From Sulfurimonas lithotrophica (GTDB lineage Bacteria; Campylobacterota; Campylobacteria; Campylobacterales; Sulfurimonadaceae), in NCBI RefSeq assembly GCF_009258225.1, contig NZ_CP043617.1, positions 1,984,001 to 2,048,000 on the forward strand: a stretch of 64,000 bases of DNA, in the 5' to 3' direction. A program made the translations under genes and the position numbers. Below are positions 1-64,000 of this stretch, piece by piece (position 1 is the stretch's first letter; each line of letters begins with the position of its first letter). The notes beneath the pieces are model-generated. The model was not told where the DNA came from, did not search any database, and was given only the letters and a program-made list of their open reading frames with translations.

Positions 1-768
1 GGAAAAAGCGTAGTATTTTGCCGTACGAAAAGTGAAGTTGACAGACTTAGTAATGTTCTAAGCAATGCAGGATATTTAGCAAACGGTCTTCACGGAGATA
101 TGGAACAGCGTCAACGCGAAACGGTAATAAGCGGTTTTAAAAAGAACTCTGTAAAGGTTTTAGTAGCAACAGACGTAGCAGCTCGCGGAATACATGTAAA
201 TAACATTACCCATGTTTTTAACTATCATATCCCTTTTGATCCTGAATCTTACGTACACAGAATCGGTCGTACAGGTCGTGCAGGTACAAAAGGTAAAGCT
301 ATCACACTTTTAACTCCTCATGAGTTTAAAGAACTTCAAAAAATTAAAAAGAAAGTCGGAACTACCATGGAACATGCTTATGTTCCAAGTAAAAATGATT
401 TAAAAGAAAACTCATTAAAAACTATGGTCAAAACAATAGAAGAACATAAAATTTATGATGAAGCCCATAAAGTGTTAGATATGTTAAAACAAGATATTGA
501 TGAAGAAACTATTATGTACAAACTAGTATCTATGCTTTTAGATAAACAAAGCGTAAAAGGTCCTGCAGATATTGGTATTCCTGCTGAGAAACTGACTAAA
601 ATACTAGAGAGACTTGAAAAACAAGGCGATAGAAACGGTTCTACCCGTGGACGTTCTCGTGGGCATGGAAATTACCGAGGGCGTAGTTCAAACAGAAACT
701 CAAGTCGTACACGCCGTGGAAATAATAACGGCGGACGTAATAAATACAAAGACTACAATAAAAAATAG
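1..768 (+). CDS. DEAD-box RNA helicase, C-terminal part (5' end outside window)
   Basis: The reading frame is open from base 1, so this is the last 255 residues of a longer protein. It contains the second RecA-like lobe of a DEAD-box helicase: the ATDVAARGI motif V and the HRIGRTGRAG motif VI are intact, as expected for ATP-dependent unwinding of RNA. After a spacer rich in charged residues, the tail (roughly the last 50 residues) is packed with Arg, Gly, Asn and Ser (RGRSRGHG, RRGNNNGGR), a typical unspecific RNA-binding extension of RhlE/CsdA-like enzymes. The likely role is ribosome assembly or mRNA remodelling. The exact subfamily cannot be decided without the N-terminal lobe. Confidence 0.93.
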   Translation, partial: GKSVVFCRTKSEVDRLSNVLSNAGYLANGLHGDMEQRQRETVISGFKKNSVKVLVATDVAARGIHVNNITHVFNYHIPFDPESYVHRIGRTGRAGTKGKAITLLTPHEFKELQKIKKKVGTTMEHAYVPSKNDLKENSLKTMVKTIEEHKIYDEAHKVLDMLKQDIDEETIMYKLVSMLLDKQSVKGPADIGIPAEKLTKILERLEKQGDRNGSTRGRSRGHGNYRGRSSNRNSSRTRRGNNNGGRNKYKDYNKK

Positions 769-779
769 TATGTGTACCT

Positions 780-806
780 TTTGCCATACGCTCTGCAAAT
801 GGCAAA
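780..806 (+). terminator. Stem-loop after the helicase gene
   Basis: An 8-bp perfect stem (TTTGCCAT with ATGGCAAA) and an 11-base loop lie 12 bases after the helicase stop. A T run (TTTTTTT) begins about 10 bases past the stem and overlaps the next gene's promoter, so termination may be imperfect. Confidence 0.45.
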
Positions 807-808
807 TA

Positions 809-817
809 TGCTATAAT
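809..817 (+). promoter_or_regulatory. Extended -10 promoter for the HIT-family gene
   Basis: TGCTATAAT, an extended -10 element (TG, one base, TATAAT), lies 33 bases before the start codon of the next gene. No convincing -35 is visible, which is usual for sigma-70 promoters in Campylobacterota. Confidence 0.5.
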
Positions 818-850
818 TTTTTTAAATAGCTATAAACAAAAGGCAATGAA

Positions 851-1303
851 ATGCATACTATAATTTATGAAGATAAAGATTTATACGTACAAAAAGAAGA
901 GAGTGAAATTCCTTGGCTTAAAATTTTCACAAAAGAACCGTATAAAGAACTTGGCGACGTACCTCCAAAACTTAGAAAACATCTTTGGGATGTGTACGAT
1001 ATAATAGAGTTTCATATGAAGTTTTATTATAAACCCGAAAAAATCAATATGGCTTCTTTTGCAAACAAGTTACCTCAAGTGCATATCCATGTAATGGCTA
1101 GATTTAAAGAGGATAGTTGGTTTCCAAATAATGTCTGGGAAGAAAAACTAAGAGAGTCAAATCTAAACCTTCCTAATGAAGAAAAGTTTTTTAAAGAACT
1201 TCATATAGCCCTAACCGATCAGCAAAAAAATCTTATTACCCAAGATAGACGCGATCCCAATAGGGAAAGAAGACGTAATATTAAAGATAGAAGAAAATCT
1301 TAA
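851..1303 (+). CDS. HIT-family protein
   Basis: This 150-residue protein resembles the histidine-triad nucleotide-binding/hydrolase family. The signature near residue 76 reads QVHIHV: the usual H-x-H-x-H is kept at the second and third histidines, including the expected central nucleophile, but the first is Gln. HIT proteins hydrolyse or transfer nucleotides from substrates such as diadenosine polyphosphates or AMP-linked compounds; the substrate here is unknown. The C-terminus is a strongly basic tail (RRDPNRERRR...) that may bind nucleic acid. The gene has its own promoter and ends exactly where the convergent fabH ends, with no bases between the two stop codons. Confidence 0.72.
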   Translation: MHTIIYEDKDLYVQKEESEIPWLKIFTKEPYKELGDVPPKLRKHLWDVYDIIEFHMKFYYKPEKINMASFANKLPQVHIHVMARFKEDSWFPNNVWEEKLRESNLNLPNEEKFFKELHIALTDQQKNLITQDRRDPNRERRRNIKDRRKS

Positions 1304-2302
1304 TTATTTTAACGGTGAAAAAGGTACAAGGGCAGAACCCCAAGTAAGCCCGCCACCAAATGCATCTAAAAGCATTAATTCACCTTTTTGCAATCTTTTA
1401 CTTTCATAAATATCATTAATAGCCATAGGGATAGATGCACCTGAAGTATTTCCGTATTTTGCAACGGTTAATACTACTTGTTCATCTTTTAGCTTTAGTG
1501 CATCTCCAACAGCTTTTATAATTCTGTAATTTGCTTGATGCGGTACAAAGTGTTTTATCTCATCACTATGGATATCATTCTCTTTTAGTATATCTATAAC
1601 ATCTTTTGTAAGTGTACGAACGGCAATTTTATATGTTTCATTACCTTTCATCTGCATATAGCAGCCTGCAACTTCCTGCTCTAAAGAATCATGAGCTGAA
1701 CCGCTTCCTCCGTTTGGAGTCATAAGTAAATCTGCGTAACTACCGTCTGAACCCGTATGTATATCTATAATAGCTTCTTCTTTGTTATCAGTTGCAGATA
1801 TTACCGCAGCACCCGCACCGTCACCAAAAAGTATACATGTACCGCGATCCGTAAAATCGGTAATTGCAGATAATTTTTCCGCACCTATTATTAGTACGTT
1901 TTTTTTCATACCCGATTCGATAAAAGCTTTTGCTATTGATAAAACATAAACAAAACCCGTACACGCAGCTGAAATATCAAATGCTTGAACATTAGGAAGA
2001 CCCAGTTTTTGAGAAATAATAGTTGCAGTTGAAGGCATACAAAAATAATCAGGTGAGATTGTAGCACATACAATCATATCTATATCTTCTTTTGCTATAC
2101 CGCTTCGCTCAATAGCTTGTTCTGCGGCTTTAACACCCATATCCGAAGTAAACTCATTATCATCGGCAATATGACGCTCTTTTATACCTGTACGTTTGGT
2201 AATCCACTCATCAGAAGTATCTACCATTTTTGATAAATCTTCATTTGTAAGAATTTTTTTCGGTACGTAAGCTCCTATAGAGCGAAAAGCAGCATAAGCC
2301 AT
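1304..2302 (-). CDS. fabH: 3-oxoacyl-ACP synthase III
   Basis: This enzyme condenses acetyl-CoA with malonyl-ACP to begin type II fatty acid synthesis in the cytoplasm. The 332-residue length is standard. The thiolase-fold catalytic triad is visible: Cys114 in DISAACTGF, His in FVPHQANYR (about 256) and Asn in [11 protein letters not shown] (about 286). It is the last gene of the yceD-rpmF-plsX-fabH cluster and starts 3 bases after plsX stops, so the two are almost certainly co-translated. Its stop abuts the stop of the convergent HIT gene. Confidence 0.97.
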
Positions 2303-2305
2303 GTC

Positions 2306-3313
2306 TTAACCTTTAGTAGATTGTTTTTCATTTAGATCGGCTATACGCTTTATGATATGTTCGTTTACACCTGTTTCTGTATAGTCGATAGCCTGAAAGA
2401 TAGCATTTTTGATAGCTTTTGGTCCGCTTTTTCCATGACTAACAATTGCACAACCTTTTATTCCGATAAGCGGTGCTCCACCTACCTCTTCATAGTCCAT
2501 CTGCTTCTTTAAAAGTTTAAAAACTTTTCTCATTAACAATGCACCGGTAATAGATACAGGTGATTTTCTGATATACTCTTTAATTAATCCGCTTACGGTT
2601 GAAGCCACGCCTTCACTTGATTTTAAAACAAGATTTCCTACAAAGCCGTCACAAACGATTACATCCGTACTTCCGTTAAAGATATCTCCACCTTCAACAT
2701 TTCCGGCAAAACCTTTGTATCCTTCAAGAATCTTATAAGTAGCTTTTGTTACTTCATTTCCTTTGGATTTTTCTTCACCGTTTGCAAGCAAGCCAATTGA
2801 AGGCTTATCTATATCAAACATATCTTCGGCATAACATCCGCCCATTATTGCAAATTGAGCTAGATGTTCAGGTTTGGAATCAACATTAGCACCAACATCC
2901 AATAAAATAGAACGTCTATGATTTTTAGTCGGCATCAACGCCGCAAGTGCAGGACGGGAGACACCTTCTAAGCGACCTAGTCTTAAAGTAGCAAGCGTCA
3001 TTGTAGCACCGCTGTGTCCAGCTGATACTACACCGTCTGCTTCACCGTCTCGTACTAAATCCATAGCTTTATAGATAGTGCTATCTTTGCGTTTTACAGC
3101 ATCGGTGGCAGCATCACTCATTGAGATAACATCATCTGTATCTACTATAGAAATTTTACCTCTATAACGTCTTGGTAACAGAGGTAAAATTTCATCTTTT
3201 TTACCTACAAGAATTGGTATAAACTTTTTTTTCTTTAAAGCTTGAATACAGCCTGTAACAATCGGTTCAGGACCGAAGTCCCCACCCATTGCATCAATAG
3301 CAATTTTTACCAT
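2306..3313 (-). CDS. plsX: Phosphate acyltransferase PlsX
   Basis: PlsX makes acyl-phosphate from acyl-ACP and phosphate, the donor for the first glycerol-phosphate acylation in phospholipid synthesis. The 335-residue protein opens with the family hallmark IAIDAMGGDFGP and carries VSAGHSGATM and LLDVGANVD, all characteristic of PlsX. It lies between rpmF (3 bases upstream) and fabH (3 bases downstream), the conserved arrangement that joins lipid precursor supply to ribosome synthesis. A glycerol-phosphate acyltransferase (PlsY) is not present; the PlsC-like protein near 62 kb would act one step later. Confidence 0.97.
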   Translation of the reverse strand: MVKIAIDAMGGDFGPEPIVTGCIQALKKKKFIPILVGKKDEILPLLPRRYRGKISIVDTDDVISMSDAATDAVKRKDSTIYKAMDLVRDGEADGVVSAGHSGATMTLATLRLGRLEGVSRPALAALMPTKNHRRSILLDVGANVDSKPEHLAQFAIMGGCYAEDMFDIDKPSIGLLANGEEKSKGNEVTKATYKILEGYKGFAGNVEGGDIFNGSTDVIVCDGFVGNLVLKSSEGVASTVSGLIKEYIRKSPVSITGALLMRKVFKLLKKQMDYEEVGGAPLIGIKGCAIVSHGKSGPKAIKNAIFQAIDYTETGVNEHIIKRIADLNEKQSTKG

Positions 3314-3316
3314 TGA

Positions 3317-3466
3317 TTACTTATACTCACCGGTAGTAGGGTTGATGTGGTGTGGTAACTTGTATGTTCCATCTTTATCTTTTACCGGACGAGCCAATTT
3401 AATTTTATAGTGAGTTCTTCTTTTCGCTGAACGTGAATGAGAAACTCTTCTCTTAGGTACTGCCAT
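3317..3466 (-). CDS. rpmF: 50S ribosomal protein L32
   Basis: This is a 49-residue basic protein beginning [17 protein letters not shown], the standard L32 N-terminus. It lacks the four-Cys zinc site found in some L32 proteins and ends [10 protein letters not shown]. An AAGGAAAAAAAG Shine-Dalgarno region precedes the ATG. The position between yceD and plsX is the conserved bacterial context, which supports the call for so short a gene. Confidence 0.96.
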
Positions 3467-3483
3467 CTTTTTTTCCTTTAATT

Positions 3484-3834
3484 TTATTTACATTTTGGGC
3501 AAGTGTTGTAATCACTTTTGATAAGTTCAAGCTCAGAAGCTAAAATCTCATCTAAATCTGCTTCACTCTCCATTGCTTCCACAACATCGATTAAGCTTTC
3601 ATTTGTAGCTTCATATAAGCCGTCTGAAATGAAAAAATCTAATTTTTCATCTATCTGTTTCTCATATTCTTCTGCACAAATGTCACAAATAACGGGTAAA
3701 ACACCCTTTATTTTAGCATTTAAGCGAAATAATTTGTCGCTATCATACTGTAAAAAACCTTTAAAAGTTATTTTATCAGACATTATTTCAAAATCTGATG
3801 GAGTTTTTGAAACTTTTATTAGTTTAATTTTCAT
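3484..3834 (-). CDS. yceD: YceD/DUF177 family protein
   Basis: This 116-residue protein belongs to the YceD (DUF177) family, whose gene sits directly before rpmF in most bacteria and whose plant and bacterial members have been linked to 23S rRNA or large-subunit maturation. Two Cys pairs are visible, CDIC near residue 50 and CPKC at the extreme C-terminus, which could form a zinc knuckle. The protein stops at CPKCK without the longer tail that often follows the second pair. It starts 8 bases after the ndk stop and probably begins, or lies within, the same transcript. Confidence 0.85.
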
Positions 3835-3842
3835 AAATTATA

Positions 3843-4256
3843 TTATGAAATTTCTCTCTCTGAGAAGAAAAATGCAATCTCTATTGCAGCATTTTCAACA
3901 GAATCGCTTCCATGAACTGCATTTGCATCTATATTTTCTGCAAAGTCTGCACGTATAGTTCCTGCTTCTGCTTCTTTAGGATTTGTAGCTCCCATTAATT
4001 CACGGTTTTTAGCCATTGCTTTTTCACCTTCAAGAACTGAAACTACAACAGGTCCCGAAATCATAAAATCGACTAAATCATTAAAGAAAGGTCTCTCTGC
4101 GTGAATCGCATAAAAAGCTTCTGCATCTGAACGAGTTAATTGAATTTTTTTAGTTGCTGCAATTTTAAGCCCATTACTCTCAAAACGGTCTAATATTTTA
4201 CCAATAACACCCTTAGCTACGGCGTCTGGCTTAATAATTGATAGTGTACGTTCCAT
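3843..4256 (-). CDS. ndk: Nucleoside diphosphate kinase
   Basis: Ndk transfers the gamma-phosphate of ATP to nucleoside diphosphates and balances NTP pools. The 137-residue length is typical. The N-terminus [12 protein letters not shown] is the standard family start, and the active-site histidine lies in [12 protein letters not shown] (about residue 117). I start the gene at the ATG at 4256; an in-frame TTG one codon earlier is possible but less likely. It precedes the yceD-rpmF-plsX-fabH cluster with an 8-base gap. Confidence 0.97.
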
Positions 4257-4334
4257 CAAAACTCCTAATTAATTTTAAAAATAGGATGGAATTATACCGA
4301 AAATTTTATGTTTTTTTGATTAAATTTGGAAATT

Positions 4335-4357
4335 CTTCCAAGCAGGTCGCTTGGAAG
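4335..4357 (-). terminator. Stem-loop between the ferredoxin gene and ndk
   Basis: A perfect 9-bp stem (CTTCCAAGC with GCTTGGAAG) and 5-base loop lie about 30 bases after the ferredoxin stop. On the minus strand AATTTCC follows rather than a clean T run, so it may terminate weakly or protect the 3' end. Confidence 0.5.
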
Positions 4358-4386
4358 TTAAAGATATTTTGTAATAAATTTAATAC

Positions 4387-4671
4387 TTATTCTACTACAG
4401 GTTCATGATTAGAACGTTGTTCATCAGTTACATCATCACGGTGTGACGGTGAATCACCTATAGCATCCCAAGTAATACAGCCCTCTGTAGGACACGCAGT
4501 AGCACATGCAGGCTCATCGTGGTGATCTACACATTCTACACATTTATCACCATATACGTAATAAATTTCTTCACCTGTCGGATTATCATCCTCATCAACG
4601 ATTGCTTCTACCGGACACTCGTCAATACAAGCACCACAGTTAATACATGTATCATTAATTAATACTGCCAT
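4387..4671 (-). CDS. 2[4Fe-4S] ferredoxin
   Basis: This small acidic electron carrier has two cluster-binding motifs: CINCGACIDECP (residues 9-20) and CVECVDHHDEPACATACP (about 47-64). The second has extra residues between its second and third cysteines, as in Allochromatium-type (YfhL-like) ferredoxins with one low-potential cluster. The acidic C-terminal tail is another family trait. I chose the ATG at 4671 (94 residues) because GGAGAAG sits 5 bases before it; an in-frame ATG four codons upstream lies ahead of that Shine-Dalgarno. The gene stands alone between two hairpins. The partner is unknown; 2-oxoacid oxidoreductases are typical ones. Confidence 0.93.
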   Translation of the reverse strand: MAVLINDTCINCGACIDECPVEAIVDEDDNPTGEEIYYVYGDKCVECVDHHDEPACATACPTEGCITWDAIGDSPSHRDDVTDEQRSNHEPVVE

Positions 4672-4756
4672 ATTCTTCTCCATTAAATAATTTCAAAAGC
4701 AAGTTTATCACAGTAATTTTAAAGATAGCTAAAATATTTATTTTTCTTTGAAGAAA

Positions 4757-4773
4757 TCCCCCTGAGTGGGGGA
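4757..4773 (-). terminator. Probable metK terminator
   Basis: A GC-rich stem (TCCCCC with GGGGGA, 5-base loop) lies 18 bases after the metK stop and is followed on the minus strand by ATTTCTTC. It is by far the most GC-rich patch in this intergenic region. Confidence 0.6.
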
Positions 4774-4790
4774 GTTGATAATGATTATTA

Positions 4791-5945
4791 TTAAATTTTC
4801 AAGTAGTTTCTAATATCTTCTACTTTATTTGTTTGTTCCCAAGGAAACTCTTCGCGACCAAAATGCCCGTAAGCAGCAGTTTGCTTGTAGATTGGACGTA
4901 GTAAATCCAGTGATTCTATAATACCTTTAGGCGAAAGATCAAAAAGCTCTTTTACACACTCTTCAATCTTAGCTTCATCTATTTTTCCAGTCCCGTGAGT
5001 ATCAACCATAATTGAAACTGGCTGAACTACACCGATAGCGTAAGCAACTTGTAGTGTAGCTTTATCACAAGCTCCGGATGCTACAAGATTTTTAGCAACC
5101 CATCTTGCTGCATAAGCTGCACTTCTGTCAACCTTAGTAGGATCTTTTCCACTAAATGCTCCACCACCGTGAGGACAGCTTCCACCATAAGTATCAACAA
5201 TAATTTTACGACCTGTAAGACCCGCATCGCCTTGCGGTCCACCGATTACGAACTTACCTGTAGGATTGATATGATAGATTGTATTTTCACTTATCATATC
5301 TGCAGGAATAACTTTTTTAATAACCTCTTCGATCATATCTTTATGAATCTGCTCTTGACTAGTTTCCGGAGAGTGTTGAGTAGAAATAACAACAGTCTCT
5401 ACAGAAACCGGATTTCCATCAATATACTTCACAGAAATTTGAGCTTTACCGTCAGGGCGTAGATAAGGAACAATCCCCTCTTTTCTAACTTCTGCCAGTC
5501 TTTGCGTTAAGCGGTGTGCTAGGTGAATTGGCAACGGCATAAGCACATCCGTTTCACGACATGCATAACCAAACATCAAACCTTGGTCACCGGCACCAAT
5601 CTCACCGCTGGCTTGATCGACACCTTGATTAATATCAGGTGACTGCTCACCGATACCGTTTAATACAGCGGCAGATCTATGGTCAAAGCCATAGGTAGCA
5701 TCTGTATAGCCTATTTCCTGAATAACTTCTCTTGCAATCTCTTGCATCGGCGCATACGCCGTTGTCTTCAGTTCGCCTGCTATTACACAAAAACCATTAG
5801 ATACTAAAGTCTCACACGCTACTCTAGCATTTTTATCATTTTCAATAATATAATCCAAAATTGCATCACTGATTTGATCAGCCATCTTATCAGGATGCCC
5901 TTCTGTTACAGACTCTGAAGTAAATATGTACTCTTTTTGTGACAT
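4791..5945 (-). CDS. metK: S-adenosylmethionine synthase
   Basis: MetK makes SAM from methionine and ATP. The 384-residue length is standard. Family motifs are intact: [13 protein letters not shown] at the N-terminus, [12 protein letters not shown] in the centre and the loop [19 protein letters not shown] that binds phosphates. I start at the ATG at 5945 because ACGGGAGATAAA provides a well-placed Shine-Dalgarno; an ATG five codons upstream overlaps that signal and is less likely. It is monocistronic, with a probable extended -10 promoter at 6002-6010 and a hairpin in its short leader. Confidence 0.97.
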
Positions 5946-5975
5946 TTTATCTCCCGTCATCGATTTTTATTGAAA

Positions 5976-5991
5976 TATGGGCTAACCCATA
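5976..5991 (-). other. Hairpin in the metK leader
   Basis: TATGGG and CCCATA form a 6-bp stem with a 4-base loop, 31 bases before the metK start. CGATTT before it and AAATCG after it could close a larger stem. It is too small for any SAM riboswitch class I know; a regulatory role is speculative. Confidence 0.35.
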
Positions 5992-6001
5992 AATCGGAGG
6001 A

Positions 6002-6010
6002 AGTATATCA
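6002..6010 (-). promoter_or_regulatory. Extended -10 promoter for metK
   Basis: On the minus strand the sequence reads TGATATACT, an extended -10 with the hexamer TATACT at 6002-6007, giving a leader of about 50 bases. No clear -35 is seen. The rest of the metK to peroxiredoxin gap (to 6219) is very AT-rich and holds a repeated AGTATATTTT but no gene. Confidence 0.45.
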
Positions 6011-6219
6011 CACTATTATTAAGATTGTCTTTTTATAAATCAATAAAATATGATTTTATTATTTAGTATATTTTAAAAGATAAAAATTATCCTTAAGTAT
6101 ATTTTTTAACTTTAAAATCTTTTGGAAAAATTAATTTAATTGCGATAAACTTACACCATAACAAAAATAAAACAGTGTGAAATATCTTAAATATTTCCGC
6201 TAAAAATAAAGGAAATTAT

Positions 6220-6816
6220 ATGTTAGTAACAAACCCAGCTCCGGATTTTACGGCAACTACAGTATTAGCAGACGGTTCAATCGTTGAAGATTTTAAACTA
6301 AGTGAAAACTTTGGTGAAAAAGGTACGGTTTTATTCTTCTATCCGTTAGACTTTACTTTCGTATGTCCGTCTGAGATTATTGCATTCTCTCACAGAATTG
6401 AAGATTTTAAATCTCGCGGTGTTAATGTTATAGGTGTATCTGTTGATTCTCAATTTTCACACTTTGCATGGAGAGAAACTCCTGTTGATAAAGGTGGAAT
6501 CGGGCGTATCAAATATCCACTGGTTGCAGATTTAAGTAAACAAATTTCAAGAGACTATGATGTACTTTTCGGTGAGTCTGTTGCTCTTCGCGGTTCATTC
6601 TTAATAGATGGAAAAGGTATTGTTCGTCACGCTGTTATAAACGACTTACCACTTGGTCGTAACATAGATGAGATGATTCGTATGGTAGATGCTATGCAAT
6701 TTACTGACGAGCACGGTGAAGTATGTGCTGCGGGTTGGAACAAAGGTGATGAAGGTATGAAACCTACAACTGAAGGTGTTGCTGAGTACCTTGGTAAACA
6801 CGAAAATAATTTATAA
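6220..6816 (+). CDS. 2-Cys peroxiredoxin (AhpC/TSA family)
   Basis: This 198-residue peroxidase reduces hydrogen peroxide and organic peroxides in the cytoplasm. The peroxidatic Cys49 lies in DFTFVCPSE and the resolving Cys (about residue 170) in EVCAAGWNKG, the layout of typical 2-Cys enzymes; the GGIGRIKYPL loop is also present. Length and C-terminus (AEYLGKHENNL) match AhpC/TsaA proteins of Campylobacterota. No AhpF reductase is adjacent, so a thioredoxin system is the likely reductant. AAAGGAAATTAT before the ATG is a good ribosome-binding site. A 9-bp hairpin follows. Confidence 0.95.
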   Translation: MLVTNPAPDFTATTVLADGSIVEDFKLSENFGEKGTVLFFYPLDFTFVCPSEIIAFSHRIEDFKSRGVNVIGVSVDSQFSHFAWRETPVDKGGIGRIKYPLVADLSKQISRDYDVLFGESVALRGSFLIDGKGIVRHAVINDLPLGRNIDEMIRMVDAMQFTDEHGEVCAAGWNKGDEGMKPTTEGVAEYLGKHENNL

Positions 6817-6830
6817 TAATTTTTTAAACA

Positions 6831-6854
6831 GATTCCAACTTTTATGTTGGAATC
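6831..6854 (+). terminator. Stem-loop after the peroxiredoxin gene
   Basis: A perfect 9-bp inverted repeat (GATTCCAAC and GTTGGAATC) with a 6-base loop lies 14 bases after the stop. No T run follows, so it may be a partial terminator or 3' stabiliser before the next gene, which begins at 6902. Confidence 0.45.
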
Positions 6855-6901
6855 AAGCTCTCTTAATATACAATTTTCCTAAAAATAAAATAGGGATATT
6901 T

Positions 6902-7849
6902 TTGTATAAGTTTTTTCTCCTCTTTTTTTTACCGACGTCAATACTTTTTGCCAAAGATATATATCCAACTAAAGAGTACAAGTCTTTTGGATTTGTGAAC
7001 GACTTTGTTGTAGATGGTGGTAAACTTTATGCCGCAAATGATGAAGGCAGTGTTGATATATTTGATACAAAAACACAAAAACTTATTGAGCAGATTGTAC
7101 TACCACCCGTAAATACCGCTATGGGGAAACTAATAGCTGCAAATATACTAAGCGTAGATAGAATAAACAACAAAACTTTACTTGTCAGTATGGGGCGTAA
7201 TGGATTTAGAAATGTCTGGATATATGAGAACAATAAACTAAAGCAAATTGTGGATGAGTCTAAAAAGCTAACTATAAAAGAAGCCCGTTTTGTAAATAAT
7301 GAGCAGATTATTTTTGGAACTTTCGGCTCGGAAATAATTTTACACGATACGTCCGAGCAGTATAATCTTTACAAAGCCCATGTATCTTACTCCACACTTG
7401 GAGATATAACTCTAAATACAGACAAAACAAAAATGATTTTATCTGATGAGAGCGGAGAGATAAAACTTATAGATATAAAAACTTCAAACATAGAAAAAAC
7501 CTACAACTCTCAAAACGTGGATAATGTTTACCGTGTGGCATATGCAAACGGTGTTATTATCACAGCAGGACAAGACAGACGTGTAGCCGTATATCAAAAC
7601 GACAAAGAAGACTACCATATAAAAAGCAACTTTTTAGTTTACTGTGTAGGTCTTAGTCCAAGCGGCAAAACAGGTATCTACTCAGCAGATGCGCAAAACA
7701 ATCTTCAAGTATTTAACACCCAGACAAAAAAGATGGGTGATAGACTTGTTGGTCACAACAGCCTAATAAATCAAATCAAATTTATAAGCGAAAATGAACT
7801 ATACAGTGTAGGAAGTCGTAATAAGATTTTTTATTGGAGACTTGACTGA
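6902..7849 (+). CDS. Periplasmic WD40-like beta-propeller protein, NapL-like
   Basis: This 315-residue protein has an N-terminal signal peptide (YKFFLLFFLPTSILFAKD) and then recurring blade-like segments ending in patterns such as GSVDIFDTKT, GEIKLIDIKT, RRVAVYQND and NNLQVFNTQ, so a periplasmic beta-propeller is expected. It resembles NapL, the accessory propeller of periplasmic nitrate reductase clusters in Campylobacterota, but no other nap gene is nearby; the NapL call is tentative. I start at the TTG at 6902 because AGGGA lies just upstream and the signal peptide begins there. The longer open frame would run back into the peroxiredoxin gene. Its 3' end overlaps the convergent helicase gene by 19 bases. 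Confidence 0.65.
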   Translation: MYKFFLLFFLPTSILFAKDIYPTKEYKSFGFVNDFVVDGGKLYAANDEGSVDIFDTKTQKLIEQIVLPPVNTAMGKLIAANILSVDRINNKTLLVSMGRNGFRNVWIYENNKLKQIVDESKKLTIKEARFVNNEQIIFGTFGSEIILHDTSEQYNLYKAHVSYSTLGDITLNTDKTKMILSDESGEIKLIDIKTSNIEKTYNSQNVDNVYRVAYANGVIITAGQDRRVAVYQNDKEDYHIKSNFLVYCVGLSPSGKTGIYSADAQNNLQVFNTQTKKMGDRLVGHNSLINQIKFISENELYSVGSRNKIFYWRLD

Positions 7850-9099
7850 GTTGCAAAATCCAAAGCTTTTTTATTTGCATATATAAGCTCGTACCATTGT
7901 CTGTTTGGGGCAATTAGGTTTAGTCTTTTTGGATTTGAACAACGCGATAGTGCTACATAAAACTGACTCGGTGCAAATATCTCATGCGTAGCTATTATCA
8001 AATCCTCTATACTCATCCCTTGAGATTTATGGATAGTTATTGCGTAAGCGAGTTTTATAGGGTATTGGTAGATGCTAAAAACGTCCTCTTCTTGAAGCTG
8101 TTTTTTACCCTCTTTTACTTTTTCAACCCATTTTGATTTACTCATTCTAACAGGTTCAAGCTTTACTATTTTTCCATCGGCTTTTTGAACATATATATAC
8201 TGGGCATCCATATTTACAACCCTGCCCTTTTGACCGTTAAAATAATTCCAAGCATTTCTTGTAAATAAAACAGGTACGCCTATTTTTAACTCCAAACTCT
8301 TCTCAATCCTTGCATCGCGTATAAAGTTTTCAATCTCGGAATCTTTTACCGAGTTATTATGTTTTATGATTTGGGCATCTTTGGTGAGCAAGTCTCCATC
8401 TACAAATTCAAGTTGAGCTTTATTATGTGCAGATGCAGATATATTTTTTCCAAAAAGGTAAGTAAACTGACTATAGTCTTCAGGCAGAGGTTTTATGTAT
8501 TCGTTTAGATGGTTATGTACATCTTCATCCACATATCCACGCCTTACATCTCCTAAAAGCTCGATGAATTTTTTATCGTCGGTTCTGTATATATGAGTAA
8601 GTTCAACTATCTCAAAAGCAAAATTACTCCAAGCTTGTGATTCAAAAGCAAAGTTCACTTCACTGCTTCCGCGAACTACGGGAGGGAGTTGTAAAAAATC
8701 ACCCACGACTAAAACAGAGCCTTTAAACTCAGCTTGTTTTAGACGAAGTTCAATCATCTCAAAAAGAGTATCACTAACCATTGAGATTTCATCTATAACT
8801 ATCAAATCCATAGAAAATATAAGCTTTTTTATTTTCTTTTTTATCTCAAACTTACCGCTGTTTTGCAGCTCCTCTAGGTTATTTGAGATGCCAAGATCCA
8901 AAAAACTGTGAAGAGTCTGCCCATCTATCAAAGTAGCTGCCATACCCGTAGATGCAAGACGTGCTATTTTTTTTGCATCTTGGGTATATGAATCTATGAT
9001 TTGTCTAGTCATTGTCGTTTTGCCGACACCTGCACCACCGGTTAAAAAGATGTTTTGTTTATTTTTTAGTTTTTCTAAGATTGTCTCTAAAATTTTCAT
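7831..9099 (-). CDS. Pif1-like SF1 DNA helicase
   Basis: This 422-residue ATPase of the Pif1/RecD branch of superfamily 1 opens almost directly with Walker A GGAGVGKTT (about 21-29), followed by Walker B VIDEISMV, the motif III region GDFLQLPPVV, and a C-terminal RecD-like lobe with TIHKSQGMS and YVALSRC. Such enzymes translocate 5' to 3' and clear structured or protein-bound DNA. It lacks the long N-terminal extension of RecD2. It is the last gene of a run after the BRCT/LRV, MoxR and VWA genes, starting 16 bases after the VWA stop. A functional link to them is inferred from spacing only. Confidence 0.85.
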   Translation of the reverse strand: MKILETILEKLKNKQNIFLTGGAGVGKTTMTRQIIDSYTQDAKKIARLASTGMAATLIDGQTLHSFLDLGISNNLEELQNSGKFEIKKKIKKLIFSMDLIVIDEISMVSDTLFEMIELRLKQAEFKGSVLVVGDFLQLPPVVRGSSEVNFAFESQAWSNFAFEIVELTHIYRTDDKKFIELLGDVRRGYVDEDVHNHLNEYIKPLPEDYSQFTYLFGKNISASAHNKAQLEFVDGDLLTKDAQIIKHNNSVKDSEIENFIRDARIEKSLELKIGVPVLFTRNAWNYFNGQKGRVVNMDAQYIYVQKADGKIVKLEPVRMSKSKWVEKVKEGKKQLQEEDVFSIYQYPIKLAYAITIHKSQGMSIEDLIIATHEIFAPSQFYVALSRCSNPKRLNLIAPNRQWYELIYANKKALDFATQSSLQ

Positions 9100-9115
9100 T
9101 GTCTAATTATACAAA

Positions 9116-10246
9116 TTATTTATCTATTAAAATAACATCTCCAAAAGGTATTTCAACATCATTTTTACTAACCCACTTTACTTCGTAGTTTGGCTTATCT
9201 TTTGGAAAAACACCGTCTAAATCGGAAAAGTAAAGCAATAACTTTGTATCTTCCAAACTCTCTTCTATATATGAAAAAACAGGACGAAAATCTGTACCGC
9301 CGCCGCCTTTTACATCAACTTCGAGTGTATCTCCCGTGTAAAAAGTGTTATGCGAGTGTATCTTGTCATCACATATCAAAACATCTATCTTATACTTTGG
9401 CACACTTAGCATCAGGTAATTTAACTCGCTTAAAAACTCACTTAATAGTTCATCATCAATCGAGCCTGATGAATCAATGGCTACGACAAGATTAAAAGTC
9501 TCACTTATTGCAGAAGGCAGATAAAAACCCATATATAGATACTTTTTATTTGGAGGCATCATAGTAAAGTCATCCCTTGCATACCTGTCTATTGCATCTC
9601 TTAGCTCATCACGCCAATTAATTTTACCCTTAGCATCTAAAGAAAAAAATCTTTTTACTGCCTCGGGAAAACGTGCATCATCTTTTTCTTTTTGTATTTC
9701 TGAGAGAACAAACTCTTCAAAAAGCTGGTCATTTAAAATCTGTTCAGTTGAACTCTCTTTTTTAGTTTCGTTATTTTGTTTAGAATCATCTTTTTCTATA
9801 TCGTCTGCATTATCGGCTTCATATTCTAAATTTTCATCATCGCGTAAAATGTCATCTTTTAACAAGGCATATATCTCTTCGGCATACAAACCTTCAAAAC
9901 GCTTGGAGTAATGAGCCTGATAAGGTCTCTCTAATCCGCTCTCTACAAGCATATCGTTTATAGCATAGTCTGTTGCCATCTGCCATAACCACCCTGAACG
10001 ATTGTTCTTTCTATTTTCATGCGATAAAGAGGCATGCATAGCGGAATTTGCCAAGGCAAACTCTATCTCATCTATACTTGCTTCATTTATAAACAATGTA
10101 CTGTACTCAAGCTTTGACTCATTTGCCCTAAAAGCTTCGATATCGTCGTTTTGAACTATATCTACCCTAGATGCAAGTGAGCCGAAAAAGGGATAATCTA
10201 CTAAAAGTTTAGCTTTTGCTTTTGAGATTTTATCTGCAGAGGACAT
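9116..10246 (-). CDS. DUF2201-type protein with C-terminal VWA domain
   Basis: The 376-residue protein has two parts. The N-terminal half resembles the DUF2201 putative metallopeptidase domain, with AMHASLSH (about residue 70) and the following WQMATDYAINDML; relative to the HExxH expected in that family as I know it, the first His and Glu appear to be replaced, so peptidase activity is doubtful. A very acidic linker (about 140-170) follows. The C-terminal half is a von Willebrand A domain with an intact metal-binding MIDAS set: DSSGS, then GGGGTDF, then FSDLDG. VWA proteins of this kind work with MoxR ATPases, and the moxR-like gene ends 2 bases upstream. Partners and substrate are unknown. 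Confidence 0.82.
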   Translation of the reverse strand: MSSADKISKAKAKLLVDYPFFGSLASRVDIVQNDDIEAFRANESKLEYSTLFINEASIDEIEFALANSAMHASLSHENRKNNRSGWLWQMATDYAINDMLVESGLERPYQAHYSKRFEGLYAEEIYALLKDDILRDDENLEYEADNADDIEKDDSKQNNETKKESSTEQILNDQLFEEFVLSEIQKEKDDARFPEAVKRFFSLDAKGKINWRDELRDAIDRYARDDFTMMPPNKKYLYMGFYLPSAISETFNLVVAIDSSGSIDDELLSEFLSELNYLMLSVPKYKIDVLICDDKIHSHNTFYTGDTLEVDVKGGGGTDFRPVFSYIEESLEDTKLLLYFSDLDGVFPKDKPNYEVKWVSKNDVEIPFGDVILIDK

Positions 10247-10248
10247 AT

Positions 10249-11247
10249 CTATGCCAATAAATAAGCAAATTTCTCAACCCACTCTTTAAATACTGCAGAG
10301 TGTTCCATACTTACAGAGTTTCTTTGCAGGTCTTGAACAACCTTTACACTAAACTCGCCTTTTAAATTTAGGGAGTATTTTAAAACATTATCAAGTGCAT
10401 CGACATCTCTCAGTACGGCAGATACAAGTCCTACACTTAAAGCATGAAGTACATCCGCTTCTTGTGGATATTCTGCTTCACCGCTGTTTAATATATCTTC
10501 AATATTCGGCAGTTTGTTTTGCACCTTTTTAAAACTAAGATATCCTACTGCTACCTCTTTAGATATAGCACCTGATATGGTCTCCAACAAAACACTTGCA
10601 TCTATCTCACTCTTTAAAACTTTATCTACATACTCCCAACTTCTTGGAGTTGCAAAAGATTTTTCCAAATTTTTTGCATCAAAGGTAAACAGATGCTCGT
10701 TTTTGTATGAGATATACCCTATTATAGACTCGTCTATATTGTTTTGATATGCCCAGTCACACCAATCTTCTACGCTTATATCCATCTCAAAGTGAACAAA
10801 CCTGTTTGCAAGTGGTGCACCCATCTTATAAGTAACACCTTTATCACCCTCTCGGTTTCCCGCCGCGACGATAGCCCAGCCGTCTGGTAGTTCATACTCA
10901 CCTACACGTCTGTCAAGTATAAGCTGATAAGCAGATGCCTGTACACTAGGCGGTGCGGAGTTTAGCTCATCTAAAAAGAGTATGCCCTCTCCGTCTTTAG
11001 GTAAAAAAGCAGGTGGCGCCCAAAGTGCCTGATGTGCATCTCTATCATAAAAAGGGATGCCTTTTAAATCTGTAGGATCCATCAAAGCAAGACGTAAATC
11101 AATAAAACCAATATCTTTTTTTTGTGCAATCTGCTTAACAATAGAACTCTTACCAATCCCGGGAGCTCCCCATAAAAACACGGGTACTTTTTTATCCGTC
11201 AACTTACTTAAAGTTACACTTAAATCGTGTGCTTTCATATCTGCCAT
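10249..11247 (-). CDS. MoxR-family AAA+ ATPase
   Basis: This 332-residue AAA+ protein carries Walker A GAPGIGKSS (about 27-35), Walker B ILFLDELN, sensor 1 IVAAGN and an arginine-finger region with PLANRF. MoxR ATPases act as chaperone-like machines that mature or remodel partner complexes, normally with a VWA protein encoded next door, exactly the arrangement here (2-base gap to the DUF2201-VWA gene). The start overlaps the end of the BRCT/LRV gene by 13 bases, so at least these three genes should be co-translated. The client complex is not identifiable from the window. Confidence 0.9.
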   Translation of the reverse strand: MADMKAHDLSVTLSKLTDKKVPVFLWGAPGIGKSSIVKQIAQKKDIGFIDLRLALMDPTDLKGIPFYDRDAHQALWAPPAFLPKDGEGILFLDELNSAPPSVQASAYQLILDRRVGEYELPDGWAIVAAGNREGDKGVTYKMGAPLANRFVHFEMDISVEDWCDWAYQNNIDESIIGYISYKNEHLFTFDAKNLEKSFATPRSWEYVDKVLKSEIDASVLLETISGAISKEVAVGYLSFKKVQNKLPNIEDILNSGEAEYPQEADVLHALSVGLVSAVLRDVDALDNVLKYSLNLKGEFSVKVVQDLQRNSVSMEHSAVFKEWVEKFAYLLA

Positions 11248-12587
11248 CCTATATTTTCTTGCTGAATATGCCTACCAAAACTCGGGTTTTCTTTAACATA
11301 GCGCTCAAATCTGGAATCAAGTTGAAGTTGGTAAAGGATATCTACGGGTGTTGATATATTTTTACTTAATGCCATTTTAATTCCTTCGACATCTGATTCA
11401 TATAATTTATATAAGATATCTTGCGGCGTATTTTTGTTTAACGCTAAAGCCAAATAGTTTTTTTCGTCTTTAAAGCCAAGTTCAAGGATGCTTTTTGGCG
11501 TTGAAGGATTAGAATACAATGCAAAATCAACCTTATCTTTTTTATGTTTTAGCATCTCAGGAATCAACTCTTTATATAAACTTTTATTGTGAGCCAAGTT
11601 TTCTTCTACTTCATCTAAATGGAAATACAATAAGTCCCCTTGCATAAACGGATTTATATTTTCGTTTTGAGCAAGTTCACAAGAAAAACTATCTTTAAAA
11701 AAATCATATTTTTTTACATCCAGTTTTATATATTTTGCCATATTTTTAGAATATGCTTCATCTTCTAAAAATTTGTTAAAAATTTCATCGGATAAATTTT
11801 CACAACACGACAATGCTTCGAGAACTTTTTTCTCCCCTGTTTCATACAAAAGATTTTGTACCTCTTCATCTATATCTTTTCTCATAGCTATAAGTGTTTT
11901 AACATAAGTATTTGCTTCTTTTATAAAAAGTTTTAAAACTTGTTTTGAAGTAGAGTTGTGTGTAGCTATTGATGTAACTATTCTATACCCGTGGTCTTTA
12001 TCATTTGTTTTAAAACTTTTTCTGAGCGGCTTTAAATTAGCTATTGTTTCTATTATATTTTTATCGTTACACTGCAATACGAGATGCATAAGTCCCAGTT
12101 TTGAAAACTCGACATTATGGTTTCTTTCTATGTTTTTATAAAATCTCCTAATTAAAGATGCACTTACGTCCCTGTTATCATCACTCTCGTAAAAGTCATC
12201 TTCCCCCCAATTATACATCTTTAACAATCTAAAATAAAACTCATCACTTATCTGCGGATTCGTCAAAAAGTTTTTTAGTCTTTGCGTATCGGATGAGAGT
12301 TTTAAACTCATCATCAAAACATCTTCGTCAATAGATTCCGTAAGCATCTTCTCAAACACTTCAATATTTAAAAACTCTGCTACTTTTTTATTGTATAGAT
12401 TCTCACTCTCAGTAGTTTGCAAAGGTGTCATCATAGCCCCCTCAACTATGTAATCTACACCTTCGTCATACTCTTTTACAAGTTCTATATTATGAACTTT
12501 TAACTGTGTTAAAAGTTCATTTTGAGAAAAAGACCTGCTTTTTCCAAACAATAATATTTTTTTGTTTTTTAAACTTTTTATATTCAT
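11235..12587 (-). CDS. BRCT-like/leucine-rich-variant repeat protein
   Basis: I do not recognise a named family for this 450-residue protein. The N-terminus (about 8-56) looks like a BRCT fold: KKILLFGKSRSF, a helix, then VDYIVEG. The remainder is all-helical, with repeats of about 22-25 residues of LRV character, clearest near the C-terminus: YSNPSTPKSILEL, ALNKNTPQDILYKL, ALSKNISTPVDILYQL. LRV and HEAT-like solenoids bind protein partners, and BRCT domains bind phosphoproteins or DNA ends. It is the first gene of the cassette and overlaps the MoxR gene by 13 bases, suggesting it is the adaptor or target selector of the MoxR-VWA pair. Confidence 0.7.
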   Translation of the reverse strand: MNIKSLKNKKILLFGKSRSFSQNELLTQLKVHNIELVKEYDEGVDYIVEGAMMTPLQTTESENLYNKKVAEFLNIEVFEKMLTESIDEDVLMMSLKLSSDTQRLKNFLTNPQISDEFYFRLLKMYNWGEDDFYESDDNRDVSASLIRRFYKNIERNHNVEFSKLGLMHLVLQCNDKNIIETIANLKPLRKSFKTNDKDHGYRIVTSIATHNSTSKQVLKLFIKEANTYVKTLIAMRKDIDEEVQNLLYETGEKKVLEALSCCENLSDEIFNKFLEDEAYSKNMAKYIKLDVKKYDFFKDSFSCELAQNENINPFMQGDLLYFHLDEVEENLAHNKSLYKELIPEMLKHKKDKVDFALYSNPSTPKSILELGFKDEKNYLALALNKNTPQDILYKLYESDVEGIKMALSKNISTPVDILYQLQLDSRFERYVKENPSFGRHIQQENIGWQI

Positions 12588-12630
12588 ATACTAATTATAC
12601 AAATATTTTTTTATTTTTATATTTATTCGT

Positions 12631-12636
12631 TATAAT
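12631..12636 (+). promoter_or_regulatory. Promoter -10 for nhaA
   Basis: TATAAT lies 48 bases before the nhaA start in a T-rich stretch with periodic T tracts, the usual form of Campylobacterota sigma-70 promoters. Confidence 0.5.
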
Positions 12637-12684
12637 AAAAAAATCTTAAATTGATTATCTTATTTTTTAAAAAGGGAGTTTCAT

Positions 12685-14016
12685 TTGAAAATATACTCAC
12701 CGTGGGAAGAAGCTTTTGATAGAATATATTCGCCTTTTGAACACTTTTTACATTCACAAACAACTTCCGGTTTAGTATTAATAGCCGCAACTTTATTTGC
12801 ACTAATACTCGCAAATTCCCCTTTAGCAGAGGTTTACAACCATGCAATTCATACCAAAATAGATTTCAGCGTAGGTTCATGGCATCTCTCACACTCTTTG
12901 CATCACTGGATAAATGACGGTTTAATGGCAATATTTTTCTTTATGGTAGGCTTAGAGATAAAACGTGAAATATTAGTAGGTGAACTGTCTATTTTTAAAA
13001 ATGCCCTTCTTCCGATTATAGCCGCAATAGGGGGGATGATTTTTCCTGCTTTAATATATACTTTTTTTAATCACGACGGAGCTAGTGCAAACGGATGGGG
13101 TATCCCGATGGCTACGGATATAGCCTTTGCAATTAGTGCACTTGTACTTTTAGGCAATCGTGTATCACCGGCACTTATTACTTTTTTGGTAGCCTTAGCA
13201 ATTGTAGATGATTTGGGTGCGGTTTTGGTTATTGCTATATTTTATACCAAACAAATCATATTTTTACCGCTTCTACTGGCTTTTATTTCGTTTATATTGT
13301 TGCTTATTATAAACCGTTTGGGCGTGCATATGATTTTACCGTATTTTATAATCGGTATGTTTATGTGGTTTTTTATGCTCGAATCAGGTGTGCACGCTAC
13401 TATAGCCGGTGTACTTGCAGCTCTTACTATACCTTCCAGACCAAAATTTGAGCCCCTTAAATTTACAAGAAAAATCAGAGATTTACTTGATGAATACGAT
13501 AGTTATCCGGTAGCTACGGATTATACTACCCACGATAAGCAAAAAGCGATATTAAACACGATAAAAAGACGCATACACGAAGTGGGTTCACCTGCACAAA
13601 GACTTGAACAAGCCCTGCATCTACCGGTAGGTCTTGTCGTAATTCCTGTTTTTGCACTGGCAAATGCAGGAATTGGTATAGATTTTTCTTCTATCTCTTC
13701 GGCAATATTCTCTGACGTTTCTTTAGGTATTATTTCAGGTCTTGTTTTAGGAAAAGTTATTGGGATTTTCGGTATATCGTTTTTAGCGATAAAAATGGGT
13801 ATCACCAAACTTCCCGAAAACACCACGATGTATCAAATATTCGGCGTCTCTTTTTTAGGCGGTATAGGTTTTACAATGAGTATATTTGTGGCAGATTTGG
13901 CATTTATAGATAGTAATACACTTATTTTTGAAGCTAAAGTCGGCGTACTGTTTGCATCTATTTTATCAGGTACCATAGGTTACTTATTACTAAGAAATAC
14001 TAGCCCGGTAAAATAA
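12685..14016 (+). CDS. nhaA: Na+/H+ antiporter NhaA
   Basis: NhaA exchanges two protons for one sodium ion across the inner membrane for pH and salt homeostasis. The 443-residue protein has about twelve membrane segments. The hallmark ion-binding pair is visible in LAIVDDLGAV (about 172-173), and MATDIAFAISALVLLG and ESGVHATIAGVL are also family-specific. A soluble insertion (about 250-300, rich in Asp, Lys and Arg) lengthens it relative to E. coli NhaA (388). The start is TTG at 12685, supported by AAAGGGAG directly upstream. It is divergent from the BRCT/LRV cassette and appears monocistronic. Confidence 0.96.
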   Translation: MKIYSPWEEAFDRIYSPFEHFLHSQTTSGLVLIAATLFALILANSPLAEVYNHAIHTKIDFSVGSWHLSHSLHHWINDGLMAIFFFMVGLEIKREILVGELSIFKNALLPIIAAIGGMIFPALIYTFFNHDGASANGWGIPMATDIAFAISALVLLGNRVSPALITFLVALAIVDDLGAVLVIAIFYTKQIIFLPLLLAFISFILLLIINRLGVHMILPYFIIGMFMWFFMLESGVHATIAGVLAALTIPSRPKFEPLKFTRKIRDLLDEYDSYPVATDYTTHDKQKAILNTIKRRIHEVGSPAQRLEQALHLPVGLVVIPVFALANAGIGIDFSSISSAIFSDVSLGIISGLVLGKVIGIFGISFLAIKMGITKLPENTTMYQIFGVSFLGGIGFTMSIFVADLAFIDSNTLIFEAKVGVLFASILSGTIGYLLLRNTSPVK

Positions 14017-14079
14017 TTTAACATTGTTTTTAAAGAATTACTGATAAAATCTGACAATTTTTGACAAAATTGAGGATTA

Positions 14080-14577
14080 ATGAATATTATTGCAAGAGAG
14101 AATGAGGTTGGTTTTAATGACGACACTTTACTCGTCACAAAAACCGATCTTAAAGGAAAAATAACTTACGCCAACCGTGCTTTTATCGATATAGTTAAAA
14201 TGGATGAATCCGAATTAATCGGAAAAGCTCATAATATAATCCGCCATCCTGATATGCCAAAAGCAATTTTTAAACTTCTATGGGATTATCTAAAAGATTC
14301 TAAAGAGATAAATGCCTATGTTAAAAATATATGTAAAGACGGCTCATATTACTGGGTATTTGCAAACGTTACACCTTCTTATTTTGAAGATAAAATCGTA
14401 GGTTACCACTCTGCAAGAAGAAAACCCAAACAAGAAGCTCTTGATATTATCAAACCTTTGTATAAAACCCTTCTTGATTTAGAAAAACAAAAAGGAATCG
14501 AAGCAAGTCTTAATAAAATTCAAGAGATTTTGGATGAAAAAGGAATGGAATATGATGAATTTATCATCTCTCTCTAA
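14080..14577 (+). CDS. PAS-domain signalling protein (CetB/Aer-like)
   Basis: This 165-residue soluble protein consists of one PAS domain of the aerotaxis-receptor type: [17 protein letters not shown], then [17 protein letters not shown] and [14 protein letters not shown], followed by a helical tail. In Aer and CetB this domain binds FAD and reports cell redox or energy state; FAD binding is inferred. TGAGGA precedes the ATG. The 3' end overlaps the chemoreceptor gene by 26 bases in another frame, so the two genes are translationally coupled and resemble the bipartite CetA/CetB energy-taxis system of Campylobacter. The stop codon arises at the end of a short TC tract (14567-14575). Confidence 0.88.
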
Positions 14578-15994
14578 AATACATTATGCAAATTATGCAC
14601 ACTTAGCGGTAGTTTCCTTAGGGCTTTTAATATCTGTAACATTTTTTGAGTTTAATACCACTACGTTTGTATTTAATCTTTTAAATATTGCCATAGCTAT
14701 ATATGCATACAAACAAATAGAGATTACCAGACACACTATTGCAGAGTCTTTGAGAGTAGTCGAGGGTAGCAAAATAGGTAATTTTGAATTAAGAGAATTA
14801 TATATAGAAGCCGGAGGTGAACTTGCAGATTTGAGCTACGGTATTAATGATTTATTTGATCAACTTGAAAGTTTTACTCGCGAAATCAATACTTCTATTC
14901 AATATGCATCCGAAAACAAATACTTTCGCCGTGTTTGTCATACGGGACTAAATCCGGCTTTTAAAAGAACAGCCGAACTTATTAACAAAAGTATTGATGC
15001 AATGGAGCAAGAATATCTAACACAAAGAAAGAAAAACTTTCTTATCGAACTAGATAAAACGGGTGAAGGTTTAGTTTCTAATTTTGCAAGCATACAGACT
15101 CAAATCTCTCAAACAAATGAAACCCTTAGCAATCTGGCAAACGAAGCACAGGAGAGTGCATCTCTTTCTAGAGAAAATAACCAAGTCGTTGAAAATATGA
15201 ATCAAAATTTTGAAAAATTGTCGGAAATAATTGCTCAAAATGATGAGATAGTAGAATCTTTGGGTACAAAAACCCAAGAGATAAACCTTGTAATAGATCT
15301 TATTAAAGATATAGCCGATCAAACAAACCTACTTGCATTAAATGCAGCTATTGAAGCTGCACGTGCAGGTGAACACGGTCGCGGTTTTGCCGTAGTAGCC
15401 GATGAAGTACGCAAACTGGCAGAACGTACTCAAAAAGCTACAAGCGAGATATCTATATCTATATCGACTCTTCAACAAGAAGCAAGCGGAATGCACGACA
15501 GTTCACTAGAGTTAAACAAAATATCCGAAATATCAAAAGAGAGCGTTGAGACACTTTATAACTCACTGCAAAAATTTAATGTAACGAGTGAATCCGTTTT
15601 AAATTCAAGCACATACATGAAAAACAAAAACTTCATAGTTTTAGCAAAAATAGACCATATTTTATTTAAAGCCGAAGCACTTGACCATATCTCTAAAGAG
15701 GAACATAAAGAGTTTAACGACCATACTACCTGTAGATTCGGTAAATGGTATGATAATGAAGGAAAAGGGCAATTTAGTCATTCTAAATCATATTCTGCAA
15801 TACTAAATCCACACAAAAATGTTCATGATAAAGTTATAGATTCTTTAAAATTATTAAAACAAAATAATATTTTAGAAGTCTCAAACGATATAAAAGAAAA
15901 TTTTATAGAGATAGAAAAAAATACCTTTGAATTATTTACTTTAATGGATAAAATGTTGGAAGAGGAACAAAGTTATACTAATTCATTAAAATAA
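14552..15994 (+). CDS. Methyl-accepting chemotaxis protein with C-terminal CZB domain
   Basis: This 480-residue chemoreceptor has no periplasmic sensor. Two adjacent membrane helices (about 14-60) are followed by a coiled region and the signalling tip, with the conserved [20 protein letters not shown] hairpin. The C-terminus (about 360-450) is a CZB zinc-binding domain with CRFGKWY and [13 protein letters not shown] domains in chemoreceptors respond to zinc and hypochlorous acid. I start at ATG 14552, 7 bases after AGGA; ATG 14534 and 14555 are also in frame. The overlapping upstream PAS gene probably supplies the redox input, giving an energy-taxis unit with an added zinc or oxidant input. 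Confidence 0.9.
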
Positions 15995-16047
15995 TATAAT
16001 GCTAAGTTATTTTAATTATAATTTTAAAAAATATAGGAGATAATCAA

Positions 16048-17124
16048 ATGTTAAAATTTATATTTCTAAGTTTACTAAGTATAACTTCACTCCTTGCATC
16101 TAAAAACTTTGCACCTAGTGAAGATTGTAAATCCTGTCATCCACTTATATATAAAGAATTTTCAGAATCCATGCATGCAAATTCTACACCGCAAAAAGAC
16201 CCAATACACGGTTCTGTTTGGGCAAAGCATCCGCAAAATCTGGAATTTAAAAAATACGGTTGCGGAAAATGTCACACTCCTACTGCAGAAAAAGATTCAA
16301 TGCCAAAAGCGGATTCTCCTAAGCATCAAGAAGGAATATCTTGTGCATATTGCCATCGTATAAAAAGCATTGAACTGCATGCAAAATCAAATACAAACAT
16401 TACTACTTCAACCGAAAAAAATTATTTTGGAACCTTAGAAGATCATATAACTTCTCCTTATCACGGTATTGTAAGTGAAGGTAATGAGCATTTTAAAAAC
16501 GGTAATGTTTGTATAGGTTGTCACTCACATAAGATGAATAAACATAAACTAAACGTATGTTCGACAAATATAGATAACGAGATGGACGGAGCAAACTGTG
16601 TAAGTTGTCATATGCCAAAAGTAAAAGGAAGTGTATCAAACTTCAAAGATCGTAAAGAACATAGTTTTCACGGGTTTGCAGGAAGTCATTCAAATCAAGA
16701 TATGCTTACAAAATATGTAGATATATCCCTTCTTCGCCAAATTAACGATTTTATAGTAAACATCGACAATCGTACAAGTCATGCACTTTTACTGCATCCT
16801 CTTAGAACTGCCGTTTTAAAAGTAAGCGTTACAAGAGCAGGTAAGACGACAAAACTAAAAGATGAAATATTTGTAAGAGTAATAGGTCACAACGGCAAAC
16901 CTGCCATGCCTTGGACTGCAAGTACGACTTTAAAAAACACTATGATTCAGGCAAATGAAAAAAGAAGCATAAAATACGACTATAAACTCCAAAGCGGTGA
17001 TAAAGTAGATATCGTTTTAGGATGGTTTTTAGTAAATCCAAAAGCTTTAAAAACACTCAACTTAGAAGATAACGAAGTAGCAACAAAGTTTATAGAGTTT
17101 AAAAAAGAGAGTTTTACTTTTTAA
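16048..17124 (+). CDS. Exported pentahaem c-type cytochrome
   Basis: This 358-residue periplasmic protein has a signal peptide (residues 1-17, LLSITSLLAS) and five CxxCH haem sites: CKSCH, CGKCH, CAYCH, CIGCH and CVSCH. Numerous extra histidines (ESMHAN, SPYHG, KEHSFHGF) could be distal haem ligands. The last 130 residues carry no haem and look like a beta domain ending in LVNPKALKTLNLEDNE. The organisation resembles cytochrome c554-like multihaem proteins; the redox partner is unknown. It is a close paralogue of the protein at 39326-40438. AGGAGAT precedes the ATG. Its 3' end overlaps the convergent epimerase gene by 11 bases. Confidence 0.9.
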   Translation: MLKFIFLSLLSITSLLASKNFAPSEDCKSCHPLIYKEFSESMHANSTPQKDPIHGSVWAKHPQNLEFKKYGCGKCHTPTAEKDSMPKADSPKHQEGISCAYCHRIKSIELHAKSNTNITTSTEKNYFGTLEDHITSPYHGIVSEGNEHFKNGNVCIGCHSHKMNKHKLNVCSTNIDNEMDGANCVSCHMPKVKGSVSNFKDRKEHSFHGFAGSHSNQDMLTKYVDISLLRQINDFIVNIDNRTSHALLLHPLRTAVLKVSVTRAGKTTKLKDEIFVRVIGHNGKPAMPWTASTTLKNTMIQANEKRSIKYDYKLQSGDKVDIVLGWFLVNPKALKTLNLEDNEVATKFIEFKKESFTF

Positions 17125-18064
17125 AATTCTCTTTATAAAGCAGTGGACTATCCAAATCCACATATTTTACGACATCTTTATATGCATCTACTAGACTGGA
17201 TGCATATGCTATAGATGTAGGACCCTCAAGCATACTTCCCATCATAACGGGTACTTTTTTAGCTCTGCAATACTCCAAAATCTCCATAGCTTTTGTTATG
17301 CCTCCGCATTTCATAAGTTTTATATTTATAATATCCGCAATTTTATTTTCCACTACAACTTTTACATCTTCAAATGTAAAACAACTCTCATCGGCAACTA
17401 TAGGAATGTCTGAATACTCAGTTATTTTTTTTAATGATTCTAGTTCATCTTTTTTTACAGGTTGTTCGATAAGCTCTATTCCCACGTCTTTTATGGCATC
17501 TATATAGGTTATGCTGTCTTTATAACTCCAAGCCTGATTTGCATCTATAAGCAGGCTTGCATCAGGATTTTGCTCTTTTATCTTTTTTGTTACCTCTATA
17601 GCATGGTTTATATTATCGTTAAACTTTAGCTTTAGTATATCGTTTTGACTTGTGTATGCTATATTTGCATCTGCGAGCATTTTAGAGACATCTCCTAAAG
17701 ATATTGTTATTGCCGTTTTTTTATCTGTTTTGTTATTTAAAGGATTCAGTATATTAAAAAGTGCCATATCCAAAGCTGCCCTTGCACTCGAACCTATTTT
17801 AAAAGAATCAAGTTTAGCTATTGCCTCTTGAGGACTTAATCCTATTAGCCTTGCTTTATAACTATCTATACTGTTTAAAATCAAATCTAAATCTTCACCC
17901 GTGATAGCTTTAGTTGCGGGTGCTTCGCCAAAAGATAAATTACCGCTTTGCAGTTCAATCCTTACCCTTACGAACTCTACATTATCAACTCTTCTTAAAG
18001 CTGTTATAAAAGGGGTTTTTAGAGGAATTGTTTCTATTGTAGTTGTTATTTTTTTTATCTTCAT
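17114..18064 (-). CDS. L-Ala-D/L-Glu (dipeptide) epimerase, enolase superfamily
   Basis: The 316-residue protein has the muconate-lactonising subgroup layout of the enolase superfamily: a capping domain, then a barrel with metal ligands in LLIDANQAW, LIEQPV and VADESCF, and catalytic lysines expected in LKLKF (about 150) and INIKLMKCGG (about 248). The MGSMLEGPTSIA end is typical of L-Ala-D/L-Glu epimerases, which convert the murein dipeptide L-Ala-D-Glu so it can be digested. It overlaps the upstream DUF819 gene by ATGA, and a peptidoglycan amidase precedes that gene, so a murein-peptide salvage role fits. Specificity for other dipeptides cannot be excluded. Confidence 0.87.
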   Translation of the reverse strand: MKIKKITTTIETIPLKTPFITALRRVDNVEFVRVRIELQSGNLSFGEAPATKAITGEDLDLILNSIDSYKARLIGLSPQEAIAKLDSFKIGSSARAALDMALFNILNPLNNKTDKKTAITISLGDVSKMLADANIAYTSQNDILKLKFNDNINHAIEVTKKIKEQNPDASLLIDANQAWSYKDSITYIDAIKDVGIELIEQPVKKDELESLKKITEYSDIPIVADESCFTFEDVKVVVENKIADIINIKLMKCGGITKAMEILEYCRAKKVPVMMGSMLEGPTSIAYASSLVDAYKDVVKYVDLDSPLLYKENFKK

Positions 18065-19200
18065 TTTGCAAAGCCCTCTAATATGTTACCGACAAAAAGT
18101 CCGCCGAAAGTACCTATTATATATCCCATTATAGCCATCAACACGCCAACTCCTACCAGACTTTTATTATAAGCTGCCGCTAAAATAGGTGCAGATGCTA
18201 CGCCGCCTATATTACTAAGAGATGCTACGCAGATGCTAAATAGATCTAGTTTAAATATCTTTGCACCCGCTACCATGATTAGTGCATGAATAACGAGGAT
18301 TAAAAAACCTCCAAGTACATAAAAACCGATACCCTCAAAACTCTCAAATACTGCACGTGAACCGATAAGCGCTATTAGCATATATAGCATCGACGTAGCT
18401 ATGTCACTTGAACCGTTTATCTCACGCACTCTTGTAAAAGAAGCTAAAACTCCGCTAAATGTAGCTGTTACAACCATAGTAGTAGTTGAGTTTATTATGG
18501 ATATATTCTGAGCTATAACTTGAGAGAAAAAAGATACTGCTAAAGATAAAATAATCAAAGACCAATATCTCTTTGCACCGATATTGCAAGCACATCCGAT
18601 GCTATTTATAGCATCATCACTCGACTTTGCATCCGTAAACTTGTTAAACAGGTTTGCAAATCCTACTATAAAAAGTAAAAATGCCACCCAAAACGTATAG
18701 TTAAAACTATCTACTATCAGTGCATAACCAAAAGCTTCATCACTTACACCAAGAGCCGAACCGACTGCTACCATATTTGCAGTACCGCCCATCCAGCTTC
18801 CCGCAAGTGCTCCAAATGCTCCTAACATATCCTTATCAAAACCAAGTATTAAAGAGATGAGTATAAAACCTAAAGCTATAGATGCAACTGCCAAGATATA
18901 TGCAATAATTAACTTTTTACCAAGTTTTAAAAACTGCCTGATATCGACTTGCAACAACATCAAAAATATCATAGCAGGAAGAAGGTTTGTTTTTGTCAAT
19001 TTATATATATCGTTTATCTCTTTGTTTAACTCCCATAATCCAAAAGAAGCGAGCAACATTGTACTGGCATATATAAGGACTACTGCGGGAATATATTTAA
19101 AAAAATTCCACTTTGTTTTTTGTTCCAGTCCGCTTAAAAAAGTTGCTATTATAGCTAGAACAAAAAGATAGCTAAATGGATTAGTTATCACAAGGTGCAC
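18061..19200 (-). CDS. DUF819-family membrane transporter-like protein
   Basis: This 379-residue integral membrane protein has about ten hydrophobic helices and matches the DUF819 (YjcL-like) family: a conserved GALAGSWMGGTANMVAVG stretch (about 130-150) and ASLSNIGGVASAPILAAAY near the C-terminus. DUF819 proteins are distant relatives of secondary transporters, with no settled substrate. The gene lies between an amidase upstream and a dipeptide epimerase downstream (ATGA overlap with the latter), suggesting it imports or exports muropeptide-derived dipeptides. The start is GTG at 19200, inside the amidase 3' end (20-base overlap); a second in-frame GTG at 19191 is also possible. Confidence 0.85.
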   Translation of the reverse strand: MHLVITNPFSYLFVLAIIATFLSGLEQKTKWNFFKYIPAVVLIYASTMLLASFGLWELNKEINDIYKLTKTNLLPAMIFLMLLQVDIRQFLKLGKKLIIAYILAVASIALGFILISLILGFDKDMLGAFGALAGSWMGGTANMVAVGSALGVSDEAFGYALIVDSFNYTFWVAFLLFIVGFANLFNKFTDAKSSDDAINSIGCACNIGAKRYWSLIILSLAVSFFSQVIAQNISIINSTTTMVVTATFSGVLASFTRVREINGSSDIATSMLYMLIALIGSRAVFESFEGIGFYVLGGFLILVIHALIMVAGAKIFKLDLFSICVASLSNIGGVASAPILAAAYNKSLVGVGVLMAIMGYIIGTFGGLFVGNILEGFAK

Positions 19201-19831
19201 GCTTTAAAGATTTAAAATGTTTAACAAGTTTGTTCATAAAGTTTGGATGCGGGTCATTCTTTTTCGTCCTGTATCCGGCGTCTCTCTCAAGCCAAAGTTC
19301 ATGATTTTCAAAACATCTGTATTCATAGTGTCCGACCAAATACTCTATAGAATCAAACTTTCTTTTAAGATACTTAACTAAAAATATATTTGATTTCAGT
19401 TGTGCATCCGTTAAGTTGTTTTCACCATCTGCACCACCTACATTTTCAATACCTATGGAGTTATAGTTAAGTCCTATTACATGTCGTGCCATGAAATTTA
19501 GCGGCATCAACTGATGTATAGTTCCGTTTCGTTCAACCATAAAATGGGTGCTAACATTAACAGCTCCAGCAGAACTTATGTCTGCACGTAGTGATGGAAG
19601 TTTCTCTTCCATAAAACGACTTAGCGATTCTTCAAAAGAGTTTATTGCCGTATGATGAATAAGAATTATCTTTGGTGTAATTTTTATATCTTTGGCATCT
19701 ATACCATAGTGTGCTTTTATATAAGACTTTGTAAGTTCAACCCTGTTATCCGAGAACTTTATAGGTGTTTGAATAATTTCTTGTGCATCTAAAAAAGATA
19801 CAATAACCAGTATTAAATATATATATTTCAT
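19181..19831 (-). CDS. Exported N-acetylmuramoyl-L-alanine amidase (Amidase_2)
   Basis: This 216-residue enzyme has a short signal peptide (MKYIYLILVIVSFLDA) and an amidase_2/PGRP-like domain. Zinc ligands are expected at IHHTA (about 54), the His of VGHYEYR (about 167) and the His of DPHPNF (about 199); GTIHQLMP and NYNSIGIENVGG are typical of the fold. It cleaves the bond between MurNAc and L-Ala in peptidoglycan, releasing stem peptides in the periplasm. It is the first gene of a three-gene run with the DUF819 permease and dipeptide epimerase, which together look like a salvage route for the peptides it frees. Confidence 0.88.
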   Translation of the reverse strand: MKYIYLILVIVSFLDAQEIIQTPIKFSDNRVELTKSYIKAHYGIDAKDIKITPKIILIHHTAINSFEESLSRFMEEKLPSLRADISSAGAVNVSTHFMVERNGTIHQLMPLNFMARHVIGLNYNSIGIENVGGADGENNLTDAQLKSNIFLVKYLKRKFDSIEYLVGHYEYRCFENHELWLERDAGYRTKKNDPHPNFMNKLVKHFKSLKRAPCDN

Positions 19832-19895
19832 AAGCTATATTTTACTCTGTTAATATTTATACAACTTTAATTACAAAAGTGGTAATATCTCTCTC

Positions 19896-20273
19896 ATGGG
19901 TATACACAAAGTTCAAAAACAAAAATTATTAAATGAACCATTAAGCGATGAAGCATTAAAGCTTGGACGTGCAATTTATAACACTTACTTGGAAAATGAA
20001 GAGTTAGAGATGCAAATCAATATCTCTAAATTATTTAAACTATTTAAATTAAATGCTACAAACGATTCATTGGCATATATTAAAAGCATTTTTATGGAAC
20101 TTACAGAACCCATTATTGTAAAAAACTTTAAATTTTGGAACAACATATATCCGATGCGAATAGTAACTTTTTGCATATATAGATTTCATGATGACTATGT
20201 TGATATCGAACTAAGCGAAGAATTTTTAGAGGTTGAAAAAACCTATATGATTGACAATTTTTTAACGAACTAA
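19896..20273 (+). CDS. Conserved-type hypothetical protein
   Basis: I do not recognise this 125-residue protein. It is soluble, mixed helix and strand, with no Cys cluster or signal peptide. The N-terminal half is helical (LSDEALKLGRAIYNTYLE) and the C-terminal half has YRFHDDYVDIELSEEFLEVE, weakly reminiscent of winged-helix modules in plasmid replication initiators, but that is only an impression. TAATAT lies 7 bases before the ATG and no Shine-Dalgarno is visible, so the transcript may be leaderless. It ends 20 bases before the exonuclease gene on the same strand. Confidence 0.7.
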   Translation: MGIHKVQKQKLLNEPLSDEALKLGRAIYNTYLENEELEMQINISKLFKLFKLNATNDSLAYIKSIFMELTEPIIVKNFKFWNNIYPMRIVTFCIYRFHDDYVDIELSEEFLEVEKTYMIDNFLTN

Positions 20274-20293
20274 ACGATAACTAAAGGACTAAT

Positions 20294-21037
20294 TTGGCAA
20301 AACATTACGTAATACTCGATACCGAAACAACGGGAACAAATGAAGAAGACAGAGTTATACAACTGGGGTACATGGTTCTTGGTGCAAAACAACCCGAAGT
20401 ACATAACGAATTTTTTTCTTGTGAAGTTCCTATAAAATTTGGAGCTATGGAGGTTCACGGCATTACTCAAGAGATGATTGATGGCAAGCCTTCAATCAAA
20501 GAGAGTATAGCATACAAAAGACTTCAAGAGCTAAATACAAACGAAAACTATATGATAATCCATAATGCACCCTTTGATTTGGATATGTTAGCCAAGGAAG
20601 GCTTTAATACTAAAATGAAAGTTATAGATACACTGCGTGTAGCTAAACACATATACAAAGATGAAGAGGCTCACCGTCTGCAATACTTTCGTTATAAAAT
20701 GGGTTTGTATAAAGATGAACAAAAAGAAGCAAATGAACTAGGCATAGAAGTAAAAGCACACGATGCCATAGGTGATGTACTTATTCTTAAGCTGTTTTTA
20801 TCAAAACTTCGTCAATCCGTTCAAAAAATATTTCCAAACGACAACCCCGTCGATAAAATGGTTGACTTAACAAATACACCTATTTTGATAGACAAATTTA
20901 GATTTGGAAAATACAAAGGAAAAACTTTACGCGAAGTAGCACACGAAGATGCCGGTTATTTACGTTGGATGCTAAGTTCTATGGAGAATTTAGATGCAGA
21001 TATGCGCTATTCACTACAAAGTGTGTTAGAGAATTAA
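20294..21037 (+). CDS. DnaQ-type 3'-5' exonuclease (ExoX-like)
   Basis: This 247-residue nuclease of the DEDDh family shows exo I ILDTETTGT (about 8-16), exo II HNAPFDLDML (about 90) and exo III AHDAIGDV (about 155). The C-terminal 60 residues (RFGKYKGKTLREVA ... YLRWML) are the small extension also found in exonuclease X-like proteins. It probably trims single-stranded 3' ends in DNA repair; it is not the polymerase epsilon subunit by architecture, though that cannot be fully excluded. The start is TTG at 20294 with AAAGGA upstream. The 3' end overlaps the convergent acylphosphatase by 4 bases. Confidence 0.88.
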   Translation: MAKHYVILDTETTGTNEEDRVIQLGYMVLGAKQPEVHNEFFSCEVPIKFGAMEVHGITQEMIDGKPSIKESIAYKRLQELNTNENYMIIHNAPFDLDMLAKEGFNTKMKVIDTLRVAKHIYKDEEAHRLQYFRYKMGLYKDEQKEANELGIEVKAHDAIGDVLILKLFLSKLRQSVQKIFPNDNPVDKMVDLTNTPILIDKFRFGKYKGKTLREVAHEDAGYLRWMLSSMENLDADMRYSLQSVLEN

Positions 21038-21303
21038 TACCTTATCTCAAATCCGTTTTTAAATACTTCATCGCACTTTTGTGTATGAAGTTCATTTACT
21101 ACGCTATTTGGAGAACCTTTTTTAAGAATCTCTTTAAACTCTTCTAATCGTAATTCATCACAAGTTACACAAACTTCAACATTTCCATCGGAAAGGTTTT
21201 TTACATAACCGCTAAACCCTGTAGCAGCTGCATTTTTTTGAATATTTGCACGATAATATACGCCTTGAACACGACCGATAACTATAAATTTATATGATTG
21301 CAT
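21034..21303 (-). CDS. Acylphosphatase
   Basis: This 89-residue alpha/beta enzyme hydrolyses acyl phosphates such as acetyl or carbamoyl phosphate. Both catalytic residues are visible: Arg in GRVQGVYYRAN (about 19) and Asn in GYVKNLSDG (about 37). Size and order match the family. It stands alone between the exonuclease (4-base convergent overlap) and the rpoC terminator. Confidence 0.93.
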   Translation of the reverse strand: MQSYKFIVIGRVQGVYYRANIQKNAAATGFSGYVKNLSDGNVEVCVTCDELRLEEFKEILKKGSPNSVVNELHTQKCDEVFKNGFEIRY

Positions 21304-21354
21304 AAAACAATTGTACAGTAAATATTGGAAAAAATAAAATTGAAGGATTGTTAT

Positions 21355-21378
21355 GGATAAGGAAATTTTTCCTTATCC
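21355..21378 (-). terminator. Terminator hairpin of the rpoBC transcript
   Basis: GGATAAGGAA and TTCCTTATCC form a perfect 10-bp stem with a 4-base loop, 21 bases after the rpoC stop. On the minus strand no long T run follows, so it is either an imperfect terminator or a 3' stabiliser. It is the only strong hairpin at the end of the operon. Confidence 0.6.
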
Positions 21379-21399
21379 GTAATATAAAAGTAGTTACTA

Positions 21400-30058
<8,659 letters not shown>

Positions 30059-30083
30059 CTACCTCTGTAAGTTGTAATTGGAA

Positions 30084-30258
30084 CTTGAGTTCACGACTCA
30101 AGATAAATTTATCTAAGCGTCCTTAGATAAAAACAGTTTTATAAAGTATGGATATACTTCATAAATATAATAGTGCTTATAAACGACATAAGGGCACTTT
30201 AGCTAAGAGACTTAAATCTCTAAGCTAAAGCGCCCGAAAATTGAGGGCAAAAGCCCTC
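30084..30258 (-). promoter_or_regulatory. Structured rplL-rpoB intergenic region (four hairpins)
   Basis: In minus-strand order: a 6-bp GAGGGC stem (30243-30258), followed by AATTTT, looks like a weak terminator. A long hairpin (30192-30235) has arms of 19 bases with one wobble and one mismatch and a 6-base loop. A perfect 10-bp stem with a 4-base loop lies at 30108-30131 and a perfect 7-bp stem at 30084-30102. In E. coli this junction carries an attenuator and an RNase III site that set RpoB below L7/L12; the same logic is likely here but not shown by homology of sequence. Confidence 0.65.
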
Positions 30259-30279
30259 CAAATAAAAAAAGTAAAATTC

Positions 30280-30651
30280 TTACTTAAGTTCTACTGATGC
30301 ACCAGCTTCTTCAAGCTCAGCTTTAGCAGCTTCAGCAGTTTCTTTATCTACACCTTCTTTGATTACCGATGGAGTAGCTTCACATGCCTCTTTAGCTTCT
30401 TTTAGTCCTAAACCAGTAAGACCACGAACTACTTTAATAACACCGATTTTCTTAGCACCGGCATCAGTTAATACAACATCAAACTCAGTTTTTTCTTCAG
30501 CAGCTTCACCACCGGCTACAGCTCCACCAGCTACAGCAACAGGTTGTGCAGATACACCAAATTTTTCTTCAAACTCTTTTACAAGCTCAGAAAGTTCTAA
30601 TACAGAAAGTCCTGAGATAAACTCTAATACGTCTTCTTTAGTTACAGCCAT
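30280..30651 (-). CDS. rplL: 50S ribosomal protein L7/L12
   Basis: The 123-residue acidic stalk protein has the usual three parts: an N-terminal dimerisation helix ([20 protein letters not shown]), an Ala/Gly/Val-rich hinge (about 36-52) and the C-terminal factor-binding domain with [12 protein letters not shown] and GLGLKEAKE. It recruits elongation factors to the ribosome. It follows rplJ by about 150 bases in the standard order, a somewhat wide gap, and precedes the hairpin-rich rpoB leader. Confidence 0.97.
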
Positions 30652-30802
30652 TTTAGGCTCCTTTTTCTTTTAATATTTTTTATATAGAGAATAAATATCT
30701 CTATTATAACAAAAGCGTGGCTATGCAACGCGTGAGCTCTCCGCTGAGGAGAACCAAGTGTTAACGTAGCTAAATGGGCTTTTGCTCATTTGGCGTAATA
30801 AA

Positions 30803-31288
30803 TTATGCCGCCTCTTGTTCTTTTTTCTCTTTAAGAGCGTTAAGACCAAATCCAATACATGTAAGTGGAGCCATCCAAGTAGCGGCAAGCATACCAAGAA
30901 GTTCTTCACGTCCAGGAAGTTTAGCAAATGCTTCAACTTTAGCAGCATCAGCGGCTTCACGGTCAATGTAAGCAGACTTAATTACAAATTTTTCATTATT
31001 TTTAGCAAAATTAGAAACAACTTTTGAAGTTGCAACAGAATCATCACCCCAAACAAGAATGTTTGTGTCTTGTAACTCAATACCTTCTAACTCAGCGTTT
31101 TTAAGAGCGATTGTAGCAAGAGTATTTTTAACAACTTGAACTTTTGCTTCTTTTTCGCGAGCGATTTTTCTTAAACCTTCAAGTTCAGAAACGCTTAATC
31201 CTTTGTAATCACAAAAGATTACAGACTGAGCATCTTTAAACTCATTTGAAAGTACTTCAATAATTTCAGCTTTTTGTGTTTTTGTCAT
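30803..31288 (-). CDS. rplJ: 50S ribosomal protein L10
   Basis: The 161-residue stalk base anchors L7/L12 dimers and the 23S rRNA. It begins MTKTQKAEIIEVLSNEF and includes FCDYKGLSVSELEGLR and VVKNTLA, all typical of L10; the C-terminal helix that binds L12 is present, ending KKEQEAA. AAAGGAGAATATTC precedes the ATG. The 150-base leader to rplA probably holds the autoregulatory site. Confidence 0.96.
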   Translation of the reverse strand: MTKTQKAEIIEVLSNEFKDAQSVIFCDYKGLSVSELEGLRKIAREKEAKVQVVKNTLATIALKNAELEGIELQDTNILVWGDDSVATSKVVSNFAKNNEKFVIKSAYIDREAADAAKVEAFAKLPGREELLGMLAATWMAPLTCIGFGLNALKEKKEQEAA

Positions 31289-31439
31289 AGAATATTCTCC
31301 TTTCCAGACATCTAAGTGAATAATTCACTTCACTTCAATAGGATATTAAGCTAAGCACCTATATCTTTAGTCCATAAAATGCAGTTACCAAAGCAGTAAC
31401 TTTATAATACCCCACATTATTGTGGGATACTAAAAATTA
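31289..31439 (-). promoter_or_regulatory. Candidate L10 leader (rplJ 5' region)
   Basis: The rplA-rplJ gap has a 10-bp hairpin (31408-31431, arms ATACCCCACA and TGTGGGATAC, one wobble pair), a small GTTAC/GTAAC stem (31388-31404), and a conserved-looking AGGTGCTTAGCTTAAT stretch leading to a GTGAATTATTCAC hairpin near the ribosome-binding site. L10(L12)4 binds such leaders to repress its own synthesis in many bacteria. I cannot confirm the kink-turn, so this is a positional and structural inference. Confidence 0.45.
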
Positions 31440-32132
31440 CTATTTAATGTCTAGTAGTTCGGCAGTATCTAGTTTTATAGCAGGCGACATAGTTAAACTA
31501 ATAGCACCGCTTTTTATATATTTACCTTTTGCAGAAGCCGGTTTTTGCTTGTTAATAGCTTTTAAGAAAGTGTTAAAGTTTTCTTCAATTTGTTTAGCAT
31601 CAAAACTAACTTTACCGATACCTGCGTGGATATTACCTTTTTTATCAACTCTAAAGTTTACTTGACCGCCTTTTAAGTTGTTAACTGCAGTAGCTACATC
31701 TGGAGTAACAGTTCCTGTTTTAGGGTTAGGCATAAGACCTTTTGGTCCAAGGATACGACCAATTTGTCCAACAAGACCCATACAATCAGGTGCTGCAACA
31801 ACAACGTCAAAGTTAAACACACCCTCTTTTACTTGTGCAACTAAATCATCAGTACCGACAATATCAGCACCTGCAGCTTTAGCTTCATCCGCTTTTGCAC
31901 CTTTAGCAAATACGGCTACACGTACAGTTTTACCCGTACCGTGTGGTAAAACGATAGCACCGCGAACCATTTGGTCAGCGTGACGAGGATCTACGTTTAG
32001 ATTAAGTGCAACTTCGACAGTTTCATCAAATTTTGCACTTTTTAATTCTTTTACAGTACTTGTAGCTTCAGCAACGCTGTAAGCTTTCGTATTATCAATT
32101 TTTTCTTGTAATTGTTTATATCTTTTACTCAT
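31440..32132 (-). CDS. rplA: 50S ribosomal protein L1
   Basis: The 230-residue protein of the L1 stalk controls exit of deacylated tRNA and often represses its own mRNA. The N-terminus [12 protein letters not shown] and the central [26 protein letters not shown] and [15 protein letters not shown] stretches are diagnostic. I start at ATG 32132; a longer open frame (to 32162) lacks the family N-terminus. GGAGATTTGAAA precedes the chosen start. It lies between rplK and rplJ in the universal order. Confidence 0.97.
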
Positions 32133-32201
32133 TTTCAAATCTCCGATTAAATTCTTCCACAATTATTTAAATCGCTGTGGTTAACGATAAAGTCTTAAAG
32201 A

Positions 32202-32627
32202 CTAATCTACGATATCAACACCCATTGAGCGAGCAGTACCAGCTAAAGTATTAGCTGCCATCTCTACATCGTCAGTATTTAAGTCAACAATTTTTTGGTT
32301 TACGATTTCCATTAATTGAGCCTTAGTTAATTTACCAACTTTGTTTTTAAGTGGATTATCTGTACCTTTTTTAAGACCAGCTGCTTTCATGATTAATGCA
32401 GATGCAGGTGGCTGCTTAGTGATAAAAGTAAAGCTTCTATCAGTATAAACAGTAATAACAGTCGGAACTTTGAATCCCATCATGTCTTTTGTTTTTTCAT
32501 TAAAAGCTTTAGTAAATTCCATAATGTTAACACCACGTTGACCTAAAGCAGGACCTACCGGTGGAGCAGGATTTGCTTTACCAGCATCAATTTGAAGTTT
32601 GATGTAACCATCTATTTTCTTTGCCAT
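32202..32627 (-). CDS. rplK: 50S ribosomal protein L11
   Basis: The 141-residue protein binds the GTPase-associated centre of 23S rRNA. It shows the proline-rich N-terminal [20 protein letters not shown] and the C-terminal [10 protein letters not shown], both diagnostic. AAGGAAAAACT precedes the ATG. It follows nusG after a 110-base gap that contains a perfect 15-bp hairpin. Confidence 0.97.
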
Positions 32628-32685
32628 AGTTTTTCCTTGTTTTTTTTATTTTTGACGTAATCCGAATAAATTCGGTCACTTTTAG

Positions 32686-32730
32686 ACTGTGCTAAAGTTA
32701 AACCTCTTAGAAGTCTAACTTTAGCACAGT
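32686..32730 (-). other. Long perfect hairpin between nusG and rplK
   Basis: ACTGTGCTAAAGTTA and TAACTTTAGCACAGT are exact 15-base inverted repeats around a 15-base loop, 7 bases after the nusG stop. A second small stem (CCGAATAAATTCGG, 32662-32675) follows before rplK. No T run follows, so this is more likely a processing, attenuation or L1-binding element than a simple terminator. Confidence 0.65.
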
Positions 32731-32737
32731 ATATAAA

Positions 32738-33265
32738 TTATATGACTTTCTCTACCTGAGTATAAGAGATATCTACAGGTGTAGCTCTTCCGAAGATTGA
32801 AACATTTAGTTTTAAAGTTCCATGCTCTAAATCATATTCATCAACCGTTGCCGTAAAGTTAGCAAACGGACCTTCATTGATACGAACCATTTCACCAGGT
32901 TCAAAAAATACTTTTGGTTTTGGTGCAGCACGATTGTTAACTCTGTCTAAAATAGTATTAATATCGTGTTCGCTTAACGGTGTAGGCTTACTACCTTCTC
33001 CAATAAATCCTGAAACTTTCGGTATGCGTTGAATCATATGCTGAATTTCAGTATTTAAATCAATTCTTGCAAATACATAACCAGAATAAAGGGAACGTTC
33101 ACTTACTCTTTTTTTACCGTCTTTTACATCTATTACATCTTCCGTAGGAACTATAACATCAGTAATAGCATCTTGAAGTCCCATCTCTTCAATCATAATA
33201 AAGATAGCATCACGTACTGCTCTCTCGCTTCCATATGTCTGAATAGAATACCATTGATGTGCCAT
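32738..33265 (-). CDS. nusG: Transcription termination/antitermination factor NusG
   Basis: The 175-residue protein links RNA polymerase to Rho or the leading ribosome. The N-terminal NGN domain begins HQWYSIQTYGSERAV and includes SGYVFARIDL; the C-terminal KOW domain has EPGEMVRINEGPFANFTATV and RATPVDISYTQVEKV. The length is standard for the short form. It follows secE by 10 bases. Confidence 0.97.
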   Translation of the reverse strand: MAHQWYSIQTYGSERAVRDAIFIMIEEMGLQDAITDVIVPTEDVIDVKDGKKRVSERSLYSGYVFARIDLNTEIQHMIQRIPKVSGFIGEGSKPTPLSEHDINTILDRVNNRAAPKPKVFFEPGEMVRINEGPFANFTATVDEYDLEHGTLKLNVSIFGRATPVDISYTQVEKVI

Positions 33266-33275
33266 GAGACTCTCC

Positions 33276-33455
33276 TTATCCTAATATAGTTGACATAACT
33301 GAAGACATCAGTAAATCAACTAAAGCTAAAAATGCAGAAATAACTGCAACAACAATTACAACTGAAATATAAGCCTGTTTAACCTGACCTTTAGTAGGAA
33401 AGATTACCTTAGCTAATTCTAATTTTGCGTTTTTGAAGTGTGTACTTAAATTCAT
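33276..33455 (-). CDS. secE: Preprotein translocase subunit SecE
   Basis: This short single-span SecE has 59 residues. It begins MNLSTHFKNAKLELAKVIFP, and the amphipathic helix with the conserved ELAKVIFPTKGQV segment is followed by one membrane helix (AYISVVIVVAVISAFLALVDLL). It clamps SecY in the inner-membrane translocon. The start ATG at 33455 follows a purine-rich AGGAAAGTT site. Position between tRNA-Trp and nusG is the conserved context. Confidence 0.95.
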   Translation of the reverse strand: MNLSTHFKNAKLELAKVIFPTKGQVKQAYISVVIVVAVISAFLALVDLLMSSVMSTILG

Positions 33456-33524
33456 AAATAACTTTCCTATATAATACGTATTTATTATAAATAAAACTGA
33501 TCAGTTTTACTAATAATAAATCTG

Positions 33525-33600
33525 TGGCAGGCGCAGAGGGACTCGAACCCCCAACACCCGGATTTGGAATCCGGTGCTCTACCATTGGAGCTATGCACCT
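33525..33600 (-). tRNA. tRNA-Trp (CCA)
   Basis: The cloverleaf is complete: acceptor AGGTGCA with TGCGCCT, D arm AGCTCCAATGGTAGAGC, anticodon stem CCGGA/TCCGG around TTCCAAA (anticodon CCA), T arm GGGGGTTCGAGTCCCTC, discriminator G and encoded CCA. It sits between rpmG and secE, the usual tuf-operon arrangement. Confidence 0.97.
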
Positions 33601-33622
33601 ATAAATAAAGAGGTAAAACTTA

Positions 33623-33775
33623 TTACAGTTTCATCTCTTTGTGATTTGTATGCTCTTTACACCATTTACAGTATTTCTTTACAGAAAACTTTTCAGTGTG
33701 AGTTTTTTTATTTTTTGTTGTGTGATAGTTACGACGAGTACATTTCTCACAACCTAAATGGATATTTTCTCTCAT
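33623..33775 (-). CDS. rpmG: 50S ribosomal protein L33
   Basis: This 50-residue protein begins MRENIHLGCEKCTRRNYHTTKNK. Two Cys pairs (CEKC and CKWC) make this the zinc-binding C+ form of L33. It lies between tuf and tRNA-Trp, its conserved location. Confidence 0.96.
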   Translation of the reverse strand: MRENIHLGCEKCTRRNYHTTKNKKTHTEKFSVKKYCKWCKEHTNHKEMKL

Positions 33776-33801
33776 TTTGTTACCTTATATAAAGGATTTT
33801 G

Positions 33802-33825
33802 GTAATTCAGGAAAACCTGAATTAC
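33802..33825 (-). terminator. Hairpin over the tuf stop codon
   Basis: GTAATTCAGG and CCTGAATTAC form a perfect 10-bp stem with a 4-base loop. The stem contains the tuf stop codon. It may terminate part of tuf transcription or set the 3' end after processing, so that tuf RNA exceeds rpmG-secE-nusG RNA. Confidence 0.5.
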
Positions 33826-35021
33826 GCAATAATCTCTGCAACAACACCAGCACCAACAGTTCTACCACCCTCACGGATAGCGAAGTTTGTACCTTTTTCC
33901 ATTGCAATTGGGTGAATTAACTCAGCAGTTATACTTACGTTATCACCTGGCATAACCATTTCAGTACCTTCTGGTAAAGTGATAGCACCAGTTACGTCTG
34001 TTGTACGAACGTAGAACTGAGGACGGTAACCGTTGAAGAATGGAGTATGACGACCACCCTCATCTTTACTTAGTACATAGATCTCAGCAGTAAATTTAGT
34101 GTGAGGAGTAATTGTACCCGGCTTACAAAGTACTTGACCACGCTCAACTTCATCTTTACCGATACCACGGATAAGAATACCACAATTGTCTCCGGCTTCA
34201 CCTTGTTCCATCTCTTTACGGAACATCTCAACACCAGTTACAGTAGTTTTTTGTGTATCACGGATACCAACGATTTCTACTTCTTCACCAACTTTGATTA
34301 CACCACGCTCAATACGACCAGTAACAACTGTACCACGTCCAGAGATTGAGAATACGTCTTCAACTGGCATTAAGAAGTCTTTATCAGTTTCACGAGCTGG
34401 CTCAGGGATATATGCATCTACTTCAGCCATAAGTTTAAGAATTTTATCTGACCACTCACCTAATGTACCGCTTTTTGCTTCTTCAAGAGCTTGAAGTGCA
34501 GAACCAGCTACGATTGGAGTATCGTCACCTGGGAAGTCATATTGATCAAGAAGTTCACGAATTTCCATCTCAACTAATTCCATTAACTCTTCATCATCAA
34601 CCATATCTTCTTTGTTCATGAAAACAACGATGTAAGGTACACCAACTTGCTTAGAAAGAAGAATGTGCTCACGTGTTTGTGGCATTGGACCATCAGCTGC
34701 TGATACAACTAAGATAGCACCGTCCATTTGAGCAGCACCAGTAATCATGTTTTTAACATAATCCGCGTGACCCGGGCAGTCAACGTGTGCATAGTGACGA
34801 GAATCCGTCTCATACTCAACGTGTGAAGTAGCGATAGTAATACCACGCTCTCTTTCTTCAGGTGCGTTATCAATTGCATCATAATCCATAAGTTTTGCAC
34901 CATTAGTTACTGCAAGTACTGCAGTAATAGCTGCTGTTAATGTTGTTTTACCGTGGTCAACGTGACCAATAGTACCAATGTTTACGTGCGGTTTCGTACG
35001 TTCAAACTTTTCTTTTGCCAT
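33822..35021 (-). CDS. tuf: Elongation factor Tu
   Basis: EF-Tu delivers aminoacyl-tRNA to the ribosome as a GTPase. The 399-residue length is standard. G1 GHVDHGKTT (about 19-27), G2 RGITI, G3 DCPGHADY, G4 NKED and G5 SALQ are all intact; domains 2 and 3 include [14 protein letters not shown] and [10 protein letters not shown] at the C-terminus. GGAGGACACT precedes the ATG. It lies downstream of four tRNA genes, and a perfect hairpin overlaps its stop codon. Confidence 0.98.
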
Positions 35022-35101
35022 AGTGTCCTCCGACTTAATTTGTGAATAGAAATGGAATTATACCCAAAAATTATTCAATTATTGCTTAAATTTAACTTTT
35101 A

Positions 35102-35176
35102 TGGTGCTCACGATGGGAATTGAACCCATGGCCTCTTCCTTACCAAGGAAGTGCTCTACCCCTGAGCCACGAGAGC
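35102..35176 (-). tRNA. tRNA-Thr (GGT)
   Basis: Anticodon stem CTTCC/GGAAG surrounds TTGGTAA (anticodon GGT). The acceptor arms GCTCTCG and CGTGAGC pair with one T-T mismatch; T arm ATGGGTTCAATTCCCAT, discriminator A and encoded CCA are present. It is the tRNA nearest tuf. Confidence 0.95.
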
Positions 35177-35339
35177 ATTAAGCAAAAACTGCATAATTTT
35201 ATAAATAAAAAACCTAAAATATTAAATTGAATTAGATAGTAAGCTATATAGAAATCTATATAATATAGTATATAAATTTTTACACTAGAAGTTAATTAAT
35301 GAAAATTGTACTTCAGCTTCCAGAGTTTCTATAACAGTA
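35177..35339 (-). other. AT-rich spacer inside the tRNA cluster
   Basis: This 163-base spacer between tRNA-Thr(GGT) and tRNA-Gly contains no gene. It is very AT-rich, with several TATA-like runs (for example ATTATATAG on the minus strand), and could hold a second promoter for tRNA-Thr(GGT) and tuf, but no element stands out. Confidence 0.35.
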
Positions 35340-35415
<76 letters not shown>

Positions 35416-35431
35416 ATTAGTTATAGAAAAG

Positions 35432-35516
35432 TGGTGGTGAGAAGAGGAGTCGAACCTCTGAACCCATAGGGAGCAGATTTACAGTCTGCCGTCGTTGGCC
35501 ACTTGACTATCTCACC
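35432..35516 (-). tRNA. tRNA-Tyr (GTA)
   Basis: An 85-base class II tRNA with a long variable arm. Acceptor GGTGAGA/TCTCACC pairs fully; anticodon stem GCAGA/TCTGC surrounds CTGTAAA (anticodon GTA); T arm GAGGTTCGACTCCTC and encoded CCA are visible. Confidence 0.97.
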
Positions 35517-35561
35517 ATCAAAAAATCTGGTCTAACACTGTTTCTAATATTTCTATTTCAA

Positions 35562-35638
35562 TGGTGCTGCCACGAGGATTTGAACCCCGGGCCTGCTGAT
35601 TACAAATCAGCTGCTCTAGCCAACTGAGCTATGGCAGC
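35562..35638 (-). tRNA. tRNA-Thr (TGT)
   Basis: Acceptor GCTGCCA/TGGCAGC is fully paired; anticodon stem GCTGA/TCAGC surrounds TTTGTAA (anticodon TGT); encoded CCA follows discriminator A. It is the first gene after the strong promoter at 35656-35684. Confidence 0.97.
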
Positions 35639-35655
35639 AACGAAATTGAGCCAGA

Positions 35656-35684
35656 ATTATAGTCGAAAATATTTTCAATGTCAA
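35656..35684 (-). promoter_or_regulatory. Consensus sigma-70 promoter of the tRNA-tuf operon
   Basis: On the minus strand TTGACA (35679-35684) and TATAAT (35656-35661) are separated by exactly 17 bases. This perfect match is rare in Campylobacterota, where -35 elements are usually poorly conserved. Transcription would start near 35649, about 11 bases before tRNA-Thr(TGT), fitting a high-output stable RNA and tuf operon. Confidence 0.85.
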
Positions 35685-35820
35685 GAGTTTTTTTATAAAA
35701 TTTTGTAAAAATTTACTCTTTAGGTAATTTAGTCCTAAAAGTATTAATTAAATCAGCTTTTTTTCTTTAAACTAAGTACTATATTAGTAAGATTTTAAAA
35801 AGCAAAAAAGGCATAAATAT

Positions 35821-36549
35821 ATGTTAAAAATTTTATTTTCTCCCTCTGAAGGTAAAAATAACGGCGGCGATAAAGAAAAAAGTAAACTTTTAGGTGCAAC
35901 CGATGCAAGAGATGAAATATTAAAGACCTATAACAATATAGTAAACTCTAAAAAAGAAGATGATATAAAGAAGTTATTTGGCTTTAAAAAATTTTCCGAT
36001 TGTAAACCATACATAGTAGATATATTTAATTCACCCTTTATGGATGCCATTGAGCGTTACCAAGGTGTAGCCTATGATTATTTAGAGTATCAAAACCTAA
36101 ATGAAGATGCAAAAAACTATATTAAGCAAAACACTATTATATTTTCAAATCTTTACGGTCCTATCTATGCAGGCGATAAAATTCCAAACTATAAAGTAAA
36201 ACAAGGTAATAATATTGGAGATATAGTACCAGATAAATTTTATAAAGACAGGTTTTCGTACCAGCTTGATCTTCTTCTTGCAAACGACGACATACTGGAT
36301 CTGCGTGCAGGTTATTACGATAAATTTTATAAACCTAACAAATCATATACGACTCTGAAGTTTTTAAAAGGCGGTAAAGTTGTAAGCCATTGGGCAAAAG
36401 CCTATAGAGGATTAGTATTAAAAGCTATAGCAAATGCAAATACACAAAATATAGAAGATTTTAAAAAACTGGAGATTGAGGGTTTAAGCATCCATGAGAT
36501 TAAGACTATTAAAAACAAAACTGAGATAGTGTACAATATCACAGACTAA
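35821..36549 (+). CDS. yaaA: YaaA-family protein (peroxide stress)
   Basis: This 242-residue protein opens MLKILFSPSEGK, the DUF328/YaaA start. The E. coli homologue lowers free intracellular iron and protects DNA during hydrogen peroxide stress and has been reported to bind DNA. The family motifs NLYGPIYAGDKIPNYK and LDLRAGYYDKFY are present. It is divergent from the tRNA-tuf operon. The next gene (CsgG-like lipoprotein) starts 18 bases downstream and may be co-transcribed, though nothing links their functions. Confidence 0.9.
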   Translation: MLKILFSPSEGKNNGGDKEKSKLLGATDARDEILKTYNNIVNSKKEDDIKKLFGFKKFSDCKPYIVDIFNSPFMDAIERYQGVAYDYLEYQNLNEDAKNYIKQNTIIFSNLYGPIYAGDKIPNYKVKQGNNIGDIVPDKFYKDRFSYQLDLLLANDDILDLRAGYYDKFYKPNKSYTTLKFLKGGKVVSHWAKAYRGLVLKAIANANTQNIEDFKKLEIEGLSIHEIKTIKNKTEIVYNITD

Positions 36550-36567
36550 AATATAAAGGTTTTATAT

Positions 36568-37584
36568 ATGAGTATTGTTAAAGTATTTTTAGCGGTTTTG
36601 GCAAGCCTTTTAATAAGCGGTTGTGCTCAAAAAGTTCAGATTAGAGCTTTAGCTCCTGCACAAGTCGGAGAGATGGCAAACAACAAAACGATAGCTGTTA
36701 GTAAATTTAGAACAGATAAAGTAGGACTCTCTGGAAAAATAGAGTCTAAAATAGCAGCTCATAAATTAGACGGAAAAAAATACTTTGAATTAGTAAGCAG
36801 AAGAGATATGGATAAGGTTTTAAAAGAACAAAAACTCCAATCATCTGAGCTTATGGATGAAAAAACAACTACAAGAGTCGGGAAAATAGTAGGCGCACAA
36901 GCAATAATAAACGGTGAAGTTACAACGGCTTCCGGAAAAAGCGGCTCATACAAAGAGAGAAGAAAACGTTGTATAAAATACTCTAAAGAAAAAAAACAAT
37001 GTGCAAGGTATGAATATTATATAGTAAGATGTAATACCACTGAAGCTACGGTTGCTGCAAATATAAATATTGTAGGGATTGAAAGTAGTTCTGTAATATA
37101 CGGAGACTCGTTTAGAAAAAGTTATCAGGCAGATTCATGTAGGACTTTTAGGCGAGTATTAAGTTCAAATGAAGCAATAGAGATATTAGCTTCTGATATA
37201 GCTAGCGAGTTTGTATATAAACTCACCCCTAAATACATATACTTTAAAGTTGAGCTTTTAGACGATATCGACTTGGATGCAACGTCAAAACAGGAAGATA
37301 AATTAGAAAATGCTCTAAAATATATAGAAGCCAACAGAATGGATAAGGCTGAACAGATACTGAGTTCGCTTCTTGACGAGTTTGACGGCAGAAGTTACGT
37401 AATAGCATATGACCTTGGTGTAGTTAAAGAAGCAATGGGTAAATTTGATGAAGCAAAGACCATGTACTATCTTGCAGATGAGATAGTAACCAAACCTATT
37501 GAAGAATTAAATGCGGCTCTTATAAGAATTGATGATTTAATCTCTAAAAGAGATGAAGCTACAAGGCAGATAGATGCAAAATAG
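36568..37584 (+). CDS. CsgG-like outer-membrane lipoprotein with C-terminal TPR-like helices
   Basis: This 338-residue predicted lipoprotein has a signal sequence ending LLISGC (lipid anchor at Cys19). The mature N-terminal part resembles the CsgG/LpoB/FlgP-like fold: NKTIAVSKFRTD, FELVSRRDMDKVLKEQ, then KIVGAQAIINGEV, where CsgG forms secretion rings and LpoB activates penicillin-binding proteins. A Cys-rich loop (RRKRCIKYSKEKKQCARYEY...C) interrupts it. The last 110 residues are helical and TPR-like (ALKYIEANRMDKAEQIL). The gene overlaps the following LPP20-like lipoprotein gene by 11 bases. A role in envelope assembly is inferred. Confidence 0.75.
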   Translation: MSIVKVFLAVLASLLISGCAQKVQIRALAPAQVGEMANNKTIAVSKFRTDKVGLSGKIESKIAAHKLDGKKYFELVSRRDMDKVLKEQKLQSSELMDEKTTTRVGKIVGAQAIINGEVTTASGKSGSYKERRKRCIKYSKEKKQCARYEYYIVRCNTTEATVAANINIVGIESSSVIYGDSFRKSYQADSCRTFRRVLSSNEAIEILASDIASEFVYKLTPKYIYFKVELLDDIDLDATSKQEDKLENALKYIEANRMDKAEQILSSLLDEFDGRSYVIAYDLGVVKEAMGKFDEAKTMYYLADEIVTKPIEELNAALIRIDDLISKRDEATRQIDAK

Positions 37585-38572
37585 AACAAGTCTTTTTTTA
37601 TCTATACTATTAGGTTTTAATTTATTTTTTAGCGGTTGCGGTTCTTCAAAACCACAAGTGCCAAAAAAAGTTGATACTCCAAAATGGGTAAAGATTCAGC
37701 CAAACGATACTTCTGCTTTTACCTATGGAATCGGAATCGATAAAACAAGAGAAGACGCGCTAAAGAGTGCTTTGAATGATGTGATTTCAAAACTGGGAAT
37801 AAAAGTAGAATCAAGTTTTACAAATAAACAGATAGTTGACGGTTATTATTCAAAAAGTATAAGTACAAGCGACATAAAAACAGATGTGGCAAAAATAAGA
37901 ATTACAAACTACAAAATAGAGAAATCACATAGAATTTCATATAGGGAATATGCTGTTTTGGTAAAAGTAGATAATAAAAAATTTTTCAACACTCTAAAAC
38001 AAGATATAGACCAAATAAAAAAAGATATAGAAACAAAGCTGGAAGAATCGGCAGACTCGGATGCTATCACTAGATACAATATAAAGAAAAAGATGAGTAA
38101 AGAGTGTGAAAGGTTGTTATCAAATTCCCTTGTAGCTTATGAGCTAAATAAAAGTTTCAACAAAAACAAATACTTTAATTTTGTATCTGACGTTAAGGAG
38201 AGTTATTACTCAGAAGCCAACTCTTTAAGGTTCTTTATAAGTGCTGACAAAAATTCAAAAGATTTTGCCCAAGTCATTAAAAGACAACTTATAGATAACG
38301 GCTTTAGTGTTACAAACAATAAAAATCTAAAAGCCGTGATAATTAAACTTAACACAACCGACAATATAGCATCTGCACAAAAAATCGTAACTATAAAACT
38401 AAATATTAAAGTAACCGATGAACAAAAAAATGTAGGCAGTAATACTCTTGTTTTAAAAGAAAGACTAAAAAAATCAAAATCAAGTATATATAACACCGCA
38501 GCTATCCACTTTAATCAAGATGTTGCACAAGAAGGGATAGAAAATATTTTGGGTATAGGTATAAATAAGTGA
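37574..38572 (+). CDS. LPP20-family lipoprotein
   Basis: This 332-residue predicted lipoprotein has a signal sequence ending FFSGC (Cys22). It resembles the LPP20 family first known from Helicobacter, with a domain that starts TPKWV and continues AFTYGIGIDKTREDALKSAL, followed by YREYAVLVKVD. The C-terminal part (AKNSKDFAQVIKRQLIDNGF) is a second alpha/beta unit like those in CsgG-associated proteins. It overlaps both neighbours: 11 bases with the CsgG-like gene and GTGA with the methyltransferase gene, so all three form one translational unit. LPP20-type and CsgG-like proteins often occur together; the joint function is unknown. Confidence 0.8.
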   Translation: MQNRTSLFLSILLGFNLFFSGCGSSKPQVPKKVDTPKWVKIQPNDTSAFTYGIGIDKTREDALKSALNDVISKLGIKVESSFTNKQIVDGYYSKSISTSDIKTDVAKIRITNYKIEKSHRISYREYAVLVKVDNKKFFNTLKQDIDQIKKDIETKLEESADSDAITRYNIKKKMSKECERLLSNSLVAYELNKSFNKNKYFNFVSDVKESYYSEANSLRFFISADKNSKDFAQVIKRQLIDNGFSVTNNKNLKAVIIKLNTTDNIASAQKIVTIKLNIKVTDEQKNVGSNTLVLKERLKKSKSSIYNTAAIHFNQDVAQEGIENILGIGINK

Positions 38573-39318
38573 AAGATTCACAAGAATATAAAAATAAAAA
38601 AAAGTTTTTCGATAGTGTTATAACACTTTATGGAAGAAACGTAGTAGTAGAAGTTTTAGAAGATATGAATGTTGAGATTCATAGACTTCATATGTCTGAA
38701 TCAAATCAAATTGACGGGGCGATTAAAAAGATAAATGCACTAGCAAAAACAAGAGGCATAGAGATACTTATACATGATAAAAAATCACTCTCACGCATCT
38801 CTAAAAACTCAAAACAAGATCAGGGTGTCGCAATAGATATCGTTACAAAGACATATAAAAGTGCCGACGATATCAAAGATATGAAAAACTATAAACTTAT
38901 AGCACTTGACGGTATCCAAAACCCGCAAAATCTTGGGATGATTATACGCTCATGTGCAGCTGGTTTCATAGACGGGATAATACTTCCTAAAAAATCTAGT
39001 GCAAAGATATCACCGCTTGTTATGAAAGCTAGTGCAGGTACACTTTTTAAACTGCCTATATACTACTGTAACTCTTTAGAAGATGTATTTGATGGACTTG
39101 ATGCAGATATATATACACTAAGCTCACATGCACAAAACAGCATCTATGATATAAAGCTTAGTAAAAAAAGTATATTTGTTTTAGGAAACGAGAGCGAGGG
39201 TGTAAGCAAGAAAGTAAACGAACTTTGTACGAAAAGCATCTCGATACCTATGCAAAGAGGTGTAGAGTCACTAAACGTAGCAGTTACTGCTTCACTTATA
39301 GCTTTTATAAAATTTTAG
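38569..39318 (+). CDS. TrmH/SpoU-family RNA 2'-O-methyltransferase
   Basis: This 249-residue SAM-dependent methyltransferase of the SPOUT class has an N-terminal substrate-binding domain (about 1-90) followed by the knotted domain with motif 1 LDGIQNPQNLGMIIRSC, motif 2 VLGNESEGVS and motif 3 SLNVAVTASLIAF. It probably methylates a ribose in rRNA (RlmB-like) or tRNA; the target cannot be assigned. The start is GTG at 38569, overlapping the previous stop as GTGA. Its stop codon lies in a 16-bp hairpin shared with the convergent cytochrome gene. Confidence 0.9.
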   Translation: MKDSQEYKNKKKFFDSVITLYGRNVVVEVLEDMNVEIHRLHMSESNQIDGAIKKINALAKTRGIEILIHDKKSLSRISKNSKQDQGVAIDIVTKTYKSADDIKDMKNYKLIALDGIQNPQNLGMIIRSCAAGFIDGIILPKKSSAKISPLVMKASAGTLFKLPIYYCNSLEDVFDGLDADIYTLSSHAQNSIYDIKLSKKSIFVLGNESEGVSKKVNELCTKSISIPMQRGVESLNVAVTASLIAFIKF

Positions 39319-39345
39319 TGTAGATTTACTCTACACTAAAATTTT
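39309..39345. terminator. Bidirectional terminator over both stop codons
   Basis: AAAATTTTAGTGTAGA and TCTACACTAAAATTTT form a perfect 16-bp stem with a 5-base loop. The hairpin contains the stop of the methyltransferase gene and the stop of the convergent cytochrome gene, and its A/T-rich base gives a T stretch in both directions. Confidence 0.75.
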
Positions 39346-40438
39346 GTGATTTTAATATTTTAAACTCTGAAATTTCTTTATCACCTTCAAGATTTAGCTT
39401 TTTAAGTGCTTTTGGATTAACGACATAAAAACCTAAAATAACCTCTATTTTATCTCCGCTTTTTAAATTTTCTTCAAAATCAATTACACGTTTTTCTTTT
39501 GCTTTAATCATAGTGTCTTTTACAACCTCGGTAGCCAACCAAGGCATAGTAGGTTTAGAATCGGTTCCTATAATTTTTACGAAAGTATGTGTTTTAAGTT
39601 CAATCTTTTTAGAGTCTCTAAAAATATTTGTTTTTAATTTCACGACACGTAATGGATGGGTAAGCAAATTGTGAGGAGCTTTGTTTTCTACGGTAATTTT
39701 AAACCCTTTAGAATTTTTAACAAAGTCTATATCTACATATTTTGCCAACATTTTAGAATTTTTTCTAGCTCCTGAGAAACCGTGAAAACTATGTTTTTGG
39801 CTAATTCTAACCGTTGTAGCACTACCTTCGATTTTAGGCATATGACAAGTTATACAGTTTTCCTTTTCATTCTTTGCGCCGTCTTCTTCAATTCTACATA
39901 CGTCAAACTGGTTTGAGTTTTGTTTGTGCGAATGACAACCCATACAAACGTTTCCTGTATAAAAATCTTTATTTGTATAGTCTATATCGTGATAAGCCGA
40001 ACCGACGGTTGTTTTATTTCCCCACCATGATGTAGTAGTTTTATATACCACTTTTTCTTTTTCACGACCCGCTTCAGCCGAATAAAAAGATTTTTTCTCA
40101 CCGTTGTAATTATTTATATTGCTTTTTGAATCTTTTGTAATACTTTTGATAGTATGACAGGTTAAACAAGTGATGCCCTGTGTTTGTTCCTCTTTTGTTT
40201 TAGCATTTGGAGTATGACATTTTGAACACTTATAGTCACCTTTTGCTTTAGCAGGATGTAAATCCCAAACAGCCTTATGTATTTTGTCATTATATATAGA
40301 CGAGTGTTTATGCATCGACTCCTCAAACTCTTTGGTAATTGTCGGATGACACTTTTTACATGAAGCCGTATCGGCATCTTTGTGAACATTGGCAAGCATT
40401 AAACTCATGATCGCCATCAAATATAAAAGTATTTTCAT
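39326..40438 (-). CDS. Exported pentahaem c-type cytochrome, paralogue
   Basis: This 370-residue periplasmic cytochrome has a signal peptide (MKILLYLMAIMSLMLAN) and five CxxCH sites: CKKCH, CSKCH, CLTCH, CMGCH and CITCH. It aligns end to end by eye with the protein at 16048-17124, sharing EFEESMHKHS, CSKCHTPN, KHSFHGFSGA, LLTHPLRVVKL, PTMPWLATE and VVNPKALKKLNLEGD. An extra loop lies between the third and fourth haems (about 118-150). It is monocistronic, bounded by a bidirectional terminator. The partner enzyme is not apparent. Confidence 0.9.
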   Translation of the reverse strand: MKILLYLMAIMSLMLANVHKDADTASCKKCHPTITKEFEESMHKHSSIYNDKIHKAVWDLHPAKAKGDYKCSKCHTPNAKTKEEQTQGITCLTCHTIKSITKDSKSNINNYNGEKKSFYSAEAGREKEKVVYKTTTSWWGNKTTVGSAYHDIDYTNKDFYTGNVCMGCHSHKQNSNQFDVCRIEEDGAKNEKENCITCHMPKIEGSATTVRISQKHSFHGFSGARKNSKMLAKYVDIDFVKNSKGFKITVENKAPHNLLTHPLRVVKLKTNIFRDSKKIELKTHTFVKIIGTDSKPTMPWLATEVVKDTMIKAKEKRVIDFEENLKSGDKIEVILGFYVVNPKALKKLNLEGDKEISEFKILKSQNFSVE

Positions 40439-40529
40439 TCTTATAAGCCTTTCTTTTATTAATTATAAAACAGGATTATAGCAAATATCTCTATCTCTTA
40501 TTTGATTTATATCAATCTTATTTAATTTT

Positions 40530-41348
40530 CTATATTTTTACTAAAATTTTATCAAGGATTGAAGTCGTAAGCATTCTTTTAAAGCTACCCAAAAGATGTG
40601 TAGCCAAAGTATTGTAGTATCTAGGGTTCGGTTTTTTAGCTTCAAGAACGTGGAGTATATTTTTTATAACTACGTCGCTTTGTTTCGTAAACATATCATC
40701 GTCTTTACTCTCTTTTCTCTGTAGAAGTTCTGCTTCGTATTCATCACTCCAAAGACTCTTTTGCATATCTACATTTTTTTTAAACATCTTGGTAGCATTT
40801 TTTCTAAAATCGCTTTTTATGGGACCCGTATTTATAGTGCTGACATATATATCCGTATCTGCAAGTTCCAGCCTTAGAGTATCGCAAAGCCCTTCTATGG
40901 CATACTTGGATGCATTGTAAGCTCCGCGAAAACGAAGCGAGATGATGCCAAGTACGGAAGAGTGTTGCATTATTCGTCCATAACCCTGTTTACGCATGAT
41001 TTTTAAAGTTTGATATGTCAACTCGTGCAGCCCAAAAATATTTGTCTCAAACTGCTCTTTTAAAACAGAAGTTGTAATATCTTCCAAAGCTCCCGGTTGA
41101 CCGTATCCTGCATTGTTAAACAGTGCATAAAGTGAGCCGTCTTTTTTTAAAATATCTTCTAAAACATTTTGTATCTGCAAAGCATCTCTTACATCTAAAA
41201 GATATGTTTCAAGCCCTTCTTTTCTTAACCTCTCTACATCTTCTTGTTCTCTTGCACTTGCATAAACTTTGTATCCGTTATTGTGTAGATAGTGAGCGGT
41301 ATCATAACCGATGCCCGAAGAACAACCTGTGATTAGAATATTTTTCAT
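40530..41348 (-). CDS. Short-chain dehydrogenase/reductase
   Basis: This 272-residue classical SDR has an NAD(P)-binding TGCSSGIG (about 7-14), the NNAG motif (about 82), catalytic Ser in HSSVLG (about 136), YNASK with Tyr and Lys (about 149-153) and TGPIKSDF. DVRD at about 53-56 defines the adenine-binding region. The substrate is unknown; the family acts on sugars, steroids, aldehydes and ketones. It starts exactly one base after the thioredoxin-like gene stops, so the two are co-translated, hinting at a redox-linked step. Confidence 0.9.
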   Translation of the reverse strand: MKNILITGCSSGIGYDTAHYLHNNGYKVYASAREQEDVERLRKEGLETYLLDVRDALQIQNVLEDILKKDGSLYALFNNAGYGQPGALEDITTSVLKEQFETNIFGLHELTYQTLKIMRKQGYGRIMQHSSVLGIISLRFRGAYNASKYAIEGLCDTLRLELADTDIYVSTINTGPIKSDFRKNATKMFKKNVDMQKSLWSDEYEAELLQRKESKDDDMFTKQSDVVIKNILHVLEAKKPNPRYYNTLATHLLGSFKRMLTTSILDKILVKI

Positions 41349-41669
41349 TTAAGAGGTCATTATCTCGTATGGGCGTTTTATCTCACGAATAACCTCATCG
41401 ACACTCATATGACGGCTTTTTCTCAAAAACTCTTTTCCGTCTAAAAATATAAGTACGGTCGGGATGCTGTAAACACCAAAATGCGGAGCTATATCTTCTT
41501 CAACACTTATATCTACACTCTCTACTTTAAAATCGCTAAAATTTGCATCTAAAGCTTCTAATAATTTTGGTTTTAGTGCATGGCACACATTACACGTAGG
41601 AGCTGAAAAGTACACCATTACTGCCAAGTTTTCTTGTATTGTTTTTTGAATATTCTCTATTGTTTGCAT
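41349..41669 (-). CDS. Thioredoxin-like protein
   Basis: This 106-residue cytoplasmic thioredoxin-fold protein has its active site at CNVC (AVMVYFSAPTCNVCHALKP, about 26-32) instead of the common CGPC, which changes redox potential. The cis-proline is in VYSIPTVLIF (about 73). A general thioredoxin role or a dedicated partner are both possible; the adjoining SDR gene starts directly after its stop. No signal peptide is present. Confidence 0.88.
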   Translation of the reverse strand: MQTIENIQKTIQENLAVMVYFSAPTCNVCHALKPKLLEALDANFSDFKVESVDISVEEDIAPHFGVYSIPTVLIFLDGKEFLRKSRHMSVDEVIREIKRPYEIMTS

Positions 41670-41754
41670 ATGAAATTATACTATTTTTCTCCAAAAGCTT
41701 AAATATAAAGTATTTTTGTTACTATATCGAAAAACAAGTGATTAAAGATATAAA

Positions 41755-42216
41755 ATGTTAGAGAACGTAAAAATGCCAGAAGGGATAAACAAAGATGTTA
41801 TGGAGCATCTGATGTATCCTAAAAATTATGGAAAATTGGAAAACCCTACCTGCGTAGGCGTAGCTATGGATGAAAAAACCGGAGAGTATGTGATTTTTTA
41901 CACACTGCTTGAAGGGGATGTTATAAAAGACGTAAAGTTTGCGACAAACGGATGTCAGGATACCGTAGTAGTAGGTTCAATGTATACTGATATGATAAAA
42001 GGCGAAACTACGGAGTATGCAAACAAAGCTTTGGGGCTTATAGCTAAAAAGCTGGGTTCTGACATGACAAGACAGCAGGAGATTTGTGCCGAGATGGTAC
42101 TAAACGGTTTTGTCGCATCTATGATGAATCTTGAAAATATTCAAAATGGGAAAGATGAAGAGATGCATGTACTTAAGATGAAAGAATCATGCGAAGTGGA
42201 GGAAGAAAAACAATGA
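41755..42216 (+). CDS. IscU/NifU-N-like Fe-S scaffold protein
   Basis: This 153-residue protein has the IscU/NifU N-terminal domain fold, with the start HLMYPKNYGKLENPTCVG and conserved cysteines in PTCVG (about 33), TNGCQDTVV (about 64) and QEICAEMV (about 119), the three cluster-ligand positions of the family. A long acidic C-terminal tail (EESCEVEEEKQ region) adds a further Cys. It lacks the HPRR and LPPVK hallmarks, so it is a divergent scaffold, not a canonical IscU. The stop overlaps the following ferritin-like gene as ATGA, suggesting a joint role in iron or cluster handling. Confidence 0.78.
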   Translation: MLENVKMPEGINKDVMEHLMYPKNYGKLENPTCVGVAMDEKTGEYVIFYTLLEGDVIKDVKFATNGCQDTVVVGSMYTDMIKGETTEYANKALGLIAKKLGSDMTRQQEICAEMVLNGFVASMMNLENIQNGKDEEMHVLKMKESCEVEEEKQ

Positions 42217-43022
42217 ATAAAACATATCAGAAAAAACACGAGTTATGGCTACATATACTGTTTGCATCTTTTGCAATTAACGATGAAACAATAAAATCAA
42301 GACTATATGATTTTTCACAAATAGCATTTCGTCATATGAAATGGTTAGGCTCAGATTTACTTAATGACGGTGAAAATTATAACTACGATCGCAATATACT
42401 TCTAATGAAACAAGAAAGTGTTTTTGATGTTATAAATGCTTTAAAGTCTGAAGTTGAAACTATGCAAGACATATATCCTAACACGCCATTTGGTGAACGT
42501 GCAAAAACAGACGATGCCTACCTTTTAGAGTATCTTCTCCAAGTTTTAGAAAATGAACAAAACAACCAAGAAATTACCGCTTTTAATATGCAAAGAAAAT
42601 GGCCCGAAGCAGAACTGGATGCAGCACAAACAGATGCGCTGACTCTATTTTTATTTGAAGAATCATACAAAGAGTATGAGCTTATTTTAGTATATGCGTA
42701 TATGCAGGCCCGTACAGATAACACACTGCATTTTGACGTATTTCAAGATTTGATTGACGAATCACACTTTCATCTGAAATCTTTTGGAAACATGATGGCA
42801 AAACTCGGAATCCTGGCACTTCCTCGTGAACTTCACGAGATGACATATGTCGTAAAAGACTTGGAAAAATTCGTAAATGACGGTATAGCCGAAGAGGAAG
42901 CCGCAAAAGAGATGTGTAAAGAGTTAAGCGAGGCTATAAACGAGCCTAAACTTTCACGCTTTTTTGATTTTATAAACTATCAGGAATCTTACCACATAGA
43001 GTTGATGAAAAAACTACTCTAA
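42213..43022 (+). CDS. Ferritin-like four-helix protein
   Basis: This 269-residue protein is nearly all helical. Two helix motifs suggest a di-iron or iron-binding bundle: FQDLIDESHFHLKSF (about 183) and FINYQESYHIELMKK (about 255), each with Glu followed by His three or so residues later; the N-terminal half carries RHMKWLGSDLL and FEESYKEYELIL. It is not a standard ferritin, bacterioferritin or rubrerythrin. The ATG at 42213 follows GGAGGA in the end of the IscU-like gene and overlaps its stop as ATGA; the longer frame upstream is spurious. Pairing with a scaffold suggests iron supply or storage for cluster assembly. Confidence 0.68.
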   Translation: MNKTYQKKHELWLHILFASFAINDETIKSRLYDFSQIAFRHMKWLGSDLLNDGENYNYDRNILLMKQESVFDVINALKSEVETMQDIYPNTPFGERAKTDDAYLLEYLLQVLENEQNNQEITAFNMQRKWPEAELDAAQTDALTLFLFEESYKEYELILVYAYMQARTDNTLHFDVFQDLIDESHFHLKSFGNMMAKLGILALPRELHEMTYVVKDLEKFVNDGIAEEEAAKEMCKELSEAINEPKLSRFFDFINYQESYHIELMKKLL

Positions 43023-43042
43023 TCTTTTCTCGGCAAATTTTA

Positions 43043-43471
43043 CTACATCTTGGTTTGTAAAAATTTGCCTAACTTTTTATCTGTTTTATCTATATGGTTT
43101 AGAAGCCAGTTAAGTAAAAAACTTATAAGTTCATCTTTACCTATCAAGTTTCCTGCTTTTAACGAGTCCCTGATCTCTACTACTTTGGTTGAAAAGTATC
43201 TATGTTGTTTCATATGCTCTTGATAATCTTCAGCAAATTCTTCCCTGTAGTGGTACTCATGCATCAACTCCTCTTCCTCTTCAAAATGGTAAAGAGCATA
43301 ACTGAGCAAATCTTTGGTTATAGTTTGCAGATTTGTCAAAGAGTAATCGTTACTCAGTATATGATTCGCTTCGTTAAGGGTATTTACAAGAATATGATGT
43401 TGCTCATCTATCTCTTCTACTCCCGTTTCATATTCCTTACTCCACTTAATATTTTGAATTTCACTTGACAT
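43043..43471 (-). CDS. Bacteriohaemerythrin
   Basis: This 142-residue di-iron oxygen-binding protein has the haemerythrin ligands in IDEQHHILV (His and neighbours, about 22-27), HFEEEEELM (His and Glu, about 62-66), HMKQHRYF (about 84-88) and NHIDKTDKK (His and Asp, about 124-128). Haemerythrins sense, store or scavenge oxygen. It lies 3 bases after the stop of the GGDEF-EAL protein, and its Shine-Dalgarno (GAGGT) is in that gene's last codons, so the pair is translationally coupled and probably forms an oxygen-linked c-di-GMP module. Confidence 0.93.
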   Translation of the reverse strand: MSSEIQNIKWSKEYETGVEEIDEQHHILVNTLNEANHILSNDYSLTNLQTITKDLLSYALYHFEEEEELMHEYHYREEFAEDYQEHMKQHRYFSTKVVEIRDSLKAGNLIGKDELISFLLNWLLNHIDKTDKKLGKFLQTKM

Positions 43472-43474
43472 TTG

Positions 43475-45691
43475 TTAACCTCGTTTTTGACTATATTCTT
43501 GTTTTAATTTTTCAATTACCGTTATAAGGTCATTTTTTAAATTGGTAATTTTTCCAATGTACTCTTCTTGATTATCGTATCCGTTTTTTTCCAATAGATC
43601 TATTATAAGGTTCACCTCTTTGTGTATTTTTTTATGAATAGTTTTCAACTCGTTAAAACTTTCAAATTTTGAAAAATATTTTTTCCCGTTATTTTTAAGC
43701 CACTTTCCAAGTCTGCACGATTCGTGTGAAAGATGAGGGGCATCTTCGAGACTTTGTCTATTTATACTGTCTATTACCAACTGTATCCAGTACTTGTGAT
43801 TACTCTGAGCAAGAAGCAGTTCAAAGTCACCTCTTCTTGGAAGGTTTTTTGATACTATTTTTAATCTTGGGTCTGGAATATAATTCTCAAGATATACAAC
43901 CAAGTTATCAAAACTCATAGGTTTTGCTATGGTATACCCCTGAACACTGTCACAACCAAAGTCAAGCAGCATCAGTAACTGCTCAATACTCTCAGCTCCT
44001 TCTGCGACAACCTCTATCTGAAAAACTTTTGCGAGTGAAATAATAGCATTTACAATAGCCATATCTTCAGAGTTATGAAGCATATCAAATATGAAACTTT
44101 TATCTATCTTTATGCTGTTTATATTTAACTCTTTAAGGTGCGTCAGTGACGAATATCCCGTACCGAAATCATCCAGTGAAAAACTAATCCCCATTTTATT
44201 TAGTTCATATATTATGTCGTTTGTATGGTTTATACTCTCAAGTGCACTGTTTTCGGTAATCTCAAACTCTATATCGTTAAAGTAAGAGTGATCTATATTT
44301 ACTTCAGATGCTATCTGCTTTATTTTCTCTACGAAGGTAGTTTGTTGGAACTTTTTGGGAGAGATATTTACAGAAAGAGACACGTCAAGATTTTTCTTTT
44401 TGAGTTTTTTAATAGCTAAAAAAGATTCGCGTATCACCCACTCATCAAACTTATAAATAAGTTCATCATTTTCTATCAAAGGTAAAAACTCATTCGGGCT
44501 AAGTATTCCAAGTATAGGGTGGTTCCATCTTGACAACACTTCCATACTGTTTATTTGTAGATTATGCGCACTCAATTTAGGTTGAAAATATAGTTCAAAC
44601 TCTCCGTTGTCTATCGCTTTTTCTATTTTTCTTAAAGCTCTAAAGTTTGCCCTTACCTTCACATGTTCTTTTATATCAAAAAAATAAAATTGATTTTTAC
44701 CGTTCTCTTTAGCTTTATACATGGCTTGGTCGGCATGCCTTATCAAAGTATCGTCATCCACATGATCTTCAGGATAGATTGACACACCTATACTTGCGGA
44801 AATTGTGTTTATGATTTTTTCCCGAAAGTTATATGGGGCTGAAACGACATGGAGCACTCTTAGTAGAACTTTTGCGGCATCTTCGGGAGTTGAAATGTCA
44901 CCAAGTACTATTACGAATTCATCACCGCCTAATCTTGCAATAGTATCTTCTGGTCTGATTATGTTCTCTATTCTTCTTGACACCTCTATCAGGACATAAT
45001 CACCAGCATCGTGACCTAAAGAATCGTTAACATCTTTAAATCCATCAAGATCCATCAAACAAATCGCAACTATATTTTTTTCTCTTTTTTGATTTGCTAT
45101 CGCACGTCTTATCCTGTCCGTAATAAGAAGTCTGTTTGGAAGTTTTGTTAAAGGGTCATAATAAGCTATGTTTTTCAAATCATTAGTATTTTGTTCAACA
45201 GTATATCTTTGCATCTCTGAACTTATAAAACCAGAATATAATTTAATTATACTCTCTGCGAGATTTTTATCTTTTATAGGTTTTGTATCTATAACTACAA
45301 AGATGCCTATTGGTTCTTGGTCTTTATTCGTAATAACTATACCTGCGTAAGATTCTATATGCATAGTTTGTACAAGTCTGTCATCGGGAAAGTTTTTAGA
45401 TACTTCATTAGGATATACTACATAGTCATAAATAATTACGTTATCGCAAGGAGTATTTTTAAGATTGTAATGAAAAGTTGTTATCGGTTTATCTTTTGCC
45501 CAACCCGAAACTACATTCATTCCAGTCGAAGATTCATCAAGTTTACCTACAAAGGAGTATTCAAAACCAAAGTTTTCAACTATATACCTACATATAGATT
45601 CATAATATTCTTCCCCTTTAAGCGGTGCAAAGGTCGTAGTTAATTTTGAAAGAGCTTTTAATAAAACTTTATCATTACAATCTTTACTCAA
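43475..45691 (-). CDS. GAF-GGDEF-EAL-CZB c-di-GMP enzyme
   Basis: This 738-residue cytoplasmic protein has an N-terminal GAF-like sensor (about 20-165), a GGDEF domain with RLGGDEFVIV (about 257) preceded by the inhibitory RPED site, an EAL domain (about 345-590) with MEVLSRW, NISP, EITENS, DDFGTGYSS, KIDKS and AEGAES, and a CZB zinc-binding domain (about 620-735) with CRLGKWL and HKKIHKEV. The EAL residues needed for metal binding and catalysis look present, so both c-di-GMP synthesis and hydrolysis are possible. The start is TTG at 45691 with AGGGA upstream. It is coupled to the haemerythrin gene. Confidence 0.9.
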   Translation of the reverse strand: MSKDCNDKVLLKALSKLTTTFAPLKGEEYYESICRYIVENFGFEYSFVGKLDESSTGMNVVSGWAKDKPITTFHYNLKNTPCDNVIIYDYVVYPNEVSKNFPDDRLVQTMHIESYAGIVITNKDQEPIGIFVVIDTKPIKDKNLAESIIKLYSGFISSEMQRYTVEQNTNDLKNIAYYDPLTKLPNRLLITDRIRRAIANQKREKNIVAICLMDLDGFKDVNDSLGHDAGDYVLIEVSRRIENIIRPEDTIARLGGDEFVIVLGDISTPEDAAKVLLRVLHVVSAPYNFREKIINTISASIGVSIYPEDHVDDDTLIRHADQAMYKAKENGKNQFYFFDIKEHVKVRANFRALRKIEKAIDNGEFELYFQPKLSAHNLQINSMEVLSRWNHPILGILSPNEFLPLIENDELIYKFDEWVIRESFLAIKKLKKKNLDVSLSVNISPKKFQQTTFVEKIKQIASEVNIDHSYFNDIEFEITENSALESINHTNDIIYELNKMGISFSLDDFGTGYSSLTHLKELNINSIKIDKSFIFDMLHNSEDMAIVNAIISLAKVFQIEVVAEGAESIEQLLMLLDFGCDSVQGYTIAKPMSFDNLVVYLENYIPDPRLKIVSKNLPRRGDFELLLAQSNHKYWIQLVIDSINRQSLEDAPHLSHESCRLGKWLKNNGKKYFSKFESFNELKTIHKKIHKEVNLIIDLLEKNGYDNQEEYIGKITNLKNDLITVIEKLKQEYSQKRG

Positions 45692-45789
45692 AGAATTTCC
45701 CTATTAATTTTGTTTTCCTCTACGTGCATTGTATCTTATAAAACTTTAGAGTAAATTTTTGAACCTACTATATTCTAAAATAACTTAGT

Positions 45790-45795
45790 TATAAT
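45790..45795 (+). promoter_or_regulatory. Promoter -10 giving a possibly leaderless AEC mRNA
   Basis: TATAAT lies only 6 bases before the ATG at 45802, and no Shine-Dalgarno is visible. Transcription would begin at or next to the start codon. Confidence 0.5.
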
Positions 45796-45801
45796 TTCAA
45801 A

Positions 45802-46710
45802 ATGAGTACAATCATCTATTCTATCCTTGGCATCTATATATTTATCATAATGGGTTATCTATCAAAGATGAGCTTTAAAGAAAAAATAGATGACAAAACC
45901 ATTACAATATTAAACGTATATTTTTTACAGGTATTTTTAACTTTTTGGGGCTTGTTAGTCCGTCCCGTTGATATTACACTTTTGTATGCACCCTCTATTT
46001 ATTTTGGAATTGTCATCGTAGTTATAACAATCTCCGCAATTCTTGCAAAGTTTTTGTTTGAAAATAAAAAAGAATACTCTATAGCCACAGTGGCTGCTAT
46101 AATAGGAAATACGGGAAACCTAGGGATTCCGCTAAATATTGCAATTTTCGGTGAGGAGTCAATTCCTTATACGACTGTAGTAAACTTGGTAAATGTTTTT
46201 GTTGTTTACACTATGGGGGTTTATTATTATTCGCGAGGAAGTTATGATGTTAAGACATCTCTTTTAAACATAGTAAAACTTCCTATTTTATGGGCGGCAA
46301 TCTTAGCTATAGTTTTAAGCGTAAATAACTATAAACCAAGTGAAGTGGTTATGAATACTCTTATGATGGGTGCTTATGCATCTATGACAATGCAACTGTT
46401 TTTATTCGGTATATATCTATACGGTACAAAAATAAAAGAGATAAGTAAAAAACTTGTTGTCTGGGTGCTTTCTTTTAAGTTTATAATCTTGCCTATCGTT
46501 ACCTTTATAGTGCTTAGTTTTATAGAACTGGATGCCATGATAAAAGGGATAATCTTTATAGAACTTCTGATGCCTTTAGCTGTTGCAAATGTAAATTTGG
46601 CTTCTTTGTATGAGTGTAAACCGCGAGTAGTTACTGCACTTGTGTTTATATCTTCAATTGCATTTTTGGGAATTATCTTTATCGGAGTGGAGGCATTAAA
46701 ATGGTTATAA
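45802..46710 (+). CDS. AEC-family (auxin efflux carrier-like) transporter
   Basis: This 302-residue membrane protein has about ten helices in two inverted halves. Family marks are the GNTGNLGIPLNIAIFG stretch (about 110-126) and PLAVANVNLASLY near the end. Bacterial members (MleP, MdcF-like) export or import malate, malonate and related organic acids; the substrate is unknown. The gene appears to have a -10 element 6 bases before its ATG. Its 3' end overlaps the next gene by 10 bases. Confidence 0.88.
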   Translation: MSTIIYSILGIYIFIIMGYLSKMSFKEKIDDKTITILNVYFLQVFLTFWGLLVRPVDITLLYAPSIYFGIVIVVITISAILAKFLFENKKEYSIATVAAIIGNTGNLGIPLNIAIFGEESIPYTTVVNLVNVFVVYTMGVYYYSRGSYDVKTSLLNIVKLPILWAAILAIVLSVNNYKPSEVVMNTLMMGAYASMTMQLFLFGIYLYGTKIKEISKKLVVWVLSFKFIILPIVTFIVLSFIELDAMIKGIIFIELLMPLAVANVNLASLYECKPRVVTALVFISSIAFLGIIFIGVEALKWL

Positions 46711-47114
46711 AAAATATTGTTTTATTTTTTTCTCTGCTTTTATTTCTCGGATGCAGTGACAACTCTATATCAAGCGTTCATAACAAAAAGATTTTAGAAA
46801 AAGACATAGAATGTATGAGACTTTTGGTTTTTCCTCCGAATGAAAAAATAGAATCTACCTTAAAGTCATTATATGATTTTAAAAATGATTGTGATTTAGA
46901 CTTTATAGTTTCATATAAAAACTCCATAACTTGTAACTCTAACCAAAACGTAGATAAAAAAGCTTACGGGATGCCAAGCGGATATTTAAGATATGAGATA
47001 AAATCGGGAAGAAAACTTTTTTACAGCTACTACATAGATTTAGACGAGGACATAACAAAACAGGATGTAGAGTCAGGTTTTGAGAGAGTAAAAAAAGCTT
47101 TACCTTTTAAATAA
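46701..47114 (+). CDS. Putative lipoprotein, unknown function
   Basis: This 137-residue protein has a signal sequence with a lipobox LFLGC (Cys18). The mature part is small, with two more cysteines (DCDLDFIV and ITCNS). I do not recognise a domain. GGAGTGGAGG is a strong ribosome-binding site inside the AEC gene, which it overlaps by 10 bases, so it is co-translated with it. Its 3' end overlaps a convergent chemoreceptor gene by 8 bases. Confidence 0.65.
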
Positions 47115-48213
47115 TACTCTCTAGTTTATTTACACCGTCTTTAATAACTTCTACACTCTCGTGTGTATTTACAGAGAGCTTATCTACTTCCGATACTTTA
47201 GAGATTATATCTTTGGTTTTAGATGCATTTGTCGTATAACCCTGAACCGTTTCTTCTGCTACGTGAACTGCCTGCATTATAACTTCGCTTATTTCATCCA
47301 CACTTGAAGATGCTTCTTTTGAGACCATAGACAAAGACTCTATATTGCTTGAACTTTTATTCATCTGATCACTGGTATCGCTTATAGATTGGCTAACTAC
47401 ATTTATGGTCGCATTTATCTCCGTAAGTGACTTTTGCGTACGTTCAGCCAGCTTTCTAACCTCATCTGCAACAACCGCAAATCCTCGACCGTGTTCACCC
47501 GCACGTGCAGCTTCAATAGCTGCATTTAAAGCAAGCAGGTTTGTCTGCTCGGCGATATCTTCTATAACGTTTATAACTTCTTTTACCTCTTTGGTATCTG
47601 ATGAGACTCTGTTTAAATCATCTGCCAAAATATTTTGCGACATAGATGCCTCATGCAACTCTTTTACTATCTCCGATATCTCATCTCTAATTTTTATAAG
47701 TTCATTACTGACTTCTTGTATATTCTCTTTTGATTTACTAGCTTCACTTAAGCCTTCTGAGAGCAAAGATTCGAGTTCATTGCCTATTCCGACGATATGT
47801 CCAATCATATCTCTTTCGTTTCGTATATTTTGAGTTACGTGTTGATAATCCGAGTCTATTTGATGAATCACTTTTTCTATCTCTGCGGCATTCTCATCGT
47901 TTCTCTGTGCTTTTAAAAATATCTCTTGAAACCTGTTTACGTGTTTTGCAGCTTCACTGAGTTCTGAATTAAAATCGTTTTTTAAAACAACTTCATTTCC
48001 GTGTTCTAATCTGTCTAGTTGTTCTATGAGTGATTTTGTCATATCAACGCCGTTTGATTTTTCATCCAAATCGTGTATCAATATAACTACGGCAATTACA
48101 TACTGAATAACTTGACCTATGATATTATCGGTAAAAAAAGTACCGTTGATTATGAGCAACACAATACCGACATAATGAACTAACCGCATACGAAAAAACA
48201 GAGATTTTATCAT
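47107..48213 (-). CDS. Methyl-accepting chemotaxis protein without periplasmic sensor
   Basis: This 368-residue receptor has two close hydrophobic helices near the N-terminus ([15 protein letters not shown] and [12 protein letters not shown]), no periplasmic ligand-binding domain, and a cytoplasmic signalling domain with [20 protein letters not shown] and [18 protein letters not shown]. There is no CZB or PAS domain, so it probably reports membrane or cytoplasmic state. I start at ATG 48213 because AAAGGA lies 8 bases upstream; an in-frame ATG six codons earlier (48231) has no Shine-Dalgarno. It stands alone, divergent from miaA. Confidence 0.9.
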
Positions 48214-48295
48214 GAGGAATCCTTTTGACATAATATTAACTTATAAAATATAAATACTTTATTAACTTAATATTGAGTTATTTTTTGAGAAAAGA

Positions 48296-48301
48296 TATAA
48301 T
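48296..48301 (+). promoter_or_regulatory. Promoter -10 giving a possibly leaderless miaA mRNA
   Basis: TATAAT is followed by six bases (TTCGCA) and the miaA ATG. No Shine-Dalgarno is visible. The layout matches the AEC gene at 45790. Confidence 0.5.
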
Positions 48302-48307
48302 TTCGCA

Positions 48308-49213
48308 ATGAATAAAGACTTTAAACAACTCGCAATCATCGGTCCTACCGCATCTGGAAAAAGTGATTTAGCTATAAAAATTGCTAGCAAAATAGATGCA
48401 TATATATTATCCATAGATTCACTAAGCATCTACAAAGAGATAGATATTGTCTCGGCAAAACCATCTAAAAAAGAATTGGAACAAGTAAAACATTTCGGTA
48501 TAGATGAGATTTACCCAAACGAGTACTTTTCTGTCGATATATTTATAAACTTATATAAAAAAGTTCTAAAGAGATGCAAAAAAGATAATAAAAACCTAGT
48601 TATTGTAGGCGGTACGTCTTTTTATCTAAAGTCTTTACTGCAAGGTTTATCCCCTATTCCTGAACTTAGTCCGGATGCAAAGCTAAATATTGACAAAGCA
48701 ATGCAAGACTTAGAAGGTGCCTACAGCTTTTTAAAGCTCAAAGATGAAGAGTATATGCAAAATATCTCTGCAAATGACAGATACAGAATAGAAAAAGCTC
48801 TTATCGTTTACGAGGGCTCAAAAATGAAACCTAGCGAGTGGTTTAAACAAAACCCGCCTAAGCCCGTAATAAAAAACTTAAGCATATTTAACATAGACGT
48901 ATCCCGAGATGTACTTCGCAAAAGAATCCAAAAACGCACAAATAAAATGTTAGAGTCGGGTTTAATAGATGAAGTATGTTATTTGGAGCAAAAATATACA
49001 CGTTCACCAAACTCTATGGGTGCTATAGGTATAGTTGAAGTCTTAGACTACCTCGATGGGAAAACAAGTAAAGAGGAGATGCTTGAGTTAATATCTACCC
49101 ATACAGCACAACTTGCAAAACGCCAGCAGACATTTAACAAAAACCAGTTTGAGAACATAGTATCTGCTCCGCTTGAAGAGCTAGAAGAGATTATTTTAAA
49201 AGGTTTTAAATAA
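48308..49213 (+). CDS. miaA: tRNA dimethylallyltransferase
   Basis: MiaA adds a dimethylallyl group to A37 of tRNAs that read UNN codons. The 301-residue protein begins with P-loop IIGPTASGKSDLA, then DSLSIYKEIDIVSAKPS, VVGGTSFYLKSLLQG and GAIGIVEVLDY, all standard. It is somewhat shorter than the E. coli enzyme (316). The next gene starts 1 base after its stop. Confidence 0.96.
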   Translation: MNKDFKQLAIIGPTASGKSDLAIKIASKIDAYILSIDSLSIYKEIDIVSAKPSKKELEQVKHFGIDEIYPNEYFSVDIFINLYKKVLKRCKKDNKNLVIVGGTSFYLKSLLQGLSPIPELSPDAKLNIDKAMQDLEGAYSFLKLKDEEYMQNISANDRYRIEKALIVYEGSKMKPSEWFKQNPPKPVIKNLSIFNIDVSRDVLRKRIQKRTNKMLESGLIDEVCYLEQKYTRSPNSMGAIGIVEVLDYLDGKTSKEEMLELISTHTAQLAKRQQTFNKNQFENIVSAPLEELEEIILKGFK

Positions 49214-49214
49214 T

Positions 49215-49616
49215 ATGGCTATATTTGCTTTACAATCCCCTGCAGGCGGTTTTTTAGATGAGGATATGCAACATTTTAACAAAAAATTTGATGATTGGTG
49301 TGTACAGTTTGACAACCTTGAAGATGCAAATCTTATAGCTTCAACTCTGCAAAAGAGAGAAAGTGTAGAGATAGTCGAGATAACACCGCTTTCTTATCCG
49401 CAATACTTTTTCCCCACCCTTCAAGGTGATATTCATGCAACCAGACAAATAGATGATAAAATAATCTGTATCCTAGAACCCCATATGAGTTCCGGTTACA
49501 GACTTGCCGTGTGTGACCTTAAAACCAAAAAAGTCAGAATAACGCCTACAAGATACAAAAGTGTTTTAAGCGTTGAGGGTGCTTTTGCAAACTTTGAAGA
49601 AAGATCAAATATATAA
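49215..49616 (+). CDS. Hypothetical protein downstream of miaA
   Basis: This 133-residue soluble protein has no recognised domain. Features are an N-terminal AIFALQSPAGGFLDEDMQHF, a short helix (LEDANLIASTLQKRE) and a C-terminal beta-rich half with ITPTRYKSVLSVE. It starts 1 base after miaA and is likely in the same operon, but that does not define a function. Confidence 0.7.
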   Translation: MAIFALQSPAGGFLDEDMQHFNKKFDDWCVQFDNLEDANLIASTLQKRESVEIVEITPLSYPQYFFPTLQGDIHATRQIDDKIICILEPHMSSGYRLAVCDLKTKKVRITPTRYKSVLSVEGAFANFEERSNI

Positions 49617-49704
49617 ACCGACTATAGATTATGAAACGTAGTTACCTGCCGTTTACATAGAACAACTAAAATTTTCATACATAGTTCAATTGAGAAGGAA
49701 TGTA

Positions 49705-50157
49705 ATGAAAAGAATTTTTTTCTTAAAGACTAGTACAGTCTTTGTTATATTGTTGGCTACAAATGTTGTTGAACCGCTTCTTGCAGTTGAAAATATACCT
49801 GAGATTACTCAGAACAAAGTAAAAAAATCATCGGTCATATATGCTGTTTCACAAAAGCTTGAAAACAAAGGACTTAATCCTGACGTAGCGCTAGAGAGAG
49901 CTTCAGCTATATTTGCTGAAAATATTGATACCACAATAATAAAACTACACCATCTACAAACACATCCTAAACTAGCTTTAAATACCGATGAAATGATTGA
50001 AGCACTTGCTAAACGTGCACTTTTTGAAAAGCCTGTAAACCTGGAGAGTTATGATTCTGTAACAGGATTTGTTCAAGATATTAAAGGGCATAACCTTACA
50101 TCTAAAGAGCGTGATGCTATAAAAGAGATTGTCAAGCTAAATAGCAGTTTTGCTTAA
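49705..50157 (+). CDS. Exported hypothetical protein
   Basis: This 150-residue protein has a Lys/Arg-led signal peptide (KRIFFLKTSTVFVILLATNVV, cleavage expected near LLAVE). The mature part is helical and hydrophilic with no cysteines. No family is recognised. I start at ATG 49705 because AAGGA lies 7 bases upstream; the in-frame TTG at 49690 is before that site. Both neighbouring gaps are AT-rich and hold no genes. Confidence 0.65.
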   Translation: MKRIFFLKTSTVFVILLATNVVEPLLAVENIPEITQNKVKKSSVIYAVSQKLENKGLNPDVALERASAIFAENIDTTIIKLHHLQTHPKLALNTDEMIEALAKRALFEKPVNLESYDSVTGFVQDIKGHNLTSKERDAIKEIVKLNSSFA

Positions 50158-50278
50158 CTCTTCGTTTTTACAACTGTTATGCGAATCTTGTAATACTTCA
50201 AAAGGTAGTAAGCATACAAAAATTTCAAATGATTATGAAAGATGGTACTGATAAATGTACAATAAATCAGTCGAATTC

Positions 50279-50308
50279 AATCAAAAACCCACGGGTGGTT
50301 TTTTGATT
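50279..50308 (+). terminator. Rho-independent terminator before the toxin-antitoxin pair
   Basis: AATCAAAAACC and GGTTTTTTGATT pair almost perfectly around a CACGGGT loop, with one bulged T, and six T residues lie in the 3' arm. It separates the exported-protein gene from the toxin-antitoxin promoter. Confidence 0.6.
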
Positions 50309-50386
50309 AAAGAAGAAAACTGAAAGCCAAATGTGTAATTATAAGTTTGAAAATGAAGTTAGTAAAACAATTGTCTATCAATTTTA

Positions 50387-50408
50387 TGATATAATACATC
50401 TATACATC
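50387..50408 (+). promoter_or_regulatory. Promoter and possible operator of the toxin-antitoxin operon
   Basis: TGATATAAT (extended -10, hexamer 50390-50395) lies 32 bases before the antitoxin ATG. Directly over and after it are two copies of ATACATC (50394-50400 and 50402-50408) at an 8-base spacing, a plausible binding site for the ribbon-helix-helix antitoxin, which normally represses its own operon. Confidence 0.5.
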
Positions 50409-50427
50409 ACTACGTAAAGGAATATTT

Positions 50428-50676
50428 ATGCATAGATTAAATTTAACAATAGATGAAGCACTATATGAGCAAGCTAGAGCAGTAAGTTTTATTGAAAAAA
50501 AATCAATTTCACAAATGATTAGAGAAAGTCTTAGTGAATACATTGCAAAAAATACAAAGACAAAACAACAAGCTGATTTAATCCTTGAGGCTGAAGATGA
50601 AAAAGAAATTTTATCAATATTAGCAAATGAAGATTTTACTTCAAATGAAGATTTTAAAAATAAATTTAACTTATGA
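50428..50676 (+). CDS. Ribbon-helix-helix antitoxin
   Basis: This 82-residue protein has an N-terminal beta strand (MHRLNLTIDEALYEQARAVS) followed by two helices (KKSISQMIRESLSEYI), the RHH DNA-binding pattern, and an acidic C-terminal tail (about 55-82) expected to wrap the toxin. AAAGGAATATTT precedes the ATG. It overlaps the toxin gene by ATGA. Within type II systems this matches RelB/DUF6290- or CopG-like antitoxins; the exact class is not certain. Confidence 0.85.
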   Translation: MHRLNLTIDEALYEQARAVSFIEKKSISQMIRESLSEYIAKNTKTKQQADLILEAEDEKEILSILANEDFTSNEDFKNKFNL

Positions 50677-50912
50677 AAATATCATATTCTAAAACATTTG
50701 AAAAGAAGTTTTCCAAATATGATAGAAAACTTCAAGAGAAAATATTTAATGCTATTCAAAATTTACCAGATGGAGATGTTAAAAGGTTAACAGGTAACGA
50801 TATACCTCCAATTTATAGAATTAGAATCTCAAAATATAGAATACTTTTTCATATGAATGAAGAAGAGATAAAAATACTAAAAGTTGATAGTAGAGGTGAT
50901 ATTTACAAGTAG
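50673..50912 (+). CDS. RelE/ParE-family toxin
   Basis: This 79-residue basic protein has the RelE fold signature: KISYSKTFEKKFSKYD at the start, LPDGDVKRLTGNDIPP in the middle, and IYRIRISKYRILFHMNEE ... ILKVDSRGDIYK at the end, the typical RelE/YafQ/HigB terminal strand pattern with conserved Arg residues. It probably cleaves mRNA at the ribosome or inhibits gyrase, depending on class. It follows the antitoxin with an ATGA overlap, the normal order. Confidence 0.88.
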   Translation: MKISYSKTFEKKFSKYDRKLQEKIFNAIQNLPDGDVKRLTGNDIPPIYRIRISKYRILFHMNEEEIKILKVDSRGDIYK

Positions 50913-50967
50913 TGCATAAGGCTATTCAACAAGTTAAAATGACAGCTTTTAGCACTAAAATTACAAT

Positions 50968-51372
50968 CTATTTTTTCTGTTTCTTTCTAAAGAGATGATA
51001 CTGCTCATTTTCACAAATCTCTTCTATGTAGGACTCTGGACATTTTTTTACATTTGACCAGATGCCAGAAGGCAGTCTAACCTCCAAAGTGCCTTTTTCT
51101 CTAAACTTTATGATTTTTTTATGACTCAGTATTTTTTCAGAGGGAGAAAAATCCGCCTTAGATAAATCAACATCTTTTCTGTAGTAACAGGTTTGTTTTT
51201 TAAAATTTCCCCAGTTTGGGATTCCATCTTCGGTATATGCTACTTCATGTCCGTTTGAAAATCTAACCATTATGACATAGTGGGAGTCTTCATAACACTC
51301 AACTATCTTACCCTTACCGAAAATTAGTCCGTAAACTTTGTCGCCGACCTTTGCATCATCAAAATAAGCCAT
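50968..51372 (-). CDS. Hypothetical protein, KOW/SH3-like N-terminus
   Basis: I do not recognise this 134-residue protein. The first 45 residues (DAKVGDKVYGLIFGKGKIVE ... VRFSNGHEVAYTEDG) look like a small SH3/KOW-type beta barrel similar to ones seen in phage-encoded proteins. The remainder is basic, with two lone cysteines. It faces the toxin-antitoxin genes tail to tail across a 55-base gap. No signal peptide or membrane segment. Confidence 0.65.
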   Translation of the reverse strand: MAYFDDAKVGDKVYGLIFGKGKIVECYEDSHYVIMVRFSNGHEVAYTEDGIPNWGNFKKQTCYYRKDVDLSKADFSPSEKILSHKKIIKFREKGTLEVRLPSGIWSNVKKCPESYIEEICENEQYHLFRKKQKK

Positions 51373-51434
51373 TTTTAATATCCATTATTTTTTTAGGATA
51401 TTAACTCACAAAGGTTATGGAAAGGTTACAAAAA

Positions 51435-52295
51435 CTATATTGTTAAATCTTTATAACAATCAGGTCTTCTGTCTCTTAAAAGTCCCCAGTATATACGCTG
51501 TTTTCTATTTTCTTCAAAATCATATTCAGCGTATATTATCTCCTCTTTATCACGGCTGGCTTGTGCTACTAAAGCACCAGTATAGTCAGTCATAAAAGAT
51601 GAACCGTAAAATGTAAGTGCACAACTCTCACCTTCTTCAACCCCGATGCGGTTTGCCGCTACGACGGGAACGGTATTAGATGCGGCGTGTCCCATCTGCA
51701 CACGTTGCCAATGATCTTTTGAATCTACATGAATCTCAGGCTCACTTCCGATAGCCGTTGGGTAAAAGATGATATCAGCACCCTTTAGTGCTAAAGCTCT
51801 TGCACTCTCACAGAACCACTGATCCCAGCAGATTCCTGCACCGATGCGACCGTACTTGGTCTGCCAAACTTTAAAGCCCGTATTACCAGGAGTAAAGTAA
51901 AACTTCTCTTCATATCCCGGACCGTCCGGTATGTGGGTTTTACGATAGTTATCGCCTATAGTTCCGTCTGCATCTATAACTACAAGGGAGTTATAGTACT
52001 GCACACCTAAATCTTTAAGTTCTTCTTTTTCAAAATAAGAAACCAATATCACAACATCAAGTTCATCAGCCAAGAGTGCAAAACGCTCTATTAGTTTATT
52101 ATTTTGAAGTGGAGTCGCCCACTCAAAATATTTTTTATCTTTATCTTTGCAAAAGTATAAACCTTCAAACAGCTCAGGCAGTAAGATAATTTTAGCTCCA
52201 TTATAAGCAGCTTGTCTTGTAAAAAACTCAGCTTTATCTACATTTTTATCTTTATTTTTACTCATTGCCATCTGAATAGCTGCTACTTTTACCAT
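51435..52295 (-). CDS. aguB: N-carbamoylputrescine amidase
   Basis: This 286-residue nitrilase-superfamily hydrolase converts N-carbamoylputrescine to putrescine, carbon dioxide and ammonia in the agmatine route of polyamine synthesis. The Glu-Lys-Cys triad is visible: Glu in LLPELFEGLY (about 41), Lys in RKTHIPDGPG (about 118) and Cys in GICWDQWFCE (about 155). The IPDGPGYEEKFYFTPG and WDQWFCESARALALKGAD stretches are specific to AguB. Agmatine deiminase (aguA) is not in the window. The parvulin gene ends 3 bases upstream, so they are probably co-transcribed. Confidence 0.95.
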   Translation of the reverse strand: MVKVAAIQMAMSKNKDKNVDKAEFFTRQAAYNGAKIILLPELFEGLYFCKDKDKKYFEWATPLQNNKLIERFALLADELDVVILVSYFEKEELKDLGVQYYNSLVVIDADGTIGDNYRKTHIPDGPGYEEKFYFTPGNTGFKVWQTKYGRIGAGICWDQWFCESARALALKGADIIFYPTAIGSEPEIHVDSKDHWQRVQMGHAASNTVPVVAANRIGVEEGESCALTFYGSSFMTDYTGALVAQASRDKEEIIYAEYDFEENRKQRIYWGLLRDRRPDCYKDLTI

Positions 52296-52298
52296 TAC

Positions 52299-52580
52299 TT
52301 AACCTCTTGCAGTTACTTCTAGTAAATGAAAACCAAATTGTGTCTGTATAGGACCTTGAAGTTCACCTACATCACCGCCGCGAAATACTGCTTCATCAAA
52401 TTCAGGAACCATTTGCCCCGGAGTAAATCTACCTAAATCTCCACCGTTTGCACCAGATGGGCATTGTGAATTTTTAGCAGCTACATCTGCAAAATCAGCT
52501 CCGTTTTGTATCTCTGTTTTTAGAGCATTACACTCATCTTCACTCGCTACTAGTATATGTCTTGCTTCTGCGTAAGCCAT
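52299..52580 (-). CDS. Parvulin-type peptidyl-prolyl isomerase
   Basis: This 93-residue single-domain parvulin (PpiC-like) catalyses proline cis-trans isomerisation. The fold marks are ARHILVASEDEC, ADFADVAAKNSQCPSGANGGDLG, MVPEFDEAVF and TQFGFHLLEV. There is no signal peptide, so it acts in the cytoplasm. It is first in a two-gene run with aguB. Confidence 0.93.
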   Translation of the reverse strand: MAYAEARHILVASEDECNALKTEIQNGADFADVAAKNSQCPSGANGGDLGRFTPGQMVPEFDEAVFRGGDVGELQGPIQTQFGFHLLEVTARG

Positions 52581-52683
52581 GTTTTTATCCCTTAATTTTA
52601 TTTCATTATAAACTATTTTATGAAATCTAATTCTACAAAAAATTAATTAAAATTAAGTATAATAGCACCAAAGAAAGGCGATA

Positions 52684-53085
52684 ATGAGTATATTTAAAGC
52701 ACAGGTTTACGAGATTAAAAACGTAGATGCACTTCACATTGTAAAGTTTTCCTATGCAGACACTACTCTTTCTATGATGAGTTTAGAACTTGACTCAAAC
52801 ATAAAAGTAGGTACAAACGTACATCTTTACGCAAAAACAAACAATATAGCTTTAGCAAAAAATCTTACAGGGGATTTAAGTTACTCCAACCAAATCAAAG
52901 CGAAAATAAACTCGATTCAAAACGGCGAACTTCTAAGTAAAGTAATACTTCAAGGCGACATAGGAACTTTTGAATCGGTAATAACAAAAGACTCTGCATC
53001 CAGAATGGCTTTAGAAGCAGGCGATGAAATCGTAGCACTTATAAAAGCAAGCGAATTAAGTATCAGCGAGGTTTTAGATGACTGA
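52684..53085 (+). CDS. TOBE-domain molybdate-binding-like protein
   Basis: This 133-residue protein contains two TOBE/Mop-like halves (about 5-65 and 68-130); the second has [22 protein letters not shown] and [25 protein letters not shown], the classic Mop pattern that binds molybdate or tungstate. It lacks the ModE DNA-binding N-terminus. AAAGAAAGGCG precedes the ATG. It overlaps modB by 8 bases and is the first gene of the molybdate transporter operon. Confidence 0.85.
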
Positions 53086-53761
53086 GTTGGAATTTGGACC
53101 ATTTTTACTATCGTTTAAGTTAGCAGCCATAACTACCGTACTGCTTTTTATTTTAAGCATCCCCCTTGCATGGTGGCTCTCACAAAGTAAAAGCAAAACA
53201 AAGCCGTTTTTTGAAGCCGTCACGGCATTGCCTATAGTACTGCCACCCTCAGTCCTTGGGTTTTACGTACTCATAGTACTCTCTCACAACTCTCCAATCG
53301 GAGCATTTTTTGAGGATGTATTTGGGATAAAACTCGTTTTTACGTTTAGCGGTTTGGTAGTGGCTTCTTGTTTTTACTCTCTGCCTTTTATGGTACAACC
53401 CCTTCAAAGCGGGTTTGAGTCTTTAAATAAAAATATGCTTGAAGCATCTTACATAAGTGGAAAAAGCAGATTTCAAACACTTTTATTTGTAGCACTGCCA
53501 AACATAAAACCTGCAATCCTTACGGCTATTATAGTTACATTTGCACATACCGTAGGAGAGTTTGGAGTTGTACTGATGGTGGGTGGAAGCATACCAAACG
53601 AAACAAAAGTTGCAGCAGTTGCTATTTACGAGATGGTTGAGATTATGGATTACGGCTCAGCTCATATATACAGTGCCATTATGCTTGTGCTAAGTTTTAT
53701 AGTCTTACTTGGCGTATATATATTTAACCAAAAATACAAAACCAGGTTTAGCAAAATATGA
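53078..53761 (+). CDS. modB: Molybdate ABC transporter permease
   Basis: This 227-residue inner-membrane permease has about five helices. The cytoplasmic loop that contacts the ATPase is [20 protein letters not shown] (EAA-type, about 124-143), followed by [20 protein letters not shown], a ModB hallmark. It overlaps the TOBE gene by 8 bases and modC by 4. A periplasmic binding protein (modA) is not encoded next to it. Confidence 0.93.
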
Positions 53762-54600
53762 TTAGCTTAGATATCCGCAAAAAACTTCTAGGGATAAACT
53801 TAGATGTAGATTTAGAGATAAACAGCGGTGACTTCATAGCTCTAAGCGGAAAAAGCGGCAGCGGAAAAACTACGCTTTTGAGAATCTTGGCAGGTCTGGA
53901 AGATGCACGGGGCGAGATAAAAATAGAAGATGAAATCTGGCTAGATGCAAAAGTTAAAAAAGCTATTCAAGAGCGTGAAATAGGTTTTGTATTTCAAGAC
54001 TATGCCCTGTTTGAAAATATGAGCGTAGAGAAAAACCTTTTGTTTGTCTCAAACGATAAAGAGTTGTGTGAGCATCTGCTAAAAATAACCCATATGAATG
54101 AGTATAAAAACCATCTTCCAAGCCAACTCAGCGGAGGGCAAAAACAGCGTGTAGCTATATGCCGCGCACTTATGCGAAAACCAAAACTTCTGCTTTTAGA
54201 CGAGCCTTTATCTGCACTTGACCCGCAAACCCGTTCATCCCTGCAAAGTGAGCTTTTAACTCTGCATAACGAATTTAAAACTACAACTATTTTAATAAGC
54301 CACGATCCCAGCGAGATATATAAACTAGCTTCCAGAGTTATAGTCCTAGATGCAGGAAAAGTTATAAATGACGGTAGTCCAAAAGATATACTTTTAAAAA
54401 CAAAAGGGAGCCAGAAGTTATCGTTTTCTGGTGAGCTTTTAGATATAAAAAAAATAGACGTAATCTATGTTGCAATAGTAGCTATAGGTCAACAGATAGT
54501 CGAAGTTGTAATAAACGAAGACGAAGTTCAAAATTTAAAAATCGGAGATTTAGTCAGCCTTTCTACTAAAGCGTTCTCTCCACAGATTAGGAAAACATGA
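53758..54600 (+). CDS. modC: Molybdate ABC transporter ATPase
   Basis: This 280-residue ATPase has Walker [20 protein letters not shown] (about 31), the signature [16 protein letters not shown] (about 124) and Walker [13 protein letters not shown]. The C-terminus after residue 215 is a short TOBE-like segment ([13 protein letters not shown] ... [15 protein letters not shown]), much shorter than in E. coli ModC (352). It overlaps modB and the next gene by ATGA on each side. Confidence 0.93.
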
Positions 54601-55433
54601 AAATTTTTAAAACAGCCATAATATTATCTATACTGCTTTTACTGGTATTTGTAGGTTTACAGTACTCTTGGTTAAACTACACCTCAACAATCTCTAAAGA
54701 TTTATTCACTAAAGCATCAACTAAAGAAAAACTTGTAGATTTTAAAGAGTTAGAACAACTTCCAAAACCTGTTCAAAACTACTTTAGCTTAGTTTTAAAA
54801 GACAAGTTACCCATCATCAACAAAGGCTATATCTCGCAAGAGGGATCTTTTAGAATGGATGAGGAATCTAATAAATACTCAAAAACCGAAGCAAGACAAT
54901 TTTTTTCAACTACTCCAAAAGCTTTTACATGGCATGCAAAAATAAACATAGATGCCAGTGTATATGTAAATGTATTTGACTCTTACACAGATACAAAAGG
55001 TGCTCTTAAAGCTAAATTTTTATCCCTTTATACGATTGTAGATGAGCATGATAAAAAAGAGTTAAGCGAAGGTGCATTACAAAGATACTTAGCTGAAGCC
55101 ATCTGGTATCCGACTGCCCTGCTTCCAAATCAGGGAGTTATATGGAGTGAAGTAGATGCCAACAAAGCCAAAGCTACGCTCAAAGACGGTGAAAACACTG
55201 TTTCTTTAGAGTTTATGTTTAACAATAAAGGTGAAATCACTTCTATCTACTCACCAAAGAGGTATAGAGAAGTCGATGGAAAATATATAGCTACGCCTTG
55301 GCTATGTGAAGTCTCAAACTATACAGATAAAAACGGCTATCTAATACCACAAGATGCAGAAGTTTCTTGGATATTAGATAGTAAAAAATTTACATATTAT
55401 AAACTAAATGTAAAAGATGTGAAATATAATTAA
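54597..55433 (+). CDS. DUF6544/DUF6920-like membrane-anchored protein
   Basis: This 278-residue protein has one N-terminal membrane helix (IILSILLLLVFVGLQYSWL) and a large extracytoplasmic domain with PVQNYFSLVLKDKLP, FFSTTPKAFTWHA, GALQRYLAEAIWYPTALLP and YREVDGKYIATPW, typical of a DUF6544-like family found next to transport or metal genes. Function is unknown. It overlaps modC by ATGA and so belongs to the molybdate operon by position, though it may simply be carried along. Confidence 0.72.
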   Translation: MKIFKTAIILSILLLLVFVGLQYSWLNYTSTISKDLFTKASTKEKLVDFKELEQLPKPVQNYFSLVLKDKLPIINKGYISQEGSFRMDEESNKYSKTEARQFFSTTPKAFTWHAKINIDASVYVNVFDSYTDTKGALKAKFLSLYTIVDEHDKKELSEGALQRYLAEAIWYPTALLPNQGVIWSEVDANKAKATLKDGENTVSLEFMFNNKGEITSIYSPKRYREVDGKYIATPWLCEVSNYTDKNGYLIPQDAEVSWILDSKKFTYYKLNVKDVKYN

Positions 55434-55436
55434 GTG

Positions 55437-56744
55437 TTAGTTGCGTTTATAGCTAAATATAAACGCAAATATAGTAAGGATTATATATAACCCACCTATA
55501 TAGTAAACTTGTTCTACTTTTGTAATCGCTTCAAAATAAAGTATAGCTACTGTACCGGACATTAGTCCTATTGCCGATAAAAGAGTTACTATGAGTGACG
55601 AATGTGTATGTTTTCGTATTTTAAAATTTGTATATGCCATAAGAAGTGATACAAGCAAAAACGTTACACTTCCAAACTCAAGTATAACTACTAAATTACC
55701 GCTGAGTATCAAACAAAATGTAAGTATCGCCATGGTTATTATGGAATACACGGGTATATTATTTTTTCTTTTTGTTAAAAACTTTGGGAAGTATCCATCA
55801 TTTGCTATAACCGATATAAGCCTTGATGAACCAAAAAGAGTGCCGCTTATTGCAGAACTTGTTGCCAACAGTGCACCGATAATGACTAGTTCTGCACCTA
55901 TATTTCCAAGAACCTCGCCTGCTCCTGATGCCAAGGCATATTCTTGATTTTGTATAATGTTCTCAAACGGAATAGCCAATATTGCCCCAATAGAGATGAT
56001 TGCATAAACCAGTGTGGTAATAAATATTGAGCTGTAAATTGCCCTTGGTATATTTTTTCTTGGATTTTCCATCTCCTTTACGGCATTTATAACAAGTTGA
56101 AAGCCCTCATATGCTACGAATGTAAGAGATGCAACAATGACAATAGATAATATATTTATATCTTCATGATTATGTAAGATTTTTGGAATAGTAGTATTTG
56201 AATTATTTATAAGTACGAATGAGATTATAACCAAAATAATCAGCTTGGTATATACCATTAAATCTTCTATCTTACCCATACCTTTTACACTCCAGACATT
56301 TATAAGCGTAAATATAAAAATGATTAAACCCGCTACCGCTTTTCTTGCTATTTCACTGTTTGCAAATTCAAACCCGCTAATTGCATAAGATGCAAAAGTA
56401 TATGCATAAAGTGCAAGTGTACTTATATATCCAAATGTTACCCACCAACCGACTATGGATGCGACTAATCTTGATTTTGGAAAAGTTTTTTTGTAAAAAG
56501 AATATGTAGCACCTTCATCTCTGTAATAAAGTGCAAGTTTTACGTATGAATATGCGGCTAAAAGGGCAAGTAAACCACCAAGTACAAAAGCTATGGGTGT
56601 AAAAACACCGACCATTGATACGGATATACCCAAAACGGAAAATATACCACCTCCTATCATTCCGCCTAGTGCAATAGCAATAAGCTCAAGCAGACCCAAA
56701 GACTTGTTACGTTTTCTATGCATACTCGGCATCTGTATCTCCAT
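55437..56744 (-). CDS. APC-family amino acid permease
   Basis: This 435-residue transporter has about twelve helices. The APC start is LGLLELIAIALGGMIGGGIFSVLG (about 16-39, with the substrate-binding GGGIF unwound segment), and FVAYEGFQLVINAVKEMENPRKNIPRAI is the conserved middle. Substrate unknown. It starts one base inside the RecD2-like gene stop (TAATG) and so is co-translated with it, an odd pairing. A 10-bp inverted repeat lies in its last codons. Confidence 0.9.
   Translation of the reverse strand: MEIQMPSMHRKRNKSLGLLELIAIALGGMIGGGIFSVLGISVSMVGVFTPIAFVLGGLLALLAAYSYVKLALYYRDEGATYSFYKKTFPKSRLVASIVGWWVTFGYISTLALYAYTFASYAISGFEFANSEIARKAVAGLIIFIFTLINVWSVKGMGKIEDLMVYTKLIILVIISFVLINNSNTTIPKILHNHEDINILSIVIVASLTFVAYEGFQLVINAVKEMENPRKNIPRAIYSSIFITTLVYAIISIGAILAIPFENIIQNQEYALASGAGEVLGNIGAELVIIGALLATSSAISGTLFGSSRLISVIANDGYFPKFLTKRKNNIPVYSIITMAILTFCLILSGNLVVILEFGSVTFLLVSLLMAYTNFKIRKHTHSSLIVTLLSAIGLMSGTVAILYFEAITKVEQVYYIGGLYIILTIFAFIFSYKRN
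55441..55468. terminator. Hairpin over the convergent gene ends
   Basis: TTGCGTTTAT and ATAAACGCAA form a perfect 10-bp stem with an 8-base loop, inside the last codons of the permease and 8 bases after the stop of the DUF6544-like gene. It may serve as a terminator for the plus-strand molybdate operon. Confidence 0.5.
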
Positions 56745-59023
56745 TATAATTCAAGCAAAACCGTATCCCGCCTTGTTTGTTCAAACTTCCTGCATCCGCT
56801 CTCAAATGCACCGCTCTCGCCAACTATGATGCATCTGTGCTTGGCACGGGTAATAGCCGTATAAATAAGCTTTGTATTGTGCATGATAAAGTGTGAAAAA
56901 CTCATAGGCATCACAACTATATCGTACTCCATACCTTGAACTTTATGTATAGTCAGTGCATATGATAACATAAGATAGTTTTTCAATTCATCATAATCAT
57001 AAACTACGACTACATCCTCATTTGGATAAAAAACAAACACCTGTTCTTCATCCTCATCTATTTTAAAAAGTAGTCCGCTCATTCCGTTAAATATACGTCT
57101 TTGAGCCGAATCTTCGTTTTCTTTAAAAGCAGCACCGCTCCACGACGTCATATTTTCATTTTTGGTGTGTACCACCTTATCCATCAAACGAAACTCTAAC
57201 TCACCGCGTTTTACACATTTTTTTGGGTTTGGATTAAAATACTCCTGCAAAACTTTGTTTAAGTTAGATGTTCCAAGTGTACCGCCCTTCATAGGAGTGA
57301 TAACTTGAAAATAGTTCAGATACTCTTTTATCTCTTTGTTTTTAAGTCTATACCTTGCTTTCTCTAGTGATTCAACAACCAGATGCAAGATATGGTTTAT
57401 GATATTTTGGGAGTTTTGTTCACGTATATCGGAAAGTTCACTCTGAGATAGCTGATTTTTTAACGCATAGTAGTTTTGGATGCTTATATCTACAAATTCA
57501 AAATCATCGTATTTTTCTCTGTAATGTGGAACTATACCTTGTCTAATATCATTTGCTATTAGCGTTATAGCTTGGTTTTCACTCTGTCTGTATATCTTTG
57601 TAAGTTTTACAATAGGTGCTATTTGAAGGCTTAAAACATCACTTAAAACATTTCCGGCACCGATTGGGGGAAGTTGTGCATCATCACCTACGACTATAAG
57701 TATTGCATCTCGATGCACCTTTGCAAGAAGTCTTGCAAAAAGAGATGAGTTTATCATAGATGCTTCATCTATTAACATCACTGAAAATGGAAAGTCGTCT
57801 CTATCTTCATATTTGACTAAAAGCGACTGAATAGTGGCAGATTCGTATCCTGTAGTATCTGCAATTCTCTGAGATGCTATACCGCTCAAAGCACAGGTCA
57901 TAATGTTCTTTTCATTATATTTTGTATTTAAAAGTTTGAGAATTGTTTTAGAAGTGGTCGATTTACCCGTACCGGCATATCCTACCAAAAAAAGTATATT
58001 GGCACCGTCATTTAGAGTTTTTACGGCTTGTAGTTGTTGTTCACCGAGTTTTAACTCGCTATTTTCTAAAAAAGCATCTAGGTTTTTAACTAAAACATCA
58101 TTTTGTTTTTTAGCCCGTCTGACAAACTCATCATACAGGTATTTTTCTGCATCGTAGAGTCTTGCAGGTGAAACCCTGCCGTTTTTCATAAGGACTATAC
58201 TTTGTTCACCCACACGCTCAACAAGTATTGCCTCATATAGATTTATGTCAGAAAAACCAAGCAGCTCATTCAAACCATTAAAAAGTATCTCTTTGGATAT
58301 ACATGAATTTCCCTGAGATTCACAATAATCCAAAAGGACATAATCCATTGCCGAACTTAGACGATTTTCATCATCTTCTTTTACGCCCATCTTAAGTGCC
58401 AACTCATCCGCACGTTTAAATCCTATGCCATCAATAGAAGTTAAAATATAAGGATTATTTTTTATCTTTGTGCATGGTTCTTCTACATCTTTTAGTGCAG
58501 ATGCTATAGTTGTAAGCAATGCGGGAGAGACGTCGTATGGGCTTAAAAATTCTCCAAGTTCTCGCATTGAACGAAACTTTTTCCAAGAGCCCTGAATCTT
58601 TTTAAGACGTTTTTCTTTTATCCCTTTAAACTCCAAAAGTCTATTTATATCATTGTCTAAAATATCTACTAACTCATCTGCACCAAAATGTTCAATAAGC
58701 TCAGCCGAGAGTTTTTTCGTAAAACCTTTTACTATTTTATTTAAAAAGAAAAAAAGTTGATTTTGGTTCACTTTGATAGAATCGAACTTAAAAGTTTTTC
58801 CGTACTTTTTATGCTCCTCCCAATGACCCGTAAGTGTCACGGCAGACTTTTTTATATGACTTACATCACTTTCAAAATAAGTACCTGAGACCTTTTCGCC
58901 GCTTTTTAATACTGCTATAAAGAATCCGTCGCCGCTTTCAAAAAGGATGCGGTCAATCTGACCTATAAGGGTTTGAGACAAGTTACCTGCTTTCTTTGGA
59001 TTTTTGAGTTTAAAACTTATCAT
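56744..59023 (-). CDS. RecD2-type ATP-dependent DNA helicase
   Basis: This 759-residue protein matches RecD2: an N-terminal OB-like domain, a helix-hairpin-helix region (ALKDVEEPCTKIKNNPYIL ... GIGFKRADELALK), Walker A FLVGYAGTGKSTTS (about 375), Walker B VMLIDEASMI, DDAQLPPIGAGNV, and the C-terminal UvrD-like TIHKVQGMEYDIVV. It unwinds DNA 5' to 3' and acts in repair and mutagenesis without RecBC. I start at ATG 59023; the open frame extends 31 codons further upstream, but that region looks like the promoter area of the divergent rhodanese gene. The permease gene overlaps its stop by one base. Confidence 0.92.
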   Translation of the reverse strand: MISFKLKNPKKAGNLSQTLIGQIDRILFESGDGFFIAVLKSGEKVSGTYFESDVSHIKKSAVTLTGHWEEHKKYGKTFKFDSIKVNQNQLFFFLNKIVKGFTKKLSAELIEHFGADELVDILDNDINRLLEFKGIKEKRLKKIQGSWKKFRSMRELGEFLSPYDVSPALLTTIASALKDVEEPCTKIKNNPYILTSIDGIGFKRADELALKMGVKEDDENRLSSAMDYVLLDYCESQGNSCISKEILFNGLNELLGFSDINLYEAILVERVGEQSIVLMKNGRVSPARLYDAEKYLYDEFVRRAKKQNDVLVKNLDAFLENSELKLGEQQLQAVKTLNDGANILFLVGYAGTGKSTTSKTILKLLNTKYNEKNIMTCALSGIASQRIADTTGYESATIQSLLVKYEDRDDFPFSVMLIDEASMINSSLFARLLAKVHRDAILIVVGDDAQLPPIGAGNVLSDVLSLQIAPIVKLTKIYRQSENQAITLIANDIRQGIVPHYREKYDDFEFVDISIQNYYALKNQLSQSELSDIREQNSQNIINHILHLVVESLEKARYRLKNKEIKEYLNYFQVITPMKGGTLGTSNLNKVLQEYFNPNPKKCVKRGELEFRLMDKVVHTKNENMTSWSGAAFKENEDSAQRRIFNGMSGLLFKIDEDEEQVFVFYPNEDVVVVYDYDELKNYLMLSYALTIHKVQGMEYDIVVMPMSFSHFIMHNTKLIYTAITRAKHRCIIVGESGAFESGCRKFEQTRRDTVLLEL

Positions 59024-59091
59024 AATATTACTTAAAATAGTGATACAATTAAAGACTGAATTATAAACTTTAATACAAACGGGGACAAATA

Positions 59092-59565
59092 ATGGAAACC
59101 TTAAAAGACAGTGCACATCTTGATCTTGAAGAGTTAGCCCAAAGAAGAGCTGAAGTATATCTTAGTGAACAGTTTAAAAAACTTATATCGGATGCGGAAA
59201 AAAACGTACAACAGATTGAACCAAAAGATCTTGACTTAAACGACTTGGATATTTTGCTTTTGGATGTAAGAGAGCCTGAAGAGTTTGCAAGCGGATACCT
59301 CAGAAAAGAGAAACATCTTACCATACCTCGCGGAAAACTTGAATTTGTAGCTATTAAAAAAATATTTGAACAATACGGGCACGACGTGCCGATAGTCACT
59401 TACTGTTTCAAAGGTCCACGTGGACTTTTAGCGGCAGAACAACTTAAAAAAATGGGTTTTACAAATGTAAAAAATATAAAAGACGGTCTGATTAATTGGC
59501 TTGAAAGCGGAAGAACTCTAAAGAGTTATTTTGGAGAAATAACTTTAGTAGCAAAAAAGAGTTGA
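59092..59565 (+). CDS. Single-domain rhodanese-like protein
   Basis: This 157-residue cytoplasmic protein has a helical N-terminal extension (about 1-45) and one rhodanese domain: LLLDVREPEEFASGYL, then the active-site loop VTYCFKGPRGLLAAEQL with Cys about 104, and NIKDGLINWLESG. It could transfer sulfane sulfur; the CFKGPRG loop is six residues and resembles that of other sulfurtransferases. GGGGACAAATA precedes the ATG. It lies convergent to glyQ, with a 3-base gap between stops. Confidence 0.9.
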   Translation: METLKDSAHLDLEELAQRRAEVYLSEQFKKLISDAEKNVQQIEPKDLDLNDLDILLLDVREPEEFASGYLRKEKHLTIPRGKLEFVAIKKIFEQYGHDVPIVTYCFKGPRGLLAAEQLKKMGFTNVKNIKDGLINWLESGRTLKSYFGEITLVAKKS

Positions 59566-59568
59566 GTT

Positions 59569-60450
59569 TTAACCCTTAACTCTTTTTAACCTATCTTCCT
59601 CTTGTGCTTTATAAAGTTCTGCACAACCGCGTGATAGTTCACGTATTTTTAAAATATAGTTTTGACGCTCGGTTTGAGAGATTGCTTTTCTAGCATCTAA
59701 AACGTTAAAAGTGTTAGATGCCATCATACACAAGTCGTATGCAGGTAGAGGAAGTCCTGCTTTTAAAGTCTTTAAACACTCTTCGCTTTTAGCATTAAAC
59801 TCTGCAAAAAGCATATCTGTATCAGCCACTTCAAAGTTGTACTTTGAAAACTCTATCTCACTCTCTTTATGCACGTCTTTATAAAGAGTCTTACCGTGTT
59901 CGTTCTCATTCCAAACGATATCAAACACATTGTCAACACCTTGAAGATACATAGCCAAACGCTCAGTTCCGTATGTTATCTCAACCGCAACGGGATTACA
60001 CTCAACACCGCCGACTTGTTGAAAGTAAGTAAACTGAGTAACTTCCATACCGTTTAACCATACTTCCCATCCAAGTCCCCATGCACCGAGTGTCGGAGAC
60101 TCCCAATTATCTTCGACAAAACGGATATCGTGTTTAGCTACGTCAAGACCAAGATACTCCAGTGATTTTAAGTAAAGCTCTTGAATATTATCAGGCGATG
60201 GTTTTATAAGTGTTTGAAATTGATAATAAGACCCTAATCTGTTTGGATTTTCTCCGTAACGTCCGTCTGTAGGACGACGAGACGGTGCTACATATGCAGT
60301 AGCCCAAGGCGTTGAATCGAGTGAGCGTAAAAAAGTAGCAGGATGAAACGTCCCCGCACCTGCAGGGATATCGTAGGGTTGAACAATATTACAACCCTCC
60401 TTCATCCAAAATTCTTGAAGTTTTAGTAGCATCTCGCTAAATGTTATCAT
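59569..60450 (-). CDS. glyQ: Glycyl-tRNA synthetase alpha subunit
   Basis: This 293-residue catalytic subunit of the alpha2-beta2 glycyl-tRNA synthetase shows [21 protein letters not shown] (about 21-40), [21 protein letters not shown] and [20 protein letters not shown], all diagnostic. The beta subunit (glyS) is not in the window. It appears monocistronic. Confidence 0.97.
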
Positions 60451-60515
60451 TTTTATTCCTAAACAACTTAATTATTTATATTTTTGCAATTATATCAAAA
60501 CTTACTTTATTGAAG

Positions 60516-61370
60516 TTATTCCCACTTAAAACGCTGTGTTTCTAAACCAAGACCTGCATATTCTTTAAATGAATTATAATAAAGCTTAGCTCCCGTATAA
60601 CCCATTTTTTTATAAATTATATACCATTCTATTGCAGCATCTAGCTCATTTTCTCCATAAACGATTATATCATCTAGTTTACCGAGCTCTAATCCATATA
60701 CATATATTTTTTCCAACTCTTCTTGTGTTCGGATTCTTTTATCTCTTAAAAATTTATAAAAACAGTATGAATTTTTTGCACCCGGAATATGTCCTGCATA
60801 TATATCGTTTTCATTATTTGATATTCCGTAATATTTTTCTGGATATCTTGCATCTATAAGTTTGGATTTTTTATTGCTTTGAATATACTTTATATCTACA
60901 GATATATTTGTACTTGTTAAAACCAAATTACCCTCTTGTATATCTCTCTCTTCACGACTGGTAAGCATATCATGCTCAAATACCCAAGCCATGTACCCAC
61001 CGTCCAATATACTCACGTTTTCAAAGCCGTGGGATATTAATACAAATGCCAAAAAAGCAGATTTTTTTATATCGTTGTTTGAATTACGTCCGTATATAAC
61101 AACATTTGAGTCATTGTTTATACCGATATCCCTAAATATTTCCTGTAATTCTTCCATACTTGCTAAAGAAGAGTTTGTATCTGATTTTCTAAGCAGATTT
61201 GTATCAAAAGAAATCGCACCTATTATATGACTTTTCTTATAACTATCACTGACATCTATAATTACCAAGTTTTGCTCATTTAAAGCATCTTTTAGTGAAT
61301 CGGTTGTTATAAAGGCATCATAAGCGTATATATTTATAATCGTTAAAAGTGTAAAAAGTATTTTTTTCAT
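60516..61370 (-). CDS. Exported double-rhodanese protein lacking catalytic cysteines
   Basis: This 284-residue protein has a signal peptide (MKKILFTLLTIINIYAYDAF) and the tandem domain layout of thiosulfate/3-mercaptopyruvate sulfurtransferases: NLVIIDVSDSYKKSHIIGAI and ILDGGYMAWVFE in domain 1, then LIDARYPEKYYGI and DIYAGHIPGAKNSYCFYK in domain 2. The second-domain catalytic loop, normally CGSGVTA, reads YGENELDAA, and the equivalent in domain 1 reads YGRNSNNDIKKSA. The single Cys (in NSYCFYK) is not at an active-site position. So it is probably a periplasmic binding or structural relative, not an active sulfurtransferase. Confidence 0.82.
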   Translation of the reverse strand: MKKILFTLLTIINIYAYDAFITTDSLKDALNEQNLVIIDVSDSYKKSHIIGAISFDTNLLRKSDTNSSLASMEELQEIFRDIGINNDSNVVIYGRNSNNDIKKSAFLAFVLISHGFENVSILDGGYMAWVFEHDMLTSREERDIQEGNLVLTSTNISVDIKYIQSNKKSKLIDARYPEKYYGISNNENDIYAGHIPGAKNSYCFYKFLRDKRIRTQEELEKIYVYGLELGKLDDIIVYGENELDAAIEWYIIYKKMGYTGAKLYYNSFKEYAGLGLETQRFKWE

Positions 61371-61378
61371 ATCTGTCT

Positions 61379-61672
61379 TTAAAAGTTTGTAGTATCGCGG
61401 AACTGTGCTATTTCAGATTCAACCATCTCGTCTATCATCTTTGTAAAAAGCTCACTAATCATATTTGGAGATACGTCAAGTTCAATCGCTTTTGCACGTA
61501 CACGTTGTTTTACGGCATCTATCCTATCTTCGTCTTTTACTTCTTCTATAGAGTTTTTAAAAGATGCCGCTTGATGAATATAACGATTCCTCTTTGCTAT
61601 AAGTTCTACTAATTCATCATCAATCTTGTCAATCTCTTCTCTAACCTCTTGTAATGTCTTACACTCTTTCAT
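61379..61672 (-). CDS. Chorismate mutase (AroQ type)
   Basis: This 97-residue all-helical AroQ-class protein has EEIDKIDDELVELIAKR (about 10-27), QAASFKNSI and VKDEDRIDAVKQRVRAKA, which form the chorismate-binding pocket (Arg, Lys, Asp and Arg positions). It converts chorismate to prephenate for Phe and Tyr synthesis. No prephenate dehydratase domain is fused, whereas in many bacteria it is. I start at ATG 61672 (MKECK), with AAAAGG at the proper distance; the ATG two codons upstream (61678) abuts that site. The exported rhodanese gene starts 8 bases downstream on the same strand. Confidence 0.88.
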   Translation of the reverse strand: MKECKTLQEVREEIDKIDDELVELIAKRNRYIHQAASFKNSIEEVKDEDRIDAVKQRVRAKAIELDVSPNMISELFTKMIDEMVESEIAQFRDTTNF

Positions 61673-61774
61673 AGTCATCCTTTTAGTTTAAAGTAATATT
61701 AACTAAAAATAGATAAAAATTTGTTAACATTTCTGTAACAATCTTTATATATAATTTTTATATCGATTCTCCAT

Positions 61775-61811
61775 GTATAGTCTTTGACCTGACTCACGCA
61801 AAAGACTATAC
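61775..61811 (-). other. Long-loop hairpin between plsC-like gene and chorismate mutase
   Basis: GTATAGTCTTT and AAAGACTATAC form a perfect 11-bp stem around a 15-base loop. It lies 12 bases after the acyltransferase stop. No T run follows in either direction. It could be a 3' stabiliser, an attenuator or a small structured RNA. Confidence 0.55.
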
Positions 61812-61823
61812 TTTAACAAAAAA

Positions 61824-62507
61824 TTAAATCCCAAATATACGTTTATATGCATCTTCATAAGAAGTTTGTGTATCTTTATACCCTATTAAATCTCCAAATT
61901 CAACCTCTATAACCCTGTGTACACTGGAATCTTTTATAGCATCAGACAAAATCTTGTCTGCACGATTTTTGATAAAAACAGGGAGCATATCTATTTTATT
62001 CATTTTGGCAATCTTTTCTGCCCCGCCTTTAAACTCACCAAGTGGCTCGTCACTTTGGTTTCTTGTACCTTCGGGAAATATATATACGCTATCCCCGGAC
62101 TTTACCACTTTTCTGATATCTTTAAAAAAACCGCTCATTTGCGAAGACTCGCGATCAAGTAAAATTGTCCCTGCATTTTTAACAAAAAGACCGAAAAAGA
62201 AAGAATCATACAGCTCTTTTTTAGATATCCAATGACCAAAAATCTCTCTGTTTTGCGTAGCTACCTCAATAATAGTCGGGTCAATTATAGTACGATGATT
62301 AGAGATTAAAAGATATTGTCCCTCTTTTGGAATTTTTTCTTCGTTGATAACTTTTATCTCAATATTTAGTTTTTTAAGTAGTCTTTTTGAGTACTCGGTT
62401 CTAATCTTTTTCTTCTCTTTTGAACTTGAAGCCTGTTTTAGCTTATATCCATAAATATTTGTTAAATATGTAGCATATAGCGCAATTTTTAGTTGATTAA
62501 ACGTCAC
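61824..62507 (-). CDS. 1-acyl-sn-glycerol-3-phosphate acyltransferase (PlsC-like)
   Basis: This 227-residue protein carries the acyltransferase motifs NHRTIIDP (HX4D, about 70-77) and FPEGTRNQ (about 149), so it acylates lysophosphatidate or a related lysophospholipid. It lacks a strong membrane helix apart from a weak N-terminal one (LKIALYATYLTNIYGY). The start is GTG at 62507, 7 bases after AAAAGGT in the end of the upstream gene, with a 3-base gap, so it is co-translated with the CvfB-like gene. Confidence 0.9.
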   Translation of the reverse strand: MTFNQLKIALYATYLTNIYGYKLKQASSSKEKKKIRTEYSKRLLKKLNIEIKVINEEKIPKEGQYLLISNHRTIIDPTIIEVATQNREIFGHWISKKELYDSFFFGLFVKNAGTILLDRESSQMSGFFKDIRKVVKSGDSVYIFPEGTRNQSDEPLGEFKGGAEKIAKMNKIDMLPVFIKNRADKILSDAIKDSSVHRVIEVEFGDLIGYKDTQTSYEDAYKRIFGI

Positions 62508-62510
62508 AAA

Positions 62511-63362
62511 CTAACCTTTTATATATATACCTGTGTCTTTAACATCTATTAAATTGTCTTCTTGTAATTTAGTCAAAGTTCTTTTGTAAGCTTTTTTACT
62601 CATAGAAAAAACATCTACAATCAAATCGGCATCACTTTTATAGTTATAAGGCATCATCCCCTTATTTTGTTTTAGAAGTTCTAAAACTTTATCTGCATCA
62701 GAACTTTTCTTTTTTGAGCCTGTTGCTTGTAGCGAGATATCAAGATTTCCGTCTTTTCTTATAGTTTTTATATAAGCTTGTTTCTCTTGCCCTATCTCTA
62801 TTTTTTCAAATACTTCATTTTTATAAATTAAACCTTCGTATTTATCTTCAACTATACATTTAAATCCAAGCGGTGTTTTTGAGATTATTACTATTTTTAC
62901 CTCTTGATGCGCTTTTAAACCCTTTGGTTTTTGAGTAAAGAAGTCTTGAGTTTTTTCACTCCCCACAAGTCTATGTGTACGCTCATCATATACAACTTTT
63001 AAAAAACGTTTTTCACCTATTTTAAAAGGATTTTTTTGAAGTTTATTCGGCACAAGTAAATCTTTTGGCAATCCCCAATCGACAAATGCTCCAAACTTTG
63101 CTACATCTACAACTTCAAAAAAACCGAATTCATCTAACTTTGCCTTTGGTTGTAATGTAGTCGCTATCAATCTGTCTTCAGAATCCGTGTATAAAAACAC
63201 GTCTATAAGTGAGCCGATTTGCATCTCTTTTGTCACATATGCCTGTGGCAATAACACGTCTTTTTCATCTTCTGATACTAAAAAAAGTCCGTGGGGTGTT
63301 TCTCTATCGACTAAAAGTGTATTTATCACTCCTAGTTCTAGGTGTTTGTTTTGTTCTTGCAT
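62511..63362 (-). CDS. CvfB-like S1 RNA-binding protein
   Basis: This 283-residue protein has a tandem of S1-like and winged-helix domains as in CvfB: VDRETPHGLFL, then FFEVVDVAKFGAFVDWGLPKDLLVP, then CIVEDKYEGLIYKNEVF, and a C-terminal winged helix (SDADLIVDVFSMSKKAYKRTLTKL). CvfB proteins bind RNA and affect virulence gene or translation control in Gram-positive bacteria; the role here is unknown. It is upstream of and coupled to the PlsC-like gene (3-base gap). It has its own likely promoter. Confidence 0.9.
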   Translation of the reverse strand: MQEQNKHLELGVINTLLVDRETPHGLFLVSEDEKDVLLPQAYVTKEMQIGSLIDVFLYTDSEDRLIATTLQPKAKLDEFGFFEVVDVAKFGAFVDWGLPKDLLVPNKLQKNPFKIGEKRFLKVVYDERTHRLVGSEKTQDFFTQKPKGLKAHQEVKIVIISKTPLGFKCIVEDKYEGLIYKNEVFEKIEIGQEKQAYIKTIRKDGNLDISLQATGSKKKSSDADKVLELLKQNKGMMPYNYKSDADLIVDVFSMSKKAYKRTLTKLQEDNLIDVKDTGIYIKG

Positions 63363-63480
63363 TTGGTATTTCCGTCTATTTCTTTATGACATTATACCTA
63401 GTTTATATATAAAATAATGGGAAAGAGACATTTAAGCGACAAAATAATATTAAAATTGTAGAATAAAAAAAGGCGGAAAT

Positions 63481-64000
63481 ATGAAGTTAAAACTTTATCT
63501 TTTTATCATATTTGTTATATTTAATATACTTGTACTTTCATTAACCGAGATAAATAAAGATGAAAGAATCGACATAGCGTTAAAAACACATCTTAATACC
63601 CTAGATAAAAATTTCAAAAGTATCCAATATCAAGAAAAAATTTTAGTACAAAATACTTTAGAGTTTATTCAAAAAAACCTCATAGATCTTTTAGAAAAAC
63701 TTCCCGACTCAAGTGAAGAAGAAAAAAATAGTTTAAGAAAAAAAATATATGAAAAGTTACTGCTTAAATATACTCAGCTCAAAAAAAACGGTGTATATCA
63801 GTTTCAATTTACTTTAGAAGACAATAGAACTTTTTTACGTATGCATAAACCTGATAAGTACGGCGATGACCTTAGCCAAATCAGATATAGTTTAAGACAT
63901 GTAAATAAAACCAAACAACCCGTAGTAGGATTTGAAGGCGGTAAAACAACCAATGCTCTGCGATATGTTGAACCTTTATTTGACAAAAAAGGCAACTATA
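63481..64000 (+). CDS. Membrane-anchored Cache-type sensor, N-terminal part (3' end outside window)
   Basis: The frame runs off the window after 173 residues. It starts with one hydrophobic helix (LKLYLFIIFVIFNILVL), then a long helical periplasmic segment (about 25-100) and the pattern QFQFTLEDNRTFLRMHKPDKYGDDLS ... RHVNKTKQPVVGFEGGKTT, familiar from dCACHE-like ligand-binding domains of GGDEF and histidine-kinase sensors in Sulfurimonas-type genomes. The output domain lies beyond base 64000. GGCGGAAAT precedes the ATG. Confidence 0.8.
   Translation, partial: MKLKLYLFIIFVIFNILVLSLTEINKDERIDIALKTHLNTLDKNFKSIQYQEKILVQNTLEFIQKNLIDLLEKLPDSSEEEKNSLRKKIYEKLLLKYTQLKKNGVYQFQFTLEDNRTFLRMHKPDKYGDDLSQIRYSLRHVNKTKQPVVGFEGGKTTNALRYVEPLFDKKGNY

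Follow-up and report, generated by a model that had tools for sequence, protein, structure and literature searches.

Gene content of the locus

The window analyzed here is a 64,000-nucleotide stretch of Sulfurimonas lithotrophica DNA (contig NZ_CP043617.1, positions 1,984,001 to 2,048,000). ORF calling on the window placed four minus-strand genes between positions 12587 and 7831, encoding proteins of 450, 332, 376, and 422 amino acids and spaced, in that order, by a 13-bp overlap, a 2-bp gap, and a 16-bp gap. The original prediction had read them as a four-gene cassette for a BRCT-like/LRV solenoid protein, a MoxR AAA+ ATPase, a VWA protein, and a Pif1-like helicase. The recomputed reading frames matched its placement, overlap, and gaps exactly, and its domain identities were borne out by Pfam (PIF1, DUF2201, and AAA_3) and by a structure model of the BRCT and solenoid parts. 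The features, with the evidence for each in parentheses, are as follows.

11235..12587, minus strand: solenoid gene, 450 aa, with BRCT domain, conserved middle, and LRV/HEAT-like helical solenoid; proposed substrate adaptor (ORF; AlphaFold2 model; structural matches; gene position)
12330..12587, minus strand: BRCT domain, residues 1-86 (strand/helix order in AlphaFold2 model; structure comparison)
11994..12329, minus strand: conserved middle helical segment, residues 87-198; candidate MoxR/VWA contact surface (column entropy)
11238..11993, minus strand: LRV/HEAT-like solenoid, residues 199-450 (model helices; structural matches)
10249..11247, minus strand: MoxR-type AAA+ ATPase, 332 aa, catalytic motifs intact (Pfam AAA_3; motif check)
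9116..10246, minus strand: DUF2201_N plus DUF2201 VWA protein, 376 aa (Pfam; motif alignments; structure model; VWA fold matches)
10034..10048, minus strand: former HExxH site, residues 67-71, reading NSAMH in the window protein (alignment of copies)
9119..9505, minus strand: VWA domain, residues 248-376, with MIDAS residues D258, S260, S262, T318, and D342 (alignment; VWA fold matches)
7831..9099, minus strand: Pif1-like SF1B helicase, 422 aa; a neighbor, judged to lie outside the unit (Pfam PIF1; solved Pif1 relatives; distribution)

A convergent WD40 gene at 6776-7849 was considered as a beta-propeller partner and rejected, being absent from all 32 + 80 maps; it was found once, 6.6 kb away, in locus L244.

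Conservation of the first three genes

The first three genes are one conserved unit in Sulfurimonas-group bacteria, and their closeness exceeds chance. Of 80 named loci, 79 had the solenoid gene immediately upstream of MoxR, with a gap of <200 bp; the remaining locus is cut by a contig end. Within the order Campylobacterales it was present in 34 of 149 genomes; MoxR followed on the same strand at ≤1 kb in 28 of the 32 genomes with testable context, and VWA came within about 1 kb after MoxR in 23 of 26 testable genomes. The BRCT-like/LRV protein is thus conserved beside the MoxR-VWA pair, as the four-gene proposal had supposed. Conversely, the solenoid gene was found in 30 of 33 genomes with a MoxR of the trio type (≥487 bits). 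Among the representatives scanned, the surroundings varied by family (NhaA; EF-G and ankyrin; an MlaD operon; peptide deformylase), and because they differ in this way the linkage of the trio is more than general synteny.

The arrangement has exceptions. All three genes were present but dispersed in two genomes (G006 and G118), and VWA lay far from solenoid-MoxR in three others (G106, G129, and G140). VWA was missing from the fetched stretch in 17 of the 80 named loci, in 5 of which the contig ended ≤300 bases from MoxR. Trio-type MoxR-VWA pairs with no solenoid gene nearby occurred as additional copies (G102, G107, and G147) or as the sole such pair in genomes where no solenoid gene passed the cut-off (G070 and G089), and G095 carried a MoxR-VWA pair with no solenoid gene detected. 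The genes found between MoxR and VWA (DUF475/TerC, ferritin, type III restriction, HepT/MNT, sulfate permease, and GGDEF-EAL) were miscellaneous and shared no theme that would mark them as cargo. An apparent solenoid-MoxR fusion in G117 was discarded as evidence, since the joined frame crosses unresolved bases.

The solenoid protein

Searches of Pfam, NCBIfam, PADLOC, and PHROGs placed the solenoid protein in no family at an E value below 0.01, and a PDB sequence search returned nothing significant. Structure prediction, which had been proposed as a check on the 450-residue protein, yielded a confident AlphaFold2 model (pLDDT 92.7; pTM 0.81) with a BRCT fold followed by a helical solenoid. Residues 1-86 follow the beta-alpha-beta-beta-alpha-beta-alpha order of the BRCT fold. 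The best BRCT match (VIA) was 9a6z_B, a DnlJ ligase entry that is an integrative model and not a solved structure (Z 9.9; rmsd 1.9 over 76 residues; 21% identity), and solved BRCT structures matched the N terminus at Z 6.6-7.8. With Foldseek alone, no PDB entry matched at E ≤0.001, and BRCT rows reached only E 0.03-0.07. The canonical BRCT phosphate pocket has a serine or threonine preceding a conserved glycine in the first strand-helix turn; this residue was missing in 104 of 104 readable rows, where residue 14 is L, F, or V (31 of 31 rows of alignment A1 and 73 of 75 of alignment A4, the other 2 A4 rows being gapped).

The best conserved part of the protein is the middle segment, residues 87-198, with a mean column entropy in alignment A4 of 1.09 bits (BRCT, 1.59; repeats, 2.13/1.82) and the lowest entropy in A1 as well. 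For the helical solenoid, seven viral structural matches were obtained at E 0.001 or better, four of them named LRV, and 1lrv matched at Z 6.7 over 116 residues, a score range usual among repeat arrangements. Pfam LRV gave no match up to E 0.1 for the window protein; an Allomeiothermus relative matched it at 1.4e-57. The protein is acidic (pI 5.5), and DNA binding by charge found no support.

The MoxR ATPase and the VWA protein

The MoxR protein matched Pfam AAA_3 at 2.5e-7 (31.1 bits, against a cut-off of 27). All 24 rows of alignment A3 retain Walker A and B, sensor 1, the arginine finger, and sensor 2, and the small substitutions present fell outside the catalytic residues. The closest solved sequence was that of Midasin (Rea1/Mdn1; E 5.2e-13), a single giant eukaryotic protein in which an AAA+ ring and a MIDAS act together to remodel large complexes, the client being the ribosome.

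The VWA protein consists of DUF2201_N (1e-25) followed by a DUF2201 VWA-like domain (4.7e-23) and is a member of a metallopeptidase-VWA family common in phages. When the whole model was compared, including the zincin-candidate N terminus, structure matches covered mainly residues 248-376 and had the VWA fold. The HExxH motif was present in 0 of 101 Campylobacterota copies, the window included, all of which were readable at the site, and the alignment indicates that the peptidase site has been lost. The MIDAS (DxSxS-T-D) was complete in 92 of the same 101 copies, the remaining 9 being gapped there.

The same MoxR and VWA families form the MoxR-metallopeptidase-vWA pair of jumbo group 2.2 phages (PMC7824862; PHROG 1297 and 1314), with PHROG matches at E 1.5e-100 (MoxR) and 1.7e-74 (VWA). 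A VWA relative was present in 63 of 80 viral loci fetched, and 60 of these 63 copies keep HExxH, in contrast to the Campylobacterota copies; the motif was likewise kept in all 8 readable copies from a plasmid/phage set of 9, the ninth being unreadable. The solenoid gene was found in 0 of 80 viral loci (A1 profile, E 0.001). No LRV appeared among the matches listed (best 25 of 66 families) for 82 phage-locus neighbor proteins, comprising 80 of 150 listed cluster representatives (194 clusters) and two proteins of Bacillus phage G. In that phage, gp563, about 1 kb upstream of the MoxR gene gp566, gave a solenoid-like fold match at E 0.059 and a weak profile match. A weak profile match (26 bits) also lay about 5 kb from the MoxR-VWA pair of Synechocystis pSYSA.

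Two Thermaceae plasmids resemble the trio in that an LRV solenoid gene adjoins a MoxR-VWA pair, in the order LRV-VWA-MoxR on pMESIL01 of Allomeiothermus silvanus and LRV-MoxR-VWA on pTHEOS01 of Thermus oshimai. However, the match of these solenoids is confined to the repeats, leaving the BRCT domain and middle segment unmatched, and HExxH is retained in the accompanying VWA proteins; in Allomeiothermus, the gene order is swapped and MoxR is very divergent. Because only the repeats match and HExxH is kept, these loci may represent a separate recruitment.

A proposed remodeling machine and its alternatives

NorQ-NorD, CbbQ-CbbO, and RavA-ViaA likewise combine a MoxR AAA+ ring with a VWA co-chaperone bearing a MIDAS (PMC13036017, PMC9976466). 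We consider it reasonably probable that the trio is a MoxR-VWA remodeling machine of this kind, comparable to NorQ-NorD or to Midasin, in which the peptidase is dead and the BRCT-solenoid protein serves as a dedicated adaptor. MoxR, with its motifs intact, would form an AAA+ ring and hydrolyze ATP, and the VWA protein, whose peptidase-type domain is without its catalytic motif, would dock on this ring as a co-chaperone and, by analogy with NorQ-NorD and Midasin, hold a partner through its intact MIDAS. The solenoid and BRCT domain of the third protein would choose and present the client, which the ring would remodel rather than cut. The original prediction had the MoxR-VWA pair remodel a target picked by the solenoid; the remodeling pair is supported, and picking the target is a likely role for the solenoid protein.

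It is possible, though less probable, that the solenoid protein is instead the client, in which case MoxR-VWA would switch or mature a BRCT-LRV protein that is itself the worker, acting perhaps on DNA or on some large complex. That almost every locus has one dedicated gene next to MoxR is consistent with this, as is NorQD, a well-studied pair whose target is encoded in its own operon (PMC9976466); however, the best conserved stretch, residues 87-198, fits a docking or a working surface equally.

We think it unlikely that the trio matures a metalloenzyme in the manner of NorQ-NorD or CbbQ-CbbO, with metal being inserted into an enzyme of respiration or carbon fixation and the solenoid acting as scaffold. 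This is a frequent role of MoxR-VWA pairs of known function (PMC13036017, PMC9976466, PMC7159879), and a related second pair found within the order adjoins, in L237, NifQ, ODP-flavodoxin, nitroreductase, and redoxin genes. However, among the maps and the minority of neighbors scanned, no metalloenzyme recurred beside the trio across families. We know of no BRCT domain in metalloenzyme maturation systems of the MoxR-VWA type, and to our knowledge NorQ-NorD, CbbQ-CbbO, and RavA-ViaA belong to other subfamilies, with neither a BRCT-solenoid third gene nor DUF2201_N.

The original four-gene repair or replication cassette is very improbable. The 422-amino-acid protein is a Pif1-like helicase (Pfam PIF1, 6.6e-30; helicase motifs present; solved Pif1 helicases among its matches), its gene directly follows VWA in the window, G136, L188, L216, and L233, 37 of the 80 named loci have it downstream (usually some 1.3 kb past VWA), and BRCT domains are typical of DNA-repair proteins. 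In 28 of those 37 loci, however, VWA and Pif1 are separated by a gene on the other strand that is related to a response-regulator/GGDEF gene, and the two distributions part, Pif1 occurring regularly apart from the other three genes, which the original prediction had named as refuting it: Pif1 was present in 79 of the 149 genomes of the order, 53 of these 79 having no solenoid gene, and 8 of the 34 solenoid-bearing genomes had no Pif1. Both genes occurred in 26 genomes and lay within 4 kb of each other in 7, all in the window's family (Sulfurimonadaceae); the remaining 19 include many draft assemblies in which the two genes fall on separate contigs. Pif1 was therefore rejected as a component, its distribution being independent of the other three genes, and it looks like a neighbor in the window's family; as a general system, the cassette is largely refuted. 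What would connect the trio with DNA ends or forks, and with repair or defense, is the Pif1 neighbor and a BRCT fold lacking the canonical serine or threonine, and no direct tie was seen.

An anti-phage or conflict function is highly unlikely, for although a MoxR-vWA pair with a conserved third component is the layout of the ternary conflict systems of Kaur et al. 2020, the third part there is VMAP, iSTAND, FtsH, or a beta-propeller (PMC7159879), whereas that of the trio is BRCT-LRV with no effector variety seen. Family scans found no such partner over the cut-off, PADLOC matches of the trio were weak (best E 0.0011, for MoxR; bpMoxR, E 0.083), and housekeeping neighbors such as NhaA, AhpC, and metK were frequent. 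Presumably the hosts of the trio are also not multicellular, unlike those of the ternary systems.

Implications

The literature search covered open-licence PMC papers only, so that absence there is weak evidence; it returned none pairing MoxR with BRCT, none with MoxR and LRV (leucine rich repeat variant), and none with MoxR, VWA, and DUF2201. A bolder and, in our estimation, doubtful extension of the adaptor-equipped remodeling machine that we prefer is a Midasin-like bacterial machine for DNA-bound complexes, whose BRCT-LRV adaptor would direct it to a repair or replication complex that it takes apart or matures and which would have evolved from the phage-shared AAA+ metallopeptidase through active-site loss and adaptor gain. 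MoxR-VWA pairs are widespread and have few known clients; on how such pairs choose them, a fixed BRCT third gene, together with a peptidase motif absent from every examined copy, offers a direct handle. The family is common to hundreds of phages, and the trio suggests that what looks like a cutter has here become what looks like a remodeler.

Four minus-strand genes in the window

An ORF check of the window, part of a 2,415,083-base genome, bore out the coordinates and spacing of the four minus-strand genes that the original prediction had joined into one cassette.

6776-7849, convergent with the Pif1 gene (gene ends overlap by 19 bases): WD40 beta-propeller gene, not found beside the trio in any of 112 maps
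7831-9099, minus strand: Pif1 helicase
9116-10246, minus strand: VWA protein (376 aa)
9116-12587, minus strand: the trio, comprising the VWA protein, a MoxR AAA+ ATPase (332 aa) and a solenoid protein (450 aa)

Pfam matched one family type in each of three genes (Pif1; DUF2201_N with DUF2201, which is VWA-like; and MoxR-type AAA+), and the 450-aa protein had no useful family match in Pfam, NCBIfam, PADLOC or PHROGs. The best phage family for the DUF2201-VWA protein, PHROG 1314, bears the label "HNH endonuclease," which looks wrong.

The AlphaFold2 model of the 450-aa protein (75 sequences; mean pLDDT, 92.7; pTM, 0.81) has the strand and helix order of a BRCT domain in residues 1 to 86 and a helical solenoid from about residue 87 onward; conservation is highest in residues 87 to 198, between the BRCT domain and the repeats. 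The best VIA match of the BRCT part was the DnlJ ligase BRCT 9a6z_B (Z, 9.9; rmsd, 1.9; 76 residues; 21% identity), an entry from integrative modeling and not an ordinary solved structure, followed by solved BRCTs (RFC, PARP4, XRCC1, Rev1, and others) at Z scores of 6.6 to 7.8. Foldseek alone gave no PDB match to the protein at an E value of ≤0.001; its BRCT rows had E values of 0.03 to 0.07 and a probability of 1.00. Four of the seven viral fold matches at an E value of ≤0.001 were LRV named, and 1lrv matched at a Z score of 6.7, which for repeats may reflect no more than a common arrangement. With a pI of 5.5, the protein is acidic. In canonical BRCT domains, the phosphate pocket carries S or T; this position was L, F or V in all 104 readable rows of two alignments of relatives (A1, 31 rows; A4, 75 rows, two of them gapped), which partly cover the same genomes.

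Conservation of the trio

Among 149 genomes of the order, 55 matched the solenoid profile at 1e-8. The trio's own solenoid protein was present in 34 of them (33 long, one fragment); the other 21 matched only in the C-terminal repeats, in frames of ~140 to 230 aa that seem to belong to a separate LRV-like family. MoxR relatives were found in 42 genomes (1e-20) and VWA relatives in 39 (1e-15). With the solenoid gene at a contig edge in two genomes (G038, G130), 32 were testable, and 28 of these had MoxR ≤1 kb downstream in the same orientation. The exceptions were G006 (MoxR 64 kb away), G118 (on another contig), G081 (a MoxR fragment on the opposite strand) and G141 (no close MoxR). Two of the 28 loci are cut off by the contig end after MoxR; VWA was within ~1 kb in 23 of the remaining 26 and elsewhere in G106, G129 and G140. 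Conversely, 30 of the 33 genomes with a trio-type MoxR (at least 487 bits) had the solenoid gene, the others being G070, G089 and G095.

Starting from MoxR, in 80 GTDB loci that were the best 80 of 547 MoxR relatives (titles mostly Sulfurimonas), the solenoid gene was directly upstream (gap, <200 bp) in 79; in the 80th, the MoxR match starts at base 82 of the contig. The predicted conservation of the BRCT-like/LRV gene next to MoxR-VWA thus held from both starting points. VWA was present in 63 of the 80 fetched stretches (≤200 bp in 50, ≤1.5 kb in 59), and five of the 17 stretches without it end <300 bases from MoxR. Unrelated genes lie between MoxR and VWA in L155, L159, L162, L182, L203 and L212 (type III restriction, HepT/MNT toxin-antitoxin, DUF475/TerC, sulfate permease, GGDEF-EAL), in what looks like a tolerated insertion site.

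In the representatives scanned, neighbors depended on the family: NhaA in the window's genus, EF-G and ankyrin in family f4, MlaD and an ABC auxiliary lipoprotein in f7, and deformylase, integrase or penicillin-binding protein in f6. The trio thus mostly holds together as its surroundings change. In f4 loci, the trio is followed by a gene of ~172 aa; the scanned copy (L054:10602-11120) encodes a Macro-domain protein, and ORFs of 172 to 186 aa also follow VWA in L045, L053 and L055 and lie ~0.6 kb further in L043.

A quick MoxR tree (SH-aLRT only; thinned to 96 rows from the window and 204 collected sequences) placed trio-type MoxR together in a 52-row group (support, 98) that holds all 43 Campylobacterota rows with an adjoining solenoid gene. 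The adjacency label requires six changes, versus a shuffle mean of 31.7. An Allomeiothermus row with an adjoining LRV gene fell outside the group, and its branch is very long. Nested in the group next to f4 copies are five MoxR-VWA pairs that have no solenoid gene nearby, which suggests loss of the solenoid gene. A second, more distant MoxR-VWA pair (~335 to 364 bits) is found at other sites in the order. Solenoid-less trio-type pairs were noted in L235, L236, L238, L239 and L241, in genomes that also carry this second pair, which is ~3 kb (L235) and ~9 kb (L236) away. In L237 (7680-14241) this second pair adjoins NifQ, ODP-flavodoxin, nitroreductase and redoxin genes, a setting suggestive of metalloenzyme or nitrogen-related maturation; L236 and L242 have a like gene row.

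The Pif1 helicase as a neighbor

The original prediction counted the helicase as a fourth member. In favor of a link, Pif1 lies downstream in 37 of the 80 named loci, and in 28 of the 37 an opposite-strand gene related to the scanned response-regulator-GGDEF gene of L161 sits between it and the trio. Direct contact (gap of ≤30 bp or slight overlap) was seen in the window, L188, L216, L233 and G136. The genome counts speak against membership: of 79 genomes with Pif1 relatives (E value, 1e-30), 53 lack the solenoid gene and 26 have it, and eight solenoid genomes, all f4, lack Pif1. Pif1 was ≤4 kb from the trio in seven of the 26, all in the window's family, f1 (among the other 19 are many draft assemblies in which the two fall on different contigs), and matched in six of 32 order locus maps, all f1. 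We read Pif1 as a long-standing neighbor in one family and not a component.

Phage relatives and the peptidase motif

The jumbo-phage MoxR-VWA pair was reportedly described by Iyer et al. The VWA family is common in phages. Searches of 50,697 phage records and 72,556 plasmid records found a MoxR relative in 871 and 126, respectively, at an E value of 1e-5, and among 80 viral loci that were retrieved, 63 had a VWA relative. The jumbo-phage pair is proposed to act in virion assembly with peptide cleavage (PMC7824862).

Across 172 VWA homologs and the window, HExxH was present in 60 of 63 viral copies and all eight readable plasmid/phage copies (a ninth was unreadable) and in none of 101 Campylobacterota copies (the window, 63 GTDB loci and 37 order loci, second pair included; the sets may share genomes). 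Trio-type copies mostly have N-x-x-M/L-H at this site, and three order copies have HAALH, HAALQ or NSAMK. MIDAS residues were complete in 92 of the 101, with gaps there in the other nine. The peptidase motif is thus lost and the VWA grip kept.

In Bacillus phage G, gp563 (L250:4083-4838) is solenoid-like by fold and ~1 kb upstream of MoxR gp566; the VWA relative is gp576. The Acinetobacter baumannii plasmid record pRBH2-3 (L253) looks like an N4-type phage maintained as a plasmid; genes for DNA-directed RNA polymerase, a MoxR-like protein and a VWA protein stand there in a single row.

Outside Campylobacterota, an LRV protein adjoins MoxR-VWA in two Thermaceae plasmids, A. silvanus pMESIL01 (Pfam LRV, 1.4e-57) and T. 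oshimai pTHEOS01 (2.6e-11); the solenoid profile matches these LRV proteins in the repeats alone, and the VWA proteins keep HExxH. No LRV/HEAT-named gene was next to the pair in the Synechocystis, Burkholderia, Miltoncostaea, Streptomyces and Acinetobacter plasmid records viewed, where many genes are unnamed. A Sphaerotilus 592-aa protein upstream of the pair had no Pfam match, the Azospirillum plasmid record is unannotated, and the Sphaerospermopsis genes around the match are labeled hypothetical.

A probable three-part machine

In NorQ-NorD, a VWA-domain finger enters the MoxR ring, the client is thought to be bound by the MIDAS, and ATP hydrolysis powers remodeling (PMC13036017, PMC9976466). 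The trio probably works by a MoxR-VWA engine of this type, with the BRCT-solenoid protein as a third part that would select the client. Alongside the conservation, predicted folds and motif states seen for the trio, we infer that its products would form a complex in which the BRCT-solenoid protein is the adaptor and the client is remodeled. Given the BRCT domain, a DNA-linked client is possible, although the domain is not proof of one. MoxR-VWA machines, three-part MoxR systems (PMC7159879) and the phage metallopeptidase version are already known. The BRCT-LRV third component and the lineage-wide HExxH loss, neither of which was found in the open-licence literature searched, are what appears to be new relative to known MoxR systems.
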